A stretch of 64,000 nt of DNA from a virus. How positions within the stretch are numbered: the stretch's first letter is position 1; every line of letters begins with the position of its first letter. The stretch is from IMG/VR virus record IMGVR_UViG_3300045131_002362, positions 1-64,000 of that record, one strand, 5' to 3'. Shown here one piece after another: positions 1-64,000 of the stretch. Made by a program: the position numbers and the translations under genes. The notes beneath the pieces were generated by a model. The model had not been told where the DNA came from and did no database searches. It was given only the letters and a program-made list of their open reading frames with translations.

Positions 1-24
1 GGCATCACGGTATAGTCGGCGTTG

Positions 25-53
25 TTGAAAGGAACGGCACTCCGTTCTATCAT
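25..53 (+). promoter_or_regulatory. Sigma70-like promoter, first repeat copy
   Basis: TTGAAA at 25-30, a 17-base spacer, and TATCAT at 48-53. The spacer contains a perfect 6-bp inverted repeat (GAACGG-CACT-CCGTTC). This is the duplicate of the promoter at 178-206. Confidence 0.5.
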
Positions 54-78
54 GCCCGCGTTATCAATGGAGGTTCAT

Positions 79-168
79 ATGGCAGACGAGACAGTTGCGA
101 AACCGACGCCCGCAGCGGCGAAAAAGACGGTGAAGGCCGCCGGCAAGCCGGAAGGCATCACGGTATAG
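79..168 (+). pseudogene. Truncated duplicate of the 232-432 gene
   Basis: An ATG with an AGGAGG-like site upstream opens a 29-codon frame that matches the first 25 codons of the next gene, then runs into the repeat junction and ends ITV-stop. It is a by-product of the 153-bp duplication and probably has no function, although its start signals are intact and it could be translated. Confidence 0.7.
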
Positions 169-177
169 TCGGCGTTG

Positions 178-206
178 TTGAAAGGAACGGCACTCCGTTC
201 TATCAT
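178..206 (+). promoter_or_regulatory. Sigma70-like promoter for the left tail operon
   Basis: TTGAAA at 178-183, a 17-base spacer and TATCAT at 201-206, 26 bases before the start codon at 232. The inverted repeat GAACGG-CACT-CCGTTC fills the spacer and could be an operator. Spacing and hexamers resemble the candidates at 7975, 12767, 17945 and (other strand) 49143. Confidence 0.55.
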
Positions 207-231
207 GCCCGCGTTATCAATGGAGGTTCAT

Positions 232-432
232 ATGGCAGACGAGACAGTTGCGAAACCGACGCCCGCAGCGGCGAAAAAGACGGTGAAGGCCGCCGGCAAG
301 CCGGAAGGCATCATCGTCTATAACAAGAACCTTAACACCTGGCGAGCGGTCAACGACGCTGGGCACACGGTTCTCACCGGCTCGAAGGCTTCGCTTTCGA
401 CCAAGTTTCCCACGTTCCTTGTGAAGGAGTAA
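232..432 (+). CDS. Small basic protein, unknown function
   Basis: A 66-residue protein with an Ala/Lys/Pro-rich N-terminus (about residues 1-25) and a compact C-terminal part with YNKNLNTWRAV and TFLVKE. The start chosen is the ATG at 232 because a GGAGG site lies just upstream; a TTG at 175 would extend the frame without support. It precedes the tail tube gene by four bases, so it probably belongs to the tail operon. No family recognised. Confidence 0.7.
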   Translation: MADETVAKPTPAAAKKTVKAAGKPEGIIVYNKNLNTWRAVNDAGHTVLTGSKASLSTKFPTFLVKE

Positions 433-436
433 AATT

Positions 437-1033
437 ATGGCAGACGATACCGCATTGCCTATCGGTTGGGTAGAGATGACCTCTGTGCAGGTCGGCACCG
501 ACACCCGTAACACGAACGAGCCGGGCGGCTCCAGGCTGCTCATCTCTTTCGACGAGCCTCTCCCAACGTACGGCGATGATGTCGATGTTGACGATCCGAT
601 GATGCTCGATTTCATCGACTTCAGTATGCCCAGCCTGAAGGCCACGGCCTACAGCACGGCACTGCTCGCTCAGAAGAAGTGGATGACAATGGGCGTGTCG
701 CGTCTCGTCGACAGCGATCAGATCTCCGGCACGATTGAGTGCGCCGGCGCTACGTACGCGATGCTTTCGGCGTTGATCGGTGCCAAGGGCACCTGTCGCA
801 TCGAAATTCCGAACCAGGGCTGGTTCAGCCAGTGGCGCATCGCCGTCCTGTCTGTTGACGGACCGCCCGTGCGAGACGGCGACCGCATGACTGGCAACCT
901 CGTGTTGACCGTGACCAATACCGCTCCGGATGACAAGAGCGAGATGGGTCCCGTGTTTGGCAAGGAGACCATCACGATCACGGATGTGGCCGGGCCGTCG
1001 CTGACGCCGGCAACGGAGCCTGTTGGGCCGTAA
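437..1033 (+). CDS. Probable major tail tube protein
   Basis: A 198-residue protein with strand-forming segments and no membrane segment. It sits directly before the chaperone pair and the tape measure gene, which is where siphophage tail tube genes normally lie. The length is typical of tail tube subunits. The call rests on position and size; no diagnostic motif is visible, so a tail terminator or other tail protein is possible. The start has a GGAG site eight bases upstream. Confidence 0.6.
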   Translation: MADDTALPIGWVEMTSVQVGTDTRNTNEPGGSRLLISFDEPLPTYGDDVDVDDPMMLDFIDFSMPSLKATAYSTALLAQKKWMTMGVSRLVDSDQISGTIECAGATYAMLSALIGAKGTCRIEIPNQGWFSQWRIAVLSVDGPPVRDGDRMTGNLVLTVTNTAPDDKSEMGPVFGKETITITDVAGPSLTPATEPVGP

Positions 1034-1062
1034 GTTGTATCACGAACAAGGGAGACGAGACA

Positions 1063-1512
1063 ATGAGCACAATTAGCAAAGGCATGGCGGCGCTTCAGCG
1101 CAGCAACAATCGGGCCGAGAAGATCACTATCGGCGGCGAAACCTTCATGTTCAAACGCCTGACGATTGGCATGGAGGACGAACTCGACCGGATCATCAAG
1201 GACAATCAGGACGATACGCTGAAGCCGCCGGCCGAGCCGCCGCAGGATGCGGGCGAGGATGCCATCAAGGCGTACGGCGAGGCTGCCGTTGAGTTCCAGA
1301 ACAAGGCGGCAAAGGTGTTCCGCAAGCTCACCGCCGAGTTGATGAAGTACATCCTGCTCGACGAGACCGACAAGCCTCTTTTCGCGCCGGAAGACGACGT
1401 GTACGGCACGTTGAACAACGTGTACGCCAAGAACTTCTTCGCCGCGTACACCCGGTTCCGCAATGGCACGGAGGCGACGCCGGCAGCGGCAGAGAAGCGA
1501 TTTCAAGGCTGA
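1063..1512 (+). CDS. Tail assembly chaperone, short form (gpG-like)
   Basis: A 149-residue acidic, mostly helical protein between the tail tube and tape measure genes, the position of the gpG chaperone in lambda-like tails. Chaperones of this class coat the tape measure during tube assembly. The frame ends at TGA 1510-1512 and overlaps a second frame that runs to 1966 in the +1 register, as expected for a frameshifted G/GT pair. GGGAGACGAGACA precedes the ATG. Confidence 0.7.
   Translation: MSTISKGMAALQRSNNRAEKITIGGETFMFKRLTIGMEDELDRIIKDNQDDTLKPPAEPPQDAGEDAIKAYGEAAVEFQNKAAKVFRKLTAELMKYILLDETDKPLFAPEDDVYGTLNNVYAKNFFAAYTRFRNGTEATPAAAEKRFQG
1498..1512 (+). promoter_or_regulatory. Candidate +1 ribosomal frameshift site CGA UUU CAA
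   Basis: In the chaperone frame the codons are CGA TTT CAA GGC TGA. A Phe-tRNA on UUU can re-pair with UUC after a +1 slip, which leads into the downstream frame as AAG GCT GAT. UUU-C is the slip site used by influenza PA-X. The stop codon lies three codons downstream. Confidence 0.5.
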
Positions 1513-1966
1513 TCCTTCGCTGATGACCCTGTATCAGATCGCGGAGGACACGGGCATACTGCCGAACGTCCTTCGCGAGACCCTTAGCCCGGCAGACCTT
1601 TGCGAGTGGGCGGTGTACATGAACTCGCCCTTTAGCAGGCGCGGACGCGACGTGCTCATGAACGGATGGCTCGTTCAGGTCGTGCGGTCGATGGTTGCGG
1701 ACAAGCGCCACAAGCCCAAGTTCGCCGATTCCGTCTTCCCGTTCGACAAGATCGCGCAGGAGTTCTTCGAGAAGCCGAAGCCTGTCGCGCCGGTTGGTAA
1801 GCCGGTTGCGGCCCCGGTAGGCAAGGCGAAGCCGAAGACGGCGGCAGAGGTCTCACATCTGACGCAGGTTTTGAAAAAGGAGTTGGAGCGGAAGCGGGCG
1901 GATTACAGGGCCGGGAAGATTCCGAACAAGGCGGGCCTGTACTACGGGCAGACGCTGAGAAAGTAG
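1505..1966 (+). CDS. Frameshifted C-terminal part of tail chaperone (gpGT-like)
   Basis: This frame encodes about 153 residues from KADPSL to the stop and has no well-placed start. The ATG at 1463 would add an Arg-rich stretch that is just the other-frame reading of the upstream gene. Slippage of +1 at TTT-C (1501-1504) would give a fusion of about 300 residues (1063-1503 then 1505-1966). The extension has a Pro/Ala/Lys linker and a basic C-terminus. Separate initiation at the ATG near 1522 is the alternative. Confidence 0.6.
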   Translation, partial: KADPSLMTLYQIAEDTGILPNVLRETLSPADLCEWAVYMNSPFSRRGRDVLMNGWLVQVVRSMVADKRHKPKFADSVFPFDKIAQEFFEKPKPVAPVGKPVAAPVGKAKPKTAAEVSHLTQVLKKELERKRADYRAGKIPNKAGLYYGQTLRK

Positions 1967-1975
1967 GGTGCGGAT

Positions 1976-4900
1976 ATGCCGAACGTCGGAACGATCACAG
2001 CCGGGATGTACATGGACCCCTCCGGGTACATCAACGGCTTGAACACGGCGGCAACCGCGACCCGCTCTTTCCAGCAGGGGATGTCCGGCACCTCTTTTGC
2101 CGGCTTCAACAGGGGCGTTTTCGCGTCCACCACGCTGCTCTACGGGATGTCCCGCATCATGTCCACGATGTCGAAGGGCATGGAAGAGTACGCCAACATG
2201 CTCGGGCGCATCGGCACCGTTGCCGACCTCACGGCAGCCTCCGTGAGCGCCCTCGCAGAGTCGATGAAGGCCGTCTCCGTGTACCAAGGTGTGAGCCGCA
2301 AGGACATCATGGGCGGCATGTACACGGCAGCGCAGGCGGGCTACGACTCGCCCGCCGAGATGCGTGCCATGGCGTCAAGCGGCGCGCGCCTGTCCCGAGC
2401 CTCCGGCAAAGAGATCGACGTGAAGAAGAGCGTCGACCTCCAGTCTGGTATCCGCCAGGCGCTCGGCATCGGAATGAGCAGCGTGTCGTCGAACCGCATG
2501 AACGACATCTTGCTCAAAGGCCGTGACATCGGCCGCTGGGAACTCGACGAGATGGCGCACGCCCTCGGCATCCCGCTCACCGTGTGGGGCAACCAGTTCG
2601 CCGGCAAGCAGAGCGGCGAGGAGACGCTGCGGCAGCTCATCAGCGTCATGTCCGTCGCCTCGCTTTCCGGCGTGTCGCCCAACATGACAGCCACCGGAAC
2701 GCGCCGCATCGTTGAGAAGACCCTCCAGCTCAACAAGTCCGGGCGCGTCGGTGATCCCTTGCGCAACGCGCTGAAGGGCGAAGGCTTTGGCGGGCAGAAC
2801 GGCATCATGGACGCGCTCAACCAGGGCGGCATCCAGTACCTCAACACGCTCATGAAGATCACGGGCGGCGGCCAGACAAGCGAGCTGACGCGTCTCGGCT
2901 ACGGTTCGCGCGACCTGCTCGTCCTCACCTCGGCCCTGCGCGGCAAGGGCGCGAAGCTCAACGAGGCGTACGAGGATCTCGGGTACGGCAACGTGGCGGG
3001 CACTACGGAGCGCTACGGCGAGAAGATGCGCCAGACGTACGACTACAGCCGTGACCGTCTACGCGCGCAATGGGAGATAACCTCGCAGCAGTTTATGCAG
3101 GCAAGTGTGCCGCTCCTTGGCGCATTCACCTCCATGCTGGAGGGCTTCAACAAGGTCGCGCAGTCCCTGCCGGAGAGCACTAAGTCCTTCGTGATGCTCA
3201 TGGCTGCGCTGAGCAGCGCCCGCTTCTTCCTGAACCTCCTCGGCTTTCGTGGCGGTGGCTTCGGAGGTGTGCCCACGGGAAGCATGATGGGTGGCGCGGC
3301 AAAGGGAGTGACCGGTGCGCACTCGAGAATGCCAGGGCTGGTTTATCAAAATGGCGGGCAGGTACTTCGTCCCGGACATGAAGCGCAGGACATTCAGGCC
3401 GCGCGTATGGCCCGGCGACAGTCTGCTGCTTCCACCAGAAGCGGTACAATGGGGCGTGCAGATTTTGGTTTGCCGAGCGACAAGTGGGCTGGGACAGCAG
3501 GTATGCCTTGGGGGACCGCGCACACACCGTTCAAACCGATGATGTGGAACGAGGTTCCGATTGGTTCTCGCGCATATTCTAATCTTGACCCTAGCAGGGC
3601 AATGCAAAACTACGGTTCGTCTTGGACGCCGTATCCCTCAGTTGGCAAAGCTTATGGTCCAGCTTGGTATAATTCTCCGCGTTCCGAACCGATGAATTAC
3701 TATCAGGCAGAGAACATGAAGGCAACGAGCGCCAAGTGGGATGCGGCTCGTTCCGCCAGCAACGCTGCATATTGGGCGCCGAACGGGACGCGACTTCCCT
3801 TTACTTCGACGCGGCAGGCCAGTCCTTCAAATGATCGTGCCCGAGTTCTGTCAAACACGGCTGCTTTGGGTGAGCGTTATTTGCCTGGACAAATAACGGG
3901 TAAGCAGTTCACGGACAACGGATATGGTCCTTCCGCGCAAGCCCGAATTCGGTGGGCCGCGTACAAACGGGGCCAGAGTGTAGATTTTGACAGCGGCACA
4001 TACGGTGGTCTTTCTTCGAGTGCGCAGAACTATTTCGCGAATCGCGGGCAAGGCCCGTATTCACGCAGCGTTGGAGCACAGACTACTCTGAATTCGATGT
4101 TCGGTCCACGAACGATTGATCCGCTCACCGGAAAACTTCGCGCGACCAGTATGCCTTTGGGGCTAACATCTCCCGGAACGTCCGCGCTTCTACGTCAGAC
4201 TCCGCAGCTCAGCAGCTATTACGGCTCCGGGGGCGGTGGGACAGCGGTGCTCTCTCAGGCAGCCGGTGCGGTTGGAAGCAAACTATATTCGCTTGGCTCG
4301 GCAGTGATGGGCGTTGTAGGCCCGTTCGTGGCCTTCTCGGCGGCGATCGCCGCCGCCATGTCCTTCATCAAGGGATTCGCCTACAGCGGACGAGAGAGTC
4401 AGAAGGAGGGCGGTCTCGCAAAGCTAACCGGTGGCGCGAGCGGTCCGGGATTTTTTGACACGATCGGACACGGGTTTGAACTCGCCGGAACTTATGCCCG
4501 AAATGGTTCAAAATACGTCGGTGACATGCAGGACGATTACGCCCGTAAGCACGGGTTCGTCCCGATCGGTTCTGGCAGGCCGGAAGATGACAAGGGTGCG
4601 ACTTCACTCCTTGCAGGACTTGCTGGATCTACACCCCTCGGCATGCTTTTCCGCTCTGTTTTCCCCGGAAACAATCCTATCGGACTCGGTGGCAATAGAC
4701 CGGCTGTTATGAACGACGTGATGGGCATGGTTCGCAGAGAACAGATGTCGCCCGGCATGGTTGCTCGTTTTGGCAAAACAGGGTCTTACGGCGGCCTTGG
4801 ACTCTCCGGTCTTGATAACTTCGAGACGGCCCGTCCGATCGTCGAGAAGTACATGCGCGAACAACTCGGGCAAGAACCACCTGACAATTGGAACGAGTGG

Positions 4901-5848
4901 GCTAGGAAGAATCTTGATGCGGCAGCGGAGACCGTCTCGGATGCACTTAAGGCCGCTGGACGAACCATTGCTGCGGGGGCCGTTAAGACCGCGTATGATA
5001 TCGAACGCGTTCGTATGGAGAAGACAACGGACAAGTACACACGTGATGTTCCGGGATATCTCGGTTTCGCCTCTGGCGCGCAGACACTCATGAACCTTGA
5101 GGGCATGCAGCGCGAACCGTTCCAGCCTGACATGGATGCAGCCTGGAAGAAGAAATACGCAGCCGCATACGGAGTGTACTCAAAGCGTCACGGCCTCGGA
5201 GAATACAGAGACAGCTATGTAAAAGGAAACCTCTTCGGACTTGAGGGCGAGGTTGGCAGGGATCTCAAAAAGAGCGTGGAAGGTCCGTTTAAGGATGTGC
5301 TCGAATGGAACCAGAAACTTCGCGGCATGGACTTTTTGGCGCAGAACGGTCCGAGTCTGTCGAATCGGCAGCTTTTACCGGACGCGTCTCTAATTGGTGG
5401 ACTCAATCTGGACGCCCGCAACATGTCCGCCGGCAAGCTGGCATCTGTGCTCGAGATGATCCGTGGTATGGATTACACGAGCTGGACGAAGACGACCGAG
5501 CGTTCGCAGGCTCCGTTCTCCCAGGCACTAGAGTACGGAACGAAGGAAGGTTACAACGCGACGCTTCAGCGCCCGCAAGAAAGTACCGTCGAGATGATGG
5601 CGAAGAACCTCGAATCCGCTTTTGCTGCGATCGAGGCGAGAGTTGACAGGAACGAGGAGAAGCAGTTATCCTTCAATGAGGCGCTCGCGAAGGCCGTCGG
5701 CGATGCTGTATCTGCTGCGATCGAGAAGCAGACACAGGAAGGAATAAACAGGGAAGACGCTCTCGCTGGCAAGATCAATGGCCCGATCGTTGAAGAGTTA
5801 ATGATGCTTGGTGGAAACATTGACGAGTGGCAGCAAAACGAAGAGTAA
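1976..5848 (+). CDS. Tail tape measure protein
   Basis: At 1290 residues this is the largest protein in the window and follows the chaperone pair. It sets tail length and takes part in DNA delivery. The N-terminal 400 residues are helical and rich in Gly/Ala/Ser, like the TP901-type tape measure domain. Hydrophobic stretches occur near residues 405-425 (SFVMLMAALSS) and 760-800 (VMGVVGPFVAFSAAIAAAMS). Residues 440-750 form a Gly/Ser/Tyr/Pro-rich low-complexity linker whose DNA is visibly more AT-rich. At about 1.5 angstrom per residue the tail would be near 190 nm (inference). Confidence 0.9.
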   Translation: MPNVGTITAGMYMDPSGYINGLNTAATATRSFQQGMSGTSFAGFNRGVFASTTLLYGMSRIMSTMSKGMEEYANMLGRIGTVADLTAASVSALAESMKAVSVYQGVSRKDIMGGMYTAAQAGYDSPAEMRAMASSGARLSRASGKEIDVKKSVDLQSGIRQALGIGMSSVSSNRMNDILLKGRDIGRWELDEMAHALGIPLTVWGNQFAGKQSGEETLRQLISVMSVASLSGVSPNMTATGTRRIVEKTLQLNKSGRVGDPLRNALKGEGFGGQNGIMDALNQGGIQYLNTLMKITGGGQTSELTRLGYGSRDLLVLTSALRGKGAKLNEAYEDLGYGNVAGTTERYGEKMRQTYDYSRDRLRAQWEITSQQFMQASVPLLGAFTSMLEGFNKVAQSLPESTKSFVMLMAALSSARFFLNLLGFRGGGFGGVPTGSMMGGAAKGVTGAHSRMPGLVYQNGGQVLRPGHEAQDIQAARMARRQSAASTRSGTMGRADFGLPSDKWAGTAGMPWGTAHTPFKPMMWNEVPIGSRAYSNLDPSRAMQNYGSSWTPYPSVGKAYGPAWYNSPRSEPMNYYQAENMKATSAKWDAARSASNAAYWAPNGTRLPFTSTRQASPSNDRARVLSNTAALGERYLPGQITGKQFTDNGYGPSAQARIRWAAYKRGQSVDFDSGTYGGLSSSAQNYFANRGQGPYSRSVGAQTTLNSMFGPRTIDPLTGKLRATSMPLGLTSPGTSALLRQTPQLSSYYGSGGGGTAVLSQAAGAVGSKLYSLGSAVMGVVGPFVAFSAAIAAAMSFIKGFAYSGRESQKEGGLAKLTGGASGPGFFDTIGHGFELAGTYARNGSKYVGDMQDDYARKHGFVPIGSGRPEDDKGATSLLAGLAGSTPLGMLFRSVFPGNNPIGLGGNRPAVMNDVMGMVRREQMSPGMVARFGKTGSYGGLGLSGLDNFETARPIVEKYMREQLGQEPPDNWNEWARKNLDAAAETVSDALKAAGRTIAAGAVKTAYDIERVRMEKTTDKYTRDVPGYLGFASGAQTLMNLEGMQREPFQPDMDAAWKKKYAAAYGVYSKRHGLGEYRDSYVKGNLFGLEGEVGRDLKKSVEGPFKDVLEWNQKLRGMDFLAQNGPSLSNRQLLPDASLIGGLNLDARNMSAGKLASVLEMIRGMDYTSWTKTTERSQAPFSQALEYGTKEGYNATLQRPQESTVEMMAKNLESAFAAIEARVDRNEEKQLSFNEALAKAVGDAVSAAIEKQTQEGINREDALAGKINGPIVEELMMLGGNIDEWQQNEE

Positions 5849-5865
5849 TCGTCAGAGGAGGTTTT

Positions 5866-7218
5866 ATGGCGAACGCGGCGGCAAGCTGGGAAACAATGCC
5901 AGACACAGATATGGCGGTGACGGATTACAACATCACGGTCACGGACGGAACGACGCCGACCACGTTTACGTTCAGGGTTCGCCGTCAACCTCTTTCGACG
6001 CGAAACATCGCCACACTCGCCACAACGTACGAACGCTATGTGCTTACGTTCGTTGTCACCGATGTGACGGATCATACGGCGACCACAAGTCCGATGGCGG
6101 TCTACGGCGTCGGATTCACAAACATGCTGATCCGCGCGCTACGTTCTCTGATCTCTGGCGGTGCCTCGATGATCCCGAAGCCAGGCACGCAGATCTCTTT
6201 CGGCAGCTCCACGTACATGATCGTTGAGACGACCGAATTCGCGCAGCTTTCGGAAAATACGGCAGACGTGTTCCTTGTCACATGCAACGTGAAGGAGCCT
6301 TCATCAGGTTCGGCTTATCTGGCATCACAGACTTCGCCTAGGCTTGCGAGGTCGGACGATGTGCCGCCGTGGCAGATGCCCGCCGATGTTGTTTTCGACG
6401 CACAGTCTTCCGAAGGCATGACGCTCGGGTTTGCATATCCTGTGGGCGATGTTGACGGCAAGGTTGATCAGGATGTGACTAGCTTGCGCACTTTGGGTTT
6501 GAATTGGGACGGGAAGATGGTCGCGATCGAAAACTATGCGAACGATCCGTTTTCCTCCCCTCCATCGTTTCTCAAGACAACCGGCACGTTGAAGGTGACA
6601 AAGGCTTTTTTGCGACCGGACATGGATGTCAGCGGCTCTGACTTTTCCCTGAATGCGGGCAAGGTGAACAGCGAGGACATCAGCCTCGACCTTGCTGGGG
6701 CCAAGTTCTTTTTCCCTGTCGGAACGCTCACAGTTTCGGGCATAGGCGCAGTGCCAAAAGTCTACAAAAAGCAGTTGCCCTGGTTCAACAAGACGAAGCA
6801 TCCGCTCGATAAGACATACGGAGAACTCTTCTACGGTTATTCCGGAAAGACGGCAAACTCCGTCGCTGTGAACAAAACGGGCGAGACGATCTTGGTCGCC
6901 TGCCCGATGCGCTACGTCGAGATCTCGGCCACGTTTCTTTTCCGCCCGGAGGGCTTTGCTGTCTGGCTGGCGAATCGCGGATACACAGAACTCGACAGTA
7001 ATACGGACGGCGGCAGAAAAGACATCACCGTAAACGGCAAGACGAAAGAGTGTTGGCTTTCAAAGGCCGGAACCCGATCCGATGACGAACGCATCTGGCG
7101 AGGTTTTACGATGGTTGTGCAGAGTCCCGCGATCAAAAATCTACTTTCAAAGCTGCTAAAGACCGGGAACGATTTTGACTGGGCTACTGCACAAGACGGT
7201 TTCGGGAGTGTCGTTTGA
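5866..7218 (+). CDS. Probable distal tail or baseplate protein
   Basis: A 450-residue, mainly beta protein directly after the tape measure gene. The ATG at 5866 is chosen because AGGAGG sits five bases upstream and the frame overlaps little with the tape measure; the longer start at 5827 lies inside that gene. Position suggests a distal tail protein or tail hub. No motif confirms this. Its stop overlaps the next start (TGATG). Confidence 0.55.
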   Translation: MANAAASWETMPDTDMAVTDYNITVTDGTTPTTFTFRVRRQPLSTRNIATLATTYERYVLTFVVTDVTDHTATTSPMAVYGVGFTNMLIRALRSLISGGASMIPKPGTQISFGSSTYMIVETTEFAQLSENTADVFLVTCNVKEPSSGSAYLASQTSPRLARSDDVPPWQMPADVVFDAQSSEGMTLGFAYPVGDVDGKVDQDVTSLRTLGLNWDGKMVAIENYANDPFSSPPSFLKTTGTLKVTKAFLRPDMDVSGSDFSLNAGKVNSEDISLDLAGAKFFFPVGTLTVSGIGAVPKVYKKQLPWFNKTKHPLDKTYGELFYGYSGKTANSVAVNKTGETILVACPMRYVEISATFLFRPEGFAVWLANRGYTELDSNTDGGRKDITVNGKTKECWLSKAGTRSDDERIWRGFTMVVQSPAIKNLLSKLLKTGNDFDWATAQDGFGSVV

Positions 7219-8000
7219 TGAGCGCGCCGAACATGATAGGTCAGGGGCCAGTCTGGAACTATGGCCACAACGCCTCTTTCGGTTTGTGGGTGCGGCCCGT
7301 AAAGGGATCGAAGCTCTTCGTGTGCCTCTATCGCGGTGTAATCTTCTCGCGCAAAACCACATTCGTTTGGCAGGAGGTGAAGAATGATGAGGCAGCGCCA
7401 GGCGAGACTCCCGCACAAGATGACGGCAAGCCAAAGTTCGATTTTAAGATGAAGATCGAACCGGCACTGAACGTTTTTTCGCCGTGCGGATCTCTCGTTC
7501 CGTATCCCGATTTTCCGATCTTCGTCTTCGCATCTGAAGGAAATGTGATTTACTCAGATGCCTCGATGAAGACGTTTAAGAAGTTTGGTGAACTTCCCGC
7601 ATCCGAGTTTTACTCCAAGATCGGAGAAGGAGCGGCGCAATCCTTCGACCTTCCGGACATCGACAAGAGCGTGTACGAGGGAACCTCTGAGGAACTCGAC
7701 GAAACGAAACGCGGCCTGCTCACGCCGATCTTTATGATCTCGGTCGAAAAGGAGCCAAACGGTTCGTTGTCGATCGCAGAGATTCTCGACATTCGCGCAT
7801 CCGACACGTTCACGTTTGCTGAAAAGGCGGCGGAAGAAACTCCGGGTGAGGGCGACGAAGATCCGTGTGAGCGGGACGGAGAAGATCCTGCCGACGGGCG
7901 TACAACGGTTGGCGGAGATCCGAACCTTGGGGATGTGGAGCCGACAGAAGACGTAGTGGAAGAGGAGCAGGCTGTTGATCCCTGTCCCGAAGACGTGTAA
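7218..8000 (+). CDS. Tail-associated protein with acidic C-terminus
   Basis: A 260-residue protein translationally coupled to the previous gene (TGATG). The first 190 residues look globular (GLWVRPVKGSKLFVCLYRG near the start). The last 60 are strongly acidic with several Pro and Cys (DPCERDGED, DPCPEDV). Probably a minor tail or baseplate component given its neighbours; function not recognised. Confidence 0.55.
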   Translation: MSAPNMIGQGPVWNYGHNASFGLWVRPVKGSKLFVCLYRGVIFSRKTTFVWQEVKNDEAAPGETPAQDDGKPKFDFKMKIEPALNVFSPCGSLVPYPDFPIFVFASEGNVIYSDASMKTFKKFGELPASEFYSKIGEGAAQSFDLPDIDKSVYEGTSEELDETKRGLLTPIFMISVEKEPNGSLSIAEILDIRASDTFTFAEKAAEETPGEGDEDPCERDGEDPADGRTTVGGDPNLGDVEPTEDVVEEEQAVDPCPEDV

Positions 8001-8003
8001 ACT
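7975..8003 (+). promoter_or_regulatory. Candidate promoter before the BACON adhesin gene
   Basis: TTGATC at 7975-7980, a 17-base spacer, and TAAACT at 7998-8003, about 45 bases before the ATG at 8048. It overlaps the end of the previous gene. It matches the hexamer spacing of the other left-arm candidates but is weaker. Confidence 0.35.
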
Positions 8004-8047
8004 GAACACCTGACGCAGTATTGGTGAACACCGACGGAGCCCCCGAT

Positions 8048-10687
8048 ATGAAACTCACAAATCTCGAACTGAACGGAACGCTACTGTTCACCTCTGCCGG
8101 TGAAACGAAGTCTGTTGTCATGACAACGGACGCCGATGGCATTCCGTACAGCGCCTATTACGTCATGCCGAACGGTTACGTCTCCTGGCTGTCCGTCACG
8201 GTTGTAGACAATGTGTTCGCCATGAAGGCGACCAGCAACCTGTTTTCCGAAACGTCGAGGAGTGTGGTTGTGAGCTTCAGATGTATGCCGACGGCCGGCG
8301 GCACACTTCAGACGACGAACGTCACTGTTACGCAGGCGGCTGACACGGTTGCCCTGACGTTTGACCCGACACAGGTCTCGCTGGCGTACGACGCGGGGGC
8401 CACCGACGACGTGACCGTGACCGGCATACCGTCGGGCGCAATCGTCACTGTCTCAGCTCCCGAATGGCTCACGGCAGCTTTCTCTTCCGCAACAACTCTT
8501 GCTGTGACCGCCGCGCTTAACGTTTCGGAGGATGACCGTGTCGGCACTGTCACCGTCGGTGTTGACGGAAGATCTTTCTACCTCACCGTCACGCAGGCCG
8601 CAAATACCTCGACCATCACGTTTGATCCGACAGAGGTATCGCTGGCGTATAGCGCAGGGGCCACCGACGACGTTACAATCACCGGCATACCCTCCGGCGC
8701 ATCCGTGACTGTCTCTGCGCCCGAGTGGCTCACGGCCTCTGTGCTTGCTGGCGTTCTGACGCTCACTGCGACAGAGAATCCTAGCGGTTCGGAACGCACA
8801 GGAACAGTGAACCTTGTCGTTGTGGGGAAGACGTGGCCGCTGACTGTGGCCCAAGCAAAGAACCCCTTCCTGTACGGGCCGCTCACGCTTGACGAGCAGT
8901 CCTATGACGCGCCATACTCCGGAGGATCTGTGACGGTCACGGCGACAGCCATGCCGTCGAACGCAAGCACCTTCTCGATCGCCGTGAAGCGGTCCGGATC
9001 TTGTACAGCCTGCGAAGACTCAGAAAACGTGATCACGTTCGAGCAACTGAGCGCGACATCTGTGAAGATCATTGTAGGTGCGCAGGATCTGTTCGACGGG
9101 ATTGAACGTGGCTTTACGCTGACGTTTACAGCCGGAAACGAGACGGCCACTTTCACGATCACGCAGGAGGCGCCCGACGCGTATCACCGGTATTATGGCG
9201 TTGGAGACAAGTTCTTGCGCTCGGCAGTTTCCGAGAAGACACCGACCTATCTCGCCCCGTCGACCGTACAGCAGCTTTTGGCTGAGTTGAAAACGACCGG
9301 ATGGACACAGCTCGAGTCGCTGAGGGCTCCTGTATTGGTTGCCACCAATCTCGATTCCGTGCCGAAGAAGATCCTCTCGCATGAGGCGTTCAAGGCGTGC
9401 CATGGGCACACGACGGTCGATGGCACGACCTTCCACCAGGTCTCGATGGGCGCCGCCGTATACAGGTTCATTTTCGATCCTGCGGCATACGGCCTTGTGC
9501 TGAAGGGCATCCGTTTCATCGTAAGATCCGACGCATATTGCGCCGAGGGGCTCCGTGTAGCGCTGGACACGACAAGCACCTCTGACACGCCCTCGGAAGA
9601 CTGGTTGGCCATAAGGGAAGGCACAGCAGGCTTTTTCAAGCCTGGTTGTGCCCCGCGAGTTTTGCGGGACGCGGGATATTACGGCGCTTCGGAAACGGTC
9701 GTGTTCTCGCCGATCAACGTCACGATCTCGGCAGAGACTCGACTGTACCTGTACCTGACCCTTGAGGACTACCGTGGGATCATCAACGGCTGGGTTTACG
9801 GCTCCGGTCTTATCAATCCCGTGTTCGACTTCTTCGCTGCGGATGAGGATACGGTCGAGGGAGTAGAGAATTATGACACGATCGCCCAGTCGGCGATACA
9901 GAAAGACGGATACCCGCTCGTGACGGACGGTACGGTTCTGTCGCCGATGGCAGATCCGGCGAATCCTTCCGAGGGCCGCGAGATTGCGATCCGCGCTGTC
10001 AATTTCGGCACGTCGCCCTCGAAGAACGATCCGACGCCTGTCGAGGCAGCGAGCGCGATCGCCTTCCTTGCCGCGCGAATCGCCGAGAGCGGTATGGCGC
10101 AGGCGGATCTGTCGGCCACCCCGATCACGGCCTGGCAGGCGCACCAGTTTGGACTGGGCTGCGCCATCTGCCGGCAGATCATCGGTGCAACAGCGCCCTT
10201 CTCTCAGCGCCTGATCCAAACGGTTTCGCCTCTGGCCGTGCTGTGCGCCTTGCCGCCAAACTACACGCCAGCGTTCGTCAGACTGACTCACAGGGCCGGG
10301 CAGGCGACTTTTGTCGTTTCCGGCGCGGATGTCCGGCTGTCGGTTTACTGGATCGCGTCGAAGGCCGTGACGCTGAAAGAACTCGGCGACCTCTATGCGG
10401 CTCCGGCGTTCTCTCTCGGCGAGTCAAAGATTGAGGGCGGCGGAATGACGGCGGAACTGCTCGGCAGCAAGCGCATTCCGTCTTCGGTCGCCGCGCTGAC
10501 GGAGGTCGCCATCGAGATTGTGCCGCCTTCCGCGCGCTGGGGCACGCTGCTCATCGTTCCGTGGATCGCCCGTGTGACGGCAACGTCGCTGGTGGCGAAT
10601 GAGCCGATCGGTCTTGTGGGTATTGAGGTTCTCGAAAACGAAATCGCCGGAACCGCCTGGGTCCCGGACGTGAAACTGGAGGCATGA
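8048..10687 (+). CDS. Tail adhesin with four BACON-like domains
   Basis: An 879-residue protein. Four beta-sandwich repeats occupy about residues 12-96, 101-183, 188-270 and 279-374. Repeats 2 and 3 share SAPEWLTA, and all four end in a VTQA-type strand, the pattern of BACON domains found in Bacteroidota surface proteins and the crAssphage tail region, where carbohydrate or mucin binding is proposed. The remaining 500 residues are unrecognised and may form the fibre body. Start at ATG 8048 with GGAG upstream; a TTG at 8021 is possible. The stop overlaps the next start (ATGATG). Confidence 0.75.
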   Translation: MKLTNLELNGTLLFTSAGETKSVVMTTDADGIPYSAYYVMPNGYVSWLSVTVVDNVFAMKATSNLFSETSRSVVVSFRCMPTAGGTLQTTNVTVTQAADTVALTFDPTQVSLAYDAGATDDVTVTGIPSGAIVTVSAPEWLTAAFSSATTLAVTAALNVSEDDRVGTVTVGVDGRSFYLTVTQAANTSTITFDPTEVSLAYSAGATDDVTITGIPSGASVTVSAPEWLTASVLAGVLTLTATENPSGSERTGTVNLVVVGKTWPLTVAQAKNPFLYGPLTLDEQSYDAPYSGGSVTVTATAMPSNASTFSIAVKRSGSCTACEDSENVITFEQLSATSVKIIVGAQDLFDGIERGFTLTFTAGNETATFTITQEAPDAYHRYYGVGDKFLRSAVSEKTPTYLAPSTVQQLLAELKTTGWTQLESLRAPVLVATNLDSVPKKILSHEAFKACHGHTTVDGTTFHQVSMGAAVYRFIFDPAAYGLVLKGIRFIVRSDAYCAEGLRVALDTTSTSDTPSEDWLAIREGTAGFFKPGCAPRVLRDAGYYGASETVVFSPINVTISAETRLYLYLTLEDYRGIINGWVYGSGLINPVFDFFAADEDTVEGVENYDTIAQSAIQKDGYPLVTDGTVLSPMADPANPSEGREIAIRAVNFGTSPSKNDPTPVEAASAIAFLAARIAESGMAQADLSATPITAWQAHQFGLGCAICRQIIGATAPFSQRLIQTVSPLAVLCALPPNYTPAFVRLTHRAGQATFVVSGADVRLSVYWIASKAVTLKELGDLYAAPAFSLGESKIEGGGMTAELLGSKRIPSSVAALTEVAIEIVPPSARWGTLLIVPWIARVTATSLVANEPIGLVGIEVLENEIAGTAWVPDVKLEA
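8360..8737 (+). repeat. Two 117-bp direct repeats encoding BACON units
   Basis: Bases 8360-8476 and 8621-8737 are clearly related copies, 261 bases (87 codons) apart. Both encode TFDPT-V-LAY-AGATDDVT-TGIPSGA. Most differences are third-position changes, which points to a fairly recent in-frame duplication under protein-level selection. Confidence 0.8.
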
Positions 10688-12750
10688 TGAAAACGATTCT
10701 TGCGATATGGCTGGGCGCGACGGTTTTCGCCTGTGCGGCGAACATGGCGGATTTTGACGGCGACGGGATGCCGGACGTGTGGGAAGCTGCGTTCGGCCTG
10801 CGCACCAACAGCGCAGCGGGAATAGACGGGGCGTACGGCGATCCGGACGGCGACGGGCTGCCGAACATAGCCGAGTACCGCGCGGGCTATACTGTGGCAT
10901 CTGGTAGCGTCTACAGCAACTACACATGGGCTGTCGCCGGTTTGGCGCCAACGAATGCTTACAGCGCTGGCGGTACTCTTCCGGACTACTGGCATGTGGC
11001 GGGCAGCAACCGCGTGCATCTCGGCTGGATGTTCACCGACCATGATTTCGTCGACTCCTCTTGGGAGGCGCAGGCGACGAATCGGGCGTCTCTCTACGTC
11101 CCCGACGAGGGGGACGTGTATGGAGGCTGGAGTGCATGGGAGCGCTGTCGCATGTCATCAGCCAAGGTTTCGCCAACCGTCGAGCTGGACCTGACGTATA
11201 TCGGACCGCGAAACGTAGACACAGTCACGATCAGCGCCTTCAGCGATCTGACCGAGCCAGCAGATGTCGTCTTCCGCGTGACCGGGTACAATCGCACACA
11301 CACGCTCACCAATGTCGTTTCTGGCAAGCTGAAGCGAAGTTCAGTCTACTGGCTTGCAGTGCCGGGGACAGGCGCATGGACGCAGGGGGACCCGATCGGA
11401 ACGCTCGTGTCGCAGCCGATGTCGTGGGACAGGACAAAATTGGCCATCGAGCTTCTGCCCACAGACGGACACCGATTTGTAATGACACTGCCGACGCCGG
11501 TTTTTGAACAGACCGGTGTAACGCCGTCTCGTGTGCGCATACGGCGCAGCAGGATTGATGGTCTACAGACCTATCAGACTGTCATTCTGGACAGAAGCTA
11601 TACGCACGACAAACTGCTAACACCTATGGATTATTTGAACGTTCTCGGCTTGGATTGGGCTTTCACGAACGTTCCCAGAGGTTCGGTTAGCCTCGACATG
11701 ACAACGTACGATGTGTATTTCGGACAAGCTGATGTTCTGACGAATAACGTGCGGGCGCTCACCTTCACGAACTGGTTTGGTTCCTATCCGTTCACCTCTG
11801 ACCCTGTCTCGCCGAAGAACGGCGCTTATATTTATTCGGCTCGTCCGGAGTTTAGATGGAAGAACTCTCGAGTTGGGTCTTACGATTCCTTTGGCAGTTT
11901 GAATTTGCAAAATGTCGGCAACACAGCCTTTAAACTGGAAATTCTTTCGGGCACAAATATAATCTACAGCACGGAAGAAATGCTGTTGCCACCGTCAGAT
12001 CCAGACACGAGAGATCATACGTGGCAAGCTCCGGTGTTTGCAGGTGGGACATTACCGAACGGCGTTACACTGAACGAAAACGCGCTTTATTCTTGGCGTT
12101 TCGCATGCTTAAACGCAAAATTCACTAGCTCCTACGGAACCTGGTCTCCGTTGTCATATTTCAGGTGGGCAGTAAACAGCCCGATGGGGTCTTCTGGGTA
12201 CGGTGAAGTGAAGGCGCTCGTGAAATACCGTGGGCCGGCAACAAATCTGAGCGGACGTGTCATCACGCAGGCGTACACGCATCGAGGCTTCTGCGGAGAT
12301 CCCGCCGGACAATACACGCTGACGGACTCCGGTGTGGTCTCGATGACCAATTCTTCGACCACGGCGACAAACTCTGTTTTGCGAGGACTCACCCCGAGCG
12401 CCTCTGCCGGTCCGTACTACGTTTGCGCTTTCATCGACAGCAACGGAAACGGAACGCGAGACGCATGGGAGTCTTGGGGCTATGCCAACAACCGGGGCGC
12501 AACCGATATTCTGCCCTTCGACGCGAGGCCGTTTCCGGTCGCCTATGCCGTGCAGGACACGATAGCCTCCGTGGTGATCGAGGATGCCGATACAGACCGC
12601 GACTGGTTCCCGGACGCATGGGAGTATGAGGGCAGCGCATCGGTCACAAACGCGTTCCTCGCACCAATCGGCCCGTCTGCCGACTGGGACAATTCCGTCG
12701 ACACCCGCGTGAACCCGTATCTGATCACGAACGGCGTGTTCAGAAACTGA
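10687..12750 (+). CDS. Exported protein with calcium-binding DxDxDG motifs
   Basis: A 687-residue protein. Residues 1-18 form a signal peptide, with VFAC resembling a lipobox. DFDGDGMPD (22-30) and DPDGDGLPN (52-60) match thrombospondin-3/EF-hand-like calcium loops. Related loops recur near the C-terminus (DSNGNGTRD, DADTDRDWFPD). Such proteins are common on the surface of Verrucomicrobiota/Kiritimatiellota bacteria. It lies between adhesin and fibre genes, so it may be a tail fibre or a host-derived surface protein. The ATG at 10687 fits GGAGG better than the ATG at 10684. Confidence 0.65.
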   Translation: MKTILAIWLGATVFACAANMADFDGDGMPDVWEAAFGLRTNSAAGIDGAYGDPDGDGLPNIAEYRAGYTVASGSVYSNYTWAVAGLAPTNAYSAGGTLPDYWHVAGSNRVHLGWMFTDHDFVDSSWEAQATNRASLYVPDEGDVYGGWSAWERCRMSSAKVSPTVELDLTYIGPRNVDTVTISAFSDLTEPADVVFRVTGYNRTHTLTNVVSGKLKRSSVYWLAVPGTGAWTQGDPIGTLVSQPMSWDRTKLAIELLPTDGHRFVMTLPTPVFEQTGVTPSRVRIRRSRIDGLQTYQTVILDRSYTHDKLLTPMDYLNVLGLDWAFTNVPRGSVSLDMTTYDVYFGQADVLTNNVRALTFTNWFGSYPFTSDPVSPKNGAYIYSARPEFRWKNSRVGSYDSFGSLNLQNVGNTAFKLEILSGTNIIYSTEEMLLPPSDPDTRDHTWQAPVFAGGTLPNGVTLNENALYSWRFACLNAKFTSSYGTWSPLSYFRWAVNSPMGSSGYGEVKALVKYRGPATNLSGRVITQAYTHRGFCGDPAGQYTLTDSGVVSMTNSSTTATNSVLRGLTPSASAGPYYVCAFIDSNGNGTRDAWESWGYANNRGATDILPFDARPFPVAYAVQDTIASVVIEDADTDRDWFPDAWEYEGSASVTNAFLAPIGPSADWDNSVDTRVNPYLITNGVFRN

Positions 12751-12766
12751 TCCGAGGGGCGTGTTG

Positions 12767-12796
12767 TTGATGCAGGGCGCCGCCGAGTGTTAATAT
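12767..12796 (+). promoter_or_regulatory. Candidate promoter in the 12.75-12.82 kb gap
   Basis: TTGATG at 12767-12772, an 18-base spacer, and TAATAT at 12791-12796, 25 bases before the GTG start at 12821. It lies in the only sizeable non-coding gap between tail genes. Confidence 0.4.
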
Positions 12797-12820
12797 CCCC
12801 GCGTACGAAAGGGGAGCACA

Positions 12821-13375
12821 GTGAACCAGATTTTCCGCATAACCGTCGGGGTTGAGACGCTTCAAGGGCGCCTTCAGGCTGTCCGTGTCGGTAAGGGATA
12901 CTCCTGCATATTTCACATCTCTGGCGTAGCCTACGCCGAAGGTGAAGCCGCGCCCAAAATCTGGATCGGATCGACAGAAGCCGACACGCTTTTTTGGACC
13001 GGTGTTTGGGACAGTGAAAAGGGCGTATGGGTTGTCGCTGTAAATAGTGATGCGAGCGCAACTGTGGCGACGCGCTCCTATGCCCTCACGATGACCGGTG
13101 ACGACGGAACAGGCGAGGGGGTGCGTGAGTACATCGCCGGCCAAGGTCCGTTTACCGTTTACTCCAATATCGCCGGAGGTGGTGCTGAGGGTGGCGACGA
13201 AGGCGAGTCTCTCGGTGAGCAGATTGTTGCGCTAAACGCTCGGCTCCTCATTTTGGAACAGCGCTTTGAGGATCTTGCGACCCTCGGAATGTTTAACGGT
13301 GAGCAAGCCTTCGATCACGAGATGCGCGCGCAGGTCGAGGCCATCACCAACAAGTTGAGGGGGGCACCGTTATGA
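12821..13375 (+). CDS. Baseplate or fibre-base protein with coiled coil
   Basis: A 184-residue protein starting at GTG 12821 behind AAAGGGGAGCA. The first 110 residues are beta-rich and resemble the N-terminal domain of upper-baseplate proteins (FRITVGVETLQG, IWIGSTEAD). The C-terminal 55 residues form a coiled coil (IVALNARLLILEQRFEDL), suited to trimerisation. The stop overlaps the next gene (ATGA), so it may be the anchor for the large fibre that follows. The functional call is inference. Confidence 0.5.
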   Translation: MNQIFRITVGVETLQGRLQAVRVGKGYSCIFHISGVAYAEGEAAPKIWIGSTEADTLFWTGVWDSEKGVWVVAVNSDASATVATRSYALTMTGDDGTGEGVREYIAGQGPFTVYSNIAGGGAEGGDEGESLGEQIVALNARLLILEQRFEDLATLGMFNGEQAFDHEMRAQVEAITNKLRGAPL

Positions 13376-16023
13376 TTTTCAGAATGATTGGCTTTATCGT
13401 AATCTTGGCAAGCTCGTGCATTGCGCAGGAGACCCGCATGGACTGGAAGTGGGGCCGGCCAGGTGTGATGGTCGAAACGAACATTCCGACGACAGTCACA
13501 ATCAACGGCGTACCATGGTGGACTGCTACGAACGGGGCTTTTAACGTGCAGGGCGGCTTAGGGCTGGACTCGCAGGGCGTGACCAACATCTTCAACGGGA
13601 TGATTGTCGAAGCCACCAACGGCTTCGTGACGACCCCCGGCGTGAGCGGCATCGTGAACGCGGCGATCTCCAACCTGCCCCCGTCAGGCATGAGCGCGAC
13701 CGACGTGACCAACATTTCAACGGTAGTCGCAAATAGCATCGTGACGGCGGCGACGAACGCAATCATTCAACCTACCGGTGTTCCTTACTGGATTGGCACG
13801 AACGGCGCCGAGTTCGCCACGCTGGAGCCGGACGCGCAGCCGCTGGTGTGGCGGGTTGAATCAACCAATGTGTGGCAACTGACTGTGACGGAGGCCTTGA
13901 CGGCAGGGGGCACAATATACAAGTCCGTCGGTACGTACGTCTCTGATATGCCGTACCCTATCCAGCCCGGGTCCTGGAACCATATCGGAGCGGTTACAGT
14001 CAATCCTAATGTTGTAGATGTCTGTACCATTCAAGCGTTTTTTGGCGTATTCGATACTGAGTACGACACAGCGATTTCAATAAGCACCTATATCGGTGAT
14101 GCCACAGGTGCAGCGACACTAGTGTATGCACCGGTGATCTACACCAACTACGTCACCCGCCTTGCGGCGACGAACGACCTAGCTGAATTCCTCTCCATCG
14201 CAGATTACGCGTTGTGGCAGACCAACATCCTTGACATGATCCAAGCGATCAGCAACGACGCCTTCAACGCGCAGAGCACAGCGGACGGCGCGAGGGGTGC
14301 GGCGAATCAGGCGGCGCAAGATGCAGGCACAGCGCTCCAGCTCATCAGCGGGGTAGGTGGGCTTGAAGAGCAGATTGACGCCAAGCTGGACGCGACCGGA
14401 GGAACGGCGAGCAATCTCACCGCAGTCGGCACGTTCTCGCTGTTCGGCTATCCGTGGTCTTGGAATCCCGAATTTCATACCTATGACGTGGGCTTGGACG
14501 GCGGGGTCACGGGGCAGCTTTTTCAGGAGCAGCACATCTACGTCAAGAATGGCACAGACGTTCCGCTCACCGAGGGGATGGCGGTTTGCGTCGCTGGCGG
14601 ACAAGGCGCGAACGTAGTTGTCGCTCCTGCCTCCTGTGACTCCCCGATCTGCAAATGGAACACGATCGGTTTGGTTACTCAGACGGGTGGGATCGCGGTG
14701 GGTGAACACGGCTACGTCGTGACCTCTGGAAACATCAACGACCTCGCCGGATATGGTCACTTCGATGTGTCTAATACGCTATGGCTGGCAACATCTGGCG
14801 TGGTAACGAATATCGAACCGGCGGCTGGCTCCGTGGCAGCAAAGGTAAAGATCGGCACCGTGCTGCGCTCACACAACACGCAGGGCCGCATATTCGTCAG
14901 CGTGCTAGCGATACCGAACGCGGCTGACGTTGGCGCGGTGGCGGTGAACAATGGAAGCGGAACGAACCTCACCGTTGCCGGATTGTCAACGCCGTACGGG
15001 TACACGAATAAGTACATGTGCGCGAACGGATCGACGATTTGCGCGAGCATGGCGCTACTTTCACCAACGACCAATTTGCAGATCAAGACGCAAAACGGCG
15101 ACATCCAGATTTCACCGGCTGGCAACATGGGAATAAACGCGACGCCTAGTGCTTCGTATTCGCTCAACTTAGCCAGCGGCATAAATGCAGGCGGAAACGT
15201 GCAAGCCAGCTATTTTGGTACTGGAAACTATGTCCTTTTTTCGACGCGTGGACTTTACCGTGACAGCCAGAACGCCGGTCAGTTTGTTTTCGACACGGCG
15301 GTTGCTGGTGGGGCGAACCCAATAATCCTTGGCAGCGGCGGAACTGGATACAGCAACGGTCAAGTGAACGTCCGGTTGGATGGTCGAAACTATGCGTCGT
15401 TCACCACGAACAAGATATGGTTCGGTTTGAACAGCAATGTCGTGGTGGACATAGAAGGAACGGTATCAGCAACCAACTTCGTATTCACGCGCCCGCGCTG
15501 GATCGACGAAAAGGCGACGGGGCTTTCGTTATCGCCTACTCCGTCCGCAGAACCGCAGCGCATCGAGATACCGGCAGGCAGCGGGGTTCACGCGCTGGCG
15601 TTTTCGATTGGAGACAATGCAGCCGGTTCGCTCCAGTGGCAGCACGGACTGGCAAAGACGAACGCGCTATACCAGAATCTGTACTACAGTCCGCACACGC
15701 ATACGCGAGCGCTTTCAACGGACGGCAACGATACCGCGACGTGGGTTGTCAAATGGCAGGTGGCAGGCGTGAACGGTGCGTACTCAGAAACGCTTGCACG
15801 CACCACGACGGTGACTTATGCGGAGGCGAACACGCATTACATTTGCGACTTCGGAGTTGTCACGAATAATGCGCTGTCTGGCAAGGATTCCGTTATCAGC
15901 CCCTTCACGCTTTACCGCATCGCCGGCAGTAACGAGGTAGCAGCCGACGAGGCCGTTGTTGATAGCATCGACTTCCATATTCCGGTCGCTGAGTACGGCT
16001 CGGTTGTGGCTAACGGCGATTAG
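13372..16023 (+). CDS. Large tail fibre protein with signal peptide
   Basis: An 883-residue protein. Residues 1-20 form a signal peptide (hydrophobic GFIVILASSC, Ala at the cut site). The body is rich in Thr, Asn, Gly and short beta repeats, including a DNDC-like segment near 560-620 and GNMGINATPSASYSLNL typical of fibre shaft regions. A mid-protein domain (360-500) contains IYVKNGTDVPLTEGMAV, as in tail-fibre collar domains. It is coupled to the coiled-coil protein upstream. A signal peptide on a fibre is unusual. Confidence 0.65.
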   Translation: MIFRMIGFIVILASSCIAQETRMDWKWGRPGVMVETNIPTTVTINGVPWWTATNGAFNVQGGLGLDSQGVTNIFNGMIVEATNGFVTTPGVSGIVNAAISNLPPSGMSATDVTNISTVVANSIVTAATNAIIQPTGVPYWIGTNGAEFATLEPDAQPLVWRVESTNVWQLTVTEALTAGGTIYKSVGTYVSDMPYPIQPGSWNHIGAVTVNPNVVDVCTIQAFFGVFDTEYDTAISISTYIGDATGAATLVYAPVIYTNYVTRLAATNDLAEFLSIADYALWQTNILDMIQAISNDAFNAQSTADGARGAANQAAQDAGTALQLISGVGGLEEQIDAKLDATGGTASNLTAVGTFSLFGYPWSWNPEFHTYDVGLDGGVTGQLFQEQHIYVKNGTDVPLTEGMAVCVAGGQGANVVVAPASCDSPICKWNTIGLVTQTGGIAVGEHGYVVTSGNINDLAGYGHFDVSNTLWLATSGVVTNIEPAAGSVAAKVKIGTVLRSHNTQGRIFVSVLAIPNAADVGAVAVNNGSGTNLTVAGLSTPYGYTNKYMCANGSTICASMALLSPTTNLQIKTQNGDIQISPAGNMGINATPSASYSLNLASGINAGGNVQASYFGTGNYVLFSTRGLYRDSQNAGQFVFDTAVAGGANPIILGSGGTGYSNGQVNVRLDGRNYASFTTNKIWFGLNSNVVVDIEGTVSATNFVFTRPRWIDEKATGLSLSPTPSAEPQRIEIPAGSGVHALAFSIGDNAAGSLQWQHGLAKTNALYQNLYYSPHTHTRALSTDGNDTATWVVKWQVAGVNGAYSETLARTTTVTYAEANTHYICDFGVVTNNALSGKDSVISPFTLYRIAGSNEVAADEAVVDSIDFHIPVAEYGSVVANGD

Positions 16024-16051
16024 GCGTAAACGATAAAGGGGGATTTGAGAC

Positions 16052-16675
16052 ATGTCAGGATCAATTGCAAAAGCACAGCTCGAAAGTATTAACGCGAGGC
16101 TGACTGGGCAAGAGCTTCGGGACAAGCCAGAGTTCGATGGGCATCGCAGCCTTGTCGATTCGGCAATCGAATCGAGTAACGGGGCGGTGGACAAGGTGGC
16201 CTCCATGGCCGAAACGCAGGGGCGCCTTGTGGCGTTCATTGTGCAGCAGTCCTTACGTGAGCCGGACAGGCTGGCCACCGCTTTCCAGAAGGCGCACATC
16301 TGTCATTTCCAGACCGACGGGAAAGGTAATTTCATCGACCCGCCGTGGCAACCCGCAATCGAAGACGCGATCGAGGTAGCGTTCCGCGAGCATAGCAAGG
16401 CCGCTGACGCCCCGGAGTCGAGCATTGAGATAAAAGTGCCCGTCATCGGTACGCTGCTCATCGGGAAAGGGAAGGCTGCCGCTGCCGTTGCAGGAGCGCT
16501 CGGCAAGGTCGCTATGTATGCCATAGTTGTCGGTGCGTTGCTCTACTGGCAGAGCGCTCGCTTCCAGGAGTTCGTGGAGCGTCGTTTCGCAGTGGCATCT
16601 GACGAGAGGGCGCTGAACAACGATCGGGCTGAAGGAATCCACCAGGTCATAATCGAAAAAGGAGACTCAGAATGA
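16052..16675 (+). CDS. Single-span membrane protein, possible lysis function
   Basis: A 207-residue protein with helical N-terminal 130 residues, one membrane segment at about 150-170 (KVAMYAIVVGALLYW) preceded by an Ala/Gly stretch, and a charged C-terminus. It comes after the fibres and before a lipoprotein-like gene, where holins and spanins are often found. The long N-terminal domain is unlike a simple holin. GGGGGA precedes the ATG. A weak promoter-like pair (TTGTGG-N17-TAAACG) lies at 16004-16032. Confidence 0.45.
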   Translation: MSGSIAKAQLESINARLTGQELRDKPEFDGHRSLVDSAIESSNGAVDKVASMAETQGRLVAFIVQQSLREPDRLATAFQKAHICHFQTDGKGNFIDPPWQPAIEDAIEVAFREHSKAADAPESSIEIKVPVIGTLLIGKGKAAAAVAGALGKVAMYAIVVGALLYWQSARFQEFVERRFAVASDERALNNDRAEGIHQVIIEKGDSE

Positions 16676-17304
16676 AGATCACACTTATCGCAAGCACAAC
16701 CTGCGCCTACAGCGCCGCAGCTCTCAAGATCGTCCGAACTGCCGAGTTTCGGGCGTGGCTCAAAGAGAGCGGACACACCATCGTCGCCGTCGATGTGAAC
16801 AGCGCCGCAGGCAAGGCGGCTCTCAAGGCTTGCGGCTGCAAGGGCGCGTGCAAGACACCTGTCTTCTGTATCGCGGCGGAGAAGCCTTACAGCATCAGCT
16901 ACAGGCCCGCGAAAGGTGAGGCGTCCGCCGCCGACCTGATTGCCAAACTGGGTGCGGCGTGCGGATCGTGCAACTGGAAACCGAGTGTTTGCCCGACGTG
17001 CAAGCGGGCGCTTGGGTGTCTGCTGCCGCTCGGGTTGCTGGCGTCGATGCTGTTCACGGGCTGCGTCGTAACGAAAGGGGCGTGCGTCCCGAAGCCGGCC
17101 CCCGAGCCGCCGGAAATCAGCTTCTTCCGTGTCGCATTCCTCTACCCGTTCTCAGTGGAGGACGTGACGTTCCCCGGTGGCGTCGCGTTGAAGAAGTACG
17201 GCACGTCCGGCGGCGCGGCTGAGCTTGTCCCCCTTGTCGATGCCAGCGGGAAGCTCGTCGGCACGATGATCGGCTCCGGGGCGAAAGCGGTTGTGGCACC
17301 GTAA
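16672..17304 (+). CDS. Glutaredoxin-like domain fused to lipoprotein-like C-terminus
   Basis: A 210-residue protein. Residues 1-80 look like a small thioredoxin/glutaredoxin fold: beta start KITLIAST, then CAYS at the active-site position (a monothiol CxxS) and TPVF before the third strand. Several Cys follow (CGC, CGSC, CPTC). Residues 118-133 form a hydrophobic segment ending in LFTGC, a perfect lipobox. A Pro-rich segment (PKPAPEPPE) and 75 further residues follow. No start codon is seen just before the lipobox part, so the two appear fused. A spanin-like role is one option. It overlaps the previous gene by four bases. Confidence 0.5.
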   Translation: MKITLIASTTCAYSAAALKIVRTAEFRAWLKESGHTIVAVDVNSAAGKAALKACGCKGACKTPVFCIAAEKPYSISYRPAKGEASAADLIAKLGAACGSCNWKPSVCPTCKRALGCLLPLGLLASMLFTGCVVTKGACVPKPAPEPPEISFFRVAFLYPFSVEDVTFPGGVALKKYGTSGGAAELVPLVDASGKLVGTMIGSGAKAVVAP

Positions 17305-17314
17305 GGAGAGCGCA

Positions 17315-17929
17315 ATGGAGTACGGGCAGGGCTTTTGGTGTGTCGAGGACGGCATACGTCTGGAGCAGCGGACGTACCCGTCTACGCGCGGCTTTGAGTA
17401 TGGCGCCGTCGATCCAGTCGATGTGACCGGCGACTGCGGCGAGTTCCTCTTGCGCGACTGGTGTTTCGACTACGCCGTGCCTGGCACGCAGACAACGCTG
17501 CGCATCACCATCAAAGGCCACCCCTGCCCGATCCTCCACAAGAATGCTTTCGATTTCGACTGGGCCAGTATACCCCGACCGCTACGTGGCGTCACATGCG
17601 ACAAGGCCGACTACCGCATTCGCGCCGGATGCCTGCCACACGACATGGGTTTCTGCGTCCATGAGTTCTGGCCAAACATGGATCGGGCCTTCTGGAACAG
17701 GATGCTTTTTGAGATCATGGAGGCTTACAGCGTGACGTGGGAAGAGGTGGGCGCGGCGACTGGTGCAAAGGCCAAAGCGAAGATGCTCGCTCGCTATTTC
17801 GGCGACCGAGCGCTACGCAACGCTGTTTGGGCGGCCGTCACGGTTGGCGGGCCGTTCTGCTGGCGGAAGACGCCGGAAGAGATTGCGATATACGAGAAGA
17901 TGCTGCGCGTCGAGATCGCCCCGGTATAA
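17315..17929 (+). CDS. DUF1353 family phage protein
   Basis: A 204-residue protein with the DUF1353 pattern: DFDWASIPR near residue 85 and CLPHDMGFC near 107, where the family usually has GA-LHDYLY. Members are common in tailed phages near lysis and tail genes; the biochemical role is not established. The ATG at 17315 follows AAGGAGAGCGCA, ten bases after the stop of the previous gene. Confidence 0.65.
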   Translation: MEYGQGFWCVEDGIRLEQRTYPSTRGFEYGAVDPVDVTGDCGEFLLRDWCFDYAVPGTQTTLRITIKGHPCPILHKNAFDFDWASIPRPLRGVTCDKADYRIRAGCLPHDMGFCVHEFWPNMDRAFWNRMLFEIMEAYSVTWEEVGAATGAKAKAKMLARYFGDRALRNAVWAAVTVGGPFCWRKTPEEIAIYEKMLRVEIAPV

Positions 17930-17944
17930 TCGACGCAGCCGACG

Positions 17945-17973
17945 TTGAACTTTCAGCGCCCAGCGCGTATCAT
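17945..17973 (+). promoter_or_regulatory. Sigma70-like promoter for the 18.0-kb gene
   Basis: TTGAAC at 17945-17950, a 17-base spacer and TATCAT at 17968-17973. This gives a leader of about 60 bases to the ATG at 18041, which has AGGAGAG upstream. It is the best-formed promoter in the left arm and serves a single gene that ends in a terminator. Confidence 0.6.
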
Positions 17974-18040
17974 TGCCTTTTAGAGAATTTCGGTTTCCGC
18001 TGGTGCGGCTTCCGGATCACAACACAATAGGAGAGAAGAG

Positions 18041-18568
18041 ATGAAGAAGACACTGGTTATCATCGCGGTCGCTTGCCTTGCCCTTCAGGGGCTTATGGCC
18101 GCAGACCGGTTTACGGAGACGATCACCGTCGCCGCAGGCGCCACGAACGCCACCGTCACATTCCCGCTGTACCGTGCTGACGGGCCGCCGGCCACCACGA
18201 TCGACACGCTTTGCGTTGTCGTCGATAGCGGTTCCGGAACGGGCGTAGTAACGTTCGCAAGCTACGACTATGGTGTCGCGACGACCATCGCAACGTCAGG
18301 CTCGATCAAGGACGGCGAGGCTTATGCGACGCAGCCGTACAATACGTTGAGCGCGCTGTACACGTACCCGGTTGTGGAGAGTGTCGTGACCGGAAATGTT
18401 GTTCTTGCGAGACAGAATCTCCAGACCAATTATACCGTGACAGTTGCCTCGCCGATTGCACGACAGTTGAAGGTCAGTGTGGCACAGGCCGCAGTTGCTG
18501 ACGCCACCGTCTACAAGGTGGCTGTGTACGTGAAAGAGAATCCACCGGTCCCGTTGCATCTAAAGTAG
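18041..18568 (+). CDS. Small exported beta-rich protein
   Basis: A 175-residue protein with a classic signal peptide (MKK, then LVIIAVACLALQG, cut after LMA). The mature part is beta-rich with many Thr/Val/Ala and has no Cys cluster. It has its own promoter and its own terminator, so it is expressed as a separate unit at the end of the late arm. Options include a surface exclusion protein, a periplasmic factor or a virion decoration protein. No family recognised. Confidence 0.55.
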   Translation: MKKTLVIIAVACLALQGLMAADRFTETITVAAGATNATVTFPLYRADGPPATTIDTLCVVVDSGSGTGVVTFASYDYGVATTIATSGSIKDGEAYATQPYNTLSALYTYPVVESVVTGNVVLARQNLQTNYTVTVASPIARQLKVSVAQAAVADATVYKVAVYVKENPPVPLHLK

Positions 18569-18595
18569 GCGCGTAGTCTCCCCGCGCACACTTTG

Positions 18596-18640
18596 CCGCC
18601 CTTCCGGATTCGCTCCTTTTCCGGAAGGGCGGATTTTTCG
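18596..18640 (+). terminator. Rho-independent terminator between converging arms
   Basis: A perfect 13-bp stem, CCGCCCTTCCGGA (18596-18608) with TCCGGAAGGGCGG (18620-18632), has a 12-base loop and is followed by ATTTTTCG. On the other strand the hairpin lacks a U-tract, so it mainly ends + strand transcription. Confidence 0.9.
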
Positions 18641-18655
18641 TGCCCGCGAAGGCTA

Positions 18656-19237
18656 TCACTCGGTCTCGAAGACTTGTTTCACCGTGTAGCGGTAGTGGTT
18701 TCCGGATGGTGCTGCGACGAGCACTTCGCATGTTCTGTAGCCCGGTAAAACGATCGTGTTGCCAACGACAGCGAGGGATCGCGGATGTTTGGGGGTCACG
18801 AAAATCTTGTCACCCTTTCTCGTGACAACCACGTTGTACGGAAGCAGATTCACAGGCCGGCGACGCATCGCATCCCACATCGTGCGCAGCAGCGAAGTCG
18901 TCAGCTCTGTGTGCATGAGCGGAGGGATGCTGCTTGGTGAGAAGCCCGGCTTCCGCATGATCGCGTTGAACACGGCCATAACCGTCACGTAGTCGGCCCT
19001 GGTGTGTACCGCGCGGATGTGGCAGGCGTAGCACAGGGTGGCGCCGTTGTCGACACAGTAGCGCGCTGCGTGCGCGTGGTGATCGCTGACGTACCAGTGG
19101 TGCGCAGTGAGGTTATCCTCGCAGCCACACAGCAGGCACTTCCACCCGTCGCGCTGCTTCACTCGCAAGGCCCAGTCCGCGTACAGCGCCTTCTTCACCT
19201 TGCCGATCGACGGCAGCTTGATCTTCTTCTCGCTCAT
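18656..19237 (-). CDS. HNH endonuclease
   Basis: A 193-residue protein. Two zinc-type Cys pairs flank the HNH core: CLLCGCEDN-LTAHHW at about residues 33-46 and TLCYACH near 66-72. The C-terminal 100 residues are unrecognised. Phage HNH proteins serve in packaging or as homing nucleases. The start MSEKKIKLP follows AAGGACGA. This is the last gene of the right arm, 15 bases from the terminator. Confidence 0.7.
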   Translation of the reverse strand: MSEKKIKLPSIGKVKKALYADWALRVKQRDGWKCLLCGCEDNLTAHHWYVSDHHAHAARYCVDNGATLCYACHIRAVHTRADYVTVMAVFNAIMRKPGFSPSSIPPLMHTELTTSLLRTMWDAMRRRPVNLLPYNVVVTRKGDKIFVTPKHPRSLAVVGNTIVLPGYRTCEVLVAAPSGNHYRYTVKQVFETE

Positions 19238-19324
19238 TCGGTCGTCCTTCAAAATGAATCCCGCCCGTTGCCACGTCTGTTTCAAGGATTTAGCGTGCCC
19301 CACTCGGGGCCGGGCGGAAATGGT

Positions 19325-19681
19325 TTAGAACTTTTTTCCACCGTGCATCTGCGGTCTCGTCGCATTGAACGCCATCTTCGCAACAATCGCCTCGCCGAGC
19401 CTGTAGCCCTTGTGACCGCACCAGTCCATAATGCGGATCACCGTGTCGGCCAACTCCTCCTCGACGCCGCTGAAGGCCGGGATATGGTCGCTCGGCTGGT
19501 TGCCGTGCCGGGCCGCATCAAGCGCCTCGCTCAGCTCGCTGTGCATCAGCGCGATCGCCGTGCCCTCCTCAGGAGGCGTGACGTAAAAGCCCTTGCTGAC
19601 GGCGTTCTCGTGAACCGCTTTCTGCACGTAATCGATCGCCGCCACAAAATCTGCCATTCTCACATCTGTCTCCAAGCTCAT
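19325..19681 (-). CDS. MazG-like nucleotide pyrophosphohydrolase
   Basis: A 118-residue all-alpha NTP pyrophosphatase candidate. MHSELSEALDAARHG followed by GVEEELADTVIRIMDW matches the ExxE...ExxD metal-binding pattern of MazG/dCTPase-like phage enzymes, which trim nucleotide pools or hydrolyse alarmones. The start MSLETD follows AGGAAAG. It lies 11 bases after the radical SAM gene, so the two are probably cotranscribed. A gap of about 87 bases with a small CCCC-GAGT-GGGG hairpin separates it from the HNH gene. Confidence 0.75.
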   Translation of the reverse strand: MSLETDVRMADFVAAIDYVQKAVHENAVSKGFYVTPPEEGTAIALMHSELSEALDAARHGNQPSDHIPAFSGVEEELADTVIRIMDWCGHKGYRLGEAIVAKMAFNATRPQMHGGKKF

Positions 19682-19692
19682 CTCGATCTTTC

Positions 19693-20436
19693 CTATTCTT
19701 TGTTTTTTGATTCGTTCGTTGTGAAACCACACTTGCGACATTGGATCGGACGGTATCCGAGCAACACCGCAAATCTGAGCAGACGGCGCCAAGGACGACG
19801 CCACTCTTTTAACCAGTCGCCTGTCGCCCTGAATCCGCTGCCGCACTTGGCGTCGTACTCGTTGCAGCAGAATGCAACTTTGCCGTCACAGGTAATCATA
19901 CAGGTATACTGCGTCATGCAGAACCGTGGCGATTTAACCGGACCGACATCGACTGAGCCGGCGCGGTTCATGAGAGGTGGGACCGGCCCATCGATGACGG
20001 TCATCGCACCAACGCTTCGACGGACTGTGGACTTTCGCGGCGTATCGTGACGCGTGACAAGCAGCGTGGTCACATACCGCGAAAGAATCTCCTCGATTGC
20101 GCTGTCGAGATAGTCGCCGTTTGTGGTCACGGTGATTTTGTTGTCGGGGAGGACCTTTCTGACTTCTCGTAAACATGCGACAAGTCCGCTTAAGTCAATC
20201 AACGGCTCGCAGTAACCGCCAAGCCAGATGCCGCCCTTAAATCCGTGTAGAGGTGCAAGGCGCTTAGCCAACTCATTCGGGCGGAGAAACGCAGAGTGTC
20301 TCTGATGATAAGTCACGGGGCAATATGTGCAGCGCCGATTACAGACCGTGCTCATCTCGAACACGATGTCTACAGGGTCGGCAAGCACTGTGCCGAGCAG
20401 CAGCTTCAGGCGGCGGAATGGTTTTTTGTCGTTCAT
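19693..20436 (-). CDS. Radical SAM/SPASM-like protein
   Basis: A 247-residue protein. CNRRCTYC at about residues 32-39 is the CxxxCxxC motif that binds the 4Fe-4S cluster and S-adenosylmethionine. GGIWLGGYCEPL and ITVTTNGDYLD match later radical SAM barrel strands. The C-terminal third has a SPASM-like Cys set (CMTQYTCMITCDG, FCCNEYDAKCG, CRKCG) for extra clusters. Such enzymes modify peptides or RNA. The substrate is unknown. It is in an operon behind promoter 20705-20736 with MazG and HNH genes. Confidence 0.8.
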   Translation of the reverse strand: MNDKKPFRRLKLLLGTVLADPVDIVFEMSTVCNRRCTYCPVTYHQRHSAFLRPNELAKRLAPLHGFKGGIWLGGYCEPLIDLSGLVACLREVRKVLPDNKITVTTNGDYLDSAIEEILSRYVTTLLVTRHDTPRKSTVRRSVGAMTVIDGPVPPLMNRAGSVDVGPVKSPRFCMTQYTCMITCDGKVAFCCNEYDAKCGSGFRATGDWLKEWRRPWRRLLRFAVLLGYRPIQCRKCGFTTNESKNKE

Positions 20437-20461
20437 TTCGGTGTCATCTTTCGTGTAGTTC

Positions 20462-20689
20462 TCAACGGTGTTGATCGCGGCGCCAGCGACGCTCGCGCTC
20501 GCGGCGCTTCGGTGTACCGATCAGTATTTTCCAGTACACGATACGCGGATCGAAGAATCTCTTCAGGAAGTCGATCGCCGACAGACTTTTCCCGTATCGA
20601 TCATGGAGCCACATCCACACGAGGCCGGTTATGAGCAGGGCGATGAAAACCACGGATGGTGTTGCCAAGAACAGTGTCCAACTTTGCAT
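20462..20689 (-). CDS. Small single-span membrane protein
   Basis: A 75-residue protein with a membrane segment at about 7-28 (FLATPSVVFIALLITGLVW) and a very basic C-terminal tail (PKRRERERRWRR). The frame opens at 20707, but that ATG lies within the TATAAT element. The ATG at 20689 fits GGAG six bases upstream and is preferred. First gene after the phage promoter at 20705. Role unknown. Confidence 0.6.
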   Translation of the reverse strand: MQSWTLFLATPSVVFIALLITGLVWMWLHDRYGKSLSAIDFLKRFFDPRIVYWKILIGTPKRRERERRWRRDQHR

Positions 20690-20704
20690 CATCTTCTCCT
20701 TTGC

Positions 20705-20736
20705 CATTATATCCGAACGGGAGTCGTTCCCGCGCC
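20705..20736 (-). promoter_or_regulatory. Phage-type promoter, copy A
   Basis: Read on the minus strand: GGCGCGGGAA, nine bases, then TTCGGATATAATG. The -10 box is TATAAT at 20711-20706. The same element occurs at 31894, 35691 and 47620. Here it overlaps the last codons and the TAA stop of the preceding gene and leaves a leader of only about 10 bases. Confidence 0.75.
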
Positions 20737-21045
20737 GGATCTGTTATAGATTCTTTCTGGTAGGTGCAACACGACTTGTATCCTGCCGAATTCGAGAGGA
20801 TCGTGCCGCTTCACCGTCCACCCATACATGCCATATGCGTTGCGCAAGCGCAGAGCAGCACCAACAGGAAAGTTGGCCGGACGCTTCGTGCCGATGAACA
20901 GGCTGCGCGGCTCTCCCGAATCGCGAACAACAACCGCACCGGCCTTCTCGTTCTCGGTGAGATCTACTGTCCTGTATCCGCTCTTTCCGCGCCTTACAAG
21001 CCGAGGCTGTCCGACAATGCCTTCTTCTTTCTGATAAGCTTCCAT
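20707..21045 (-). CDS. Unknown 112-residue protein
   Basis: A beta-rich protein with a basic centre (LVRRGKSGYRTVDL). The start at 21045 follows GAGGAGAAACACGG and lies 52 bases inside the SNF2 helicase gene. The stop codon TAA is part of the TATAAT box of promoter copy A. No family recognised. Confidence 0.55.
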   Translation of the reverse strand: MEAYQKEEGIVGQPRLVRRGKSGYRTVDLTENEKAGAVVVRDSGEPRSLFIGTKRPANFPVGAALRLRNAYGMYGWTVKRHDPLEFGRIQVVLHLPERIYNRSGAGTTPVRI

Positions 21046-22679
21046 CCGTGTTTCTCCTCTATGCTGCCGCGTACGGTCATGTAGACGTACGACAGCGCTT
21101 TTGCCAACTGTGACAGCCGATCGATGCGGCCCTTGATTTGTTCCAGCCCCATATCGTTCGGGGGCAATTCGATGAACAGCTCCGTCCGGGCCACGACGAG
21201 TCCGTCGATGCCCGTGCCGATGCTCTTCATGTTGCCGAACAACACACGCTTGAGCGGGTTGTCACGGAACTCGAAGCCGCGCTCGTGCTTCTTCTTTGCG
21301 TCGATGTCGCCATTGACTAGCAGCGATTCCTTTTTGAACTTCGCGTGCAGCGTCTGGAGAGGCTCGACCGACCAGCCGATCACGACGAGCTTCTCCGTCT
21401 CGTCCGACTCGGAAAGGAAGTCGGAGATCCATTCGGCGGCGTAAGGAATCAGTGCCGTCGCCGCGTTGCGCTTAGCGCGCGCCATGGCTGGCAGCATCTG
21501 TCCGGAAGCGAGGATGTCGTCTTTCGCCTCGGCGATCTTGAAGGCGCAGTCGCGCTCGATGTCCCAAAAGGCGATGCCCTCTTTCGTTGTCTCCGGGATG
21601 TCGACACGCAGGTGGGTCTCGGTGATGTCCGGGAGCTGGTCGATCACGTCGCTCTTCTTCTTGCGAAGGATCACGGTCCTGTGCAAGATCTCCTTCAGCT
21701 CCTCCGCGCGCCGCGCCGCGAGCGCTTTCGGCAGCTTGGCCTTTGACACGTCGCGCCAGCCGGACTTCTGAAAGGCGCCCTTCCAGCGCGAGGCGAACAT
21801 GCGCGCCTTGACCTTCTCCTCGGGCATGAACGTCTCGGTGAACACGCCCTTCGTGCCGAGGATGTCCGGGTTGATGAGATTGCACAGGCTCCACAGGTCG
21901 GCCAGCTCGTTCACGAGCGGCGTCGCCGTCAGCAGCAGCACGCGCCCGCTGCACGCCTTGGCGAGCCGCTCGGCCACCGGGTACGTCTTGGTATTGCTGT
22001 TGACGAAGTTGTGCGCCTCGTCCACGAGCATCGTCCTGGCACCCGACTCAATCAGCGTGTCCGCCCACCCGGCGAGGATGTGGTGGTTCAGGATGATCAG
22101 CTTGCGACCCTCGATCGCCGCCGCGCTCGGCGTGCGTCCGAACAACACGACGGCCTCCTCGGGATCGCCGCCCCACTTGCACCACTCGTCGCCCCAGTTC
22201 ATCTTTACGTGAGCGGGGGCGATGATGACGGCCGGGAGGAACAGGTCGGGACGCGACAGCATCGCCGCGATCGACGTGACCGTCTTGCCGAGGCCGACTG
22301 CGAACGCCAGGATGCAGGACAGGTCATGCTCCAAGAGCCACTGCCCGCCCTCCACCTGAAACGGCTTCAGCGCTAGAGGGCTCTGGAAGGCCGCAGGACG
22401 CTTCCGGAAGAAGGCCAGCCTTCGCTGCGTCTCAGGGTCGTCCGGCGCAGGGACGGCCCCGCAGCCGTGCAATACGCTCAGGTTGCGCACGTTCATCGGC
22501 AGATGCGCGAGAACCGTCCCGTCCGGTAGCGCGGAGAACGTCGGGTGTCCCCAAAATTCGCTCTCCATGCCGCCGTTGCGGTCGCGCAGGCCGATCAGTT
22601 CGCCGAGCGCCCTCGCCTCGGGCGTGTCGCACAGAACCGACACGTCCGTCTTGCGGATCACATATCTCGGTGGAGGCAT
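20994..22679 (-). CDS. SNF2-family DNA helicase/ATPase
   Basis: A 561-residue two-lobed superfamily 2 ATPase. Motif I is FAVGLGKT (about 127-134), motif II is VDEAHN (about 220), motif III is LLTATP (about 250). The second lobe has LVVIGWSVEPL and NMKSIGTGIDGL-type motifs V-VI, then ELPPNDMGLEQIKGRIDRL. Phage SNF2 proteins are linked to replication initiation, strand exchange and remodelling of DNA-protein complexes. The start overlaps the stop of the upstream zinc-ribbon gene. Confidence 0.9.
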   Translation of the reverse strand: MPPPRYVIRKTDVSVLCDTPEARALGELIGLRDRNGGMESEFWGHPTFSALPDGTVLAHLPMNVRNLSVLHGCGAVPAPDDPETQRRLAFFRKRPAAFQSPLALKPFQVEGGQWLLEHDLSCILAFAVGLGKTVTSIAAMLSRPDLFLPAVIIAPAHVKMNWGDEWCKWGGDPEEAVVLFGRTPSAAAIEGRKLIILNHHILAGWADTLIESGARTMLVDEAHNFVNSNTKTYPVAERLAKACSGRVLLLTATPLVNELADLWSLCNLINPDILGTKGVFTETFMPEEKVKARMFASRWKGAFQKSGWRDVSKAKLPKALAARRAEELKEILHRTVILRKKKSDVIDQLPDITETHLRVDIPETTKEGIAFWDIERDCAFKIAEAKDDILASGQMLPAMARAKRNAATALIPYAAEWISDFLSESDETEKLVVIGWSVEPLQTLHAKFKKESLLVNGDIDAKKKHERGFEFRDNPLKRVLFGNMKSIGTGIDGLVVARTELFIELPPNDMGLEQIKGRIDRLSQLAKALSYVYMTVRGSIEEKHGWKLIRKKKALSDSLGL

Positions 22680-22680
22680 G

Positions 22681-22920
22681 TCAGTTCATCCCGTTCCATT
22701 CGATGACCAGCGTCTGCCGGGACTTGCCCGGCGACGTTTTGCGTATGCACACGGTGCAGTGCAGGATCTCCTTGCCGGCGTTGGCCGGGCGCCAACCGGG
22801 CAGCGCGCCGCAGTGGCCGCACTTGCTCGGCGTCACGCGGGCCTCCGTGCGCCGCCCGAACACCACCCCGCGCTCGGCAAGCCGCCGCACGCCCTCCGCA
22901 TCATCACAGATATCGCTCAT
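22681..22920 (-). CDS. Small zinc-ribbon protein
   Basis: A 79-residue protein with CGHCG and CTVC spaced about 20 residues apart, a typical zinc ribbon, and a basic end. It is placed between two helicase-related genes with four-base overlaps, so it may be an accessory of replication or transcription. Function unknown. Confidence 0.6.
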   Translation of the reverse strand: MSDICDDAEGVRRLAERGVVFGRRTEARVTPSKCGHCGALPGWRPANAGKEILHCTVCIRKTSPGKSRQTLVIEWNGMN

Positions 22921-23171
22921 ATCGCCTCACCCTTCTTTTTTATGTCGCCCTGCCGATACACATCCAGCGACTTCACCGTTCCGTCGGAACACACAACGTT
23001 GATGCCGACGTATACGTCGAATCTGATCGTCACGAGCCACAGCATCTTGCCGAAGATTCTAAAAAGAGCCCGTCCGTCCACGCCGACGCAGATCTCTTCT
23101 TCAAAGACAAGTCCGACCTGCCAGAAGTATCTGTGCGGATTTTTGAACGTCAGCTTTCTCTGGTTTCGCAT
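22917..23171 (-). CDS. Unknown 84-residue protein
   Basis: A mostly beta protein beginning MRNQRKLTF. The start is chosen for AAGGAGAGAGA upstream and because its ATG overlaps the TGA of the helicase gene. No membrane segment or Cys cluster. No family recognised. Confidence 0.55.
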   Translation of the reverse strand: MRNQRKLTFKNPHRYFWQVGLVFEEEICVGVDGRALFRIFGKMLWLVTIRFDVYVGINVVCSDGTVKSLDVYRQGDIKKKGEAI

Positions 23172-24832
23172 CAGTCTCTCTCCTTGTAAGACTCCTGTTT
23201 GATCTTGCAGAACACGGGCATGCTGAACGCGAACGCGTCCTGCACCTCGTGCCACTGACAGCACAGCGCCTGATGCTCGGGGTCGAAGCCACCCTTGCGG
23301 GCATACAGCATCGACATCCGCATGACGTGCGCGCGCCGCTCTTGGATCGTCTGGTTGATCGTGACCATCCAGGTGCAGTTGTCAGCCGCCTTCGTCGAGC
23401 GCCCGATCATCCTGCGCGTGAGCGTCTCGGCCCCGTCGCTAGACCGATTGGTCTGCGTCGCGGTGATAAGCAGGATCTTTAGCTTCGTGCGCAGAGAGCT
23501 GAGACCTTCCCAAATGCGCCGCAGGCCGTCGTGGTCCTTGTCCGTGTCGCGCCCAGCCTCCTGCTGCATCAGATCGGCGTAGTCGAGTACGACGACGCGC
23601 GGCACGAAGTTCTCCGTCCTGTCCAGCATCGTGAGCATGTCGTGAAGCCCGCTCACGCTGAGCGAACCAGAGGAGCAGGGGGCGATCTTGAGCTTGCCGC
23701 CGGCCATGGCACACTCGAGATTGAAGCGGCGCTTGGTCTCGCTGAGCGTCGCCCTGTCGATCAGATCCACGTCGATTCGCCGCCACCAGATCGCGCTCTT
23801 CCAGCGCTTGCGGCGCTCCGCGTCCTCGGCGGTCCCGTCGTTGCGAGGGAAGCACCGACAGCATGGCGTGTACAGCCGGCCGTCGATCGCCCGCGCGCCG
23901 TCCGCCGTTCCCTCTGCGAGATCCATCGGCGTAGCCCCGCACTCGATCATGATCTTCCAGTCCTTGACTTGCCGTGGGACGCCGGACTGCCCGATCGGAC
24001 ATGTGCCATTGGCGTTGTGTGCGCAGTCGGGAACCGGCACGGCGAAAGGCCCGGCGTACTCGGGCTCGACCGCCCGGCACGTCAGGTTCGTCGCCACGCG
24101 CCCGTTCAGCTCTTCCTTGTCCTCGTCGCCCGTGCCGATGAACAGGGTCGGCTCGTGTCTGGCGGCGGCGATGGCGACCGTCATGAGTCCGGTCGTCTTG
24201 CCGATCTTCTGATCAGCCAGAATGACGCCGAAGCCGCCCGGCTTCAATCGGCGGTTCAAAAGCCTGCCGACCTCGCCATCCAGAAGGAAAAGCGGGGGCG
24301 TCGACTCGGCGAGCGCGAGGATCGCGTCCTCGTCCTCCAGCGCATCCTTGCACTCGATCGCCGCGTCGCTGAACGATGAGAACTCTTTGCGCGCCTTCGC
24401 CGCGATCCGGTTGGCACGCTCGGCGTCACCGGTTGCCCGTATCCGCTCCGCGTCGGCGAGCTGCTCGGCCAACAGCGTGTTATGCCGGCTTGCGAGATAC
24501 TTACGGGCCTTCTCCGTTTGCCACGATGTAGGCTTGTGCGTACGGCCTCCCGGCAGCCCCGGAAACTCCAGAGAGCGGAACCATGAACGCGCCGCTGCCG
24601 ACTTCAGCACCTCGGCGGCACCGTCGCCGCTCTCGGCCGGCGCTGCCTTGTGCGCTTTGGCGAACTCGCCGCATTCGCGGAAGAAGTCCTCGCCAGCGAT
24701 GCCGTTAAACAGGACGACCTTGGTGGCGAATGGGGCGAACCAAGCGGCGAAGCTCTTGTCGTGCCAAGCCGAGCGGGCCAGATCCGCCTCGATGTCGGCC
24801 GGGTCTGTCACGGAAACCGTTTCGTCACTCAT
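23171..24832 (-). CDS. DnaB-like replicative helicase
   Basis: A 553-residue RecA-fold ATPase. Walker A is DQKIGKTT (about 207-214), Walker B RVVVLDYADLM (412-422), and LLITATQTNRSS (454-465) fits the DnaB H3 motif. It should unwind DNA ahead of the family B polymerase. The N-terminal 180 residues are helical. An insertion between Walker A and B has several Cys (CAHNANGTC, CCRC) that may bind zinc, which is unusual for DnaB. Confidence 0.8.
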   Translation of the reverse strand: MSDETVSVTDPADIEADLARSAWHDKSFAAWFAPFATKVVLFNGIAGEDFFRECGEFAKAHKAAPAESGDGAAEVLKSAAARSWFRSLEFPGLPGGRTHKPTSWQTEKARKYLASRHNTLLAEQLADAERIRATGDAERANRIAAKARKEFSSFSDAAIECKDALEDEDAILALAESTPPLFLLDGEVGRLLNRRLKPGGFGVILADQKIGKTTGLMTVAIAAARHEPTLFIGTGDEDKEELNGRVATNLTCRAVEPEYAGPFAVPVPDCAHNANGTCPIGQSGVPRQVKDWKIMIECGATPMDLAEGTADGARAIDGRLYTPCCRCFPRNDGTAEDAERRKRWKSAIWWRRIDVDLIDRATLSETKRRFNLECAMAGGKLKIAPCSSGSLSVSGLHDMLTMLDRTENFVPRVVVLDYADLMQQEAGRDTDKDHDGLRRIWEGLSSLRTKLKILLITATQTNRSSDGAETLTRRMIGRSTKAADNCTWMVTINQTIQERRAHVMRMSMLYARKGGFDPEHQALCCQWHEVQDAFAFSMPVFCKIKQESYKERD

Positions 24833-25163
24833 CGTAAAGACCTTTCACGGCCAAAATATCGCGGAACAGTTTTTCCGGCGCAACTTCCGTTGGCACACGA
24901 TCGCATGCCGCACGCCAGATGAGCATCGTCGCCGGGCCATGTTTAGCGATTAGCTTGCGCAGCATCTCCTGATCCGGCATTGTGAATTTGTGCGCCGCTG
25001 TGGGCAGCGGCAGCCGCATGCGGTCGTGCAGCGTGAGCCACATGGCCGAGAGCGTCTTCGTCAGCTCTAACAGGGGCGCGTCCGCCGCGCAAGCCTCGTG
25101 ACGGTCAAACCACCGCTCGGGAGGCGGCGTCCATACCGGCGGATCTTCAGGTAGGTCTTTCAC
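24825..25163 (-). CDS. Unknown 112-residue protein before the helicase
   Basis: Pro-rich N-terminus (DLPEDPPVWTPPPERW) followed by helices. The GTG at 25163 overlaps the upstream stop as GTGA and has GGAAG upstream; an ATG at 25181 is the alternative. It overlaps the helicase start by eight bases. A helicase loader would fit this place, but nothing in the sequence shows it. Confidence 0.5.
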   Translation of the reverse strand: MKDLPEDPPVWTPPPERWFDRHEACAADAPLLELTKTLSAMWLTLHDRMRLPLPTAAHKFTMPDQEMLRKLIAKHGPATMLIWRAACDRVPTEVAPEKLFRDILAVKGLYDE

Positions 25164-25525
25164 TCCGGCACTTCCTTCCATCCGTTCGTTCCGGCCACGC
25201 TGTCCAGCAGCCGCTGCACCGCGACAGGGTTGCCGGCGATGGCGAACTGCTTCGCCGCCTTGCGGTTGCCGCCCTCGTTGGTCCTGATAACGACCCACTT
25301 CCCATTGCGAGCGGACTTCTCGACGCCGTACACGTTGCGCTCTTCGTCGACGTACTTCCTCATCCTCACTACGCTCTCGCTCATTCCATCCTCCTTTTCA
25401 AACCGTTTTGTCTCGAATTCATCATGAACCGTCATGATGAATTTCTTGTCCATCGATACGACTATCCCAACCACACGATCACCATGGGCGTTGCCCGGAT
25501 CGAAGGCGATGTAAGTTCCGCTCAC
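25160..25525 (-). CDS. Unknown 121-residue protein
   Basis: Starts at GTG in a GTGA overlap with the preceding gene. The N-terminal IAFDPGNAHGDRVVGIVV resembles the first two strands of an RNase H-like nuclease, but the other catalytic segments are missing, so no nuclease is claimed. The C-terminus is helical. Confidence 0.5.
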   Translation of the reverse strand: MSGTYIAFDPGNAHGDRVVGIVVSMDKKFIMTVHDEFETKRFEKEDGMSESVVRMRKYVDEERNVYGVEKSARNGKWVVIRTNEGGNRKAAKQFAIAGNPVAVQRLLDSVAGTNGWKEVPE

Positions 25526-25848
25526 TTCGCCACCTCGATGTTCTCCACGTCTTCAACTATGGCCAACGCCAATAGGGCCAGCGCGATTCTGACTCGCTCG
25601 TGGTTCCCTCCACCGGCAAAGGTGCGCGCCCTAAAAGTTGGTGAGCCGAAACCTCCACCGCACGCATCTGCCATCGGATGCTTGACCATATCCATGTGCA
25701 GATCTCCTTGGTTATCTGCGATGAGGGTCAAGATGCTTTCGCGGTCGTCGCACTCCACAACGTGATCGGTCCCCGTGCCGATTGATCGCCACAAAGCCGC
25801 CCAGTCCACCTTTACGCACTTGTCGAAAACCGAAGTTGGTTTCTTCAT
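25522..25848 (-). CDS. Unknown 108-residue protein
   Basis: The start MKKPTSVFD has AAAGGGGAAA upstream. The C-terminal half (RARTFAGGGNHERVRIALALLALAIVED) is a helix typical of small phage proteins. It directly follows the primase-helicase gene. No function recognised. Confidence 0.5.
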   Translation of the reverse strand: MKKPTSVFDKCVKVDWAALWRSIGTGTDHVVECDDRESILTLIADNQGDLHMDMVKHPMADACGGGFGSPTFRARTFAGGGNHERVRIALALLALAIVEDVENIEVAK

Positions 25849-25856
25849 TTTCCCCT

Positions 25857-28346
25857 TTATCCGGCCAGGCCGGTCTTCTGTCTCCAGTACGACATGATGC
25901 CGTTCGTCTCGGCAACGTCCAGCCCGCACGACATGCACGCATCGCGCAGTCGGCGACCCCATGAGGACAGCGGCTGCACGCCGCGCTCCTGGCACGAGAG
26001 CACCACGTTGGCGACGGCCTTGACCGCCGTGTTGTGCCGCGTGTTGTTCTCGGCGTTCTGGATGCGCTCGCATGACTTGTCAACGACCACTTCCATAAAC
26101 CGCTCGTTGCGGATCTGCTCGTCGGCGGTATTTTCCCGCTGCTCGCACGGCTTCAGGCTCGCGCGGCTCACGGCGAACGTCGGCGCCTTCCACTCGAACG
26201 GAGCGGGCAGCACGCCGCCCAGCGCCTCGTCTGTGACCCGGCAGTCCGGATCATACGCCAGCGTGCGCCCGACAGTCGGCAGCCGCGTGCCGTCGTCGCT
26301 CGGCATGCAGAGGCGCTCCTCGCAGGCCGTCCGTATTGTGCGGTTCGCCGCCTGATACGTGTCATAGTCCTTTATGCCGTCGCCGGCGTTGAAGATTGCC
26401 CATGCGCCGTCGCCACGGGATGACAGCGCGCCGATTACGAAGCCGGGCATCTCGGCCAGCGCGTCGCGCACCTGCGCAGGCGTCAGCCCGTTGCCCTGCT
26501 CGGCGATGTGGTCGAAGTCGACGTGCGTGAGACCCGTGTATCCGACGATATTCTCGACGCGGCTGAAACGGTCGAACTTCGTGCCTGGGAATATCTGCCG
26601 CAGGCACAGGCGCTTGTCCGCCTTGCCGGCCCGCACGGCCTCCGTCGACTTCTTCAGCGCCTCGTCGCCAGTAATGTACGCCCACAGCGCCGCCACGCCC
26701 ATGCGCTCGCGCTCAACATAGAATGCCCGCATACGCGGCTTGTACTGCATCGCGAGCCCTGACTCAACGGGCGCTTCGGCCACAGGCTCTGCCGTTTCCT
26801 CATCCGTGTCCTCAGTGGGCGGCTCCGTGTCGTCCGGAGAAGGATCACACACCGGGGGCGGCGGAATCGGATCTGCCGAAAGCGGCTCGACCCACTCCTC
26901 GCGGGCCGTGCTCATCTCGGCGATCGCCTTGAACCGGTACGCGTCCGGGGACCAGGAGAAGCCCTTGTCCGTCCGGTAGTCGCGATAGTCGCTGTACAGC
27001 AGCCCGCCTGCCGCCCCGCTGTTGACCACGAAGTAATCGTGATCGGCGGGCGACAGGAGATGCTGCGCGTCGATCGTGCGCCGGGCCACGGCCACGGGCC
27101 GCCAACCCTCGTCCAGATAGCGCTGAGCGCGCACCAGAAGCGCCCAGCCGACGCAGGTGCGAAGCTCGCCCATCGTCCAGCCGGTGCGCTCCTGCACGCC
27201 ATCCAGCATCTTGCGCAGCGACGTGCCTCCGTCGCTCACTTCCGCAGCGACGAAGAACTCAACGCGACGCGAGCGCGGACTGTCGATCGGCAGCGGCGAA
27301 AGATGGTTGGACGACAGCAGCTTCAGCGAGTTGTCACGGACAGAGCGCTTCGCGACATACTTCTCCTCGGCGGTCTTCCATCCCGCGTCGGCGAACGCCT
27401 TCACGTCCTCCGCAGTGTACCGCTCGCTCGCTGAGGACAGCGCCTCGGTGAGCACGCAGACGGACGACTCGTACAGGGGCAGCAGGTTGCCGCCGGCAAG
27501 GGCCGTGGTCGGCACCGTTACGACGGCATCCCTCGGCACCAGCGCCGCCAGTGACTCATGCAGCAGCGACTTGCCCGTACCCTGCCCGCCGTTCGTCGAC
27601 GTGAAGCAGAAAAGCTTGAGGCAGCGGAAGCTGCCGAAGTCGCGCAGCGCCAGCAGGTGCGCTCCGGCGTCCAGCACAAACGCCTGCTGCTTGCGCAGGG
27701 CGTTCTCTGGATCGCCGTCCGTGATCGTGCGTGCCAGGACCTCGTCCAGGATCGCTTCGGCGTCCACGCCGCTGCCGTACTTGGTCGGCTTCTCGGCGAT
27801 AACCGGCGGTCTGCCGTAGGCGCAGTTGACGCTCTTGCGGCCCATCACGTCGATGATCTTGTCCGCCCACATGGCGCGGTCGGAGGCGACCCCGTAGAGG
27901 TCGTAGTCCGGGCGGTGCGTCGACCACCACGTCCCGAACGGCACCGGCATGGCCTCTGTCTTGCCCGTCTTTTTATCCGTCCTCGTGCCGCGCACCCATT
28001 CGTGTACGTCGGCAGGCGCAAGCGTGGCCGCGTCCTTGACCGACCAGAAGCCGACCGTGCGCTTCCCATCCTCCATGACGGGGTAGTAGGTCGAGCAGAA
28101 CAGGTCGGCGAACTCCGGCAGCCCGTCCGCACACGGCTGCGGGTCGCCCGGCGCGATCGCCTGCGCCACGGCTCTGCTGGACCGGCACACCGAGGCCAGC
28201 CGCAGCAGATCCGAGCGCTGCGAGTCCGACATCTCGCTGGCGTTTTGAGGTAGTGAGGCGCAGAGGTCGGTGATCTTCGACGCAAAATGCTTGGCGCGGC
28301 TGCCGGAGCGCAGCGCCGTCTCGATAATCCCGTTTGATTTTGTCAT
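25857..28346 (-). CDS. Helicase-primase with reversed domain order
   Basis: An 829-residue protein in four parts. Residues 9-64 are a module also found twice in the HNH protein at 48.1-49.05 kb. Residues 230-450 are a D5/superfamily 3-like helicase: Walker A GGQGTGKS (253-260) and Walker B-like SVCVLTEA (295-302). An acidic Pro-rich linker follows. Residues 533-700 match the VirE/BT4734 primase-like domain, with VDFDHI (609-614) giving a DxD metal site and SSRGDGAWAIF (642-652). The C-terminus resembles PriCT helices. Primase normally precedes helicase; here it follows. ATG 28346 is preferred to the upstream TTG. Confidence 0.75.
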   Translation of the reverse strand: MTKSNGIIETALRSGSRAKHFASKITDLCASLPQNASEMSDSQRSDLLRLASVCRSSRAVAQAIAPGDPQPCADGLPEFADLFCSTYYPVMEDGKRTVGFWSVKDAATLAPADVHEWVRGTRTDKKTGKTEAMPVPFGTWWSTHRPDYDLYGVASDRAMWADKIIDVMGRKSVNCAYGRPPVIAEKPTKYGSGVDAEAILDEVLARTITDGDPENALRKQQAFVLDAGAHLLALRDFGSFRCLKLFCFTSTNGGQGTGKSLLHESLAALVPRDAVVTVPTTALAGGNLLPLYESSVCVLTEALSSASERYTAEDVKAFADAGWKTAEEKYVAKRSVRDNSLKLLSSNHLSPLPIDSPRSRRVEFFVAAEVSDGGTSLRKMLDGVQERTGWTMGELRTCVGWALLVRAQRYLDEGWRPVAVARRTIDAQHLLSPADHDYFVVNSGAAGGLLYSDYRDYRTDKGFSWSPDAYRFKAIAEMSTAREEWVEPLSADPIPPPPVCDPSPDDTEPPTEDTDEETAEPVAEAPVESGLAMQYKPRMRAFYVERERMGVAALWAYITGDEALKKSTEAVRAGKADKRLCLRQIFPGTKFDRFSRVENIVGYTGLTHVDFDHIAEQGNGLTPAQVRDALAEMPGFVIGALSSRGDGAWAIFNAGDGIKDYDTYQAANRTIRTACEERLCMPSDDGTRLPTVGRTLAYDPDCRVTDEALGGVLPAPFEWKAPTFAVSRASLKPCEQRENTADEQIRNERFMEVVVDKSCERIQNAENNTRHNTAVKAVANVVLSCQERGVQPLSSWGRRLRDACMSCGLDVAETNGIMSYWRQKTGLAG

Positions 28347-28360
28347 GTCGTTCCCGAGGA

Positions 28361-28657
28361 TCAAAGGCGTTTGCAGTCGATGCAGCCGCAGATGCTGTGC
28401 CGATAGAGCAACCCGCCGTCTTCCGGATGAAGTGAGCGTTCGTATCGAGTCCTTGCTTCACAGTTCGGCAGAGGGCTCCAGTTTGTGTCGATATGGCCAG
28501 AGTCGAACAGAAGAGAGAGCATAGCTTTCGGCGAATCCGTGTCTCCGGCGATCAGCGTCCTGTCCTGCTTGCCGTCCGCGAACATCTCCAGCATCTGTCC
28601 TGTGATCTCGTTCAGCGCGAAGCGCGCTCCGTTTGCCCTGATTTGTTCAATGGTCAT
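28361..28657 (-). CDS. Unknown 98-residue protein with C-terminal Cys pair
   Basis: Begins MTIEQIRANG behind AGGGAACTC and ends ICGCIDCKRL, a possible metal-binding CxxxxC. It sits between the RecA-like operon and the primase gene. No family recognised. Confidence 0.5.
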   Translation of the reverse strand: MTIEQIRANGARFALNEITGQMLEMFADGKQDRTLIAGDTDSPKAMLSLLFDSGHIDTNWSPLPNCEARTRYERSLHPEDGGLLYRHSICGCIDCKRL

Positions 28658-28669
28658 TTTGAGTTCCCT

Positions 28670-29017
28670 TCACTTCCCGTTTTCAAACTCGTGCAGCCGA
28701 TTGATAAGCCACGACTTGCCCGTACGCGGCGCCATCGAGTAGATCAGCCGAACGACCGTCTTCTGCCAGACGCAGAGGTGTTGGCGATGCCTTTCGACAA
28801 GCCACTTCTCAAAGCGGCCTGTGCAATCCGGCGAGCGACACACACCATTTTGTGCTCGGACAAGCTCCGACAGCATCAGAACGCGACTCCATTCGACGCC
28901 TCTGCTGGCGTCGTCTGTGGCGCTATTCGCAAAAGGTCTGAGCGCGTCGATCGCGTCCAGAAGATTTTCGAGCGTACCGTGTATCTGGCTTTCCTCCATC
29001 ATTGTCGAACTTAACAT
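28670..29017 (-). CDS. Unknown 115-residue protein
   Basis: A helical protein with a central Cys pair (VCRSPDCTG). The end contains APRTGKSW, which resembles a P-loop but lacks its first Gly and any Walker B, so no ATPase is claimed. AGGAGACCACA precedes the start. Confidence 0.45.
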   Translation of the reverse strand: MLSSTMMEESQIHGTLENLLDAIDALRPFANSATDDASRGVEWSRVLMLSELVRAQNGVCRSPDCTGRFEKWLVERHRQHLCVWQKTVVRLIYSMAPRTGKSWLINRLHEFENGK

Positions 29018-29026
29018 TGTGGTCTC

Positions 29027-30181
29027 CTATTCGTATCTCGACGGACGACCACCGAAGGTCTTGTCCACGAGCAGCTTCTCGTTCGCGTCCCAGCGGGCCT
29101 TGACGGCCTCGACAACCTTGGCGATCAGCCCGTTCGTCTCGACGAACAGCGCCGCGTCCTTGCCGACGTACTCGATACCGATCTTGCGCAGGTCGTAGCC
29201 TTGCGGCACTATCTTTTTCTTTCTGCCGCCCTCCTCTTCCTTCTCTTCCTCCTCGTCCTTCTTTTTTCCGTCCACGGTGCCGTAGACCTTCTTCGCCTTT
29301 TCGTCCTTCGGCGGCGGATCAGGCTTGATGACGCCCTCGGACCAGAGCCAGTCGAGGTTGGCGCGGGTGTCGTCGATGCCGTAGGCGGGCATGATGGGGA
29401 ACCAGACTTCGCGGGCCTTACCGTTGGCCTTGCTGCGGGCAATCTTCGCGATCGTCCAGTCGCCGACCTTCACAGTGCCCTCCTTGATCTGCCCGCCCTT
29501 GCTGAGCCACATTTCGATGAAGGCGAAGAAGCCGAGCGCCTTGCCGCCGCCACGGATCTTCGGTGCGAACATGGCGCCCTTGCCAATAGCCTCGGCAGCC
29601 TGCGACAGGTAGATTAGGAAAGAGCCGTTCATCGGCAGGTTGCCCGCGAGGCGGCGCAGAAGGTACTTGTTCGCCACGGCCCGCAGCGCAAGCGCGCCGC
29701 CGCTGTCGCCCTTCGCATCGTTAGCGTACTCCTGCTCGGCGATGAGCGTGTCCATGCTGTCGATCACGAAGAACTGCGGCTTCTTCTCCATCCACGCGAG
29801 CATCTTGAGCGCCAGGTTTTGTGTCGACCATTCCTTGTCGTACGGGATCGGGATGATCTCAAGCGCAGCAGCGAACTTCTTACCGAACAGCGCCGCCGTG
29901 TTGAAACAGTAGGCGTTCTCCGCATCCAGCAGCTTGTAATCGAAGTGATTGCCGTAGCGCTTGAACGTCTCGGCCATCGACGCGATCGCCTGCATCGTCT
30001 TGCCGGCGTTCCTGTCGCCGATGCTGTTGACGCCCTGTCCAGCGCGGCAGAAGCCGTCCGTTGTGTCGGTACACGCGAGGTCGAGAAGCGTCGAGCCGCT
30101 CGGGATAATGAGCCCAGGAGCGGCGGTCGCGATCTCCATGACGCTCTCGGCGTCGATCGCGTTGGTCTTTCTCTTTGCCAT
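29027..30181 (-). CDS. RecA/UvsX-like recombinase
   Basis: A 384-residue RecA-fold ATPase. Walker A is GDRNAGKT (55-62), Walker B FFVIDSMDTL (137-146). GGGKALGFFAFIEMWL resembles the RecA/UvsX segment before the DNA-binding loop. A Glu/Lys-rich low-complexity stretch near 310-330 is followed by a C-terminal helical domain. It should pair strands in recombination-dependent replication with the SbcD/Rad50 pair and SSB encoded upstream. Confidence 0.8.
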   Translation of the reverse strand: MAKRKTNAIDAESVMEIATAAPGLIIPSGSTLLDLACTDTTDGFCRAGQGVNSIGDRNAGKTMQAIASMAETFKRYGNHFDYKLLDAENAYCFNTAALFGKKFAAALEIIPIPYDKEWSTQNLALKMLAWMEKKPQFFVIDSMDTLIAEQEYANDAKGDSGGALALRAVANKYLLRRLAGNLPMNGSFLIYLSQAAEAIGKGAMFAPKIRGGGKALGFFAFIEMWLSKGGQIKEGTVKVGDWTIAKIARSKANGKAREVWFPIMPAYGIDDTRANLDWLWSEGVIKPDPPPKDEKAKKVYGTVDGKKKDEEEEKEEEGGRKKKIVPQGYDLRKIGIEYVGKDAALFVETNGLIAKVVEAVKARWDANEKLLVDKTFGGRPSRYE

Positions 30182-30184
30182 AGT

Positions 30185-30361
30185 CTATTCTCCAACTTTT
30201 TGAACGTAATCGATCAGGCACGGTCCGCAATGGCGGATGTCGCGCCGCAACACCTTGGACGGATCTCTCGGCTGGGTCGCCGTTACGATGCAGCGACCTT
30301 CGCGCTGTGCATTCTCGGACAGCGCCAGAAGTTCTTGCCAGTGCTGCTCATAGCTTTTCAT
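30185..30361 (-). CDS. Small 58-residue protein
   Basis: Opens at ATG 30361 with AAGGAG seven bases upstream and ends at TAG 30185, four bases before the recombinase start. It begins MKSYEQHWQELLALSEN and contains the pair CxxC (CGPC) near the C-terminus. Between two real genes with matching spacing, it is very likely expressed. Function unknown. Confidence 0.6.
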   Translation of the reverse strand: MKSYEQHWQELLALSENAQREGRCIVTATQPRDPSKVLRRDIRHCGPCLIDYVQKVGE

Positions 30362-30369
30362 GATTCTCC

Positions 30370-30924
30370 TTAAAAGGGAACGTCGCCAGCCTTATAGGTC
30401 GTCGGCTGTGCTTTCGGCACAATCACAGGAATTGGTACCGGAGCGCTCAACACAGTATAGTTGTCTCTGGTCACTTCGACCCCAGCAAGCGCGAAGGATG
30501 TTTTGACCATCGCCACGATCGTCTGGAACATCGCGTGCCGCTGCTGACGCCAGCACTGATGCGGCAGAGACTTGTAAATCTCTCCAGCCCTGCGCCAGAC
30601 AGCATAGTCCAGCGGATGCAGAAAGACGAAGTTGACGCGCAGCGTATCGCCTCCGAATTTAACGTCCGCGTGTACCCCGCTATTGTAATCGCTGCGGTCG
30701 ATGTGTACGCAGGCCGCTTCGAGATAGCTCTCGACATCCTGGCGAAACATGACTGACACCGCGAGATCGATGTCGCTGTCCTCACCGGCCTCATCGAACG
30801 CCACCGATCCTGTCAGAAACATCTCCTGCATAATCGCAAACGACGCGCCGAATGTCGCCCGCACAAACTGTTCTGCGTCTTCGGCAGTCGGCTTCCGCGT
30901 GGAACCGCTACACTTTTCCTGCAT
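30370..30924 (-). CDS. Nucleotidyltransferase-fold protein
   Basis: A 184-residue protein. FLTGSVAFDEAGEDSDIDLAV is the GS-(x)n-DxD motif of pol-beta superfamily (MNT-type) nucleotidyltransferases, near residues 37-57. A third Asp (HADVKFGG) is correctly placed later. Substrate unknown: options are antibiotic- or protein-AMPylating enzymes, or RNA end modification. It begins 20 bases after the tRNA-Gln 3' end. The second ATG (30924) fits AAAAGG better than the first (30933). Confidence 0.7.
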   Translation of the reverse strand: MQEKCSGSTRKPTAEDAEQFVRATFGASFAIMQEMFLTGSVAFDEAGEDSDIDLAVSVMFRQDVESYLEAACVHIDRSDYNSGVHADVKFGGDTLRVNFVFLHPLDYAVWRRAGEIYKSLPHQCWRQQRHAMFQTIVAMVKTSFALAGVEVTRDNYTVLSAPVPIPVIVPKAQPTTYKAGDVPF

Positions 30925-30944
30925 GTTCGTCATCCTTTTGCTAA

Positions 30945-31018
30945 TGGCTGCGCCGGAAGGACTCGAACCTTCTCACCGGGGATCAAAGCCCCGTATGCTG
31001 CCATTACATCACAGCGCA
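30945..31018 (-). tRNA. tRNA-Gln (TTG)
   Basis: A 74-base cloverleaf including an encoded CCA. Acceptor TGCGCTG pairs with CGGCGCA (one G-U), discriminator G. The anticodon stem CGGGG/CCCCG encloses CTTTGAT, so the anticodon is TTG, reading CAA. The T arm carries GGTTCGAGTCC. Its 5' end is one base after the tmRNA 3' end. Confidence 0.95.
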
Positions 31019-31019
31019 A

Positions 31020-31351
31020 TGGTGGAGGCGGGGGGAATTGAACCCCCGTCCGCCGATTGCTATACGTTGAAGCTACGCGCGTGTCCCGATTAGGTCGGGC
31101 AACCGAGAGCGACCCGGCAACAACTCCGAGCCTTCCACCATCCCGTTCCTTGGTCTACGGGCAACCGTCACGTTCCCTTTCGATGATTCGGTTCACCGCC
31201 GCTCAGGGTGCAGCGGGAACTATAGCGGCGATTAGGCCGCGATTTTCTCAGGCATGGCCTTTGAAGTTTTGCCTTGATTTTTACGTGGCCATCTAGGCTA
31301 CCACGGCACGCATCAACGTAATCGAAACCGGCGTCGAAACCTGACGCCCCC
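31020..31351 (-). ncRNA. ssrA: tmRNA (ssrA)
   Basis: A 332-base tmRNA on the minus strand. The 5' end GGGGGCGTCAGGTTTCGAC and 3' end CCCCGCCTCCACCA are the standard tRNA-like ends: GGGGGCG pairs with CGCCTCC (one G-U), and the T loop has GGTTCAATTCC. The likely resume codon is GGC (31273-31271). The tag reads GKTSKAMPEKIAA and ends at TAA 31234-31232, inside a GCGGC/GCCGC stem as usual. tmRNA frees stalled ribosomes and marks the peptide for proteolysis. Phage copies are known but uncommon. Confidence 0.95.
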
Positions 31352-31396
31352 GTAAATCGTTGCCGTCTATCCGGCTGTCGTTCTTGTTTGGAAAAG

Positions 31397-31462
31397 AGAC
31401 CCATGCGCGGGCTGTACTCCGGAAAGGCGAGGGCAGACAATCCCTCAACCGCGCAGGGGTCT
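31397..31462 (-). terminator. Branched hairpin upstream of tmRNA
   Basis: On the minus strand, AGACCCC-TGCGCGG (31462-31449) pairs with CCGCGCA-T-GGGTCT (31410-31397) over 14 positions with one mismatch. Inside it, GAGGG pairs with CCCTC. CTTTTCC follows. It lies between a stop codon and the tmRNA 5' end, so it may stop readthrough or guide processing. Confidence 0.5.
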
Positions 31463-31470
31463 TTAGCTGT

Positions 31471-31878
31471 TTAACGCTCGTTGAGGCCGATGGGCCGCTG
31501 GCCCTGCATCCACGTCTTGAACAGGCCGTACGCGCGGTCGACGTTTTCGAGCGACGCCTTGATGCCAGTGACACGGGCGGTCAGCTTAGCCTCCTTCAGG
31601 CGCAGCGCGTTGACGTTGCTGTCGGCCGCGACGGCCGCCGCGATGTATCCCGCGAGCCCGGTCATCTTCAGCCCTTGGACGTGGATTGACATCTCCACAT
31701 CCGCCTCGGCCTTGCCCAGCGCAACCCTGACCTCGGCGAGGTAGTCGTTCTCCTGCTGGTAAAGCTGGACGAGATCGTCGCCAGCCTTCGTGATGTTCTG
31801 GCAGGTGCATTCCTGCGCGGAAAAGTCCAGCGCCAGCTTGGTCGGTCCGGGCTTCACTCCAACTGTTGCATCGTTCAT
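31471..31878 (-). CDS. Unknown 135-residue helical protein
   Basis: Starts MNDATVGV behind AAGGAG, directly downstream of promoter copy B with a leader of about 10 bases. The middle is a coiled coil (LVQLYQQENDYLAEVRVALGKAEADVEM) followed by a second helix (ALRLKEAKLTARVTGIKASLENVD). N-terminal CTC may be a metal site. Likely abundant given its promoter. Function unknown. Confidence 0.6.
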   Translation of the reverse strand: MNDATVGVKPGPTKLALDFSAQECTCQNITKAGDDLVQLYQQENDYLAEVRVALGKAEADVEMSIHVQGLKMTGLAGYIAAAVAADSNVNALRLKEAKLTARVTGIKASLENVDRAYGLFKTWMQGQRPIGLNER

Positions 31879-31893
31879 GTTCGTCTCCTTGTG

Positions 31894-31925
31894 CATTATA
31901 TCCGAACGCGGGCCATTCCCGCGCC
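31894..31925 (-). promoter_or_regulatory. Phage-type promoter, copy B
   Basis: Minus-strand GGCGCGGGAA, nine bases, TTCGGATATAATG; -10 box at 31900-31895. It lies in the gap between two genes and probably drives the 31.9-kb gene and, if transcription reads on, the tmRNA, tRNA and recombinase operon. Confidence 0.8.
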
Positions 31926-31933
31926 AGAGTTGT

Positions 31934-32305
31934 TTACCGAACTTCCGGAACGCCCGGAATCATGATCGTGCGGACGCTGCACAACTGGCAGGTCTTCACG
32001 TTCGGCCCCATCACCGTGCCGCACACGGGACAGATCCAGCCGGTCGACTTGGTCCTCGTGATCGGCGGCTCTGCGATGAGTCTCGCCGCCGTCTCTCTCG
32101 CTTCTTTCATAGTCGTCACCTTGTGTTGTTCGCCCGTGGCTTCTTCGCCGTGCGCAATCTCCAACCGGTCTTCGTGCGGGGCAGCTTGCGCCGTCCAGCG
32201 CACACCGGCCTTGTGATACAGAACACTGTCTAATTTTCCATTCTTGCAACTCACATACAGAACCGGACGCTTCTCTCCGCCGTCCAACCAAGTGAGGATG
32301 CTCAT
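31934..32305 (-). CDS. Zinc-ribbon protein, 123 residues
   Basis: Residues 90-112 contain CPVCG and CQLC, a two-knuckle zinc ribbon. The N-terminal part is beta-rich (PVLYVSCKNGKL). It ends eight bases before promoter copy B and follows the clamp loader gene by two bases, so it closes that operon. Function unknown. Confidence 0.6.
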   Translation of the reverse strand: MSILTWLDGGEKRPVLYVSCKNGKLDSVLYHKAGVRWTAQAAPHEDRLEIAHGEEATGEQHKVTTMKEARETAARLIAEPPITRTKSTGWICPVCGTVMGPNVKTCQLCSVRTIMIPGVPEVR

Positions 32306-32307
32306 AA

Positions 32308-33300
32308 TCAGATCCCCTTCGGCGCGAGATGCGCCAGATCCCCGCTAAGGCCGTGGAATCCCGTGTTGTAGTAGTTGTCCCGCAGCGCGTCGATCACCGT
32401 GAGCGAGAACGCGCGCTTCGGCTTGCAGGGCGCCTTGTCGCTGATGAGCGTGCCGCCGAACCAAGCGAGCAGGCCGCGCCGCAGCCCCTCTGCATCTTCG
32501 CCGTCCTCCTTCAGCTTGCGCAGCACGCCGGCCACGCGGTCGAAGTCGCGGCTCTCCACGGCGGTTGCCAGATCCTTCAGGTTCGGTGTGAAGTCCTCGC
32601 TCATCGTCTGGCAGTCGACCTTGATACGGTCGATCTCCTGGGCGCGCAGGTCGATCGGCAGTGAGGCCAGCCGGGCCATGTTGTTGATGGCGACGCGCAC
32701 GCAGCGTCGGGAGTTCTGGCCGCAGATCGCAACCTCCTCCTTCGACAGACCGAGGGGCTCCTGCTCGTTGATAAGCGTCAGCCGCGCCAGCATGTCCTCG
32801 GGCCGCACGTCCATCGTGTCGATGCGGAAGGGCCGCGTCAGCAGCGCCCCCTTGCCGCCAGTCAGCTTCTCGGGCGAGTTCGTCACGAAGCAGACGTAGG
32901 TGTTCGCGGGAATGCCCTTTTCGAGGGGCTCCATGAACATCTCCTGCGCCGCCGTCGTGATGTTGTGCGCCTCCTCGAAGATGAAGGCGCGGCTGTTGCT
33001 CATCAGCGACGAGGCCGTCAGCTCCGTCGTGAGGAACTCGGTCACGAAGTCGATCTTGCCGCACTCACGGCTATTGAACACGCGGATATCGCCGCAGCCG
33101 AACGCCTCCATCAGGATATGGACGAGCGTGCTCTTGCCGCTGCCGGTCGGGCCGGTCAGCAGCATGAAGCCGGGACGCCGGCTCGGCTGCGTGTCGATCA
33201 GCGTCTGGCACTTGGCCTTTGCGATCGGGTTTCCGCACACGTCCGACAGCTTCGTCGGGTTCCAGCGCCGGTAAAGCGACGCCTGTTCTTTCTCAGCCAT
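32308..33300 (-). CDS. Sliding-clamp loader ATPase subunit
   Basis: A 330-residue AAA+ protein. Walker A GPTGSGKS (50-57), Walker B AFIFEEAHN (105-113, Glu replacing the first Asp of DEAH), sensor-1 CFVTNSPEKL, and SRRCVRVAINNMARL in the lid domain. The N-terminal LYRRWNPTKLSDVCGNP is typical of RFC/gp44/DnaX subunits. It should load the clamp encoded at 46.4-47.6 kb. No separate small subunit (gp62) is recognised, though neighbours at 33.3-33.6 kb are candidates. The start at 33300 follows GGGAGAATGATT. Confidence 0.85.
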   Translation of the reverse strand: MAEKEQASLYRRWNPTKLSDVCGNPIAKAKCQTLIDTQPSRRPGFMLLTGPTGSGKSTLVHILMEAFGCGDIRVFNSRECGKIDFVTEFLTTELTASSLMSNSRAFIFEEAHNITTAAQEMFMEPLEKGIPANTYVCFVTNSPEKLTGGKGALLTRPFRIDTMDVRPEDMLARLTLINEQEPLGLSKEEVAICGQNSRRCVRVAINNMARLASLPIDLRAQEIDRIKVDCQTMSEDFTPNLKDLATAVESRDFDRVAGVLRKLKEDGEDAEGLRRGLLAWFGGTLISDKAPCKPKRAFSLTVIDALRDNYYNTGFHGLSGDLAHLAPKGI

Positions 33301-33302
33301 AA

Positions 33303-33611
33303 TCATTCTCCCTTGGTTTGTTTCTCGATGCTGTTGTGCCGCGCCCACAGGATCATCGCCCGGTTGGCGATGTCGATTATCCGCTCATTGTCGTCGTCGG
33401 GGGTGTACTCCGACTCGAACATGTCCATGCGGAGGCAGGACGCGTCAACGAACAACTCATTCGCGATATGATGGTCGGCCGGAACGTCCTTGTCCCAGCC
33501 GCGCTTGCCGGCGACGGCGCGCTCGATGAGAACGCGCTTCATCTCGGCAGCGAAGGCGTCGACAGCCTTGGCCAGCTTTTGCTTTTCAAGAATCAGATGG
33601 AAATCGATCAT
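33303..33611 (-). CDS. Unknown 102-residue protein next to clamp loader
   Basis: A helical, charged protein (MIDFHLILEKQKLAKAVD at the start). It ends three bases before the clamp loader start, so they are probably translated together. A replication accessory is possible from position alone. Confidence 0.5.
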   Translation of the reverse strand: MIDFHLILEKQKLAKAVDAFAAEMKRVLIERAVAGKRGWDKDVPADHHIANELFVDASCLRMDMFESEYTPDDDNERIIDIANRAMILWARHNSIEKQTKGE

Positions 33612-33620
33612 GTGCCCTCC

Positions 33621-34256
33621 TTACGGGAAGCACGAGAGCGCCTCGTTGGCGATCGCGTCATCCGGTTTGTCCGTATCCAGGCCGAGCTGGAAATCGTTGT
33701 TGAGCCGCAGCAGATCATCTCTGCGCATGCGTAGGATCATCGCGTCGCGGTCGGCCTTCGTGACCGTGCCGTCGTCGTTCTCCACGACCTTGCAGAACGC
33801 AGCATACAGCTCCTTCTGCGGGATGCCAGCGATCGAGGCGGGAACAGGCGAGACAGACTCGGCCTTCTTCTCCATCTTCGGCTCTACCTTCGGTTGCTCG
33901 GGCACCTTGGGATCATCCTTGATGGGCTCCGGTGTCTTCTCCGGTTCCACGACGACAAGCGGTACGATACGCTGCGTCGGAAGATTCGGCTCGATCTTGA
34001 CGACGGGCTCCTGCACCTTTTGCGCGGCGGTGATGATGGCGACACCCTCTTCTTTCGCGATTGCGGTCAACCTCGCCAACCGATTCGTTTCCTGCTCGAT
34101 GGGCTCCGGAACGTCGTGCTTGCTGGCGAACTCGCGCGCCTTGCGCTCGATGAGGCGTTCCTGAGTCTCGCTCAGCTCTCTCGCCTGCAATTCGATGTGG
34201 AAGCTCTTGACGCCCTTCGACGCAAGAAAGTCGATGAATTCCTCGAAACTGTTCAT
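33621..34256 (-). CDS. Unknown 211-residue protein with Pro/Glu linker
   Basis: Helical N-terminal 85 residues (ELQARELSETQERLIERKA), a Pro/Glu/Lys/Val linker at about 90-145 and a small helical C-terminus. It lies between SSB and clamp loader genes. A tethering role in the replisome is conceivable; no family recognised. Confidence 0.5.
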   Translation of the reverse strand: MNSFEEFIDFLASKGVKSFHIELQARELSETQERLIERKAREFASKHDVPEPIEQETNRLARLTAIAKEEGVAIITAAQKVQEPVVKIEPNLPTQRIVPLVVVEPEKTPEPIKDDPKVPEQPKVEPKMEKKAESVSPVPASIAGIPQKELYAAFCKVVENDDGTVTKADRDAMILRMRRDDLLRLNNDFQLGLDTDKPDDAIANEALSCFP

Positions 34257-34276
34257 GATGTCTCCTTTTTGGATGG

Positions 34277-34310
34277 GGCGGCGCGCGAGCCGATTGACCC
34301 GCGCGCCGCC
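34277..34310 (-). terminator. GC-rich hairpin between SSB and next gene
   Basis: A perfect 11-bp stem, GGCGGCGCGCG/CGCGCGCCGCC, with a 12-base loop, located 21 bases after the SSB stop. No U-tract follows on the minus strand. It may lower readthrough or protect the 3' end of the SSB message, setting a high SSB ratio. Confidence 0.5.
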
Positions 34311-34331
34311 GTTGTTCTGTTGCCGCTCAGA

Positions 34332-35597
34332 TTAGAACGGCAGGCGTTCGTCGTCCGCCGTCGGCTCGTTGGCGGGCTGGCGCACGGCCTGCGGTGTCAC
34401 CTTCCACAGGGAGGCGACGCAGCGACGAAGGGCTGCGATGTTGGCCGCGCCGGTCAGCGACAGATCGTGCGCCGATCCGCCCTTGGCCGCGCCGTACTTG
34501 ACCAGCTCGTCGACTTCCATCGCAAGCAGGTCTTCCCATGACGGGGCTTCGAGGTTCGACACATCCTCGTAACGCACCGGCTGCGTGTCCGCCTTGGGCG
34601 GCTGCCCGGTCTGCTGGCCTGCGGGCGCCTGCTTGCGGGGGTTGAGGATCGCGTCGACGCGCTCGCGGGTCGCTGCGGCCAGCTCCTCGGCGGGCGAGTG
34701 GTTGACGAGCGCGTACACGTCGACCAGCTCCGTGCCGTCCTTAGCGTCCTTGCCCTTGCCCAGCTCAGGCCACCAGATGTCGCTGGCCTTGCCGACACCC
34801 TCGATCGCCTTCATCGGCGTGATCTTCGAGAGCTTCCAGTACGGCGCGGGGGCACGCTTCGACTTCGCGTCGCCGCCGCCCTCGTCCTGATAGGTGGCGC
34901 GGACGTACTCAGCCACGAGCCAGCGCGCGCCGTCCCCGTTGCTGTAGTAGTCGCTCGGCAACACCTCGCCGGCCAGCAGCTTCTTCGGCGTCGCGAGCTG
35001 TGCGACCATATCGAAGAAGTTGTCATGCTTGGCATTCGACGCCTGCTCATTCGTCAGCGCCGTCGTCCAGCAGCGGATGCCGAGATCCTCGCCGTTGAAG
35101 TACACGCGACTGATCACGAGCGCAGTCTGCTTGGTGCCGAAGCCCGTCTGCTTCATGATGTCGTCCTTCGTGACCGAGCCGCTCTTGTAAGCCTCGCTCT
35201 TGAACAGCTCCATGCGCCCGTCGCACACCGCGCAGCGGCCCGTGCGGGTCGAGGCGGGACACACGCGGTCGGTGTAGGTGAACCCGAACCGCTTGTGGTA
35301 GCTGAACGGGTAGAACGGCAGCAGGTTGCCGATGTGCTCGCCCGTCACCGTGCTCGGCAGGTGAGCGAGCAGATCCTTCGTCACGAGGATACCCAGGATG
35401 CGGTGCGCCACCTCCAGCGTTGCCTCCTGCGTCTCCTTGGCCAGCGGCAGGCTGAACTCGCCCGCGATCAGCCTCGGGTTGAACTCCCCGTCGAACTTGA
35501 CGAGGGGGCGCTCGACGGCGCTGCTGCTACCCTGCTCGCCAGCACTCTTCACGTAATCCGTCTGGTTTACGTTCGCTACTCCGTATGTCTTCTTCAT
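34332..35597 (-). CDS. Single-stranded DNA-binding protein (gp32-like)
   Basis: A 421-residue protein. Residues 113-125 (CPASTRTGRCAVC) form a zinc knuckle as in T4 gp32. The protein ends in TADDERLPF, the acidic, Pro-Phe tail by which SSBs recruit replication and repair partners. The central region should form the OB-fold; a Pro/Gln linker lies near 330-350. It has its own strong phage promoter (copy C) and a hairpin after its stop, which fits the large amounts of SSB a phage needs. Start with GGAG upstream. Confidence 0.75.
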   Translation of the reverse strand: MKKTYGVANVNQTDYVKSAGEQGSSSAVERPLVKFDGEFNPRLIAGEFSLPLAKETQEATLEVAHRILGILVTKDLLAHLPSTVTGEHIGNLLPFYPFSYHKRFGFTYTDRVCPASTRTGRCAVCDGRMELFKSEAYKSGSVTKDDIMKQTGFGTKQTALVISRVYFNGEDLGIRCWTTALTNEQASNAKHDNFFDMVAQLATPKKLLAGEVLPSDYYSNGDGARWLVAEYVRATYQDEGGGDAKSKRAPAPYWKLSKITPMKAIEGVGKASDIWWPELGKGKDAKDGTELVDVYALVNHSPAEELAAATRERVDAILNPRKQAPAGQQTGQPPKADTQPVRYEDVSNLEAPSWEDLLAMEVDELVKYGAAKGGSAHDLSLTGAANIAALRRCVASLWKVTPQAVRQPANEPTADDERLPF

Positions 35598-35690
35598 CTG
35601 TGTAACTCCGTATCGGCATTTTGCCCCGCATCGGGCGTTGCCGGTTGTCTGTTTCATTCTGGAGAAGCGGCACCCGCCGCCTCTCACACT

Positions 35691-35722
35691 CATTATATCC
35701 GAATCCGCATCGTTCACGCGCC
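35691..35722 (-). promoter_or_regulatory. Phage-type promoter, copy C
   Basis: Minus-strand GGCGCGTGAA, nine bases, TTCGGATATAATG; -10 box at 35697-35692. One base differs from the other three copies in the upstream block. The leader to the SSB start is about 90 bases and contains a GGCGGCGGGTGCCGCC-like fold. Confidence 0.8.
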
Positions 35723-35980
35723 GTAAATCAGCACGAAAAAGACGATTGCAGTCACTAGCACGCCGGCAAGAAAATCGGCCACCATCATGACCTTCTCCTT
35801 GCGACGAAGCTTTTCAGCTTCGGCCTCCGCCGTCGCGACAGCCTTCCGAAGCACGTCCCGCTCCCTGCGGTACTGCTCCACGAACCTGATGTGCGCGGAC
35901 TTCACACGGTGAAGATCCATTTTGAGCAGCATTACCTGTCTCGCATAATCCGTCTTCAACATTTCCCTCTGTCGTTCCAT
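35714..35980 (-). CDS. Tail-anchored coiled-coil membrane protein
   Basis: An 88-residue protein, MERQREML start behind AAGGAGG. A coiled coil runs from about 1-62 and a membrane segment ends the protein (VADFLAGVLVTAIVFFVLIYG). The topology is C-tail anchored. It follows the DNA polymerase gene and its 3' end overlaps promoter copy C. It could tether replication to the membrane or be a small spanin-like protein; undecided. Confidence 0.6.
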   Translation of the reverse strand: MERQREMLKTDYARQVMLLKMDLHRVKSAHIRFVEQYRRERDVLRKAVATAEAEAEKLRRKEKVMMVADFLAGVLVTAIVFFVLIYGA

Positions 35981-35990
35981 GTCGCCCTCC

Positions 35991-37994
35991 TTAATCGAAC
36001 AGGTCGTCCGAATCGTCCTCTTCAACCACCTTCTTCGCGATCTTGTCAGTCGCGTACCATTTCAGGTCGATGTCCTCGACTTTCACCTTTTCAGCCAGCG
36101 CCGCGAACTGCGGACAGCCGGTCGCCTTGCGGCGCTTGCGGAACGACAGATCGTCAGACATGTCACCGAAGAGCCCGTCGTCCATCTTGCCGTCGTCCTT
36201 GCACACGATCTCAATATCGCTCGCCTTCTTCGAGTTCGGCGCGACCGGAACCACGTCGAGCCACTCGCGCCGGTCCTCCTTTCCGTTTACACTGAAGCAC
36301 TCGCTGTTCTTATCGCGCTTCAGCTCTAGCGCGAAGCTGTCGATCGTGAGTCCGTCCGTGGGCATCACGCGCCCGTCATTGAGTGCAGCGTACACCCGAG
36401 ACTCGTAAAGATATGGAACGACTGTGCAGTGCTTGAGATTGTACCAGGTGCCTTTCTTTTTGAGTTTGCCAGATCCTACGGGCTTGCCCGGCTTGGGCAT
36501 CTCCCGCGCCACGTAGTTCGATATGTCCTTCTGGTACATCTGCTCGAACTCCGTCCATTCCATCTCCAACCGAGTGCGCTTCTCGAAGGCCGCTACAATC
36601 TCGCGGATCTGCGCCATCGACTCGTCTGTGCGGCTCAGCAGCCGGAAGAAGATTCCGTCCGTGTTCGACTGTACCAACTCGATGTGCCGCTCCAGCTTCT
36701 CCAGCAGGTCGGTCATGAGCAACTGGCCCGTGATCGTGACGCCGCAGAAGTTGTACGGATCGTACATCTCGCTCTTGTCGAAGCCCATGCTGCCGAAGCT
36801 GCCGTTGAGGCACAGCTTCAGCCCCTCGGCCCGCTTGTCGCCGCGCGGCTTGTAAACCTTCGTGCGCAGGTCGATCAGGTTGCCAAATAGCGTCCTATCG
36901 TAACCGATCACGCGGCGGGACAGGAAGTTGTAATGGCGCATGATGTTGGGATACAGCGACGCAGCGTCCAACGACCAGATGCCACCGCCCTTCAGCGACC
37001 ACACGCCGGGAGGGCAGCCGTGGACGCCGCCGATACCGTAGACGTGCGGTATGCCGCAGACCTTCTTCAGCACGACGCCCGTGCCGCCCGTCTTGCGGCT
37101 GGACATGGCACGCAACTGCCCGAGCGTCTTCTCGCTGTACGCCTTTAGGATGTCGCGGTGCTTCCAGATCCGGATCTCCTTCGGAACGACGTACCGCTGG
37201 CTCTCCCAGTCCTCCGGTACGGCGAAATTCTCCTCCTTGGCGTTTAGCACGATCGCGGTGATGCGTGGCTTCGTCATCTCCCAATCGACGCCCTTGTCGC
37301 CGTAGTCGTCCACAAGAACGCGGCGTGCGTTCAGGCACGGGTCCCAGCCTTCGCCCGATAGCAACAGCAGCGCAGTAGCGCAGCAGTCGTACAGACAATA
37401 CTTCGACACCTCAGAGCGCTCACCCTTGCTAAGGTGCCGCCTGTCGAACGGAACCGAGCTGCGCATGATGTTGTATCCGTTCAGACGCTCCCAGCGCTTC
37501 AGGCCGCACTCGGGTATCTTGCGCTCGTTCGGAGGCACGCCGATCTTCTTCTGGCCGATGTCGAAGCCGATGTCGAACGTGCGCCCCGTCCACTCAGGCT
37601 TGCGTCCACGCTCGCCGCTGCGCCAGGGCAGGTCAAGTTGACCGACAGCGTTGACCAGCTCGTCGGAAAGCCGCTTTACAGCCGCCTCGTCCGCGCCGGC
37701 CAGGATCGCGTCCGTCAGTTTGTTGTCGAAGTTCTTGTTGTTGAAGCCAACGGCCACAACGCTCATGTCGCGCAGAAAGACCTGCCGCAGCACGCGGCGG
37801 ATCTCGTCGCAGCCCCACACGCTCCAGACGTGGCCGGTCGCCACGTCCAGCATTGTCAGGTGCGTGTCGTCCGGGAACGTCTCATAATCGTGGACGATGA
37901 AGCGCTGCTTGAACGTGCGCCGCGCGTCCTCGCTCAGCTCGCCGAAGCGCTTCTTGAACGTCTCCACCACCTCCGCGACCGTCGCGTCTTTCAT
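35991..37994 (-). CDS. Family B DNA polymerase
   Basis: A 667-residue polymerase with 3'-5' exonuclease. Exo I VHDYETF (D36, E38), Exo II GFNNKNFDNKL (83-93), Exo III YCLYD (199-203). Polymerase motif A SLDAASLYPNIM (341-352), motif B KLCLNGSFGSMG (393-404), motif C QSNTDGIFF (442-450), where the first Asp of the usual DTD is Asn. The palm and thumb are short compared with T4 gp43 (about 900 residues). Start at 37994, overlapping the upstream stop (ATGA); AAAAGGA lies upstream. Confidence 0.9.
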   Translation of the reverse strand: MKDATVAEVVETFKKRFGELSEDARRTFKQRFIVHDYETFPDDTHLTMLDVATGHVWSVWGCDEIRRVLRQVFLRDMSVVAVGFNNKNFDNKLTDAILAGADEAAVKRLSDELVNAVGQLDLPWRSGERGRKPEWTGRTFDIGFDIGQKKIGVPPNERKIPECGLKRWERLNGYNIMRSSVPFDRRHLSKGERSEVSKYCLYDCCATALLLLSGEGWDPCLNARRVLVDDYGDKGVDWEMTKPRITAIVLNAKEENFAVPEDWESQRYVVPKEIRIWKHRDILKAYSEKTLGQLRAMSSRKTGGTGVVLKKVCGIPHVYGIGGVHGCPPGVWSLKGGGIWSLDAASLYPNIMRHYNFLSRRVIGYDRTLFGNLIDLRTKVYKPRGDKRAEGLKLCLNGSFGSMGFDKSEMYDPYNFCGVTITGQLLMTDLLEKLERHIELVQSNTDGIFFRLLSRTDESMAQIREIVAAFEKRTRLEMEWTEFEQMYQKDISNYVAREMPKPGKPVGSGKLKKKGTWYNLKHCTVVPYLYESRVYAALNDGRVMPTDGLTIDSFALELKRDKNSECFSVNGKEDRREWLDVVPVAPNSKKASDIEIVCKDDGKMDDGLFGDMSDDLSFRKRRKATGCPQFAALAEKVKVEDIDLKWYATDKIAKKVVEEDDSDDLFD

Positions 37995-38155
37995 GTACGC
38001 CTGTCCTTTTTCATAGGCAACAACGCCCGTCTTGCCTTCTTCGCCGCGTTTCGGCACACTCGATCACAATATTTCTTCGGTGTGCCTTTGCCGTCGTCAA
38101 AGCTGTGCAGCGGAAAGCCGCACCAAACACACGGAACAATATTCGTTATCGTCAC
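37991..38155 (-). CDS. Small zinc-finger protein before polymerase
   Basis: A 54-residue protein starting at GTG 38155 in a GTGA overlap with the HNH gene. CVWCG and YCDRVC give four zinc ligands. The C-terminus is basic (NAAKKARRALLPMKKDRR). Coupled to the polymerase start. Function unknown. Confidence 0.55.
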   Translation of the reverse strand: MTITNIVPCVWCGFPLHSFDDGKGTPKKYCDRVCRNAAKKARRALLPMKKDRRT

Positions 38156-38538
38156 GCCTTCTTCTCCTTCCTGGCCTTGCGCCATTCCGCCGTGCGCGTT
38201 TTGTGGCACGCGTTGCAAAGGGTCCTCATGTTCTCGAGCACCGTCGCCCCGCCCTCGCAGAACGGCACGATGTGGTCGTGCTCCTCGCGCGTCGTCTCTC
38301 TACCCGCCCACCACGCCTTCCACTGCTCTTGTGTGTATCCGAAGCCGGCGACCGGCCTCGTGCGGCGCCACGCGAGATAATTGGCGCGGATGTCCGTGCC
38401 GCAGATCTGGCAGATGTGCTTGTCGCGGGCGATCACCGCAAGCTTGACCCAGTACGGGGTGATGTCGTATCCGTAAACCGGATGCGCTTCCCTTCCGGGC
38501 ATCGGGTTGCAGAGGCGGCACTTACAATGATCGCTCAT
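38152..38538 (-). CDS. HNH endonuclease
   Basis: A 128-residue protein with the complete motif: CQICGTDI, then EEHDHIVPFCEGG, ENMRTLCNACH. It has an extra N-terminal Cys pair (CKCRLC). Compact, free-standing HNH next to a polymerase gene is a common homing position, but it may also act in packaging or DNA processing. Coupled on both sides by four-base overlaps. Confidence 0.8.
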   Translation of the reverse strand: MSDHCKCRLCNPMPGREAHPVYGYDITPYWVKLAVIARDKHICQICGTDIRANYLAWRRTRPVAGFGYTQEQWKAWWAGRETTREEHDHIVPFCEGGATVLENMRTLCNACHKTRTAEWRKARKEKKA

Positions 38539-38744
38539 GGCTTGCCTTTCAGGACCAGCTCGTCCACCATATCGTCGAAGTTCTCACCGCGAATATTGCG
38601 CGCGCAGAGATCTTTGAACGCGAACCAATCCAGCTTGCGCAGAGCCTCATAGCGCAGGTAGCCGGCCGCTAGATCGAGCTTATCGTGCCTTGCCGCGAGG
38701 ATTGTTAGCGTACCAAAACGAGCCTGACTTTCTTTGAGTGTCAT
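38535..38744 (-). CDS. Unknown 69-residue protein
   Basis: Begins MTLKESQARF behind CAGGAG; its ATG overlaps the stop of the methyltransferase-like gene. Helical and charged. No family recognised. Confidence 0.5.
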   Translation of the reverse strand: MTLKESQARFGTLTILAARHDKLDLAAGYLRYEALRKLDWFAFKDLCARNIRGENFDDMVDELVLKGKP

Positions 38745-39442
38745 CAGAAAATCTCCTGTTGGAGAAAGTATGGCACAGACCACTGGGCGGCGAAAGCTTT
38801 CGCGATGCCCTCGTACGTTCTCGAACGGATCTTCGACCGGTCGGACGACGGCGGCAAGCGGTTCTGCCCACTCGCCGTCTGGTCGGCCCAGCGAAACAAA
38901 GTTTTCTTGCTTGGGGAATAGTGAGTTTGCGAATATCTGTGCCCATTGCCATCACGATAGTCGGTTCCGTCAGAATTCTGTTGAAATATCGGTTGGCAGA
39001 TCGCCGTCGGCACGATCTTCGGCAAGCCCTTGAGCCACAGGCACGTCTTCTTCGACTCCGGGCACCCGTGCTCATACGGCTGGATGATCTGGTCGGGCTT
39101 GCGCCAAAGCCGCGACATGATGCAGACCGGGTTCTCGATGGCCACGCGCGGAATGTGGTCGAGCCGCGTGAACGCCATGAAGAAGTCGATACCGGCCTGC
39201 TGCCGCCCGTCTGCGATCTTCTCTTTGAACCAAGCCGCGCCACTCACCGCGATATGGGTACACGGCGGATGGCAGATCGCCAGGTCCCAGGCGGCCTTTG
39301 CCACTTCCAACGCGTCGGCCTTATAGTGATACGGGCTGCCGTCGTCCGCAGCTTGTAGATCGCAGCTCCAAGCGTCGTGACCGAGGGCGCGGAAAGCCTC
39401 TCGAACTACGCCAGAACACTCGCACAAAACAACAACACGCAT
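38744..39442 (-). CDS. DNA cytosine methyltransferase-like protein
   Basis: A 232-residue protein. CECSGVVREAFRALGHDAWSCD resembles SAM-binding motif I, DLAICHPPCT carries the catalytic PC motif, and AIENPV the ENP motif of C5-cytosine methyltransferases. The usual target-recognition region is short, as in many phage versions. It could protect phage DNA from restriction. Start at MRVVVLCE with GGAG upstream. Confidence 0.7.
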   Translation of the reverse strand: MRVVVLCECSGVVREAFRALGHDAWSCDLQAADDGSPYHYKADALEVAKAAWDLAICHPPCTHIAVSGAAWFKEKIADGRQQAGIDFFMAFTRLDHIPRVAIENPVCIMSRLWRKPDQIIQPYEHGCPESKKTCLWLKGLPKIVPTAICQPIFQQNSDGTDYRDGNGHRYSQTHYSPSKKTLFRWADQTASGQNRLPPSSDRSKIRSRTYEGIAKAFAAQWSVPYFLQQEIF

Positions 39443-39446
39443 TGAA

Positions 39447-39698
39447 CTACTCCATAATTGAAACTCGTGTGCACAAATCGTTCTCTTCTTCGAGAGGGCC
39501 AACAAATGCAAACACATCATCGGGTGCTGGGCAAACCTTCATTCCGGAAAAGGGATAAGACCACTCGTTGCCGCTCCAAAACATGAATCTGCGCTCTTCA
39601 AAGATACGCGCCATATTTTCGTATGCCCGGCGATACCGCACAACCGCGTATGTCCCGATTTCACTCGGTGTCCCTATTGTGAATTCAATTTTGCTCAT
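39447..39698 (-). CDS. Unknown 83-residue protein
   Basis: Begins MSKIEFTIG. Beta-rich with aromatic residues (FMFWSGNEWSYPFSG). It ends five bases before the methyltransferase start. No family recognised. Confidence 0.5.
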   Translation of the reverse strand: MSKIEFTIGTPSEIGTYAVVRYRRAYENMARIFEERRFMFWSGNEWSYPFSGMKVCPAPDDVFAFVGPLEEENDLCTRVSIME

Positions 39699-39702
39699 GT
39701 CT

Positions 39703-39930
39703 TCAGCCCTTCTCGTAGAATTCGACGAGCACGAACTGCCAGTTCCACGCAAAATCGTGTTCGTAATTTTTGATGAGCTGGTGGAACCTCGCATGCGCCT
39801 CGCTCTCATTCGGGAAGCTGCCTTTGTACCCGTTGAAGGGCTCCTTGCCCTCTTCCGCGTTGCCGATCTCGCCCGGCTCGACCAGCACGCCACCGTCGAG
39901 CAGCACCTTCCAACAATAGCGTTTCCTCAT
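39703..39930 (-). CDS. Unknown 75-residue protein
   Basis: Begins MRKRYCWKVLLDGG and contains FPNESEAHARFHQLIKNYEHDF. The start overlaps the stop of the Rad50-like C-lobe gene. The pattern resembles small single-domain phage proteins of unknown role. Confidence 0.5.
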   Translation of the reverse strand: MRKRYCWKVLLDGGVLVEPGEIGNAEEGKEPFNGYKGSFPNESEAHARFHQLIKNYEHDFAWNWQFVLVEFYEKG

Positions 39931-40616
39931 ACCCTCACCACCTCGCTCTTTTCATAACCGATCTTGCGCACCTCGTACACGATGACGCCGGGCTCGCCGG
40001 CAATCACGTCGAGACTCTCGTCCGTCGCGGAGGCGTCGCCGATGTCGCTCTGGTGGACGACGACGGCCTGGATGTCGAGAGCGACGCATGTGTTGTACAG
40101 CATGCGCAGCGCACGCCTGCGGCCCGCAGAGCCGTGTAGGTTGCGGAACGGCTCGTCCAGCACAAGGACGCGCGAGGGCGCAGGCTGCTCGATAACGACA
40201 ACGCAGGGCCGCAGCGCGAAGCTGAGCGTGTCCCACAGGCCGCCACCGGCGCAGTCGAAAGGATGGGCCTCGTCGCCAGCCTCCGTGCGCAGCAGCAGCT
40301 CGCACTCCGTCTTGCCCCGGTTCTCCCGGAAGCGCACGACGAAGGCGTCCTTGCGCCGGTCGTGGAAGACGTGGTGCATCGCCTTGGTGACGATCGCGCC
40401 TACGTAGTTGCCGAAGCCGCTCTGCACGCGCGCCGCGACGTACTGCACTGTCTTCTGCACCGCGTCGATGTCAGTCTGCACGGCGCGCGCCGCGTCCAGC
40501 TTCACGCGCGCCTCTTCCAGCCTTGAACGCACCAGCAATCTTTGAGAGAAGAGAGCGTCTCGGCGCTGGCGAAGGCTTGCCACGCTTGCAATAGGGCAGC
40601 TTGATTCTGTCTGCAT
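39927..40616 (-). CDS. Rad50/SbcC-like ATPase, C-terminal lobe
   Basis: A 229-residue protein: a coiled coil at about 15-65, then an ABC ATPase C-lobe with signature CAGGGLWDTLSFAL (122-135) and Walker B VLVLDEPF (150-157, catalytic Glu), followed by a D-loop-like NLHGS. No Walker A is present. The complementary N-lobe with Walker A and zinc hook is the separate gene at 43276-44646. The two should assemble into one ATPase with SbcD (41767-42705). The start at 40616 follows AAAGGAATCATTC and overlaps the upstream gene by 146 bases. Confidence 0.75.
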   Translation of the reverse strand: MQTESSCPIASVASLRQRRDALFSQRLLVRSRLEEARVKLDAARAVQTDIDAVQKTVQYVAARVQSGFGNYVGAIVTKAMHHVFHDRRKDAFVVRFRENRGKTECELLLRTEAGDEAHPFDCAGGGLWDTLSFALRPCVVVIEQPAPSRVLVLDEPFRNLHGSAGRRRALRMLYNTCVALDIQAVVVHQSDIGDASATDESLDVIAGEPGVIVYEVRKIGYEKSEVVRV

Positions 40617-40890
40617 GAATGATTCCTTTCTGCTCGAATTCCTCACCCGGCTGCCGCGATCCGCGACACGCCGGAAACTTCACACACCCGTAGAATGGCC
40701 CGTGCGGGCCTGTCGTAACCAGCCTCGTCTTCGCACCGCACTCGGGACACTCGCCCGGTCCGCAAGGGCGGTCGCTATACAGCCTGCCCTCCGCAGCGTA
40801 CGCGCCGTCGAAAAGCGGCTCCTCGTCGTCCGCCCAGTACGAATCGTAAAGGCCGCTCCACATCTCCATGTCATCGGTTGTGTCGCTCAT
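40471..40890 (-). CDS. Topoisomerase-type zinc-finger protein
   Basis: A 139-residue protein. CPECGAKTRLVTTGPHGPFYGC followed by FPACRG is the C-terminal zinc finger found in topoisomerase I, here free-standing. The last 48 residues are basic and lie in the region that also encodes the N-terminus of the Rad50-like C-lobe, in another frame. The real stop may therefore carry a long overlap. Confidence 0.6.
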   Translation of the reverse strand: MSDTTDDMEMWSGLYDSYWADDEEPLFDGAYAAEGRLYSDRPCGPGECPECGAKTRLVTTGPHGPFYGCVKFPACRGSRQPGEEFEQKGIIHADRIKLPYCKRGKPSPAPRRSLLSKIAGAFKAGRGAREAGRGARRAD

Positions 40891-41360
40891 GGTCTGCCGC
40901 CTATGCTGTATTCCGGGATGTCTGTCAACACTCCGTTGAACTTCAGAAGCACTCCGGCCTTCTCAAGCGCGTCATGAGCACTGTCACCACGCGCTTTGGC
41001 TCGTTCGTGCTCGTTCATGCGGATGCGGGCGATCATGCGCTGTTTGTAATAAAGCGAATAGAGCGCCGCCACAGGAGACCGGTGCGCGAACTTCTTGATC
41101 GCCGTCTTACACACGCGCTTCGGCTTGAACAGCGGAATGACACGATGACCATCCGAGAGAAAGCCTACCGTCTCAAAGCACCGTGTCTCTGACAGCACAT
41201 CGTATTCGATGCACAAGGGGTTAGCTTCGTCGTACTTCCCAAAATACCAGCGATACCTCTTAGCGGGATCGGGAACGAAGTCCTTCGCGAGATACTTTGC
41301 AAGATCATCGCGTTTCTCGGCGCAGGTCGCGAGAATGTTTCCGTCAAACAAACGATTCAT
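40887..41360 (-). CDS. Unknown 157-residue protein
   Basis: Begins MNRLFDGN behind GAGGTG; a GTG four codons earlier is possible. Basic in the middle (FKPKRVCKTAIKKFAHRS). Coupled to both neighbours. No family recognised. Confidence 0.5.
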   Translation of the reverse strand: MNRLFDGNILATCAEKRDDLAKYLAKDFVPDPAKRYRWYFGKYDEANPLCIEYDVLSETRCFETVGFLSDGHRVIPLFKPKRVCKTAIKKFAHRSPVAALYSLYYKQRMIARIRMNEHERAKARGDSAHDALEKAGVLLKFNGVLTDIPEYSIGGRP

Positions 41361-41364
41361 TTCA

Positions 41365-41619
41365 TCACCCACCTCTCCCGAAAAGGATCGAGTCGAGTTC
41401 TCTCGCCAGATCCTTCAGCGTGTATCCCGTGCAGTGTCTCTTGGCGCCGAAAGCCTGCACCGACAGGGTTTTCAGCGAGGCCGAAATGCGCTTCACCTTT
41501 GCGACATCCTCCTCGGTGAGCCGCTGCTTGCACACGCAGCAGATCGACTCGAAGCCGCCGGATCTCGCGGCGATCTTCTCTTTCAGCGCGGAGCGATCAG
41601 ATGGTGTCATCGTTGTCAC
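41365..41619 (-). CDS. Small Cys-pair protein, 84 residues
   Basis: Starts at GTG 41619 in a GTGA overlap, with GGAGAAGG upstream. CCVCKQRLTEED is one half of a zinc site and a lone Cys follows. A longer frame to 41706 lacks a start signal. Function unknown. Confidence 0.5.
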   Translation of the reverse strand: MTTMTPSDRSALKEKIAARSGGFESICCVCKQRLTEEDVAKVKRISASLKTLSVQAFGAKRHCTGYTLKDLARELDSILFGRGG

Positions 41620-41756
41620 TTCAGCCTTCTCCAGATTGGACAATTCTCGATCTTGCACTTTCCATAGGTGAATGGGCGAGTCGTTCGATTGCTCGCATTG
41701 GCACATGCCCCGAGATCAAGATGCGAGCAGTTCCGCTTGAGTTGTCGAAAGGTTAT
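41616..41756 (-). CDS. Cys-rich 46-residue protein, possible ATA start
   Basis: Between the SbcD stop and the next gene, the frame ITFRQLKRNCSHLD to CPIWRRLK carries four Cys (C10, C18, C34, C39), a pattern of small phage zinc proteins. It has no ATG, GTG or TTG. An ATA at 41756 sits right after AAGAAAGAG, 11 bases past the SbcD stop, so a rare AUA start or a sequencing error is suggested. Confidence 0.4.
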   Translation of the reverse strand: MTFRQLKRNCSHLDLGACANASNRTTRPFTYGKCKIENCPIWRRLK

Positions 41757-41766
41757 CTCTTTCTTC

Positions 41767-42705
41767 TCAGATGCTGTTGATGATGTCACGGAGAAGCCTC
41801 CTCTGATTTTCGGTGAACACAAGTTCGCCGCACTTGCCTTCCTTCTCGATGCGCTCCAGCCCGGCCTTGAACGTGTCGCCGTATTGGAAGCCACCCGCGA
41901 GGGCCTCGCTGAACTCGTCCTTCTTGTCCTCCCGGCCCTTGTCCGCGTCCGAGCGCTCCAGCTCAAACACGTCCTTCTCGCCGACGAAGACGTTCTCGAC
42001 GCTCATGTCGTCGAACAGGACGCAGAAGCGCGGCTGCTGTTCCTTGTAGCGCACGTCGCTGCGTGTGAAGCAGCCGATGTTGTGGAACTCGACGCCGCCG
42101 ACCGTCACGTCGAACGCCTTGTGGTTGTCGCCCGAGAACACCATGTCGTAGCCGAGCGCCTTGTACTTCGCGGCTTCCACCGCCACATTGCCCTCCGTCT
42201 GGCCGGGAAACACGGGCGTGTTGTGCCACAGCGTCTTGTGCGTGACGAGGACCGACAACTTTGTGTCGTGACTCGGCTGCGGTATCACGTCGCCCCAGCC
42301 GGCGCCGTAAACAGAGACAGCTTTGTCAAGTTCGTAGGTTGAACCCGAGAAGTTCCTCATCGACGGTCCGGCCTCGTCGAACAGGGCATTCAGCGAGGTC
42401 ATGCGGTCATTCGCGTTATGGTGAAATCGGTCGTGCTGGCCAGGCACGACGTAGAGCCGCACATGCGGCCAGAAGTGCTCGCGCAGCACATCCCGCAGCG
42501 TCCACCAGTCGTTGAAGCTGCGGCTGATGTCGAACGTGTCGCCGGCCACGAAGCCGGGGATGCCGTGCTTACGCAGATATCCCGCGAACTTCACCAGCTT
42601 CGCGCCGATCACCTCGTTGAACGGACACGTCTCGCGCCGGTACTCGGGCGTCCGCGTCATCCAGTGGATGTCGGCCGCGAAGGCCGCTATCGGTTTCTTG
42701 CTCAT
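41767..42705 (-). CDS. SbcD/Mre11-like nuclease (T4 gp47-like)
   Basis: A 312-residue calcineurin-like phosphoesterase. Motifs in order: ADIHW (D12, H14), AGDTFD (54-59), PGQHD (88-92, usually GNHD), VTHKT, and SGDNHK (usually GHxH). It should form a complex with the two-part Rad50-like ATPase and process DNA ends for recombination. The gene lies between the two halves of that ATPase. Start behind GGAGG. Confidence 0.85.
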   Translation of the reverse strand: MSKKPIAAFAADIHWMTRTPEYRRETCPFNEVIGAKLVKFAGYLRKHGIPGFVAGDTFDISRSFNDWWTLRDVLREHFWPHVRLYVVPGQHDRFHHNANDRMTSLNALFDEAGPSMRNFSGSTYELDKAVSVYGAGWGDVIPQPSHDTKLSVLVTHKTLWHNTPVFPGQTEGNVAVEAAKYKALGYDMVFSGDNHKAFDVTVGGVEFHNIGCFTRSDVRYKEQQPRFCVLFDDMSVENVFVGEKDVFELERSDADKGREDKKDEFSEALAGGFQYGDTFKAGLERIEKEGKCGELVFTENQRRLLRDIINSI

Positions 42706-43022
42706 TCGGGCCTCCATTCGGGATCAGACGTGAGTTCGGGCACCCGGATCTCACAGCGCGTCTTCTTATCCGCGTCGATCACGAGCAGCTTGCCGGAGAT
42801 CTCCTTGGCGTACCGGACAACCGCGAGCGCCGGAGACGCCCCGTTTCCGTGTTCGCCGCAAAGGATGCGACCGTCCTTCGTCTCGGCGCCTTTGAAACTG
42901 GCGTAATAGCGCATCATCGGATCAGGATGATTTTCGCGCTCGACCACGCGCATCGTAAGTCCGTGCTTTTCGGCAAAGGCTTGCAGCGTCATGCGCTCGG
43001 CCCGCTTTATTTCGATCTTCAC
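42702..43022 (-). CDS. Unknown 106-residue protein
   Basis: Begins MKIEIKRAERMTLQAFAEKHGL. Mixed alpha/beta with a single CGEHGNG. Four-base overlaps with both neighbours place it in the SbcCD operon. No family recognised. Confidence 0.5.
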   Translation of the reverse strand: MKIEIKRAERMTLQAFAEKHGLTMRVVERENHPDPMMRYYASFKGAETKDGRILCGEHGNGASPALAVVRYAKEISGKLLVIDADKKTRCEIRVPELTSDPEWRPE

Positions 43023-43273
43023 GCCCGCACCCCCACGGCAGCCTCGACGGCCAATACCGCCGCCTCGGCTTTACGATTGGCCTCCTCGGCCTCGGCGGTG
43101 AGCCGCACGGCCTCGGCGCGCTTCTCCTCGACCTTGGCGCTCAGCTCCTCGACAGTCGAGCAGCCGTATTTCTCCTTCGCCTCCAGAAGCAGCGCCGCGC
43201 GCTTCTCGTTGTTCTGCCGGTTGCGCTCGCTGGCCACCGCCAGCCTCTGTTGCAGCTCGTTCAGGTTCGCCAT
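43019..43273 (-). CDS. Coiled-coil protein within the Rad50/Mre11 cluster
   Basis: An 84-residue, almost wholly coiled-coil protein (ELSAKVEEKRAEAVRLTAEAEE). The second ATG (43273) is better spaced from GGGAGA. It directly follows the zinc-hook end of the Rad50-like N-lobe, so it may be part of the missing return arm of the coiled coil (inference). Confidence 0.5.
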   Translation of the reverse strand: MANLNELQQRLAVASERNRQNNEKRAALLLEAKEKYGCSTVEELSAKVEEKRAEAVRLTAEAEEANRKAEAAVLAVEAAVGVRA

Positions 43274-43275
43274 AG

Positions 43276-44646
43276 TCATTCTCCCTTGTTCGCGTGCCAG
43301 TGCTTTTGTTCGGCTCCGCATTCGGGGCACACCGGATGCAGTCGCTTGTATTCCTCGATCTCCTCGCTCAGCGCGGCGACCGCGCTCCCCAAGAAAATCC
43401 TGTCGACCTCTGTTTTGCCGATCGATAAAACGAGCGCTTCCATCCCGGCCAACTCTTGCGCACAAAACTCAAGATCGCATGTTTCGTTCTTGGCGGAAAG
43501 GCATCTCCAGTCGGCCTCTCGGATGCCCACGGATTCGTCATGGCTGACGCGAAGCAAAGCCAGGTGCAGGTTCTCCATCTCGAAGATCTCGGACTCGGAC
43601 ATCTCTCGCTTCTCGCGCGCCGCCTGCGCCTGCGTCAGCATCAGCGCCGCCCTGCGTGGCGCGATGCCCGCGTCTCGCGGCAGCGCCGTCAGCCCGGCCA
43701 GTGTAGCAGCCATGCGGCCCAGCACGGCCTGCTCGCCGTCGCGCAGTACGACCGCCATATCCAGATCGACCATCGTGTCCTTGGCCCGCAGCGTGTCCGC
43801 TTTAGCCGGCAGCCGCGCCAGCTCGTCGGCGATGCGCGACAGGTCGGCTCTCTCAGCAACCGACGCCTCGCTCGCCTTTGCGGCACGCGAAGCGACTACG
43901 ACTGCGCAACTGGCAAAATCGACAGCCTCCCTGTGATCCGGAAGCACCTCGACCAGCCTATCACGGATAGAGACGAGCATGCCTACCAGCTCCTGCGCGT
44001 CCACAGCCGCCGACTCGGCGTATTCCGCGTCGATGACGGCCTCGGTCGCCGCGTCCAGCCCGGCGTACTTCGCGCCTGCCGCCTCCTCGCGCTCGATCTC
44101 CGCTTGCGCAAGACGCAGCTTCTCGTCGTTCGCGTTCTTACGCGTCCGCACCTCAGCAAGCGCCGCGTCGATCTGCACGAGGCCCACGGCCTTCGAGAGA
44201 ACCTCCGCGACGCGCCCGTCCGTCTCGCAAAGCAGGAAGTTGCCAGTTGAGGCCGGTGGCCGCGCGCCCTGCAACTGGATGGCGTGAGGCGACAGGCGCA
44301 GCAGCGTGGCGACCTCCTCGGGCACCTCTCGGCCGATCGCGTTCAGCGGTTGGCCGTCGATCTCATACTCGTTCTTGCTCTTGCCGCGTCGGCGCACGAT
44401 GCTGTGTTCCTTGCCATCGTCGCCCTCGATCAGCACGTCGACCTCGCTGCACGCGCCGCGCTTGGCTCCGTGACGCAGCAGGTCGATGCCTGCCGGAAGG
44501 TTGCGGAAGTGCTGATTCAAGCCGCGCACAATGGCGCTCTTGCCGCTTTCGCTTACGCCCGTGAACACGGTCAGCCGCTCGGCGAAGTCGAACCGGCTGT
44601 CGACATGACTCAGCACATCCGTGAATCTAGCACTTTTAAGTTTCAT
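43276..44646 (-). CDS. Rad50/SbcC-like ATPase, N-terminal lobe and zinc hook
   Basis: A 456-residue protein. Walker A GVSESGKS (30-37), then a beta-rich lobe with a Q-loop (AIQLQG), a long coiled coil (about 170-430), and a zinc hook CPEC (440-443) only 13 residues from the end. There is no signature motif or Walker B; these are in the gene at 39927-40616. The protein thus stops at the hook, where SbcC/Rad50 would normally turn back. ATG 44646 is preferred to the GTG four codons earlier. Confidence 0.8.
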   Translation of the reverse strand: MKLKSARFTDVLSHVDSRFDFAERLTVFTGVSESGKSAIVRGLNQHFRNLPAGIDLLRHGAKRGACSEVDVLIEGDDGKEHSIVRRRGKSKNEYEIDGQPLNAIGREVPEEVATLLRLSPHAIQLQGARPPASTGNFLLCETDGRVAEVLSKAVGLVQIDAALAEVRTRKNANDEKLRLAQAEIEREEAAGAKYAGLDAATEAVIDAEYAESAAVDAQELVGMLVSIRDRLVEVLPDHREAVDFASCAVVVASRAAKASEASVAERADLSRIADELARLPAKADTLRAKDTMVDLDMAVVLRDGEQAVLGRMAATLAGLTALPRDAGIAPRRAALMLTQAQAAREKREMSESEIFEMENLHLALLRVSHDESVGIREADWRCLSAKNETCDLEFCAQELAGMEALVLSIGKTEVDRIFLGSAVAALSEEIEEYKRLHPVCPECGAEQKHWHANKGE

Positions 44647-44833
44647 TCGTTTTCTCACTTTTCAAGGCGCGACGCTCGTCAGCCAACCGCCCGATTGTCT
44701 TGACGAAGATTGCGCCCTGATGCTTGTTGAGCCAATATTGAAGCTGCGCCAGTTCTTCAACGGAGCAGTCGTCCAGATCCTTTGTTGAGATCTCGCTCAG
44801 CTCACGAATCGCAGCGTGAACATTCGCCGTCAT
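44636..44833 (-). CDS. Unknown 65-residue helical protein
   Basis: Begins MTANVHAAIREL. Helical with CSVEELAQLQYWLNKHQG. It overlaps the Rad50-like gene by 11 bases. No family recognised. Confidence 0.5.
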   Translation of the reverse strand: MTANVHAAIRELSEISTKDLDDCSVEELAQLQYWLNKHQGAIFVKTIGRLADERRALKSEKTNET

Positions 44834-45048
44834 GCCCCGTGCTCCTTTTTTGTAAACAAAACGTACTGCGGAGAACCGCTGTCTTCGCCGCTTACGGCCC
44901 GCCCGTCTCGCACTTCAAAGTGCGACTCTTTCGGAATCGTGAACCCGGCATCGGTCAGTCGGTCGATCACTCTTTCAATAGCACATTGAGCATCGGCAGC
45001 TTCTATATCGGCAAAGATGTTCAATGGTGTGATCCTGTGCATGCCCAT
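44830..45048 (-). CDS. Unknown 72-residue protein
   Basis: Begins MGMHRITPLNIFADIEAAD. Small alpha/beta protein coupled to the next gene by a four-base overlap. No family recognised. Confidence 0.5.
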   Translation of the reverse strand: MGMHRITPLNIFADIEAADAQCAIERVIDRLTDAGFTIPKESHFEVRDGRAVSGEDSGSPQYVLFTKKEHGA

Positions 45049-45057
45049 TACAAAACC

Positions 45058-46125
45058 TCACTTTTTATTGTAAGCACAGACGGGCACGGCGCCCTCCGCA
45101 CGGGGCAGAGTCACGTCGGCGAACGAGGGCCACGCGGAGCGCGGCACGCCGTTCGAGTCCATGAGCGCCGCCATATCCTCCGGAACGCCCGGCTTGGGCC
45201 ACGCCTTCGCCGACAGCAGCAGGGGCGGCATCGACGGTTCGCCATCGTAAGGCAACCGCACCAGCCGCAGGTTGCGCCGCAGGATCTCTGCGCCTGCATC
45301 GCTGTTGAGCGCCGCGCGGGCCTTCGGAACGCTAACGTTGAACGACCGGTTGGCCAGAAACTCGGCGACCGTCTTCTCACCGCATCCCGGAACGTTGCCA
45401 ACGTTGTCGCTCTTGCACCCGCCCACGCACTTCGCGGCCACCACATCGGCGATCGCGATCTTCGTGTGCTTCTCGATATCATCCGCGTCGCACAGAACGC
45501 CCGTCGTCACATCCGCCCACTTCACGCCCTCCAGCACTACCTGGTGCAGGTCGTGGTCGTTCGACACGATCACGACGGGCTTGTCGTACTTCGGCTTTCC
45601 GTCGACGTGGCCGTCTGTCTGCTGCTTCAGGCCGAGCACGAACGACGCGATCACGTCGTCGCTCTCGTAGCCGTGAACGCAATATCCCTGCACGTTGTAG
45701 CCTGGAGCGTACACGCAGCGCAGCAGCCGCTTGATCTCCTCCTTGCAGCCTACAACGCGCTCCTCCTTCTCCGTCTTCTTCTGCGTGCCCCTGTTGCCCT
45801 TGTAATCGGCGTACAACTGCTCGCGCCGAAGGCTGCGGCTGCTGTCAAACGCCATGACCGGAGCGCACGCGAAATTGCGGCACGCCTCGGCAACGTCCAG
45901 CATCACATCGGCGGCGACGGCGTGGGCGATGCGCCCAGTGTCCGCACCGCAGCGCTTGCAGTAGTCGTCAGCCTTCGCCCACATGAGCCTGTACATCAGA
46001 CACGATGTGTCGAAGAAGGCCGGGCGGACGCGCGCCTCCCGAAGGACACGCGCATTCGCCTCGCCAGCGCCGCCGTCCGCATAAGACGGGCGTGGCGCTA
46101 GGATCTCGTCGATCACGGGGGTCAC
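45058..46125 (-). CDS. 5'-3' exonuclease / flap endonuclease
   Basis: A 355-residue FEN-family nuclease. YADYKGNRG is the arch helix motif, YESDDVIASF the acidic EADD motif, VSNDHDLHQ the DxDxxQ motif, and GGCKSDNVGNVPGCGEKT the helix-hairpin-helix region (usually GDxxDNIPGVPGIG). It removes primers and flaps at the fork. Starts at GTG 46125 in a GTGA overlap. The N-terminal 35 residues are an extension before the first strand (RPAFFDTSCLMYR). Confidence 0.85.
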   Translation of the reverse strand: MTPVIDEILAPRPSYADGGAGEANARVLREARVRPAFFDTSCLMYRLMWAKADDYCKRCGADTGRIAHAVAADVMLDVAEACRNFACAPVMAFDSSRSLRREQLYADYKGNRGTQKKTEKEERVVGCKEEIKRLLRCVYAPGYNVQGYCVHGYESDDVIASFVLGLKQQTDGHVDGKPKYDKPVVIVSNDHDLHQVVLEGVKWADVTTGVLCDADDIEKHTKIAIADVVAAKCVGGCKSDNVGNVPGCGEKTVAEFLANRSFNVSVPKARAALNSDAGAEILRRNLRLVRLPYDGEPSMPPLLLSAKAWPKPGVPEDMAALMDSNGVPRSAWPSFADVTLPRAEGAVPVCAYNKK

Positions 46126-46412
46126 GCCAGCCGCCCGGCAGGTTTTTCCGCCGCTCCCTTGCGCCCTTCGGCGATGTATCCCTTATCGAAGTCCGGCGCG
46201 GGCATGACTGGCATCTTGCTCGTGACATAAAGGCGCGTGATGTCGAACCACTTGCCGTCCTCCAGCTTCCCGTCGGCGTTCGCCTTCGGTGTGACGACGG
46301 CCTGCACACAGCCGTACAGGTCGAAGGACACGCAGGATACGACACCTGCAAACCCTGTGACGCGATCGGAAACCGTGAGGCCGAGCATCTTCATGTGAGT
46401 TTTGACGTTCAT
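46122..46412 (-). CDS. Conserved phage protein, 96 residues
   Basis: Contains LTVSDRVTGFAGVVSCVSFDLYGCVQAVVTP, a small beta-barrel pattern I know from many phage hypothetical proteins, followed by KWFDITRLYV. AGGAGAGAAC precedes the ATG. It lies between clamp and exonuclease genes. Function unknown. Confidence 0.6.
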   Translation of the reverse strand: MNVKTHMKMLGLTVSDRVTGFAGVVSCVSFDLYGCVQAVVTPKANADGKLEDGKWFDITRLYVTSKMPVMPAPDFDKGYIAEGRKGAAEKPAGRLA

Positions 46413-46438
46413 GTTCTCTCCTTTTTGTTGTTTTGTGA

Positions 46439-47587
46439 CTACTGTGCTGTCGCCGCATCGGCAGGTTTCGGGATCGTCATCTGCCCAGCGACAACGATCG
46501 TGGACTGCGTACGGCAGATGCCAACAGACACCTCGCCGTCGGCCGTCATTGTGAAGTCGCCGCCCAGCTTGGCGAAGCGCGATACTATCGGAAGAGAGAA
46601 TCGTACCTCATCGCCAGGCGGAAGCTCGACAGACGCATCGAACTCGGCGACCGGCTGTCCTCCGGACATCATCGCCACGCCAACCGAAGAGAACGTCAAA
46701 ACGCCGCCGAACGAGTCGTTCGCCCCGAGGCCAAGAGCAGTGATGTCCTCCTCTAACTTACGAAGCGGAGCGGCAGCCATGAGTGTAACCGACTCCCTGC
46801 TGGCATTGTGCATCACGACGCGAAGCAGATTCGGGCGTTCCGCCGCAGAGATCTTCTCGACGAAGGTCGTTCCGTCCGAGAGCCTGAACGTGTGGAACGT
46901 AGCGCCGGCATCGTTGATCTCCCGGACGTACCCTGTGATGTCGAACATATTCACGAGCGACGGGTCGAAGCTGAACATCTCAGGAAGCGACGGGACCTTG
47001 TGCATAATCGCGCTCTTGCTGTCCGTAGAACCCAACCATCCGCCGTCGTCTGCCAAAAAGGCGTACACGCGCCTCAACGTGGGGCGGTTGTCATCGCGCT
47101 TTGTGAACTCGATTAGCAGCTTGCCGATGTCCTTGGACACATGCTCGCCCAGCGAGAACTCTAGGATACCTTGCGGAGCCTGCGGCGAAGGCATCTCGTT
47201 AGACTCGAACGTGGCCGAGTGGATCGTCGTTCCTTTACCCTTGACGTGCAGGGCGTGCGTCAGGGGGTCGATCCAGGCCGTGCCCGTGCCGTCCTCCGGC
47301 AGCCGCACGTTGGCGTAGGCCCGCAGCGCCTTGGCAGCGTTTGCGCCGCCGAACGCATTGTCGAACGGGAAGCACGCGCCCTTGGGGAACATGGACAGAA
47401 CAGTGTCTACCCACTCCTTATCGGCGTCGTAGAACACGTTGACGCTGCCTCCGCTCTTCGGCAAGATTCCGTACACGCAGCCGTTCGCTGCGAACACGAT
47501 CGACGTGCCGCGCTTCATCGCCAGCTTGGCTGTCCGCGCCATCCACTCGGGATTGAGCGTCTTCTTCTCTTTCCTGATAATCTTCAC
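46439..47587 (-). CDS. Probable DNA sliding clamp
   Basis: A 382-residue beta-rich protein of the length of DnaN. It shows three roughly equal parts, and LRRVYAFLADDGGWLGSTDS in the middle resembles clamp strands. It opens the replication operon under a strong phage promoter and the window has a clamp loader but no other clamp. The identification rests on size, context and fold impression, without a signature motif. GTG start behind AAGGAGAGACAGA. Confidence 0.5.
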   Translation of the reverse strand: MKIIRKEKKTLNPEWMARTAKLAMKRGTSIVFAANGCVYGILPKSGGSVNVFYDADKEWVDTVLSMFPKGACFPFDNAFGGANAAKALRAYANVRLPEDGTGTAWIDPLTHALHVKGKGTTIHSATFESNEMPSPQAPQGILEFSLGEHVSKDIGKLLIEFTKRDDNRPTLRRVYAFLADDGGWLGSTDSKSAIMHKVPSLPEMFSFDPSLVNMFDITGYVREINDAGATFHTFRLSDGTTFVEKISAAERPNLLRVVMHNASRESVTLMAAAPLRKLEEDITALGLGANDSFGGVLTFSSVGVAMMSGGQPVAEFDASVELPPGDEVRFSLPIVSRFAKLGGDFTMTADGEVSVGICRTQSTIVVAGQMTIPKPADAATAQ

Positions 47588-47619
47588 TCTGTCTCTCCTT
47601 TATTGACCCATTCTTCAAA

Positions 47620-47651
47620 CATTATATCCGAACACGATCGCTTCCCGCGCC
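47620..47651 (-). promoter_or_regulatory. Phage-type promoter, copy D
   Basis: Minus-strand GGCGCGGGAA, nine bases, TTCGGATATAATG; -10 box at 47626-47621. A leader of about 28 bases leads to the clamp-like gene. A 22-codon frame that begins in an ATGA overlap with the upstream small gene runs through the whole element, probably by chance. Confidence 0.8.
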
Positions 47652-47679
47652 GGATTTGTCGACGATTCGGAGCGCCCCG

Positions 47680-47814
47680 TCATGGCAGCGCTCCGCTCAG
47701 CACAGCGAGCATGATGAGCACGAGCGCCCACACAATCGCTGTGAACAGATACAGTAGGGCAATCCTGACGCATCTCGCCCTATCGCTTAGTTTGTGATTG
47801 TGGCTCGGATTCAC
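47680..47814 (-). CDS. Small 44-residue membrane protein
   Basis: Opens at GTG 47814, 7 bases after AAAAGGAGACC, and ends TGA 47680. A basic head (KLSDRARCVR) is followed by one membrane span (IALLYLFTAIVWALVLIMLAVL). Too short for routine calling, but start signals and position support it. Holin-like or inhibitor roles are possible. Confidence 0.55.
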   Translation of the reverse strand: MNPSHNHKLSDRARCVRIALLYLFTAIVWALVLIMLAVLSGALP

Positions 47815-47832
47815 GATTGGTCTCCTTTTCGT

Positions 47833-48075
47833 CTAGCGTTCGGCTTGCCAGTTCATCTCCACACGTTTCAGCATGGCCTCTCCATCGATACCTTCCCTGT
47901 CGCACAGGTGCAGCAGATCGGCCATCAGATCCCCGATGCCGGCTTCGAGCGTATCGTTGGAAAGGTCGTACGCGCAGCCTTCCGCGCACATGGTTCGCTC
48001 TGCATTTTCAGCCCGGGTGCCGTTGCTGGAACAGCCGGGCTCGTGTTTGTCAGGTTTGAACTTGAATTTTGGCAT
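47833..48075 (-). CDS. DLMADLLH-motif protein, 80 residues
   Basis: Begins MPKFKFKPDK behind AAAGGAA. Its C-terminal half, GIGDLMADLLHLCDREGIDG to NWQAER, is a paralogue of the C-terminus of the gene at 54437-54913. N-terminal CSSNGTRAENAERTMC is similar there too. Function unknown; the shared motif is helical. Confidence 0.6.
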   Translation of the reverse strand: MPKFKFKPDKHEPGCSSNGTRAENAERTMCAEGCAYDLSNDTLEAGIGDLMADLLHLCDREGIDGEAMLKRVEMNWQAER

Positions 48076-48098
48076 TGTGTCGATTCCTTTGTTGTTGG

Positions 48099-49052
48099 TT
48101 AAAGCTCTGGTTTGTAAAAAGCACCTTTCGCGATATTCTCTGCTGCCCACAGGGGCTGAAGATTGCTGTAATGGAAGCACATCAACTGCTGTTGACGCTC
48201 CGACAGGTTAAACGACGCACAGGGCCGGATGTGGTCGACGTGCCAGCCGTTGATTCCGTAGTTGTCCCAAGACATACCCGGCTTCCAAAGGGACTCCAAA
48301 TGAAGTCTTAGATAGTTGGCCGAACAACCTAGCATAACGAGCGTGCATTCCGACTTCTTTCGCCCATTCAGCGCACCCTTTAAGCGTCTACTTACCGATC
48401 GGATAAGCCTGTACCCAAAGTCCGTCTGTCGTTTGTTCTTTTTCCAAATACGTTTGTTTTTCCGCACATTTTCTTTTCGCTGTTCGGGTGTGAGGCTGCG
48501 GTCTATTTTGTACTTCGGTATATAAATTTTCTTTCTTGTTCGTTCGCAACCAAGAAATGTCCTCGTTTGATTTGTGCTACGACATTTGCTCGCCAAGGCC
48601 AAAATTGCCACGACATCTTCCGGAGAATAATCTTTGCGGTCTCGTGGTAATTTTCGGCAAAGTTTGCGTATCTTAATTGCAAAATGTTTGGATCGCGTTC
48701 CGCTGTTCAAAACAGCAGAGAGCAAACTTTGCTCGGGTAAAACTCGTGTCTCTTTTCTTCTCTTAGAACCGAGATTTTTAAACCCGAGCGTTTTTGAAAC
48801 TTCTCTTGCGCATCTGCATTGAAAAGCCAATTCGTGAATCGCAGAGACCTTGGCGTTTTCGACGGTCAGGATTTCACCGCGAAGTTCTCCGCACAATACC
48901 GTGATCTTTTTCGCGAAGTTTTTGGATCGACTTCCGCTCCTGAGAGCAGCCTCAACTTCGGACAAAAGGAACGGACTCGCCCCGCCGGGTGATGTAGGGC
49001 CAGAAGACAGGCACCCTCCGTCAGGGGAGTCCGAAATTGAAAGTTCGTTCAT
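48099..49052 (-). CDS. HNH protein with two copies of a shared module
   Basis: A 317-residue protein. Residues 33-91 and 109-170 are two copies of a module (L-SG-R-K-FA-KI-LC) that also forms the N-terminus of the helicase-primase. A basic stretch (KENVRKNKRIWKKNKRQ) leads to an HNH domain: GWHVDHIRPCASFNL and YSNLQPLWAAENIAKG. Its DNA is noticeably more AT-rich than the neighbours. It has its own sigma70-like promoter and lies beside the repeat-rich gap. It is likely a mobile or recently acquired DNA-binding nuclease. Confidence 0.75.
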   Translation of the reverse strand: MNELSISDSPDGGCLSSGPTSPGGASPFLLSEVEAALRSGSRSKNFAKKITVLCGELRGEILTVENAKVSAIHELAFQCRCAREVSKTLGFKNLGSKRRKETRVLPEQSLLSAVLNSGTRSKHFAIKIRKLCRKLPRDRKDYSPEDVVAILALASKCRSTNQTRTFLGCERTRKKIYIPKYKIDRSLTPEQRKENVRKNKRIWKKNKRQTDFGYRLIRSVSRRLKGALNGRKKSECTLVMLGCSANYLRLHLESLWKPGMSWDNYGINGWHVDHIRPCASFNLSERQQQLMCFHYSNLQPLWAAENIAKGAFYKPEL

Positions 49053-49114
49053 GAGCGTCTCCTTGTTTTTGCCCGACATCACTCGGGGAAAGTCGTTAAT
49101 CGACCGTCGATGCA

Positions 49115-49143
49115 ATGGTACAAGGATTCGTTGCGCTTGTCAA
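49115..49143 (-). promoter_or_regulatory. Sigma70-like promoter for the HNH gene
   Basis: Minus strand TTGACA (49143-49138), 17-base spacer, TACCAT (49120-49115). The leader is about 55 bases. The consensus -35 box and the TGTCACA sites just upstream (49177 onward) suggest a regulated promoter. Confidence 0.6.
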
Positions 49144-49176
49144 CCGCCGAGTTTGCAACTTCAAACTTTCTACCGG

Positions 49177-49392
49177 TGTCACAAGAACACCGTCACATTT
49201 ATACGTAAGTCGTTGATGTTGTGGTGGTTGTGTTAAGACAGAGGTTGCGAAAAGCACCGTCACAATTGTCACAAGCCGAACGTGATCCCTGTGACAGTAT
49301 TGGGACGGTAAACGTCGATTGTCATAGCACTGTCACAAGTCTAAATAAGGCTATATCAAGCACTTATGTATTTGTGACAGTGTTTTGTGACG
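49177..49392. repeat. Cluster of eight TGTCACA sites; candidate origin or operator
   Basis: The core TGTCACA (or CGTCACA) occurs at 49177, 49191, 49258, 49267 and 49331, and inverted at 49290, 49373 and 49386; three copies extend to TGTCACAAG. The region from 49116 to 49446 has no gene, is AT-rich for this genome, and lies between two replication-linked operons. This looks like an iteron cluster (origin) or a set of operators for the HNH promoter. Confidence 0.6.
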
Positions 49393-49419
49393 GTCGCTTA
49401 ATGTTTCATGTGAGGGGAT

Positions 49420-49447
49420 GTATACACTCGTATGCACCTGTATACAC
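49420..49447. repeat. Three GTATACAC-type repeats at 10-bp spacing
   Basis: GTATACAC at 49420, GTATGCAC at 49430 and GTATACAC at 49440 repeat once per helical turn. The array ends at the stop codon of the next gene. Likely a protein-binding site that loads several subunits on one face of DNA. Confidence 0.55.
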
Positions 49448-49953
49448 TAGGACGCACATTCCCGTTCGTGTTTCCGCAAAGCGTCGACGAGTGTGCGCTT
49501 CGCCAGCTCGTACTTGTGCTCGCCGCCCACCTCGTTCAGGAATGCCGCCTTGACCCTGCGCCGAAGCTCCTTCAGATTCGGCCTGTACCAGACGCCGCGA
49601 TCCACATCCTCGAAGCGCTCGGCCTCGCGCTGCGCGATCCTGGCCAGCCTTCGTGCCAATGGCCGCAGCCCCGACAAGAACGCCTGCCAGTCGACCTCCT
49701 CGCAGGGCGAGTCGAACACGGCGAGCGTGAGCGCAGCGCCGGACGACTCGTCATCGATGCTCGTGCAGAAGCGCCGCGCCATCCTGCGCCGCTTGTCCTC
49801 GATGTTCAGCAGATCCCGCAGCGCAATCGTCCACGCGAGCCTTGCCCCGCGCCCGGCTGCCAGAAACTCGGCGATCGCGATCTGCTGCATCACCTCCGCA
49901 GAACTCAGGTTCGGGAACCTGTGCAACAACTGGTTGATGTGTCCCTTGTCCAT
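49447..49953 (-). CDS. Unknown 168-residue helical protein
   Basis: An Arg/Glu-rich, all-helical protein (RPLARRLARIAQREAERFEDV). It ends at the repeat-rich gap. Given the location, a DNA-binding protein for that region is possible, but no helix-turn-helix is clear. No family recognised. Confidence 0.5.
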   Translation of the reverse strand: MDKGHINQLLHRFPNLSSAEVMQQIAIAEFLAAGRGARLAWTIALRDLLNIEDKRRRMARRFCTSIDDESSGAALTLAVFDSPCEEVDWQAFLSGLRPLARRLARIAQREAERFEDVDRGVWYRPNLKELRRRVKAAFLNEVGGEHKYELAKRTLVDALRKHERECAS

Positions 49954-49962
49954 AACGCCTCC

Positions 49963-50226
49963 TCACAGTCCAAGAACGGCTCGTGCCTCGTCGACCAAAG
50001 CGCGATCCTCGTCGTTGTTTGAACAATCTACGTACTGCTCGGCCAGCCTAGCCATGTCTGAGAGGGCGCAGCTCAGATCGTCGATGCGCTTGTCGCGCCA
50101 CGCCAGCTCGCAGGCGATGTCGCTCTTCTCGTGTAGCCCTTCAGCCGTCATCGCTTGGACGTGCTTGAAGTAGTACCCGCCCTCGCGGTCCAGCTCCATA
50201 GGGTCGTTGTGCCCGTAGTGTTTCAC
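49963..50226 (-). CDS. Unknown 87-residue protein
   Basis: Starts at GTG 50226 in a GTGA overlap. Helical (DKRIDDLSCALSDMARLAEQYV). No family recognised. Confidence 0.45.
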   Translation of the reverse strand: MKHYGHNDPMELDREGGYYFKHVQAMTAEGLHEKSDIACELAWRDKRIDDLSCALSDMARLAEQYVDCSNNDEDRALVDEARAVLGL

Positions 50227-50519
50227 GTCTCTACCTCCTTCGTCGCGGCCAGGCGTTCCCGACCCCGTGTCTCCAGAAAGGCGAGCACGCTCTCGTTGTT
50301 GCCCGCGCTCGTGTCGCAGACGGTCTCCATCTTGAGCATGAGCATCGCGTCTGTTGCGCTGATCGCCACAGAGGTTCCGCTTTTGCAGATTCTGCGCGCC
50401 TCGTCCTCGTTGTAAAAACCGGCCTTCTTGAAGTCGCGGGTGTAACCGGTGCTGTCCGGACGCCACCACATCACATCGCCCTGCGTGCGCTTCTTGGACC
50501 AGATAAGATACTGCTGCAT
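50223..50519 (-). CDS. Phage protein with YLIWSK N-terminus, 98 residues
   Basis: Begins MQQYLIWSKKR behind AGGAGAGAAT. WWRPDSTGYTRDFKKAGFYNEDEARRIC matches a small phage family in which a Trp-Trp strand is followed by GYT and EA-RIC. Function unknown. Confidence 0.6.
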   Translation of the reverse strand: MQQYLIWSKKRTQGDVMWWRPDSTGYTRDFKKAGFYNEDEARRICKSGTSVAISATDAMLMLKMETVCDTSAGNNESVLAFLETRGRERLAATKEVET

Positions 50520-50527
50520 ATTCTCTC

Positions 50528-50785
50528 CTATTCCGGGATAAGCCAGGCTTTTGCCAGCTCCCATGTTATGACAGTGAAATCGAGTTCCGGCTCGGACACG
50601 ACGCAGAAGTCGATCCAGTCGTAGCCCATCATCACCCATTCGTGATTCAGGCTCGCACTCTTTTTAAGTCTGTACCATTCGTGATCCATTCCCTGAACAC
50701 GAATGTCAGATCCAACGAGGTGCAAGCCTTTTATCGGAAACAGCAGCCCCTTGCCGGAACTCAGCTCAAAGAACTCTCCGTACAC
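50528..50785 (-). CDS. Unknown 85-residue protein
   Basis: No ATG is available; the GTG at 50785 follows GGGAG at good distance. Beta-rich with many aromatic residues (HEWVMMGYDWIDFCVV). Follows the Gp88 gene by 16 bases. No family recognised. Confidence 0.5.
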   Translation of the reverse strand: MYGEFFELSSGKGLLFPIKGLHLVGSDIRVQGMDHEWYRLKKSASLNHEWVMMGYDWIDFCVVSEPELDFTVITWELAKAWLIPE

Positions 50786-50801
50786 AAAAGTCTCCCATCT
50801 G

Positions 50802-51431
50802 TCAGTGTCGATCGAAGTACACCGACTTGCCGGGTTTGATTTTCCAGCACAGGCCGCACGTTGAGCAGCCGCCGTCGCAATGCACGGCACTCTTCGGGAT
50901 TCGCGTGTCGATGTTGCGCGGATCTTTCATCCACGCAACAGGAAAGTGATTCTGCACGACGCCTGGCATCGCGAGCCCCGGCCACGCCGACGCGACGATG
51001 CTCATGTTCTTCGGACGAGGGATACGAAAGCCAACAAAGTTATCGAGCAGCTCGTACTTCTTTGTGAAGACGAGGTGCTTCGTGTCCGGTGTCCGAGCCG
51101 CGATATTGGCGATTTGCCACAGATAAGGCTGGTCTGGGATGTCACCCGCAACATGCCAGCGGAACATGGCCGGCTTGCGAGAGCCGACGACTTCGCATAT
51201 GCTCTCCATGTAGACCACGCGCTCGGTCATGGCAAGCTCCCAGTTGGCTTCCCAAGCGTCTCGGCAGCCCTTGCGCAGGTTGTACAGTCTTACACCGTAA
51301 CATCCGGCCTTGTAGCACGGCAAGTTCGGATCGCATGTCCTGCGCGGAGGCAGGCTCACGTTGAACACCTTGCCGAGCTTGTTGTTGCCGCGCATGATCG
51401 TAAGCTTGCCGATCTTGATAGAATGCCCCAT
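50802..51431 (-). CDS. Gp88-family protein with Cys clusters
   Basis: A 209-residue protein matching the phage Gene product 88 family: LTIMRGNNKLGKVFNVSLPP at the start, then CDPNLPCYKAGCYG, MFRWHVAGDIPD, and HLVFTKKYELLDNF. The C-terminus CDGGCSTCGLCW resembles an iron-sulphur ligand set. The family function is not established. It follows the PAPS-reductase-like gene by 11 bases, so they probably act together. The long frame upstream of 51431 is a shadow. Confidence 0.75.
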   Translation of the reverse strand: MGHSIKIGKLTIMRGNNKLGKVFNVSLPPRRTCDPNLPCYKAGCYGVRLYNLRKGCRDAWEANWELAMTERVVYMESICEVVGSRKPAMFRWHVAGDIPDQPYLWQIANIAARTPDTKHLVFTKKYELLDNFVGFRIPRPKNMSIVASAWPGLAMPGVVQNHFPVAWMKDPRNIDTRIPKSAVHCDGGCSTCGLCWKIKPGKSVYFDRH

Positions 51432-51442
51432 AGCGTCTCCTT

Positions 51443-52369
51443 TTACAGCGTTTCCACAACTGCCGCGTGTCTGTGATTTTCGATCATCTGCTTCAGACTC
51501 AGCTCCCGGTGCGGAGGCTTGAACGTGAACCCGTTTGTGAACTTCTGGCATTTCGGATTTAGCGGCATGTCGTCCGTCGGCATCACGTACGGAAGATCCT
51601 GCTTCAGAATAAACTCCGTGATGCTTCCGGGCCTGCCGTCGCTCTTTCGCGGCTTGCGCCAAAGGCCGTGTACCTCGCGGTTGAACGGCTCGCCGGTACA
51701 CTCGACACGCATGATCATGCCGCGCTCCTCCGGCGTCAGCTCGTGAAGCACCTCTTCCGGTTTCTGGTTCGGGCAGAACACGCAGGACGATTTCGGCGGC
51801 ACCGGCAGCCCGGCCTCGCGGATCATCTCCTTGCAGATCTCCCGTGTCCAGCCCCAGTCCATGAGCGGGTGCATGTAGTCGAACTTCTTGTCCGGCGCCG
51901 TGTGCGCCTTGTCTGATGCGCGGTTGCGGCGGTAGTCCTCCGTCGCGTCGAAGCCGATCAGCTTCGCGATCTTGCGGCCGGCCGCCCACTCTGATTTGCA
52001 CGCCGGATCTCTGTCCGTCCATTTGTTCTGCGGCACGATCTTCCATTTGATCGTACACGACGCGCGGCCGAACGTAGCGCCGGGCAGCGTGGCGTTCATC
52101 ACCATGTTGCCCTCGATCGTCGTGTACGGGCTCTTCGGAGCCGGATTGCGCACTACGGTCACGGGCGGGAAGCCAACTCTGGCGAGCCACTCCTGGATCA
52201 CCGGAAGATAGGCGTACGTCGCCGCCTTCTCGCTGCCCACGTCCGCCCATAGGATGAACGCGGGGCGCAGCCGCATCGCTTCCAGGCCCACCAGCATGGC
52301 CGTGCTGTCGACGCCGAGCCCGTAGGCCACTCCGACAAGGCCGTTATCGAATCGCTCTTTGAGATTCAT
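51443..52369 (-). CDS. PAPS reductase-like PP-loop protein
   Basis: A 308-residue adenine nucleotide alpha-hydrolase. YGLGVDSTA (16-24) is the PP-loop (SGGxDS-like). LWADVGSEKAATYAYL fits the second conserved strand, and SSCVFCPNQ adds a CxxC. Phage members of the PAPS reductase/DndC-like group are linked to sulphur or adenylate chemistry on nucleic acids, but the substrate is unknown. Paired with Gp88. Confidence 0.75.
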   Translation of the reverse strand: MNLKERFDNGLVGVAYGLGVDSTAMLVGLEAMRLRPAFILWADVGSEKAATYAYLPVIQEWLARVGFPPVTVVRNPAPKSPYTTIEGNMVMNATLPGATFGRASCTIKWKIVPQNKWTDRDPACKSEWAAGRKIAKLIGFDATEDYRRNRASDKAHTAPDKKFDYMHPLMDWGWTREICKEMIREAGLPVPPKSSCVFCPNQKPEEVLHELTPEERGMIMRVECTGEPFNREVHGLWRKPRKSDGRPGSITEFILKQDLPYVMPTDDMPLNPKCQKFTNGFTFKPPHRELSLKQMIENHRHAAVVETL

Positions 52370-52372
52370 GAT

Positions 52373-52744
52373 TTACCTTTTCTTCTTCTTTTCAGGCGCG
52401 ACCTGGTAGCCGACGTGATCGAAGGCACATTTGCAGTTAGGACAGGTCGGGCAAAATTTCCACGTAATCTCGGTCGTGATGCGCTCCAAACATTGGTAGC
52501 AGCGCCACACGTTCCGCAATCGACCCACAACCGGCTTCCAACGGCCACCTGCGTTTTGGTACATCTCAGCCATGCAGTTTTCGTAGCGCAGTGTGTGGCG
52601 GTCAATCAGCATGGCACGGACAAACTGCGCTTTCGGATGAGCCAACGCCGCCGCAGCCTCAGCCTCTTCTTTGCTGTTGGCCTTCGCGATGTAGTGCCAG
52701 TATCTACCCGACTTGCTTCTTCCTTTGATTCTGTAGGTGCTCAT
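52373..52744 (-). CDS. Zinc-ribbon protein, 123 residues
   Basis: Begins MSTYRIKGRS behind GAGG. CYQC near residue 80 and CPTCPNC near 98 form a zinc ribbon. The N-terminus looks like a small alpha/beta domain (YWHYIAKANSKEEAEAAA). Function unknown. Confidence 0.55.
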   Translation of the reverse strand: MSTYRIKGRSKSGRYWHYIAKANSKEEAEAAAALAHPKAQFVRAMLIDRHTLRYENCMAEMYQNAGGRWKPVVGRLRNVWRCYQCLERITTEITWKFCPTCPNCKCAFDHVGYQVAPEKKKKR

Positions 52745-52988
52745 TCTTGACCTCCACACATTCCATGCTGAAACTACAATTACACCGTTCACACTGCGGC
52801 ACGCCGTAGACGTGCGTCTCGACAGGCTGCGTCATGCGCAAGCCGCACCCGAAGCAGTGCCACACTGCGCGGGTCGAACACGGCTCCAGCCGCGTCCACT
52901 GCGGACCAGCCGCGTCGCCGTTTGCATAGAGGGTGGCGGCCGGGTTTCGCAGCATCGTGTTACGGATCAGTTGTTGCTCTGTGTTCAT
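52704..52988 (-). CDS. Zinc-ribbon protein, 94 residues
   Basis: Begins MNTEQQLIRN. CFGCG and CERC about 20 residues apart form the ribbon. Overlaps the next gene by 41 bases and the previous by ATGA. Function unknown. Confidence 0.55.
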   Translation of the reverse strand: MNTEQQLIRNTMLRNPAATLYANGDAAGPQWTRLEPCSTRAVWHCFGCGLRMTQPVETHVYGVPQCERCNCSFSMECVEVKNEHLQNQRKKQVG

Positions 52989-53272
52989 GCCCGCACCCCT
53001 TTTCCGTCGTGTCCGGGAAGACGGACGTAAACGTCGCCCTGCCGCTCGTAGCCGACCTGCTCTGAGTTTGGACCTGTCGTTCCGGAGAGCGCGTCGAAGG
53101 TCTCGGCGAGGATGGGATAGCCAGCGAGCGCCGCCGCCCACATCTCCACGCTCTGCCACTGCGCCGACAGGATCTGCGTGTCCACCGTGTCCGGCAGCCC
53201 CTCCAGAGCGATGCGCCGCTTGTGGTACTCGTCGACTGTCTGCATCTCCGGCATCTTCGTCTTGTCGCTCAC
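52985..53272 (-). CDS. Unknown 95-residue protein
   Basis: Starts at GTG 53272 in a GTGA overlap, with GGAGG upstream. Helical middle (ILSAQWQSVEMWAAALAGYP). No family recognised. Confidence 0.5.
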   Translation of the reverse strand: MSDKTKMPEMQTVDEYHKRRIALEGLPDTVDTQILSAQWQSVEMWAAALAGYPILAETFDALSGTTGPNSEQVGYERQGDVYVRLPGHDGKGVRA

Positions 53273-53547
53273 GACCCGCCTCCCTTCCGCTTCTGGCGCC
53301 ACAGGATCGTGAGCGCCTCCGTCTTGATCGTCTCGGCCAGGTTGGCGAGCGCCTCGCGGACAACGCTGGCCGGCACGACAGTCGCGCAGCCACCGAGCGT
53401 GACGCCCTCGGTCTTCATGAGGCCGTCCAGCGGCTTGTCCCAGCCCTCTGCCTTGCGCTTGGCCCAGCGGTACGCTGCATGCGCGTCAGTGCATGTCCGG
53501 CAGCGGCAGCCACCGCAGTAACCGGCCCTTCCGTGTTTCTTCGTCAT
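53269..53547 (-). CDS. GCRC-motif phage protein, 92 residues
   Basis: YCGGCRCRTCTDAHAAYRWAKR is a Cys/His cluster followed by a basic helix, a pattern seen in many small actinophage and other phage proteins. Probably a metal-stabilised nucleic-acid-binding protein (inference). Starts at 53547. Confidence 0.6.
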   Translation of the reverse strand: MTKKHGRAGYCGGCRCRTCTDAHAAYRWAKRKAEGWDKPLDGLMKTEGVTLGGCATVVPASVVREALANLAETIKTEALTILWRQKRKGGGS

Positions 53548-54074
53548 TCCGTCACAACTCCTTCCCCGTCCTTAACAGTGATCTCCATGATGTACTTGCC
53601 GCCGCGCTTGCGTCTCTTCATTCTGCCCTCGCAGAACGCTGCAAAAAGCCTGTCGCGCTCGCTCGCCTCTGCCGCCCGCGCCGTCTTGTACGCCGTCTCC
53701 CAAAGGTTGTGGGCGTAGTCCCAGCGGTCGGCCTCGGGTGTGATACCGGCGATGAGACGCAGCAGCCCTGTCTCGTGACGGCGCTCCTTGTCCACATCCA
53801 CCATCCAGCCCTCGCCGCCGCCGTTCCACCAGCGCAGGGCGATCTGTTTGTCCCAGCCCTCGCCCTTCTCGAAGATGTCGTACCGGTAGCTGTCGCCGCT
53901 CCACAGCCCTACAGCGCTCTGGCGGGCCTCGCCGAACCGGCACGGGCAGATTTGCCGCCAGTCGGCAGTCATAATGTCGAACTGCGTCAGCCTGTTGTCA
54001 TAGGCCGGCGTCAGAAACCTTCCGCGCTCGACCGGCTTCATCGGCGGAATATCCGTCTGTGTCCAATGGCTCAT
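53544..54074 (-). CDS. Unknown 176-residue protein
   Basis: Begins MSHWTQTDIPPM behind GAGGAAAC. CPCRFGE and many Trp/Gly in the middle (LRWWNGGGEGWMV), basic C-terminus. No family recognised. Confidence 0.5.
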   Translation of the reverse strand: MSHWTQTDIPPMKPVERGRFLTPAYDNRLTQFDIMTADWRQICPCRFGEARQSAVGLWSGDSYRYDIFEKGEGWDKQIALRWWNGGGEGWMVDVDKERRHETGLLRLIAGITPEADRWDYAHNLWETAYKTARAAEASERDRLFAAFCEGRMKRRKRGGKYIMEITVKDGEGVVTE

Positions 54075-54430
54075 GTTTCCTCCTTCACGCATTCCTCACC
54101 GGCTGCGACGAGCTGGTCCTGCTCGGCACGCATCGCCAACCACTTCGCCTTGTAAGCCGCGACCGTCAGCCGCACGACCTGCTTCGGGTCCGGCGAACAG
54201 AATGTCTTGTCCGGCGCGAGCGATGCAGCCATCCCGCACTCGCCGATCATGCAGAACCACGTCCCGTCTCGGCGCGAGGAGGGATACACATGGATCAGCC
54301 CCTTCCAATGCGCCTCGAAATGCCAGCCCATGTTCTGCCACACACGCGACTGCCAGCCCTCGCCGAGCCACACGCACAGGCGCTCGGCCTTCGCAGTCAC
54401 GCGGTCTTTCTCGTCATAGATCTTCTGCAT
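54071..54430 (-). CDS. Unknown 119-residue protein
   Basis: Beta-rich with Trp (GWQSRVWQNMGWHFEAHW) and three Cys. Coupled to the next gene by ATGA. No family recognised. Confidence 0.5.
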   Translation of the reverse strand: MQKIYDEKDRVTAKAERLCVWLGEGWQSRVWQNMGWHFEAHWKGLIHVYPSSRRDGTWFCMIGECGMAASLAPDKTFCSPDPKQVVRLTVAAYKAKWLAMRAEQDQLVAAGEECVKEET

Positions 54431-54436
54431 AGCCGT

Positions 54437-54913
54437 CTACCTTTCGGCGCGCCAGTCGCGCCTGGCCGTCGCCATGATTTTCGCTCCCGGTATATCCTGC
54501 CTGTCGCAGAAGTGCAGCAGGTCGGCCATGAGGTCGCGCACCGCGTCCTCGTCGATCGTGCGGGACTCGCCAGTCGAGATAAGGAATCTGTCGAGTGCTT
54601 TCTCGGCGTGCTTCGCCCGATCGCCGTTCGTCGGCGAATCGGGATCGTCATCGTCACGCTTGTCCGCCTTGAAGCGCGTCTTCTTCTGCTTGTGCTGCTT
54701 ATCAAAAACGAACTGGTCGTCCCGCTCGTGCCCACCCAGGACCAGCACCGTGCGGACGTAACCGACGAACACCTCGCTGTCCATCAGCATCTGCGCCGCG
54801 CGCTGCTTCGCCTCCTTCAGCGTGTCGACATCCCGCGACACCTCGTAGCCGCGAGTCCCAACCGCGTCCATGTCCAGATAGCCCTCGACCCTGTACTTGC
54901 TGTGCTCTTTCAT
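54437..54913 (-). CDS. DLMADLLH-motif protein, 158 residues
   Basis: The C-terminal 70 residues (NGDRAKHAEKALD to DWRAER, with RDLMADLLHFCDRQDIPG) match the protein at 47833-48075. The N-terminal 80 residues, including a strand-helix domain (KYRVEGYLDMDAVGTRGYEV), are extra. A phage-specific paralogous pair of unknown role. Confidence 0.6.
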   Translation of the reverse strand: MKEHSKYRVEGYLDMDAVGTRGYEVSRDVDTLKEAKQRAAQMLMDSEVFVGYVRTVLVLGGHERDDQFVFDKQHKQKKTRFKADKRDDDDPDSPTNGDRAKHAEKALDRFLISTGESRTIDEDAVRDLMADLLHFCDRQDIPGAKIMATARRDWRAER

Positions 54914-55113
54914 GTCGTCTCCTCGCCCGCAGGCTCAGACCACGTTCTCACGGGGAAGATCCTGCGCTCGCCACCGAAACCCTCGCGCTCCAGCAGGCGG
55001 CACACGCAGTCCGCCTGCTCCTTCGTGTAGTGCCCGTCCTCGGTCACGTTCGGCCGCTGGCCGTTGCTCACGAGCCCTTCCGGCCATTCAGCACAAGATG
55101 TCCACGGCTTCAT
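54910..55113 (-). CDS. Unknown 67-residue protein
   Basis: ATG 55113 overlaps the previous stop (TGATG); GGAGG is upstream. Contains DCVCRLLEREGFGGERR. No family recognised. Confidence 0.45.
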   Translation of the reverse strand: MKPWTSCAEWPEGLVSNGQRPNVTEDGHYTKEQADCVCRLLEREGFGGERRIFPVRTWSEPAGEETT

Positions 55114-55370
55114 CACGCCTCCTTTTTGATCGATTGCAGACTCATCGTGAAGGCGGCGCGGGCATGTGGCTCGTGCCGCAGGGCGGCCTGATACGCGAAG
55201 TACACCGCTTCGTCGTCGCTGTCGAAGATGTCTGACTCGTCCAGCCGCAGGATCTCGCAGCGCGTCCCGTCCGTCGTGAACAGCGACCAGCCCTCGCTCT
55301 TCGCTTTCTTGTCGAAAGAGTCGGACCAGCGCAGATCCGGATCGCGTTTCTTCTTGCCGTGCTCCTTCAT
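55113..55370 (-). CDS. Unknown 85-residue protein
   Basis: Begins MKEHGKKKRDPDLRW. Alpha/beta with acidic middle (DESDIFDSDDEAVYFAY). TGATG overlaps at both ends. No family recognised. Confidence 0.5.
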   Translation of the reverse strand: MKEHGKKKRDPDLRWSDSFDKKAKSEGWSLFTTDGTRCEILRLDESDIFDSDDEAVYFAYQAALRHEPHARAAFTMSLQSIKKEA

Positions 55371-55696
55371 CAGTACGCCCTCCCTACGCTGTACGAGAAC
55401 CCGTGTCTCGGATAACGATTGTTCTGCCACATGAACTTGCCGCCGTGCAGGCGGAAGCACCAGTCGCCGGCCGAGGATGTCCAGTCCTCCACTTCCAGCT
55501 TGCTGTAGCCCAGCCGACGCGCCACGGCCCTGTACGAGCCGCTGCCGGCGTTAGGAGCCTCGACGACTTCGCCCTCGCGCACCAAGCGCCGGGCCTGCGT
55601 GTCGCTGATCTTCTCACCTCGCCCGTCGTAGAACTGCCCGCCGTCGGCGACCCGCTCGCGGATTCCCGTCGCCATCTCAGCAATTATGTCTGCCAT
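55370..55696 (-). CDS. Unknown 108-residue protein
   Basis: Begins MADIIAEMATG behind AGGAGCGG. Contains DTQARRLVREGEVVEAP, a short helix-turn pattern seen in small phage proteins. No function assigned. Confidence 0.5.
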   Translation of the reverse strand: MADIIAEMATGIRERVADGGQFYDGRGEKISDTQARRLVREGEVVEAPNAGSGSYRAVARRLGYSKLEVEDWTSSAGDWCFRLHGGKFMWQNNRYPRHGFSYSVGRAY

Positions 55697-55857
55697 ACCC
55701 GCTCCTCAGTTTTCTCGCACTCTTTCGCCAGATGCCGCTTCGACAGCCAGGGCATGCGCTCGGCCGCCGCAGCGACACACTCTTTCTTTGTCACGGCGCG
55801 CACCTCTCCGCACTGACCGCCCCACCGTGTGTTGAGTCGAATCAACCAGACGGCCAT
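55684..55857 (-). CDS. Unknown 57-residue protein
   Basis: Begins MAVWLIRLNTRWGGQCGE; ATG overlaps the upstream TGA. Basic helix at the C-terminus. No family recognised. Confidence 0.45.
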   Translation of the reverse strand: MAVWLIRLNTRWGGQCGEVRAVTKKECVAAAAERMPWLSKRHLAKECEKTEERVWQT

Positions 55858-56066
55858 CAGCCTCCTCCCCACAGCGCGAAGCCATCGGGTTTCGAGATCG
55901 CCTGCGGCTTTTGCGCCAATTCGCTCTTCATGCTAAGCATGTCGTACTTTGTAAGGATGATCTTTCGTGCCTCATGCACCGTGTGCGCCATAGCGAACAT
56001 GATGCCCGGCGTGTAATCCCTCAGCACGTTTTCCCAAACGTACAGCTTCAGTTTCCTTTCCGCCAT
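55857..56066 (-). CDS. Unknown 69-residue protein
   Basis: Begins MAERKLKLYVWENVLRDYTPG; resembles small phage proteins in which a strand YVWE is followed by a helix HTVHEARKIIL. Function unknown. Confidence 0.5.
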   Translation of the reverse strand: MAERKLKLYVWENVLRDYTPGIMFAMAHTVHEARKIILTKYDMLSMKSELAQKPQAISKPDGFALWGGG

Positions 56067-56067
56067 A

Positions 56068-56568
56068 TCACACCTCCTCGTTGTAGATCTTCTCCAGCTC
56101 GTCACCGTAACGCTTGCGCAGCGCCGCTCCGGTCTCTGCGCTGTACACAACAGCCATGGCCTTGTACTCGCCCGGCTTCTGCCCCTTCAGCCGGTAGCAG
56201 GTGCTCTTCTTGCACCTGCGGCGCATGACGAGGGTGAACTCGTGATTGTCGATCAGCTCGGCGACGAACATGTCCGGAGTGAGCCTATGCTCCTCACCGA
56301 GGATCGTCATGGTGCGGCCCAGGATGTGACCGCGCAGCGCCGCCTCACCGGGGAACACACTTGCGAGTCGCTGCGCCTCGTGCGGATAATCGCTAACGTC
56401 GATCGTCTCGCGCCCGCTCTTGTCGTACCAGTCGAAGCGATGGCAGTCGCCGTCGGCGTTGTTGAGGACGAACGCGACGGGCACTCCGTCGCGCACCAGC
56501 TCCGCGTTGAAGCCGTGGCCCTCCCGACCCATGAACTTTTTGACTTTGCGCACAGTGTATCCGCTCAT
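56068..56568 (-). CDS. Unknown 166-residue protein
   Basis: Begins MSGYTVRKVKKFMGREGHGFNAEL, which looks like a substrate- or DNA-binding beta domain, and has a basic Cys segment (MRRRCKKSTCYRLKG). No family recognised. Confidence 0.5.
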   Translation of the reverse strand: MSGYTVRKVKKFMGREGHGFNAELVRDGVPVAFVLNNADGDCHRFDWYDKSGRETIDVSDYPHEAQRLASVFPGEAALRGHILGRTMTILGEEHRLTPDMFVAELIDNHEFTLVMRRRCKKSTCYRLKGQKPGEYKAMAVVYSAETGAALRKRYGDELEKIYNEEV

Positions 56569-56569
56569 C

Positions 56570-56932
56570 TCACACCTCCTTCATGATTCTGTCGAAGCAG
56601 GCCGCGAGCCCGCACTCGGTCTTCGTGCCCCATGCCGTTTCCCGGCGATCTTTGTGTTCATGGTCATGCTTGAGACTGCACCACACCAGCTCGACCATCT
56701 TTAGTGCTGCGGCGCTATGCTCGTTCAGGGCGCACTTAGGGCAGAACGAGGGTTTGTCCGGTTTCGCAGCGTCAACGAACGCTTGCATCCAAGGCGCGTC
56801 CACATCGAACTTTTCGCCGTTGTCGAACTCGGCGAACAGGCCGCCGGCATCGGGCCTCGCATAGACCGTAACCTTCGCGCCGTACAGCCGGCTGTTGATG
56901 CCGCGATAATATCCCGTCTTCATGACTGTCAT
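56570..56932 (-). CDS. Unknown 120-residue protein with CPKC
   Basis: AAAGGAGAACGG precedes ATG 56932. N-terminal beta domain (RLYGAKVTVYARPD), CPKC near residue 64 and two further Cys. No family recognised. Confidence 0.5.
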   Translation of the reverse strand: MTVMKTGYYRGINSRLYGAKVTVYARPDAGGLFAEFDNGEKFDVDAPWMQAFVDAAKPDKPSFCPKCALNEHSAAALKMVELVWCSLKHDHEHKDRRETAWGTKTECGLAACFDRIMKEV

Positions 56933-56944
56933 GGCCGTTCTCCT

Positions 56945-57382
56945 TTAAGCCGGAACCGCGAAGTAGCGGTCGCGGTATTCCTTGATTGCTTCCGGAATAA
57001 TGCCGATGTCGATCTTGCCCGACTCGTTGACCTCCAGCATGTTCGCCAGCTCCTCGAAGCGGCGATGTCCCGCCCACGTCTGGATCACGTCCTGAAGATC
57101 CGAAAGCGCGTCATCGCACTCGTCGAAGAATCCGACTCCGTGCCCGCTCAGGCTGAAGTAGCAGTTTCCGCCGAACGAGCGCTCCAGACGGTCAAACGAC
57201 GCCATGTCGAAGCCCGTCTTCTCCAGATGCGCCCGGAAGCCGGCGCAGAACGCCTCGGCTCCGGTGATCATCTCCGGTGCGAACTGGTGAATCGTCATGC
57301 CCTCGAACGGGCGCGTTTCGCCGCCGGGATCATCCGCGACCCACAGCAGCGTCTCCAGAAAGTTCTCTGTGTCCTTATTCAT
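56945..57382 (-). CDS. Unknown 145-residue protein
   Basis: Begins MNKDTENFLETLLWVADD. Helical segments and FGGNCYFSLSGHGVGFFDE in the middle, a pattern I have seen in phage hypothetical proteins. Function unknown. Confidence 0.5.
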   Translation of the reverse strand: MNKDTENFLETLLWVADDPGGETRPFEGMTIHQFAPEMITGAEAFCAGFRAHLEKTGFDMASFDRLERSFGGNCYFSLSGHGVGFFDECDDALSDLQDVIQTWAGHRRFEELANMLEVNESGKIDIGIIPEAIKEYRDRYFAVPA

Positions 57383-57390
57383 GCTTCCTC

Positions 57391-57627
57391 CTACAGTTTG
57401 CTGTCGATGCTGTCCAGATCGCCGTTACAGATCGCCTCGATCAGCGGAATGACCCAGCTTTTCGTGTAGCGCTCCGTCGCCACCCTTATCTTCTCGGTGT
57501 CCTCTGAACAGGGCATCGATTCGTCTCCCTTCAGAGAAAATCCGGCGTTCTTAAACAGAACAAGCTCGGTAAGCTTGCGCTTCGCCCGCGCCAGCGTCGC
57601 CGCCTCGCGCTTTCCTTGCACTCTCAT
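57391..57627 (-). CDS. Unknown 78-residue protein
   Basis: Begins MRVQGKREAATLARAKRK behind GGAGGAAGC; basic helix first, acidic end. No family recognised. Confidence 0.45.
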   Translation of the reverse strand: MRVQGKREAATLARAKRKLTELVLFKNAGFSLKGDESMPCSEDTEKIRVATERYTKSWVIPLIEAICNGDLDSIDSKL

Positions 57628-57830
57628 GCTTCCTCCGTTCCCTGCTCGATGGTTTTGCCGCAATGGGCGCACGGCTTTGGCAGCTCCGGGTGGCCCGGAT
57701 ACATGAAGCCGCGAGACATCGGCCCGCCGCCTTTGCCGAACGACGCCGTGTACGCCTTCGCGCACCTCTTATGGACGAACGCGTCGGCGAACCGCTCGAA
57801 GCACATCCGCACCGCGATGATGGTTTTCAT
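57624..57830 (-). CDS. Small Cys protein, 68 residues
   Basis: Begins MKTIIAVRMCFERFADAF; CAHCGK near the end is half a zinc site, with Cys earlier. No family recognised. Confidence 0.5.
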   Translation of the reverse strand: MKTIIAVRMCFERFADAFVHKRCAKAYTASFGKGGGPMSRGFMYPGHPELPKPCAHCGKTIEQGTEEA

Positions 57831-57839
57831 ACTTGTTCC

Positions 57840-58220
57840 TTACACATTTTTGAGGCGCTCGTGCGCCGACCGGATCATGTCGTGCGCAACGTTACAGGCG
57901 TCCAGCAGAGCAATCTTGCGACGCTCGGCCTCCGCGACGAGATCGGCGGCGATCTTCTTCGCGGCCTGAAGCGCGTCGCACGCTTGCTTGTCCATCCGTT
58001 CCGCACTCGCCTTTGCGTCGGCGATGATCTGCGTCCGGATGGCCTCCGCTTCGCGGTAGTTCTTGGCGTAGCACTCGGCGGGAACGTCATCCATGATGGC
58101 GCGCTCCAGCGCCGGCAGCTCCGCAGTCAGCCACTCGCCGCAGTAGCTCATGTTGCGGTCGCCCAGCCTTGCCACGAACTTCCGCAGCATCGCAATCTCT
58201 TCCTGCTTGCTCCAGCTCAT
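57840..58220 (-). CDS. Helical 126-residue protein
   Basis: Almost wholly helical, with a coiled coil at 55-115 (ASAERMDKQACDALQAAKKI). No family recognised. Confidence 0.5.
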   Translation of the reverse strand: MSWSKQEEIAMLRKFVARLGDRNMSYCGEWLTAELPALERAIMDDVPAECYAKNYREAEAIRTQIIADAKASAERMDKQACDALQAAKKIAADLVAEAERRKIALLDACNVAHDMIRSAHERLKNV

Positions 58221-58229
58221 ACGACCTCC

Positions 58230-58463
58230 CTAAAGGTTGTTGACGATTACGGTGTTCCGATAGTCCTTGTTGCGTTTGCCGTGCGGATGCCGGCGAAGCT
58301 CAGTTCCCCAAGCCGCGCTCTTCGCCTTACCCGAAAAGAGGCAGCGCAGCTCGTGCCCGTCCCACGACTCCGGCACCTTGCCGGCCGCGATGCTCATCAC
58401 GATATCGGCCGCGATGTTGTCCGACAGCTCGCGCACAAAGTGCATCTGGTCTTGTGTGGTCAT
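58230..58463 (-). CDS. WDGHELR-motif phage protein, 77 residues
   Basis: VPESWDGHELRCLFSGKAK matches a common small phage family (usually WDG-ELR-LL-DKF). Basic C-terminus. Function unknown. Confidence 0.6.
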   Translation of the reverse strand: MTTQDQMHFVRELSDNIAADIVMSIAAGKVPESWDGHELRCLFSGKAKSAAWGTELRRHPHGKRNKDYRNTVIVNNL

Positions 58464-58639
58464 TTGCTCACCTCGATCTCTTCAACTTTGGCCGACCACG
58501 ATTCGACCCATGCCGCCGTTGTCCCGGACAGCATACCCTCATCAGCGAGATGGTCTGCCGCTTCCAGCAGCAGCGGATGCAGATCCTGCACCAAAGCGCC
58601 GCCCGAATATTCCACATCGATCGTCAGTCGCAGTTTCAT
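58460..58639 (-). CDS. Small 59-residue protein
   Basis: ATG 58639 to TGA 58460, overlapping both neighbours by four bases (ATGA). Begins MKLRLTIDVEYSGGA and continues as a helix. The perfect coupling and reading frame make it a confident gene despite its size. Function unknown. Confidence 0.65.
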   Translation of the reverse strand: MKLRLTIDVEYSGGALVQDLHPLLLEAADHLADEGMLSGTTAAWVESWSAKVEEIEVSK

Positions 58640-58920
58640 GACGCTCCTTTCGCCTTCTTGACAGCGATGCGTGCTAGTTCGGCCCCCTTGTCCATCGTTT
58701 CCAGATCGTCGGGGTCGAACTCGTAGAGCCAGAGGATCTCTTCCAGCGCCGCCAACATATCGGGTGCGGCGCGGATCAGCTCCGCGTTTCCTTCGATATC
58801 ACAAGGCCCGATTCTCGCAACGTGCGATTCGTCTTTAACCGAAACAATGTGCGTGGTCGTTACGAACTCGCCTGGCGTCGTCCTTTTCTGGATCTTCCAA
58901 GGTCCGGCTGTGTGATTCAC
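58636..58920 (-). CDS. NA-LI-AAPDMLAALE phage protein
   Basis: A 94-residue protein with HTAGPWKI at the start and NAELIRAAPDMLAALEEIL in the middle, the hallmark of a very widespread phage hypothetical family. Role unknown. Confidence 0.7.
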   Translation of the reverse strand: MNHTAGPWKIQKRTTPGEFVTTTHIVSVKDESHVARIGPCDIEGNAELIRAAPDMLAALEEILWLYEFDPDDLETMDKGAELARIAVKKAKGAS

Positions 58921-59321
58921 TTCGCCCCCTTTGCGCGCTTCTCGACCGCCGCGACGGCTTTGTTGTAGAACCTGGCGAAGCGGCGGGCCTGCGCCAAGCC
59001 AACAACCCTGCCGGTCTTGAGGTGGAAGTCAATTGCAATTGTCCCGTCAACGCAGCCCGCCACAGCATCTCTGAAGCGGTTGCTGCAAGTCGCGACCATT
59101 CCGGGACAATACTCGGCACCGCTCTCGTAGTGACCATAGCAGGGCAGCCCGAGGGCCGCAATGTTGCCAAGCTCTTCGCTTCCGCCGCCGTCAACCCCGT
59201 TGAAGCTGCCGTTCACGATGCAGTTCTCAACGGTCTCATCTTCCGGCTGTCCCAAATCAACCTCGATCGCCTCGCGGTCGCACTCGGCGTAATTCAGATG
59301 CAGCGTCGTCCTGTCGCTCAT
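58917..59321 (-). CDS. Unknown 134-residue protein
   Basis: Begins MSDRTTLHLNYAECDREA. Gly-rich centre with paired Cys (CYGHYESGAEYCPG) and a basic C-terminal helix. No family recognised. Confidence 0.5.
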   Translation of the reverse strand: MSDRTTLHLNYAECDREAIEVDLGQPEDETVENCIVNGSFNGVDGGGSEELGNIAALGLPCYGHYESGAEYCPGMVATCSNRFRDAVAGCVDGTIAIDFHLKTGRVVGLAQARRFARFYNKAVAAVEKRAKGAK

Positions 59322-59329
59322 ACAACCTT

Positions 59330-59923
59330 CTATTCTGCCGCGTCGATCGCGGCGTTCATTTCCTTCTCCAGCTTGTTGAGCGAGGCGCGGGCCTCGCTAC
59401 AGCGGGATCGAACACACTCACGCACGTCTTCGATCGCCGCTGCCTTGAGGCGCATCGCGTTGTCGCGGATGAAGAGGGCCAGCTTCTCGTGGATATGCTG
59501 CTTGATGAAGGCGCGCTCGCCCTCGGTCGGCTTCTGAAAGCCGCGAACGCGGATGGCGGGCCACTCCGTGCCGTTCTCGTAGACGATGTTCATCTCGCCC
59601 ATGTCGACGCCGCGCAACGTGAACGTGCCGGGGGCCGGGTGCGGGTCGCGCTGGTCCGGTACATAGCCAGCGTGGTCAACACGCGTGCTCTGGTCGTGGT
59701 TCTCCTTGTCGCTGCGCAGCAGGTCGCACCAGTACGTGCGGCCGATGCTCGGCTTCTCCATGTCGCACGGACGCCACTGCGGAATGAGTCCGCCATAATT
59801 GCGCCAGCGGAATCCTCCGCAGCAGCCCTCGAAGTCGGGTCTCGGCCCGATCTGCCGGACACACCAAAGCGTCTCGACAACGCAGCCTTTCTTCGTCTCG
59901 AATGCGATTTTCAGCTTCAGCAT
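59330..59923 (-). CDS. Unknown 197-residue protein
   Basis: Beta-rich N-terminal 120 residues with Cys and Trp (CCGGFRWRNYGGLIPQW), then a long helix at 140-195 (LALFIRDNAMRLKAAAIEDV). No family recognised. Confidence 0.5.
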   Translation of the reverse strand: MLKLKIAFETKKGCVVETLWCVRQIGPRPDFEGCCGGFRWRNYGGLIPQWRPCDMEKPSIGRTYWCDLLRSDKENHDQSTRVDHAGYVPDQRDPHPAPGTFTLRGVDMGEMNIVYENGTEWPAIRVRGFQKPTEGERAFIKQHIHEKLALFIRDNAMRLKAAAIEDVRECVRSRCSEARASLNKLEKEMNAAIDAAE

Positions 59924-60150
59924 GACACTTCCTCCTCGATGTGGTAGCTCTCGCGCTCACGGCGCGGGATTGTGTGGTCTGCCTTGCGACGCTCCTCGCA
60001 ACGGCCCTCGTGTTCGTGCAACTCTCGCACACTGTTCTCTGCCGACGCTCGGGTCGCGTCGGCCTGAATCGCCAGCCCGGTCTTGTCGTTCACGACATAG
60101 AAGCGTCCAGTGAACGCCCCGCCCGGCATGTCTGGATGTCTCTTGATCAT
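59917..60150 (-). CDS. Unknown 77-residue protein
   Basis: Begins MIKRHPDMPGGAFTGRFYVVND, ATGA-coupled to the small gene upstream. Glu/Arg-rich C-terminus. No family recognised. Confidence 0.5.
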   Translation of the reverse strand: MIKRHPDMPGGAFTGRFYVVNDKTGLAIQADATRASAENSVRELHEHEGRCEERRKADHTIPRRERESYHIEEEVSC

Positions 60151-60308
60151 TGTGATTTCTCCACATTGTATAGCGGCTTGCCTTGGTGTTCTCCGACGAC
60201 AAGCGTGTATTCTTCTGGAATTTCTAACTTTCCGAATCTCGTCACACACAGCCCTTCGAGGCTGAAATAACCGGACATCTCTTTGTCGCGACTGATCTTG
60301 ATCTTCAC
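60147..60308 (-). CDS. Small 53-residue protein
   Basis: GTG 60308 behind AAAGGATGG, ending in ATGA overlap with the next gene. Begins VKIKISRDKEMSGYFSLEG; all-beta. Function unknown. Confidence 0.55.
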   Translation of the reverse strand: MKIKISRDKEMSGYFSLEGLCVTRFGKLEIPEEYTLVVGEHQGKPLYNVEKSQ

Positions 60309-60339
60309 TTCAGACCATCCTTTTTGATTCCACGCGGAA

Positions 60340-61629
60340 TCAGTTGCCGTTCTTGTCGGTGAATTTCACGATCATCGTTGCGACATCGGTGCCGGAAGAT
60401 TTGAAAGCGCCCGAGTCGACATCTTCGATCTCCACACTGTAACCGTCCGCGAGTTCGGAAAAGCATCGACGGTCACGATTGGGCCACATGATCGCGACCA
60501 GGATTCCTCCGGGCCTGAGAAAGCGCAGCGCGTGCTTCACGTGCCGGCAGTCTTGATTTTTGGAGAACGGAGGGTTCATCACGATTCTGTCGAACGTGCC
60601 GAGATCCGCAACCGTCATGTCAAGAAAGTCACCGGAAAACACGGAAAACTTTGTGTTGTCGATCTTCGCGGCCTCTCGGTCCGACAGCTCGACGCCGGTG
60701 GCCTCGCAGCCTTCTGGCAGCGCCCTCAGAAGCGCCCCGTCACCTGCGCTCGGCTCCAGTACACGATTGCCGATCGCAATCTCGGCAAGTTCCACGACAT
60801 GCGCGGCGAGCTGGTCCGGCGTATAAAACGCCTGACGGTCTTTCTTCTCGTTTTCGAGATCCCCGGTCTCGATGTAGGCTGCCAACTTTTCGCGTGGATC
60901 GTCGGCGAACTTGAAACACTGCCCCGACGTGTTCCACTTCCCACCCAAAACGGTCATGACGGCCTTGACCTTTTCGTACAGATCCCTTGCGAGCTGCTTT
61001 TTCGGCAGTCGGACAAAGGTTTCCGCGATCTCGCACTGGGAGACGGCTGTCCGCACAGGGTCGTCCAAAAGGGCAGGAGGCGGGGTTTGTTTCTGACGCT
61101 TCACGGTTTCCTCTTTCTTTTTCGGGATTGTCTCTGCGTCGATCCTCGCGAGATAGCGCGACGCGAGTATCTGGTTTGAGACCACATACACGTCGGCCTT
61201 CTTCGTTTCGTGAACAACGACCTTGAAATACACCTTGTCGTTGCTCACGACCAGCATGTTCTCCTCGCAAGCCTTCAGCACTGCTGCGCTCGGGACGACT
61301 CGAAATGAACCGCACGGATAGTCGATCGTGACGAAATCCGAAACGATGAGCGAGCCGGCCTTGCTGTCGCCGTTGCCCGGCTTGAAAATGTCTTCCCATT
61401 TTTCAGGCCCGGGGAGAAGCGGCTCGCACAGATGGCCATAGTGGAACTTGGCCGACGGAGTGTGCAGCTTGGAAAGCAGCAGCTCCCTTCTTTCTGCGGG
61501 CGTCTCGAAGATATCGCCGTCTTCGCATTCCGTCCAGAGATCGCCCATGTCCTGTTCAAAAATCTTTGCGCGCTGGCCACGGTATGGTGCGCCGATGTTC
61601 ACGAAGATGCCTTCTTTGATGAGCTTCAT
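60340..61629 (-). CDS. N6-adenine DNA methyltransferase-like protein
   Basis: A 429-residue protein. Residues 265-400 hold a class I methyltransferase: FYTPDQLAAHVVELA, motif I VLEPSAGDGALL, motif IV RIVMNPPF, then LRPGGILVAIMWPN. NPPF marks N6-adenine or glutamine methyltransferases; with the FYTP start it fits the DNA type. The first 250 residues are unrelated and may recognise substrate or DNA. May protect phage DNA from restriction. Confidence 0.75.
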   Translation of the reverse strand: MKLIKEGIFVNIGAPYRGQRAKIFEQDMGDLWTECEDGDIFETPAERRELLLSKLHTPSAKFHYGHLCEPLLPGPEKWEDIFKPGNGDSKAGSLIVSDFVTIDYPCGSFRVVPSAAVLKACEENMLVVSNDKVYFKVVVHETKKADVYVVSNQILASRYLARIDAETIPKKKEETVKRQKQTPPPALLDDPVRTAVSQCEIAETFVRLPKKQLARDLYEKVKAVMTVLGGKWNTSGQCFKFADDPREKLAAYIETGDLENEKKDRQAFYTPDQLAAHVVELAEIAIGNRVLEPSAGDGALLRALPEGCEATGVELSDREAAKIDNTKFSVFSGDFLDMTVADLGTFDRIVMNPPFSKNQDCRHVKHALRFLRPGGILVAIMWPNRDRRCFSELADGYSVEIEDVDSGAFKSSGTDVATMIVKFTDKNGN

Positions 61630-62012
61630 TCGTCGCCTTCGCTTTCAAAATCGGGCATCACAATCCCGCTTCCGGCCGGATCTTTTCTAAGTTCCAAGCC
61701 GCCCATGTCACAGTTCTGAATCTTCAGGGCGCATCCGCGCCCGTCCCAGTTGAAGATGGGCTCGGGCTTGCCGTCACCAATGATGCGCCGCATCTCACGC
61801 AGGATGGCCACAGACTCGCGCTTTACGCGCGCCGTCTTGACCTCGCCGTTGCACCAACCGACAGACAAGGCGCGCGCCCTGCGCTCCAGGCGCAGCAGCT
61901 TGCGACACAGGCGCAGCGGATCGCGCTCTCGGCAGTTGGGCCAGATCGCGAGCAGATCACGTCCATGTCGCTCGATCTGCGCATTCATCTTCTCACGCTG
62001 TTTCGCGTTCAC
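61626..62012 (-). CDS. Unknown 128-residue protein
   Basis: Starts at GTG 62012 (GTGA overlap). Helical and Arg-rich N-terminal half (PLRLCRKLLRLERRARAL), then a small beta part (FNWDGRGCALKIQNCDMGG). No family recognised. Confidence 0.5.
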   Translation of the reverse strand: MNAKQREKMNAQIERHGRDLLAIWPNCRERDPLRLCRKLLRLERRARALSVGWCNGEVKTARVKRESVAILREMRRIIGDGKPEPIFNWDGRGCALKIQNCDMGGLELRKDPAGSGIVMPDFESEGDE

Positions 62013-62182
62013 GTTTCCTCCTTTGCCTCTTCATTCACCTCTTTCAGGAATATGGATACAGCCGTCCGTTTGTTGTAGCCCAAGTACTTCCTGCGAAAGA
62101 TTGCGTCGCCGATCTGCGCCTCGATAACAAGCCATCCGCTCGGCGGCGTCTTGATCGCAATGTCCTTTCGCGTAACCCTCAT
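62009..62182 (-). CDS. Small 57-residue protein
   Basis: ATG 62182 to TGA 62009. Begins MRVTRKDIAIKTPPSG and contains RKYLGYNKRTAVSIFLKEV, a strand-helix pattern of phage small proteins. Overlaps its neighbours by four bases on both sides. Function unknown. Confidence 0.6.
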   Translation of the reverse strand: MRVTRKDIAIKTPPSGWLVIEAQIGDAIFRRKYLGYNKRTAVSIFLKEVNEEAKEET

Positions 62183-62367
62183 TTACGCACCTCCTTCACT
62201 TTCGGGCGCTCAATTACGCCGGCAAGATACAGCGCCTCCTCGTCAAAAGGCTGTGAGAGGTCGCGCCGCATAGCATCGAGCATGTCTACGCTCCAGTCTC
62301 TAACATTGTCGTACTTGTGACGCTGCGCCCTCATATGCGCGACCCGCTGTTCGGTCGTCATAATCAC
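62179..62367 (-). CDS. Unknown 62-residue protein
   Basis: GTG 62367 with GAGGAGG seven bases upstream; an ATG two codons later is possible. Helical. No family recognised. Confidence 0.45.
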   Translation of the reverse strand: MIMTTEQRVAHMRAQRHKYDNVRDWSVDMLDAMRRDLSQPFDEEALYLAGVIERPKVKEVRK

Positions 62368-62612
62368 TTGCGAACCTCCTCATAGGCCGATACGGCCATT
62401 TCCAGTTCGCGAACGGCAGTCGACAGACGACAGGTAGGCCAGTCGCGAACGACATTCTTCGCCGCTCGGACAAGGATCTCCTCGGTTGACTTGCGTACGT
62501 TCTCGCGTCCACGTTTGGACTTTCGCAGCGCAGCCTTCTTCTCCTGCGCCCAATGGTACGTCGCCTGGTCTTCTTTGGACATCGTATCCAGAACACATTT
62601 CGGAATGCTCAT
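62364..62612 (-). CDS. Unknown 82-residue basic protein
   Basis: Begins MSIPKCVLDTMSKED behind GAGGAGGC. Lys/Arg-rich helix (ALRKSKRGRENVRKS). No family recognised. Confidence 0.45.
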   Translation of the reverse strand: MSIPKCVLDTMSKEDQATYHWAQEKKAALRKSKRGRENVRKSTEEILVRAAKNVVRDWPTCRLSTAVRELEMAVSAYEEVRK

Positions 62613-63055
62613 TTCGCCTCCTCGATGAGTTCGCCGTAGTAGTGGCCCGGTCGCAGGTTCCAAACGTCCAGATAGTCGTTCACGACGAGCTTGCGGCAGT
62701 CCTCCGGAAGATCCTCGAAGCGGATGCGCTTCCCGAGATGGCACTTGCGGCCGATCGCCGGGGGCCAGTGCCACCCAGGTTTCTCGCCCATCGTGTCGCA
62801 TGGCTGGATCTTCGTACTGCCCCACATGCCGACGCCCTGCGGATGGAAGGGCTCTCCGCTCATGGCGCGATACGGGTACTCGCCGCCGCACGCCTTGACG
62901 CACGCAGCCCCGCTGAACACGACGGTGTAGCGGTCGGTGCTTCCACCAGTGTCGGGGTCTCCACCGTTATCGTAGCAGCGAATCCAACGCGGGATTCCGT
63001 TCGGCATCAGCGACACGAGGCGCTTGGCCAGCATCGCGGGACTTTGCTTCTTCAT
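62609..63055 (-). CDS. Conserved phage protein with FHPQG motif
   Basis: A 148-residue protein. CYDNGG, DRYTVVFSG, GEPFHPQGVGMWG and HLGKRIRFEDLPEDCRKLV occur in order, a set shared by a common phage hypothetical family. Function unknown. Confidence 0.65.
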   Translation of the reverse strand: MKKQSPAMLAKRLVSLMPNGIPRWIRCYDNGGDPDTGGSTDRYTVVFSGAACVKACGGEYPYRAMSGEPFHPQGVGMWGSTKIQPCDTMGEKPGWHWPPAIGRKCHLGKRIRFEDLPEDCRKLVVNDYLDVWNLRPGHYYGELIEEAK

Positions 63056-63426
63056 CTTGCGTTCTCCGGTTTGAGCATTCCGCCGCTCTGAAGCGACGCT
63101 TCCAGATCGACCAGATCCTGTATCGGAACAGCCGTGAGAAGGTGGGCGTAGCCTCTCTTCTCAAAAGCATTTCTGGCAGCCGCAGCATCTTTCTCGGCGA
63201 CCAGAAAGTTGACCGTCGGCGGCGCCATGCCGTCACCGAACCTGATGCGACCTCCCGGTCCTGAACCACATGCGGGTTTGAAGTCGTTGTTCTTCATCGC
63301 GATCTTGTGCTCTACGCCGGCGGCGGTCAGAATGTCGCCGAAGAACTTCGCGTTCCGCTGGGCATAGTAGTCGTAGGGGCACACGCTATGGCATCCCGTC
63401 ACGCTCGCAACGATAAGTTCGCTCAT
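63052..63426 (-). CDS. Unknown 124-residue protein
   Basis: Begins MSELIVASVTGCHSVC behind AAGGAGCC. Alpha/beta with Gly-rich middle (CGSGPGGRIRFGDG). No family recognised. Confidence 0.5.
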   Translation of the reverse strand: MSELIVASVTGCHSVCPYDYYAQRNAKFFGDILTAAGVEHKIAMKNNDFKPACGSGPGGRIRFGDGMAPPTVNFLVAEKDAAAARNAFEKRGYAHLLTAVPIQDLVDLEASLQSGGMLKPENAR

Positions 63427-63683
63427 GCTTCCGGCTCCTTCCATTTGGGGTCGTTGAAAAGACAATACACCTTCGTATCGTTGGCGCAGAGGTCGACGAA
63501 CAGATCTTCGAGCTTGAAGCTCACCTCGGCATCGTTCTCACGCATCCGCGCCGCGCCCTCGATCAGCGTCGGCCGGCACATGTCGCGATCCACCTCGATC
63601 GTGCCGCTGAATTCGCCGACTGTCTTCCAATCCGTTTGTGACGCGTGATCTATTATGGCCACGTCTTTGCACACGAATCTCAT
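63423..63683 (-). CDS. Unknown 86-residue protein
   Basis: Begins MRFVCKDVAIIDHASQ. Coupled at both ends by four-base overlaps. No family recognised. Confidence 0.5.
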   Translation of the reverse strand: MRFVCKDVAIIDHASQTDWKTVGEFSGTIEVDRDMCRPTLIEGAARMRENDAEVSFKLEDLFVDLCANDTKVYCLFNDPKWKEPEA

Positions 63684-63916
63684 ACGCACTCCTTCCACAA
63701 TGCCTGATCCAGAACCGGCTTGCCGTCGATCCACAATTCGCCGGGAGGCAGGTTCAACCACATGCCGTTATCCTGCGCTTTGCCGTACACGGGCGTCCAC
63801 CGCTGCTCGCCATCGTGCCAGTAGCCGACTGCCGTCTTGTCCGGCCCGTAGATCGCGATGCGCTTGCCGGGGTTGTCCGTCTTGAGCTGTTCCGCCAGAC
63901 CTTCCGCTGTGTACAT
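63680..63916 (-). CDS. Unknown 78-residue protein
   Basis: Begins MYTAEGLAEQLKTDNPGK. Beta strands with Trp (VGYWHDGEQRWTPVYG), a pattern found in small phage proteins. No family recognised. Confidence 0.5.
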   Translation of the reverse strand: MYTAEGLAEQLKTDNPGKRIAIYGPDKTAVGYWHDGEQRWTPVYGKAQDNGMWLNLPPGELWIDGKPVLDQALWKECV

Positions 63917-63917
63917 T

Positions 63918-64000
63918 TTACACCCTGTATCCGTAGAAGCCCGTGCCGTCCCGCTTGCAGACGGCGCGTGCCAGATCGTCCATCGTACGTTTGCGCACAC
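63918..64000 (-). CDS. Partial small protein, cut by window end
   Basis: The frame ending at TAA 63920-63918 reads back as MDDLARAVCKRDGTGFYGYRV and continues with VRKRT to the window edge. The stop is one base before the next start, matching the local gene spacing. The true start may be outside the window. Confidence 0.45.
   Translation of the reverse strand, partial: VRKRTMDDLARAVCKRDGTGFYGYRV

Follow-up and report, generated by a model that had tools for sequence, protein, structure and literature searches.

Predicted Sec signal peptides on fibre-type proteins and a captured host module in tailed phages of the Kiritimatiellia

Background

Tail fibres are considered to be produced, and attached to the phage particle, in the cytoplasm, and domains of the BppU type serve to attach receptor-binding proteins to the baseplates of other phages. 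An exported protein of host-envelope type can be encoded among tail genes, as is the case for Lom of phage lambda. To our knowledge, phage receptors are undescribed in the phylum Kiritimatiellota, and a literature search on tail fibres of Kiritimatiellota phages found no paper. The accessible parts of the phage genome papers from the literature search hold no description of signal-bearing fibres; one of them, on rumen phages, notes for two Bacteroides phages the presence of one or two signal peptides each or together, in the portion available (PMC5723332).

The locus described here encodes three late-arm proteins with predicted Sec-type signals. The window (the whole stretch of DNA that was analysed, 64,000 nucleotides) is part of the 86,708-bp virus record IMGVR_UViG_3300045131_002362. 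Both ends of this record have a 280-bp direct repeat in common, and the record therefore probably represents a complete phage genome. The late arm encodes terminase, portal, head protease, a virion structural protein and a tape-measure-type gene (1976-5848), followed by a tail-tip/fibre region that extends to 18568 and is closed by a terminator-like hairpin (18598..18640, +), identified by eye. DNA polymerase, helicases, primase-like and clamp-loader genes make up the opposite arm, and no integrase was matched among the ten genes of that arm that were scanned. Close relatives of the terminase were sought in viral_contigs and none was found.

Results and discussion

Signal peptides of the three window proteins

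According to the original prediction, three proteins of the late arm begin with Sec-type signal peptides. The ORFs are confirmed at 10684/10687-12750 (688/687 aa), 13372-16023 (883 aa) and 18041-18568 (175 aa), all on the + strand, and the signals are upheld as predictions by a home-made scorer of n-, h- and c-regions. This scorer was checked on 42 genes of E. coli K-12, where ten genes that we labelled as secreted scored 9.0-10.7 and the top cytosolic gene 5.6, with one false positive, the membrane protein PdeC (pdeC, 11.1). In a ranking of 88 phage ORFs of at least 60 aa, the 175-aa protein came first (rank 1/88, score 10.37; MKKTLVIIAVACLALQGLMA, 18041..18100, +), the 687-aa protein second (rank 2/88, score 8.93; MKTILAIWLGATVFACA, 10687..10737, +) and the 883-aa protein fourth (rank 4/88, score 8.22; MIFRMIGFIVILASSCIA, 13372..13425, +). 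Rank 3/88 is held by the ClpP-like head protease, surely a false positive, and since its score of 8.7 exceeds 8.22, the signal of the 883-aa protein is the weakest when taken alone. An n-, h- and c-region with small residues at -3 and -1 is present in all three proteins; cleavage is predicted between MKTILAIWLGATVFACA and A, MIFRMIGFIVILASSCIA and Q, and MKKTLVIIAVACLALQGLMA and A, respectively, leaving mature chains of 155-865 aa. Among 8,800 shuffled N-termini, 17 reach a score of 8.22, nine reach 8.9 and one reaches 10.3.

The starts of the three genes are credible: in each of the two long genes the start codon overlaps the stop codon before it as ATGA, and a Shine-Dalgarno sequence, AGGAG, lies ahead of the 175-aa gene. 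An internal start at Met24 of the fibre was considered and rejected, the ATGA overlap and the open frame speaking against it. Given these supported starts, the scores and ranks, and the rarity of such scores among shuffled N-termini, the three signals are very probably real as predictions, that of the 883-aa protein being the least sure on its own. A lipobox with the usual residues ([LVI][ASTVI][GAS]C) is absent from the starts of the 687-aa and 883-aa proteins, where only a relaxed pattern is seen (VFAC and ASSC).

The three proteins gave no match above cut-off in Pfam, PHROGs, NCBIfam or PDB sequences. The smallest of them, strand-rich and of secreted type, is encoded by the last gene of the late arm, with the terminator-like hairpin after it; a tblastn search against named phages found no relative, and the AlphaFold model of the mature form is uninformative (mean pLDDT 37). 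Between the two long signal-bearing genes lies a gene for a 184-aa protein without a signal (12821..13375, +), to which its position would assign a tail role.

The 883-aa fibre

The 883-aa protein is encoded in the tail gene block after the tape-measure-type gene, and is characterized by a domain at residues 364-514 (14461..14913, +) that also occurs in known tail fibres, among them that of Pseudomonas phage Rollin. The similarity to the Rollin fibre is 34% over 158 columns (blastp E 6e-15, a single comparison), and via Rollin the domain reaches fibres of other named phages, 17 records in all. By this homology, the 883-aa protein is a phage fibre. The full-length protein has no match among named phages (tblastn at 1e-5) and no close relatives in viral_contigs. 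A search for it in host-class genomes matched 0 of 345, which shows little as the search had no positive control.

A scan of viral_contigs with the fibre domain found 312 relatives, of which 80 were kept; three of their frames run off the contig, leaving 77 closed homologues. No signal (a start scoring at least 5) was found in any of these 77, which do not count as 77 independent events because many of the 80 loci are near-duplicates. Likewise, none of nine named-phage fibres with an annotated complete CDS, from 11 loci used, has a signal-type start when the N-termini are read by eye. Exported versions of tail fibres had been called unexpected in the original prediction, and both comparisons agree with this.

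A module of giant host surface proteins

A scan of species genomes with the 687-aa protein found nine relatives, all in MAGs of Kiritimatiellae/Verrucomicrobia and eight of them nearly whole-length, with 35-41% identity over residues ~12-682. In these hosts the module makes up the C-terminal portion of giant proteins, among which the six longest have frames of 3,429-3,648 aa; when eight host genomes were searched, the strongest matches fell within one long frame each, except in G006, which has two. A phylum-wide search gave some match at E 1e-3 in 206 of 387 genomes, many of them to the short TSP3 motif only. The phage protein corresponds to the C-terminal ~670 residues of a host giant; it is without the giant size, the N-terminal repeats (the host's preceding ~2,500 residues are absent) and the C-terminal tail (the last ~100-150), and has its own signal placed directly before the first calcium motif. 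By these alignments it is a piece of the giant-protein family and not a member of it.

Two calcium-type motifs are retained. The first, TSP3-like motif (DFDGDGMPDVWE, 10750..10785, +) follows just after the signal and aligns with the host motif; it is real, albeit weak in Pfam (TSP3_bac 14.6 bits, cut-off 25). The second (DADTDRDWFPDAWE, 12583..12624, +) lies near the end, was identified by alignment, and is highly conserved in the host giants. The AlphaFold model of the 688-aa form has a mean pLDDT of 46, with residues ~370-590 near 70, and Foldseek matches this model to tandem FnIII-like structures at low TM-scores, which we treat as a hint only. In viral_contigs the 688-aa protein has no close relatives. 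One weak match under a phage label, MT835778.1, was discarded, as by our reading of its ORFs it looks like a contig of SusC/SusD-type genes and not a phage.

A second phage copy was found in L143, another phage-type cluster (genome G491), as an 804-aa frame with a signal score of 10.3. It is 30% identical to the window protein (E 2e-55) and 75% identical to the giant protein (an 8,801-aa frame) of its own host genome, while the window protein is closest to the giants of other hosts, at 36-40%. From this difference we derive two separate captures; the identities thus indicate that the host module was captured independently by two unrelated phages. In L143 the module runs straight into a frame of BppU-like type without a well-supported start of its own, and module and tail protein may be one gene or overlapping genes. 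The original prediction had suggested that host genes were captured as fibres. This stands for the 687-aa protein, a module of a host giant, and falls for the 883-aa protein, a phage fibre. As its module has been captured repeatedly, the host giant protein is a candidate phage receptor or cohesion partner.

These captures bear on the main alternative to the reading that we prefer, in which the three proteins join the tails at lysis. The exported proteins might stay in or on the host envelope, in line with the coating of the host surface or the block on superinfection put forward in the original prediction; there they would guard against superinfection by blocking or masking receptors, or keep progeny from attaching to cell debris, the captured module acting as a decoy or dominant-negative copy of a receptor. 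We regard this as rather unlikely for the set as a whole. By analogy, such a role is plausible, given that Llp of phage T5 blocks the receptor FhuA from the periplasm (PMC9586334, in the part of the text available), and the 687-aa protein is indeed host surface material, captured twice, with no recognisable tail-attachment domain, for which reason it fits envelope retention better than the fibre does. The lack of a usual lipobox at the 687-aa start argues the other way, as does the fact that the giant protein is not known as a receptor. Envelope retention and joining at lysis may both hold, for different proteins.

Signal-bearing genes in phages of the host class

Terminase genes (PF03237) were searched for in 332 genomes of the class of genome G003, taken as Kiritimatiellia, and 78 genomes matched. 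Sixty loci were fetched which, with two found earlier with the terminase of the window phage, make up a set of 62. A length rule in the script dropped 39 of the 62 as too short, L128 and L130 among them, and 23 clusters were usable. Genes that encode 250 aa or more and score at least 8 for a signal are present in 16 of these 23 (19 of 122 genes) and absent from the other seven; three of the 19 are doubtful, namely those in L152, L181 (442 aa) and L140 (283 aa). In viral controls (80 loci, same start rule) only one of 234 genes scored, giving Fisher p-values of 8e-9, or 2e-7 without the doubtful three, which are optimistic because of related loci. Outside the usable 23, the homologous fibres of L128 (871 aa) and L130 (593 aa) have signals of 11.5 and 11.8, and their clusters include genes of terminase, portal and capsid type, the last two named by our reading of gene order and sequence.

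A further control consisted of other classes, their membership deduced by subtraction (terminase-hit genomes minus those of the Kiritimatiellia list), and 31 of its 40 loci were too short. Among the nine usable clusters three score (4 of 49 genes); on inspection by eye, L200 and L225 have their hits in a setting of host-type genes, and the hit in L214 is ambiguous. A phylum-wide habit was considered and rejected: two loci of other Verrucomicrobiota (L207 and L210) have fibre-position genes of 868 and 753 aa, before a tape-measure-type gene, without signals. The report of no signal peptides in P8625, as far as the available text goes, also counts against such a habit (PMC4642752). Fibre-type proteins with predicted signals are, by this survey, common to unrelated phages of one bacterial class.

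Tail domains behind the signals

Several of the signal-bearing proteins have clear tail-type domains. L191 has a Phage Tail Collar domain (2.3e-19) and L140 a Phage_tail_C domain (2.2e-11), both above the Pfam cut-off, collagen repeats are present in L128, L130 and L194, and PHROG tail or tail-fibre families are matched by L191, L194, L128, L130, L181 and L184. In addition, seven signal-bearing proteins have in common a domain that follows shortly behind the signal; PF10651 (BppU_N) is matched by one of the seven (E 3.1e-5), and the other six remain below family level. A profile of this BppU-like domain, run against all loci collected by that stage, identified 15 ORFs, all in the class set. 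In 11 of the 15 a signal (score at least 6.5) ends just before the domain, three (L137, L141 and L143) have no signal, and the ORF in L164 has a signal-like stretch without a proper start. The 184-aa protein of the window does not match the profile. Scans of viral_contigs with L140 and L157 gave five relatives, each of which has a signal (scores from 7.1 to 10.5); three of them are new (L237, L238 and L239), and in four of four viral_contigs relatives the BppU-like domain lies just behind the predicted cleavage site.

Homologous pairs allow signal and remainder to be compared. In L157 and L184, 12 of the first 20 residues are identical, against 76% of the rest; in L128 and L130 the signal stretch has 4 of 17 identical residues, against 55% of the rest; and in L146 and L180 the first 20 residues are about as alike as the remainder (8 of 20 against 40%). 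As the sequence drifts in the first two pairs while the scores of both partners stay high, our reading is that selection acts on the signal, as opposed to one particular sequence being inherited.

A further view is that the signals arise by chance or as an artefact, because starts are wrong, contigs are contaminated with host DNA or the predictor is too loose. It gains some credit from the use of a home-made scorer, from gene calls made by script in MAG contigs, some with wrong starts, and from one clear false positive within the window phage itself. The same scorer and start rule, however, picked out a single gene in the viral controls, the direct terminal repeat on the window record is as in a complete phage assembly, the window starts overlap upstream stops, and signals recur at one place in homologous genes, viral_contigs records included. 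We give this explanation a very slight probability.

Another possibility, distinctly improbable in our judgement, is that the N-terminal segment is not cleaved, and serves as an inner-membrane anchor of the fibre, or as a membrane-active or tail-attachment peptide in the virion. Hydrophobic N-termini could serve either way, and the score of the 883-aa protein is modest. Such a role is difficult to reconcile with the good small-residue cleavage sites, with the BppU-like domain placed just behind them, and with the absence of the N-terminal segment from all 77 closed homologues of the fibre domain. Envelope retention, for its part, would leave unexplained the collar, collagen-shaft and BppU-like tail domains behind the signals.

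A proposed model of export and joining at lysis

We propose, tentatively and as a reading with slightly less than an even chance, that all three proteins of this tailed Kiritimatiellota phage are exported through Sec, that they are processed and fold outside the cytoplasm, and that they join the tails when the cell lyses. Late in infection, the proteins would be synthesised with a signal peptide at the N-terminus, leave the cytoplasm through the Sec channel of the host and be trimmed by signal peptidase. Folding would then take place outside the cytoplasm, where calcium and secretory chaperones would be available, and upon cell lysis the mature fibre and adhesin chains would meet the cytoplasm-made tails and attach to them. 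In this scheme the 883-aa protein would be the fibre, the 175-aa protein a small strand-rich accessory, and the 687-aa protein a stolen host surface-protein module acting as a host-binding or host-mimicking accessory. In the host-class relatives, removal of the signal would leave a mature chain that begins at the BppU-like domain.

The model draws on the supported starts of the signals, on the Rollin-type domain of the fibre, on the excess of signal-bearing genes in the host class over the viral controls, and on signals that keep high scores while their sequence drifts. The position of the BppU-like domain right behind the cleavage site favours export followed by joining to the tail, most simply at lysis. 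The recurrence of signals in unrelated phages, with tail-attachment or collar domains kept, favours a role in the virion. Folding outside the cytoplasm would fit with the calcium motifs of TSP3-like type and with the origin of the 687-aa module in the host. Taken together, the predicted signals and the two captures suggest that attachment parts of these viruses leave the cell before the particles are finished. Several points count against the model: no mechanism is known to us that would bring exported fibres and tails together before lysis, the 687-aa protein appears to have no domain for tail attachment, three of the 15 BppU-like ORFs are without a predicted signal and a fourth is ambiguous, seven of the 23 clusters have no signal-bearing gene of the size surveyed, and the 883-aa protein scores below a false positive. 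With more reserve, the model may be extended to tailed Kiritimatiellota phages of several unrelated lineages, whose fibres, baseplate-attached adhesins and stolen host modules would be Sec-secreted, mature in the envelope and become part of the tails once the cell lyses.

Class-wide export signals before attachment, shaft and collar domains would imply either another assembly route or an unrecognised use of fibres on the infected cell. If the model is true, tail fibres would have a second way of being assembled, linked to a single class of bacteria, and phages could make use of host surface modules that fold only outside the cytoplasm.

Comparison with known systems

The giant TSP3 proteins of Kiritimatiellae have a C-terminal module that aligns with the 687-aa protein, but are 3,400 aa or more in length, against ~670. 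Cohesion proteins of the MtsD type (NF047639) match the 687-aa protein weakly (E 9.8e-5), the 20.7 bits obtained being far under the curated cut-off of 800 bits. Rollin-type tail fibres, including those of Pseudomonas phage Rollin, Nitrincola phage 1M3-16, Roseobacter phage CRP-6 and others, align with residues 364-514 of the 883-aa protein; they differ from it in being without a signal (0/9 annotated, 0/77 closed homologues), and the remainder of the 883-aa protein matches nothing. Lom of lambda is an outer-membrane barrel encoded by a single gene, and is neither a fibre nor part of a fibre-wide habit. The superinfection-exclusion lipoproteins Llp of T5 and Cor of T1 are phage-encoded and exported, as given in the available part of PMC9586334, and export is predicted for the window proteins as well; Llp, however, is a small lipoprotein, whereas the window proteins are chains of 155-865 aa after predicted cleavage, with fibre or surface-module domains and no typical lipobox. 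Finally, the BppU baseplate proteins (PF10651) may have a counterpart in the domain common to seven signal-bearing proteins of host-class phages, one of which matches BppU_N; in these phages, unlike in BppU, the domain is preceded by a predicted signal peptide.

Signal-bearing proteins of the host and its phages

Giant proteins with TSP3 motifs, predicted to be secreted, are widespread across the host phylum and seem to be uncharacterised. They range from 3.4 to more than 16 kilo-residues, and were found in six loci (L004, L007, L008, L010, L011 and L012) as well as in open reading frames of host genomes, the longest of which reach 16,552 residues. The module captured from the C-terminal part of such a giant is present a second time in the phage-type cluster L143, where it is encoded together with a BppU-like domain in overlapping frames (14984-18548, reverse orientation). 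The start codon of the BppU-like frame lacks good support, so the overlap may stem from a frameshift or fusion, or mark a pseudogene.

The signal-bearing proteins at the fibre position of three host-class phages (L176, L187 and L194) contain a GDSGSP motif in their C-terminal region. The motif resembles that of trypsin-type proteases; a Pfam scan gave no match for the region in any of the three, and the proteins of L176 and L194 can be aligned in this region (332 columns, 26%).

Among the 234 control viral genes, the only large one with a predicted signal encodes 630 residues (L086:911-2803). Its locus contains the same fibre domain as the 883-residue fibre of the window, and could reflect the same habit in a different host group. 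A separate GenBank record titled Bacteriophage sp. (MT835778.1, locus L013) appears, on our reading, to consist of Bacteroidota genes of the SusC/SusD type.

Other window genes and proteins encoded beside capsid-type genes

Within the late arm, a 210-residue ORF (16672-17304) seems to open like a glutaredoxin, then turns rich in cysteine and continues into a segment that resembles a lipoprotein; it is either a single fused gene or two genes. Just behind the arm, on the minus strand, lies a 247-residue ORF (19693-20436) with a CNRRCTYC motif, which resembles that of radical SAM enzymes. Further along the window, a tRNA-Gln gene adjoins a tmRNA gene with the tag AAIVPAAP (30945-31351).

Small signal-bearing proteins of 129–213 residues adjoin a capsid-type gene in three host-class clusters (L128:8534-9175; L130:6921-7310; L143, 6884-7426, reverse). 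Might these be decoration proteins? In size they are similar to the 175-residue protein of the window.

Follow-up and report, generated by a model that had tools for sequence, protein, structure and literature searches.

Is a tmRNA gene that turns up in a viral genome a working phage gene, and is its tag shaped for the phage? tmRNA releases ribosomes that have stalled and appends a tag to the incomplete protein. The question is raised here by the window, the whole stretch of 64,000 nucleotides that was analysed, which is part of the 86,708-base (86.7-kb) IMG/VR record IMGVR_UViG_3300045131_002362 of an uncultivated bacterial virus.

A tmRNA gene in a phage replication module

The tmRNA of the window is a genuine gene (Table 1). 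The Rfam covariance search gives a full-length match to RF00023 (1-374, E 1.2e-46) that scores 120.8 bits, where the gathering score of that family is 47, and ARAGORN also calls a complete tmRNA at 31351-31020 on the minus strand. The boundaries in the initial annotation are exact, with the CCA encoded at 31022-31020, a perfect T-arm and a UAA stop codon lying in a hairpin. Judged from its sequence, the gene is probably functional. One nucleotide downstream, on the same strand, follows a tRNA-Gln (UUG); screening the record for further tmRNA or tRNA genes returned none beyond this one tmRNA and one tRNA.

Both genes are located within a T4-like replication module, where the neighbours of the tmRNA are a clamp loader upstream and a UvsX/RecA-like recombinase downstream. 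The DNA polymerase of the phage matches phrog_1252, and genes for terminase, portal and head protease are present in the record beyond the limits of the window. The order clamp loader - tmRNA - UvsX is common to the window and a related phage, L060 (26% identity to the window for the clamp loader and 34% for UvsX). Given the replication operon, the virion genes and the shared gene order, the gene is phage cargo rather than a host attachment-site tmRNA. The initial description as a phage-encoded tmRNA with a tag of its own thus holds, and homologues in related phages agree with it. A search of the record, which is classed as linear and may be a fragment, found no SmpB gene; the tmRNA therefore presumably relies on SmpB of the host.

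Table 1 Features of the tmRNA locus and of the encoded RNA (window coordinates)
Feature	Coordinates	Strand	Evidence
tmRNA gene (ssrA), 332 nt, 3' CCA encoded	31020..31351	-	Rfam RF00023, ARAGORN, homologous tmRNAs in related phages
tRNA-Gln (UUG), CCA encoded	30945..31018	-	ARAGORN; Rfam RF00005 56.8 bits
UvsX/RecA-like recombinase, downstream neighbour of tmRNA	29027..30181	-	phrog_97 5.2e-15, PF00154 5e-14
DNA polymerase clamp loader, adjoining the tmRNA upstream	32308..33348	-	phrog_5846 3.4e-22
Acceptor stem, 5' strand; includes G3 of the Ala identity pair, whose partner is U 31026	31345..31351	-	helix 1 covariation
PK1: stem CGUGG/CCACG and stem GCCUaGAU/AUCaAGGC; contains the rejected Gly codon	31271..31305	-	covariation, helices 5 and 6
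Tag frame GCC AUG CCU GAG AAA AUC GCG GCC UAA (AMPEKIAA, stop)	31232..31258	-	resume codon at tmRNA position 94; L053 alignment
P5 hairpin bearing the tag end and the UAA stop	31225..31240	-	sequence; helix 7, 73% paired
PK3: CCCGU/ACGGG, loop ACCA pairs with UGGU	31137..31161	-	covariation, helices 9-11
Two hairpins at the PK4 position	31085..31132	-	helix 13, 2 compensatory pairs
T-arm GGGGG UUCAAUU CCCCC	31031..31047	-	sequence; helix 14, 100% paired

A sigma-70 scan gave no promoter for the tmRNA. About 45 nt upstream, at 31397-31462 on the minus strand, lies a long hairpin (AGACCCCUGCGCGG...CCGCGCAUGGGUCU) followed by CUUUUCC, which resembles a terminator for the genes preceding it and would leave scant space for a tmRNA promoter. 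Directly after the tmRNA and tRNA-Gln, with its start codon 11 nt past the end of the tRNA, is a gene for a small nucleotidyltransferase (30370-30933, minus strand; motif GS..DSDID; PF01909 2e-5), which also has a weak match to the MntA antitoxin, far under the cut-off of that model.

Related phages were gathered by UvsX alignments and 50 records were searched for tmRNA, of which three contain one over the cut-off (the contig of L053, L060 and L123; the tmRNAs of L060 and L123 are identical). A fourth homologous tmRNA, that of L045, is closer to L060; the evidence for kinship of L045 to the window phage is this tmRNA together with a single protein that L045 shares with L053. In the contig of L053 the tmRNA is located further along, and neither L053 nor L060 has a tRNA adjoining the tmRNA. 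The clamp loader used as a query in viral contigs gave no relatives, the SbcD-like alignment set of related phages gave no further tmRNA, and blastn of the tmRNA locus against phage records gave nothing at 1e-5 and, when relaxed, short matches only, mostly to the T-arm.

By their 5' domain, the nearest one-piece tmRNAs are those of Hydrogenedentota and Bacteriovoracaceae (tags such as ANEPLAMAA, ANNELALAA and GNEYAMAA), a likeness too weak for naming a host. The window also encodes an 888-aa protein of the structural region with three BACON stretches (8021-10687, plus strand; PF13004 3.3e-18). BACON domains are often seen in phages of Bacteroidota, and this protein is a possible hint toward the host.

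Fold of the RNA and reading frame of the tag

A structure was written for the window RNA and scored on an alignment of three distinct sequences, its own and those of L053 and L060/L123. In this alignment 86.2% of the cells are paired, compared with 37-45% when the partners are slid by 1-3 columns, a count that is favoured by deriving the structure from one of the aligned sequences. Compensatory changes are less prone to that bias: 19 pairs are altered on both sides, a number reached by 0 of 500 shuffles. The minimum free energy is about 2 SD better than that of shuffled sequences (z -1.96), which taken alone is weak evidence.

The tRNA-like domain comprises the G3.U pair, the T-arm and the CCA, without an anticodon arm. 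G3.U is kept as GU in all three distinct sequences and also in L045, and the next pair of the acceptor stem switches from G-C to C-G. Within PK1, the first stem (helix 5) is 100% paired with three compensatory pairs and the second (helix 6) is weaker (66.7%), while helices 9-11 of PK3 are 100% paired in all three sequences, one pair being compensatory. We conclude that the acceptor stem, P2, the first stem of PK1 and PK3 are well supported, and that the second stem of PK1 and the stop-codon hairpin are partly supported. As for the pseudoknots between the tag and the 3' domain, on which the initial annotation had made its reading depend, PK3 is backed by covariation, whereas the PK2 helix in the form tested is only 61% paired across the alignment, so that this form is not conserved, and the PK4 site apparently holds two hairpins. 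The stems of the first of these hairpins in the three phages are GGCUCGG/CCGGGUC, GGUGUCU/AGACGCC and GGGUGAUG/CAUCGCCC.

The resume codon is GCC (Ala) at tmRNA position 94, after a 12-nt spacer (AAAACUUCAAAG) from PK1, and the frame is open from there to the UAA at positions 118-120 inside P5. Among 150 bacterial tags, 95% start within positions 88-96; the RF00023 alignment also puts this GCC at the resume codon, and the tag of L053 starts at the site homologous to position 94. The tag is therefore AMPEKIAA, with a small and nonpolar C-terminus. The tag as first read, GKTSKAMPEKIAA, had the frame and the stop codon right and the start wrong, since its GGC (tmRNA position 79) belongs to the 3' strand of PK1. 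With the start corrected, the Gly resume codon and the Lys-rich tag that had been proposed both fall. The tag given by ARAGORN, AAIVPAAP, begins at position 123, beyond the true stop, and was likewise rejected.

The four related tmRNAs encode the tags AMPEKIAA (window), AYEYKTAA (L053), DNEYKLAAA (L060/L123) and NTERKLAA (L045), among which only the Lys and the Ala-Ala end persist. The reading frame and the Ala-Ala end are retained despite strong sequence divergence.

Basic residues near the tag end and the role of the tmRNA

Bacterial tmRNAs sampled via five phyla, which do not cover all bacteria, yielded 112 distinct tags. At position -4, where AMPEKIAA has its Lys, 101 of the 112 carry Ala and one carries Lys or Arg. 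In a first phage sample of 27 tags called by ARAGORN, 7 have Lys or Arg at -4 (p 3.6e-5) and 10 have one of the two within -5 to -3, compared with 2 of the 112 bacterial tags (p 8e-7); it was this sample itself that prompted the test. Most matches of a second viral scan were host-type tmRNAs (E. coli-type ANDENYALAA) near contig ends; the remaining 14 distinct usable tags, which were hand-picked, include one with Lys or Arg at -4 (p = 0.21 alone, not significant). When both samples are combined with the hand-read tags, including the family of the window itself and with one wrong ARAGORN tag swapped, 14 of the 47 distinct phage tags have Lys or Arg within -5 to -3, as do 2 of the 112 bacterial ones (p 6e-7, by a Fisher test that ignores lineage and so treats the tags of related phages as independent, which they are not). 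The swapped tag was AQQQKALIT, given for L019/L055, where another frame yields NNLALAA; some other ARAGORN calls, for phages or for bacteria, may be in error too. The enrichment of basic residues near phage tag ends is a good lead, not a result. The initial suggestion had been that the tag may differ from that of the host and redirect tagged peptides; what the comparison shows is a statistical difference near the C-terminus between phage tags and the bacterial tags sampled.

We consider it likely that the window encodes a working phage tmRNA whose tag is shaped for the phage. The gene, its structure, tag and homology and its partly kept position are observed, and we infer its activity, host factors and effect on proteolysis. 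By analogy with bacterial tmRNA, the RNA would be produced in infected cells and aminoacylated with Ala by the AlaRS of the host via the G3.U pair. Host SmpB and EF-Tu would deliver it to ribosomes that have stalled where an mRNA is broken off, and a lytic phage that degrades host mRNA may generate many such ribosomes. Translation would resume at GCC and add (A)AMPEKIAA. ClpX mainly contacts the C-terminal Ala-Ala, with a modest contribution from the third-last residue (PMC7652416), so that AMPEKIAA should remain a signal that host ClpXP can read; the initial proposal of IAA as a ClpXP-type end is plausible on the same grounds. In the E. coli tag, the AANDENY preceding ALAA binds SspB (PMC8512704), and since AMPEKIAA lacks a motif of this type, delivery by an adaptor in the manner of E. 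coli is unlikely. The Lys at -4 suggests a phage-shaped tag, and its simplest role would be to tune or redirect proteolysis while ribosome rescue is kept.

The tmRNA may instead act by dosage alone, adding rescue capacity when host mRNA is degraded while its tag drifts and the Lys has no special role. This is a credible reading, and one we lean against: the main ClpX contact is indeed retained in the tag (PMC7652416), and phage tags vary widely, several ending in plain ALAA, but all four related tags, different as they are in other respects, have the Lys, and the tags of other phages repeatedly show basic residues. The single-nucleotide gap between tmRNA and tRNA-Gln, on one strand of a record with only one tRNA, would also fit a set of replacements for RNAs destroyed by host defence, with the two genes restoring translation after nucleases have cut host tRNA or mRNA; phage tRNAs are proposed as counter-defence in PMC10264068. 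We think this unlikely, as the tmRNAs of L053 and L060 stand without a neighbouring tRNA.

That the RNA is an inhibitory decoy, sequestering host SmpB and blocking trans-translation of the host, seems highly improbable. A molecule for which this was suggested exists in the tmRNA of phage DS6A, which consists of the TLD only (PMC4131195); unlike it, the window tmRNA has a complete mRNA part, with tag, stop and pseudoknots kept under divergence. It is common for a viral contig to include a host tmRNA gene, whether from a prophage attachment site or through misassembly, and many viral matches of the second scan show host-like tags near contig ends, yet such an origin is scarcely credible for a gene placed centrally within a replication operon of a phage, one whose homologues and flanking genes are common to related phages and for which the phage collection gives only short matches, mostly to the T-arm.

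Beyond the preferred reading of the window gene as a working tmRNA with a phage-shaped tag, phage tmRNAs as a class might encode a modified degron in which a basic residue directly precedes a hydrophobic-Ala-Ala end, such that rescue is kept, the choice of protease or the rate of proteolysis is changed and recycling is uncoupled from host quality control during infection. This generalization, drawn from tag sequences, is put forward tentatively, and we would sooner bet against it. If Lys or Arg does alter proteolysis, phages would reshape the output of trans-translation rather than merely boost it. The testable pattern, of Lys or Arg in phage tags where the sampled bacterial tags carry Ala, is a more useful result than the gene.

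Comparison with described tmRNAs

With bacterial one-piece tmRNA (RF00023), the window RNA shares the G3.U acceptor stem, T-arm, P2, PK1, the 12-nt gap from PK1 to the resume codon, the tag, the stop in P5 and PK3. It differs in its tag of eight residues with Lys at -4 and in having two hairpins in place of a clear PK4.

Mycobacteriophages and Bacillus phage G (PMC4131195), Bradyrhizobium phages (PMC12656738) and others are already described as carriers of tmRNA, and with the window gene a new, divergent group of phages joins them. Like those of mycobacteriophages Bxz1, Cali and Wildcat and of phage G (PMC4131195), the tmRNA is complete, phage-borne and presumably served by host SmpB, whereas the phage is of an unrelated type with a single tRNA; cluster C1 mycobacteriophages have genomes of ~155 kb with about 30 tRNAs. 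The Bradyrhizobium elkanii phages (PMC12656738), compared by gene content, also have a tmRNA without a tRNA array, and they differ in encoding DNA polymerase A, where the window polymerase belongs to phrog_1252. The initial view that phage tmRNAs are rare is in part out of date, since dozens of viral contigs with a tmRNA came up in pattern scans, although many from the second scan resemble host tmRNAs at prophage edges. A literature search with subscription papers outside its scope found, in the accessible text, no treatment of the tag ends of phage tmRNAs.

Lys or Arg near the tag end, as in the window, is also found in Pseudomonas phage PaMx31, Bordetella phage PHB04 and Caulobacter phage CcrBL9 (VRLAA, IRAAA and VKLAA, respectively), whose tmRNAs differ in being permuted and two-piece (RF04321). 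Permuted two-piece tmRNAs occur in the cultured phages PaMx31, PHB04, CcrRogue and CcrBL9 (L266, L267, L269 and L270) and are unannotated in the stretches viewed. Two further contigs, L011 (~1897-2221) and L018, hold a tmRNA overlooked by ARAGORN, with the tag AAPRRMAA and a UGA stop; a tRNA-Gln(UUG) lies ~120 nt downstream, recalling the pairing in the window. Finally, in Gordonia phage GodonK (L268), a tmRNA match of 529 nt (104-632) overlaps an annotated tRNA-His (183-244), reflecting either a long insertion or a mistaken tRNA annotation.

Follow-up and report, generated by a model that had tools for sequence, protein, structure and literature searches.

The stretch of DNA analysed here, hereafter the window, comprises 64,000 nucleotides (positions 1 to 64,000 of the IMG/VR virus record IMGVR_UViG_3300045131_002362) and carries a Rad50/SbcC ATPase divided between two genes, both on the minus strand and 2.66 kb apart, which encode the N-terminal half (N-half) and the C-terminal half (C-half) of the protein. 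The interval between them contains the gene of a small helical protein (H), a 106-aa ORF and a metallophosphoesterase gene of the SbcD/Mre11 type, along with three further small ORFs; the SbcD gene and the separate coiled-coil gene that the first-pass annotation had placed between the halves are thus both found there (Table 1). The genes for the N-half, H, the 106-aa ORF and SbcD are coupled by short overlaps, with the start codon of H overlapping the N-half stop codon in an ATGA (43276-43279), and the 106-aa ORF overlapping H in a GTGA (43019-43022) and SbcD in an ATGA (42702-42705). For the C-half, an upstream GTG at 40646 is a possible alternative start, and the zinc-ribbon ORF shares about 146 bases with the start of the C-half gene. 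The neighbours in the window are recombination and replication genes, including those for a UvsX-like recombinase, a clamp loader, a DNA polymerase and an endonuclease VII-like protein.

Table 1. Genes at the split Rad50/SbcC locus, in window positions.
Product	Position	Strand	Features
N-half of split Rad50/SbcC, 456 aa	43276..44646	-	Walker A lobe and Q-loop; helical arm made of repeats; CPEC zinc hook at the C-terminus
Small helical protein (H), 86 aa	43019..43279	-	Probable helix-turn-helix hairpin, turn YGCSTVEEL
106-aa ORF	42702..43022	-	No significant family match; overlaps H and SbcD genes
SbcD/Mre11-type calcineurin-like phosphoesterase, 312 aa	41767..42705	-	PF00149 (3.5e-4); family HMM; motif columns
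139-aa ORF, topoisomerase-type zinc ribbon	40471..40890	-	Zn_ribbon_Top1 (4.4e-6, under the curated cut-off)
C-half of split Rad50/SbcC, 229 aa	39927..40616	-	Long helix 8-84, signature-like CAGGG, Walker B VLVLDEP, H-loop H188

The motifs and reading frames bear out the proposal that a Rad50/SbcC ATPase is split here at its zinc hook. The larger protein has the Walker A motif (GVSESGKS), Q-loop region (IQLQG), helical arm and zinc hook ascribed to it, and its C-terminus, CPECGAEQKHWHANKGE, meets a stop codon 13 residues past the CPEC. The description of the smaller protein, whose motifs are FDCAGGGLWD, VLVLDEPFRNL and VVVHQS (with D154, E155 and H188), holds for the helix and for Walker B and only partly for the signature motif, as CAGGG stands at the position of the LSGG[QE] of Rad50.

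Homology to Rad50 is found for both lobes. When family models built without the window sequences (leave-one-out HMMs) were run on the 530 ORFs of the window, the N-half (7.6e-42), the C-half (6.8e-22) and SbcD (1.1e-18) were the sole matches. Compared with PDB profiles, the family alignments of the N-half and of the C-half each point to Rad50 (6.9e-14 and 6.5e-15, respectively, with 3qkr_B as the best sequence match of the latter), and fold searches return Rad50 structures, namely 1ii8 for the N-half (2.6e-5) and 3qku (7.8e-6) as well as 1f2u for the C-half. The hook structures 6zff and 1l8d match the end of the N-half (profile positions 411-472). Since the HMM matches are the only ones in the window and the best PDB matches for the models of both halves are Rad50, a chance resemblance is excluded. 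A full-length SbcC elsewhere, which the first-pass annotation had named as grounds for abandoning the split, did not appear: the 86.7-kb record, which is possibly incomplete, yielded no second N-half or C-half and no SbcC-like gene.

The same split recurs well beyond the window. It was found in isolated phages, namely Bacillus phage vB_BboS-125, Microbacterium phage Magritte, Tunturi_5 (Tunturiibacter) and Microcystis phage Mvi-JY20, in the 485-kb uncultured huge phage LR745208, in prophages, and, with the same layout, in dozens of IMG/VR contigs, recovered by a C-half bait and independently by an N-half bait, and in Bacillales plasmids; one genome scan yielded a single locus. Scans of IMG/VR with single window proteins returned no close relatives, which indicates that the window phage has none in that collection. 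Altogether, 53 distinct N-halves and 54 distinct C-halves were collected. The Walker A residues G30, G35 and K36 are invariant in all 53 N-halves, the Q-loop glutamine is present in 51 of the 53 aligned, Walker B DE occurs in 54/54 C-halves and the H-loop histidine in 50/54. No ORF joining the two halves was found in the relatives' genomes, plasmids and IMG/VR contigs examined. Across 42 genomes, the distances of the N-half, C-half and SbcD are strongly correlated (r 0.92-0.94, against a shuffled maximum of 0.32), as shared phage ancestry would also predict. The split is thus a stable and widespread trait of a phage clade, and its characterisation as very unusual is accurate with respect to described SbcC/Rad50 proteins but not within this clade.

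The zinc hook of the split proteins sits at the end of the chain and not in its middle: a CxxC is present in 50/53 N-halves, and the same number end 4-22 residues past it. Periodicity analysis shows that the arm is built from repeats of about 47 residues; the AF2 model of this region is of low confidence. The distance from Walker A to the hook ranges from 273 to 486 residues across the N-halves, whereas the leader of the C-half is steady at about 62-82, so that arm length differs by more than 200 residues without a matching change in the C-half.

With regard to the nuclease partner, the window SbcD matches PF00149 exactly at the cut-off and keeps six metal-site ligands, D6, H8, D50, H85, H150 and H189. 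According to the motif columns over 35 SbcDs of the split clade (DxH, GDxxD, GNHD, H and GHxH), it carries Q in place of N84 and D in place of H187, positions at which N is found in 33/35 and H in 30/35. In three plasmids, SbcD and the N-half are fused in one ORF. The H protein probably belongs to the system too, because comparable small helical genes lie beside most relatives, their H having the same position and architecture as that of the window. The leave-one-out HMM missed the window H, whose putative assignment is based on position and on weak pairwise similarity (BLASTP 8e-4 to Magritte gp245; shuffle z about 5).

Most probably, the Rad50/SbcC ATPase encoded by these genes is split by nature, assembles in trans and acts as a Rad50/Mre11-type nuclease ATPase in phage recombination and replication. 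The N-half would supply the Walker A/Q-loop lobe, the long helical arm and the zinc hook at its extreme end, and the C-half a helix plus the other lobe, which bears the signature-like motif, Walker B and H-loop. Together, these lobes would form one ATPase head, two such heads would dimerise around ATP and bind the SbcD/Mre11-type nuclease, and the hooks at the arm tips could pair via zinc. The small helical protein would probably be a structural subunit that packs on the arm or on the head, and the complex would process DNA ends much as T4 gp46/gp47 does. Three features count against an ATPase assembled in trans: the missing signature serine, the two metal-site substitutions in the window SbcD and the weak signal of the window H.

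The first of these features extends throughout the clade, in which xxGGG takes the place of LSGGQ: the GG is kept in 51-52 of the 54 C-halves and the serine in 2/54, while 52/54 have replaced it, 25 of them with R. In canonical Rad50, the S-to-R mutation (Pf S793R, yeast S1205R) abolishes dimerisation and hydrolysis, yet the mutants still tether DNA ends (PMC7049730). A role as an ATP-independent DNA-end tether or scaffold, in which the altered signature blocks productive ATP-driven dimerisation, would fit these observations; it is nevertheless unlikely, as a protein that did not hydrolyse ATP would not be expected to keep Walker A, the Walker B glutamate and the H-loop histidine almost invariant. 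Moreover, the signature appears to have been changed rather than to have decayed, because the GGG itself is conserved. The natural occurrence of a substitution that is lethal to canonical Rad50 offers a direct test of the extent to which the ATP cycle is essential.

Some phages and cyanobacteria restore split replication proteins to one chain by means of split inteins, and the halves could by analogy be rejoined into a continuous Rad50 by such an intein or by trans-splicing. This is very improbable, and intein joining was rejected: the 4-22 residues that follow the hook are too few for an intein half, about 108 kb separates the Tunturi_5 halves, which are on opposite strands, and the C-half has no second coiled-coil arm comparable in length to that of the N-half. 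Just as improbable is a phage-borne, Lamassu-like anti-plasmid or anti-phage defence system of the SMC type. PADLOC does give weak local matches to LmuB (1.6e-5 in the window, 2.1e-15 in the Bacillus relative), AriA, PtuA and mad3, but these fall in two parts that SMC-like proteins have in common, the P-loop lobe and the helical arm. LmuB and other SMC-like defence ATPases share this distant similarity; LmuB, however, is a single chain in another gene context with no SbcD partner seen. A defence function was discarded on these grounds, no linked Lamassu effector being seen and the window neighbours being replication and recombination genes. That the locus is a broken SbcC, its ends parted by a frameshift, insertion or assembly error and neither half functional, finds support solely in the single-chain nature of the canonical protein, and is refuted to the point of a negligible probability by the several ORFs in the 2.66 kb between the halves and by the recurrence of the split at the same point in independently sequenced phages, prophages and plasmids, the catalytic motifs being conserved across 53-54 distinct proteins.

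The best reading of the trans-assembled ATPase is that a known machine is present here in a variant form, conserved in its layout of two half-proteins and a small helical protein beside the nuclease partner. With archaeal and eukaryotic Rad50, E. coli SbcC and T4 gp46, it shares both ATPase lobes, Walker A, Q-loop, Walker B, H-loop, zinc hook and helical arm, the adjoining SbcD/Mre11 partner, and the best PDB profile and fold matches. It differs from them in being two polypeptides instead of one, with the hook at a free C-terminus, an arm of repeats apparently without a matching return arm on the C-half, xxGGG for LSGG[QE] and an extra small helical protein. A bolder interpretation, with somewhat less than even confidence, is that of a new kind of SMC-like machine, in which the arm is a self-contained rod of helical repeats rather than a hairpin coiled coil, sized by whole units and ending in a free zinc hook, with the C-lobe and small helical subunit supplied separately and the ATPase working with RGGG/FGGG for LSGGQ. 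In the usual view, an SMC or Rad50 protein has to be a single chain that reaches the hook or hinge and returns; the existence of a conserved family cut exactly at the hook shows that this link is dispensable and raises the question of what purpose hook and arm actually serve.

Separate N and C fragments also form the Rad50 head in the engineered P. furiosus catalytic domain (1f2u, 3qkr), which is laboratory-made, whereas the phage protein occurs in nature and has retained an arm and a hook on its N chain; the best sequence match of the C-half, 3qkr_B, is one of these separate C fragments. In PHROG, phage N-halves and C-halves are already separate families, phrog_16465 ('exonuclease', 491 aa; window N-half, 2e-19) and phrog_15167 ('ATPase', 211 aa; window C-half, 4e-8), but these unlinked entries with generic names do not present them as two parts of one Rad50. 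Current annotations likewise call the halves 'exonuclease', 'ATPase', 'AAA family ATPase', 'ParA' or hypothetical, as if unrelated, and the complex is therefore invisible in databases. No description of a split Rad50/SbcC was found in the open-access literature searched, an absence that is not proof. Fusions of SbcD to the Rad50 N-lobe, as in the three split-clade plasmids, are known from Mimivirus R555 and others (PMC3175470) and from Escherichia phage IME392. The last was rejected as a split relative and used as a control, being a canonical single-chain SbcD-SbcC of 921 aa with a mid-chain hook and LSGGQ, unlike the split clade. For Bacillus phage 0305phi8-36 and Anaerostipes, a 2011 report describes fusion proteins in which one P-loop segment is missing (PMC3175470), an absence that a separate C-half may explain.

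The split of a Rad50/SbcC ATPase into two genes at the zinc hook, as proposed in the first-pass annotation, is borne out in the window, where the two halves are separate ORFs, and recurs in phages and plasmids. The N-half ends in CPECGAEQKHWHANKGE, followed by the stop codon. The stretch between the halves contains the gene for an SbcD-type phosphoesterase as well as a small helical ORF, a 106-aa ORF and three other small ORFs. Direct reading of the sequence shows the N-half, small ORF, 106-aa ORF and SbcD joined in this order by 4-base ATGA/GTGA overlaps (43276-43279, 43019-43022 and 42702-42705), which suggests that the four may be translationally coupled. An ORF encoding a topoisomerase-type zinc ribbon, in a different frame from the C-half gene, shares about 146 bases with the beginning of that gene.

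Positions of the split Rad50/SbcC genes and of further features discussed in the text
Feature	Sequence	Positions	Strand	Remarks
N-half	window	43276-44646	minus	456 aa; Rad50-type Walker A GVSESGKS, glutamine-containing IQLQG segment, helical middle
Small helical ORF	window	43019-43279	minus	86 aa
SbcD	window	41767-42705	minus	Mre11-type phosphoesterase
Zinc-ribbon ORF	window	40471-40890		topoisomerase-type
C-half	window	39927-40616	minus	229 aa; FDCAGGGLWD, VLVLDEPFRNL, VVVHQS
tmRNA gene	window	31020-31351	minus	Rfam RF00023, 120.8 bits, tag AAIVPAAP
tRNA-Gln gene	window	30945-31018	minus
SbcD gene	L002, Bacillus phage vB_BboS-125	12217-13197		absent from RefSeq annotation
ATP-binding protein gene	L060, Paenibacillus polymyxa pSC2	8687-10534
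ATP-binding protein gene	L061, Aneurinibacillus plasmid	8665-10494
N-half	L066	1498-2934		no CxxC at C-terminus

The split is a conserved trait. Sought in relatives, as the first-pass annotation had advised, it is present in Bacillus phage vB_BboS-125, an uncultured 485-kb phage, Mvi-JY20, Tunturi_5, Magritte and plasmids. In vB_BboS-125, gp32 is the N-half (471 aa, C-terminus CPLCEQTHKGGGC), gp34 a helical protein of 78 aa and gp35 the C-half (211 aa); an AP2-domain gene, gp33, separates gp32 from gp34. The 485-kb phage carries all four genes, and in Microcystis phage Mvi-JY20 the N-half, SbcD, small helical protein and C-half are encoded by four contiguous, overlapping genes. The parts are dispersed across the genomes of Tunturi_5 and Magritte; in Tunturi_5 about 108 kb separates the two halves, which are encoded on different strands. 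A C-half bait retrieved 41 IMG/VR contigs and one Sutcliffiella contig, three of these contigs, possibly fragments, being those in which the N-half was not found, and an independent search with an N-half bait retrieved 44 loci. Where the two halves were found together, each has an ORF of its own, although the baits were built on clade-typical patterns, which unsplit close relatives could have escaped. Dereplication left 53 N-halves and 54 C-halves.

Profile matches to solved Rad50 structures reach 6.9e-14 for the N-half and 6.5e-15 for the C-half, and Rad50 is also the top PDB match for the AlphaFold2 models of both (mean pLDDT 66 for the N-half, with a low-confidence arm, and 77 for the C-half). 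HMMs made without the window select exactly its N-half, C-half and SbcD among 530 ORFs; the corresponding HMM missed the small helical ORF in this set, and the putative identity of that ORF rests on location, size, a similar helix-turn-helix pattern and weak pairwise similarity. We rate the split system as homologous to Rad50/SbcC and as probably working like it, while it departs from the canonical form in two defining features, the single chain and the LSGG[QE] signature.

The signature motif ascribed to the C-half in the first-pass annotation stands in part: a signature-like GGG occupies that position (CAGGG in the window), but the LSGG[QE] of Rad50 is replaced by xxGGG across the split clade, with the serine kept in 2 of 54 C-halves and arginine the most frequent residue (25/54). 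A fair rival reading is that the complex tethers DNA without ATP hydrolysis, as a canonical Rad50 carrying a serine-to-arginine change in the signature loses dimerisation and hydrolysis and still tethers DNA (PMC7049730). Against this, both Walker motifs and the H-loop are kept, and for this reason we think that the ATP cycle probably operates with the altered signature. The expectation that no intact full-length SbcC occurs elsewhere holds within the parent IMG/VR virus record (86,708 bases, of which the window covers 1-64000): no second N-half, C-half or SbcC turned up when it was searched with profiles of each half and with TIGR00618, an SbcC model whose top match was 8.6 bits across 20 positions; since the record may be incomplete, an extra gene could lie beyond it. 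A frameshift is ruled out as the cause, because 2.66 kb and several ORFs separate the two ends.

The terminal part of the N-half profile matches zinc-hook structures (6zff, 1l8d), and a CxxC lies 4-22 residues before the N-half end in 50 of the 53 dereplicated sequences, the exceptions being the N-halves of Magritte, L065 and L066. In L066, CPITMKPISGDC takes the place of CxxC, and the hook may be altered. At L064/L070 (IMG/VR contig of L018), the N-half profile match is reported with one internal TAG stop, although a 312-aa ORF with a CPTC end is also listed there. When 40 distinct arms, of which many are related, are taken together, self-similarity has a sharp maximum at 47 residues (combined z 29.3) and a second one at 94 (z 15.6); the window arm has its own peaks at 45 (z 4.6) and 88 (z 3.2). 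The shortest Walker A-to-hook span is 273 residues and the longest 486, groups near 426 and 473 differ by one unit, and the C-half leader up to a conserved IEEIVT motif measures about 62-82, except in a few ORFs with upstream starts. In a classical two-strand hairpin the second strand would have to change length with the first, whereas this leader is near constant. Variable N-half arm length beside a near-constant leader, together with the periodicity of about 47 residues, suggests, without proving, that the arm is a self-contained helical repeat.

In plasmids of Geobacillus, Paenibacillus and Aneurinibacillus, a gene for an SbcD-N-half fusion precedes the small helical and C-half genes, which remain separate, and this joining ties the N-half to SbcD. 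In contrast to the split clade, Escherichia phage IME392 has a single 921-aa SbcD-SbcC chain with the hook mid-chain and a canonical LSGGQ. In pSC2 and the Aneurinibacillus plasmid, an ATP-binding protein gene follows the fusion, small helical gene and C-half; its product, judged by eye, resembles HerA, and the layout recalls the HerA-Mre11-Rad50 gene clusters of archaea. In the window SbcD, six residues of the metal site are retained and two are substituted. Distances among N-half, C-half and SbcD are correlated (r 0.92-0.94, 42 genomes), which fits one complex and is also expected from shared descent.

Literature searches limited to open-access papers gave no account of a split Rad50/SbcC; N-halves and C-halves are already stored in PHROGs, as two families. 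A 2011 paper reported one P-loop segment missing from two SbcD-SbcC fusion proteins (PMC3175470), and a 2021 jumbo-phage survey describes a DNA polymerase III module that is split and a near-universal SbcCD, with no mention of split SbcC in the passages found (PMC7824862).

For assembly, activity and a role in infection, we infer that the N and C lobes would associate into a single head, as do separately expressed N and C fragments of P. furiosus Rad50 in crystals (for example 1f2u and 3qkr, in which each part is its own chain), that two heads would engage in the ATP-bound state, and that SbcD would dock and hooks pair. In T4, gp46/gp47 mutations impair recombination and replication as well as the degradation of host DNA (PMC5105663). 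The window neighbours, being recombination and replication functions (UvsX-like recombinase, DnaB-like helicase, clamp loader, DNA polymerase, 5'-3' exonuclease and endonuclease VII-like protein), point to a possible T4-like role in recombination-linked replication. The window also carries a tRNA-Gln gene adjoining a tmRNA gene; to our knowledge, phage-borne tmRNA is unusual.
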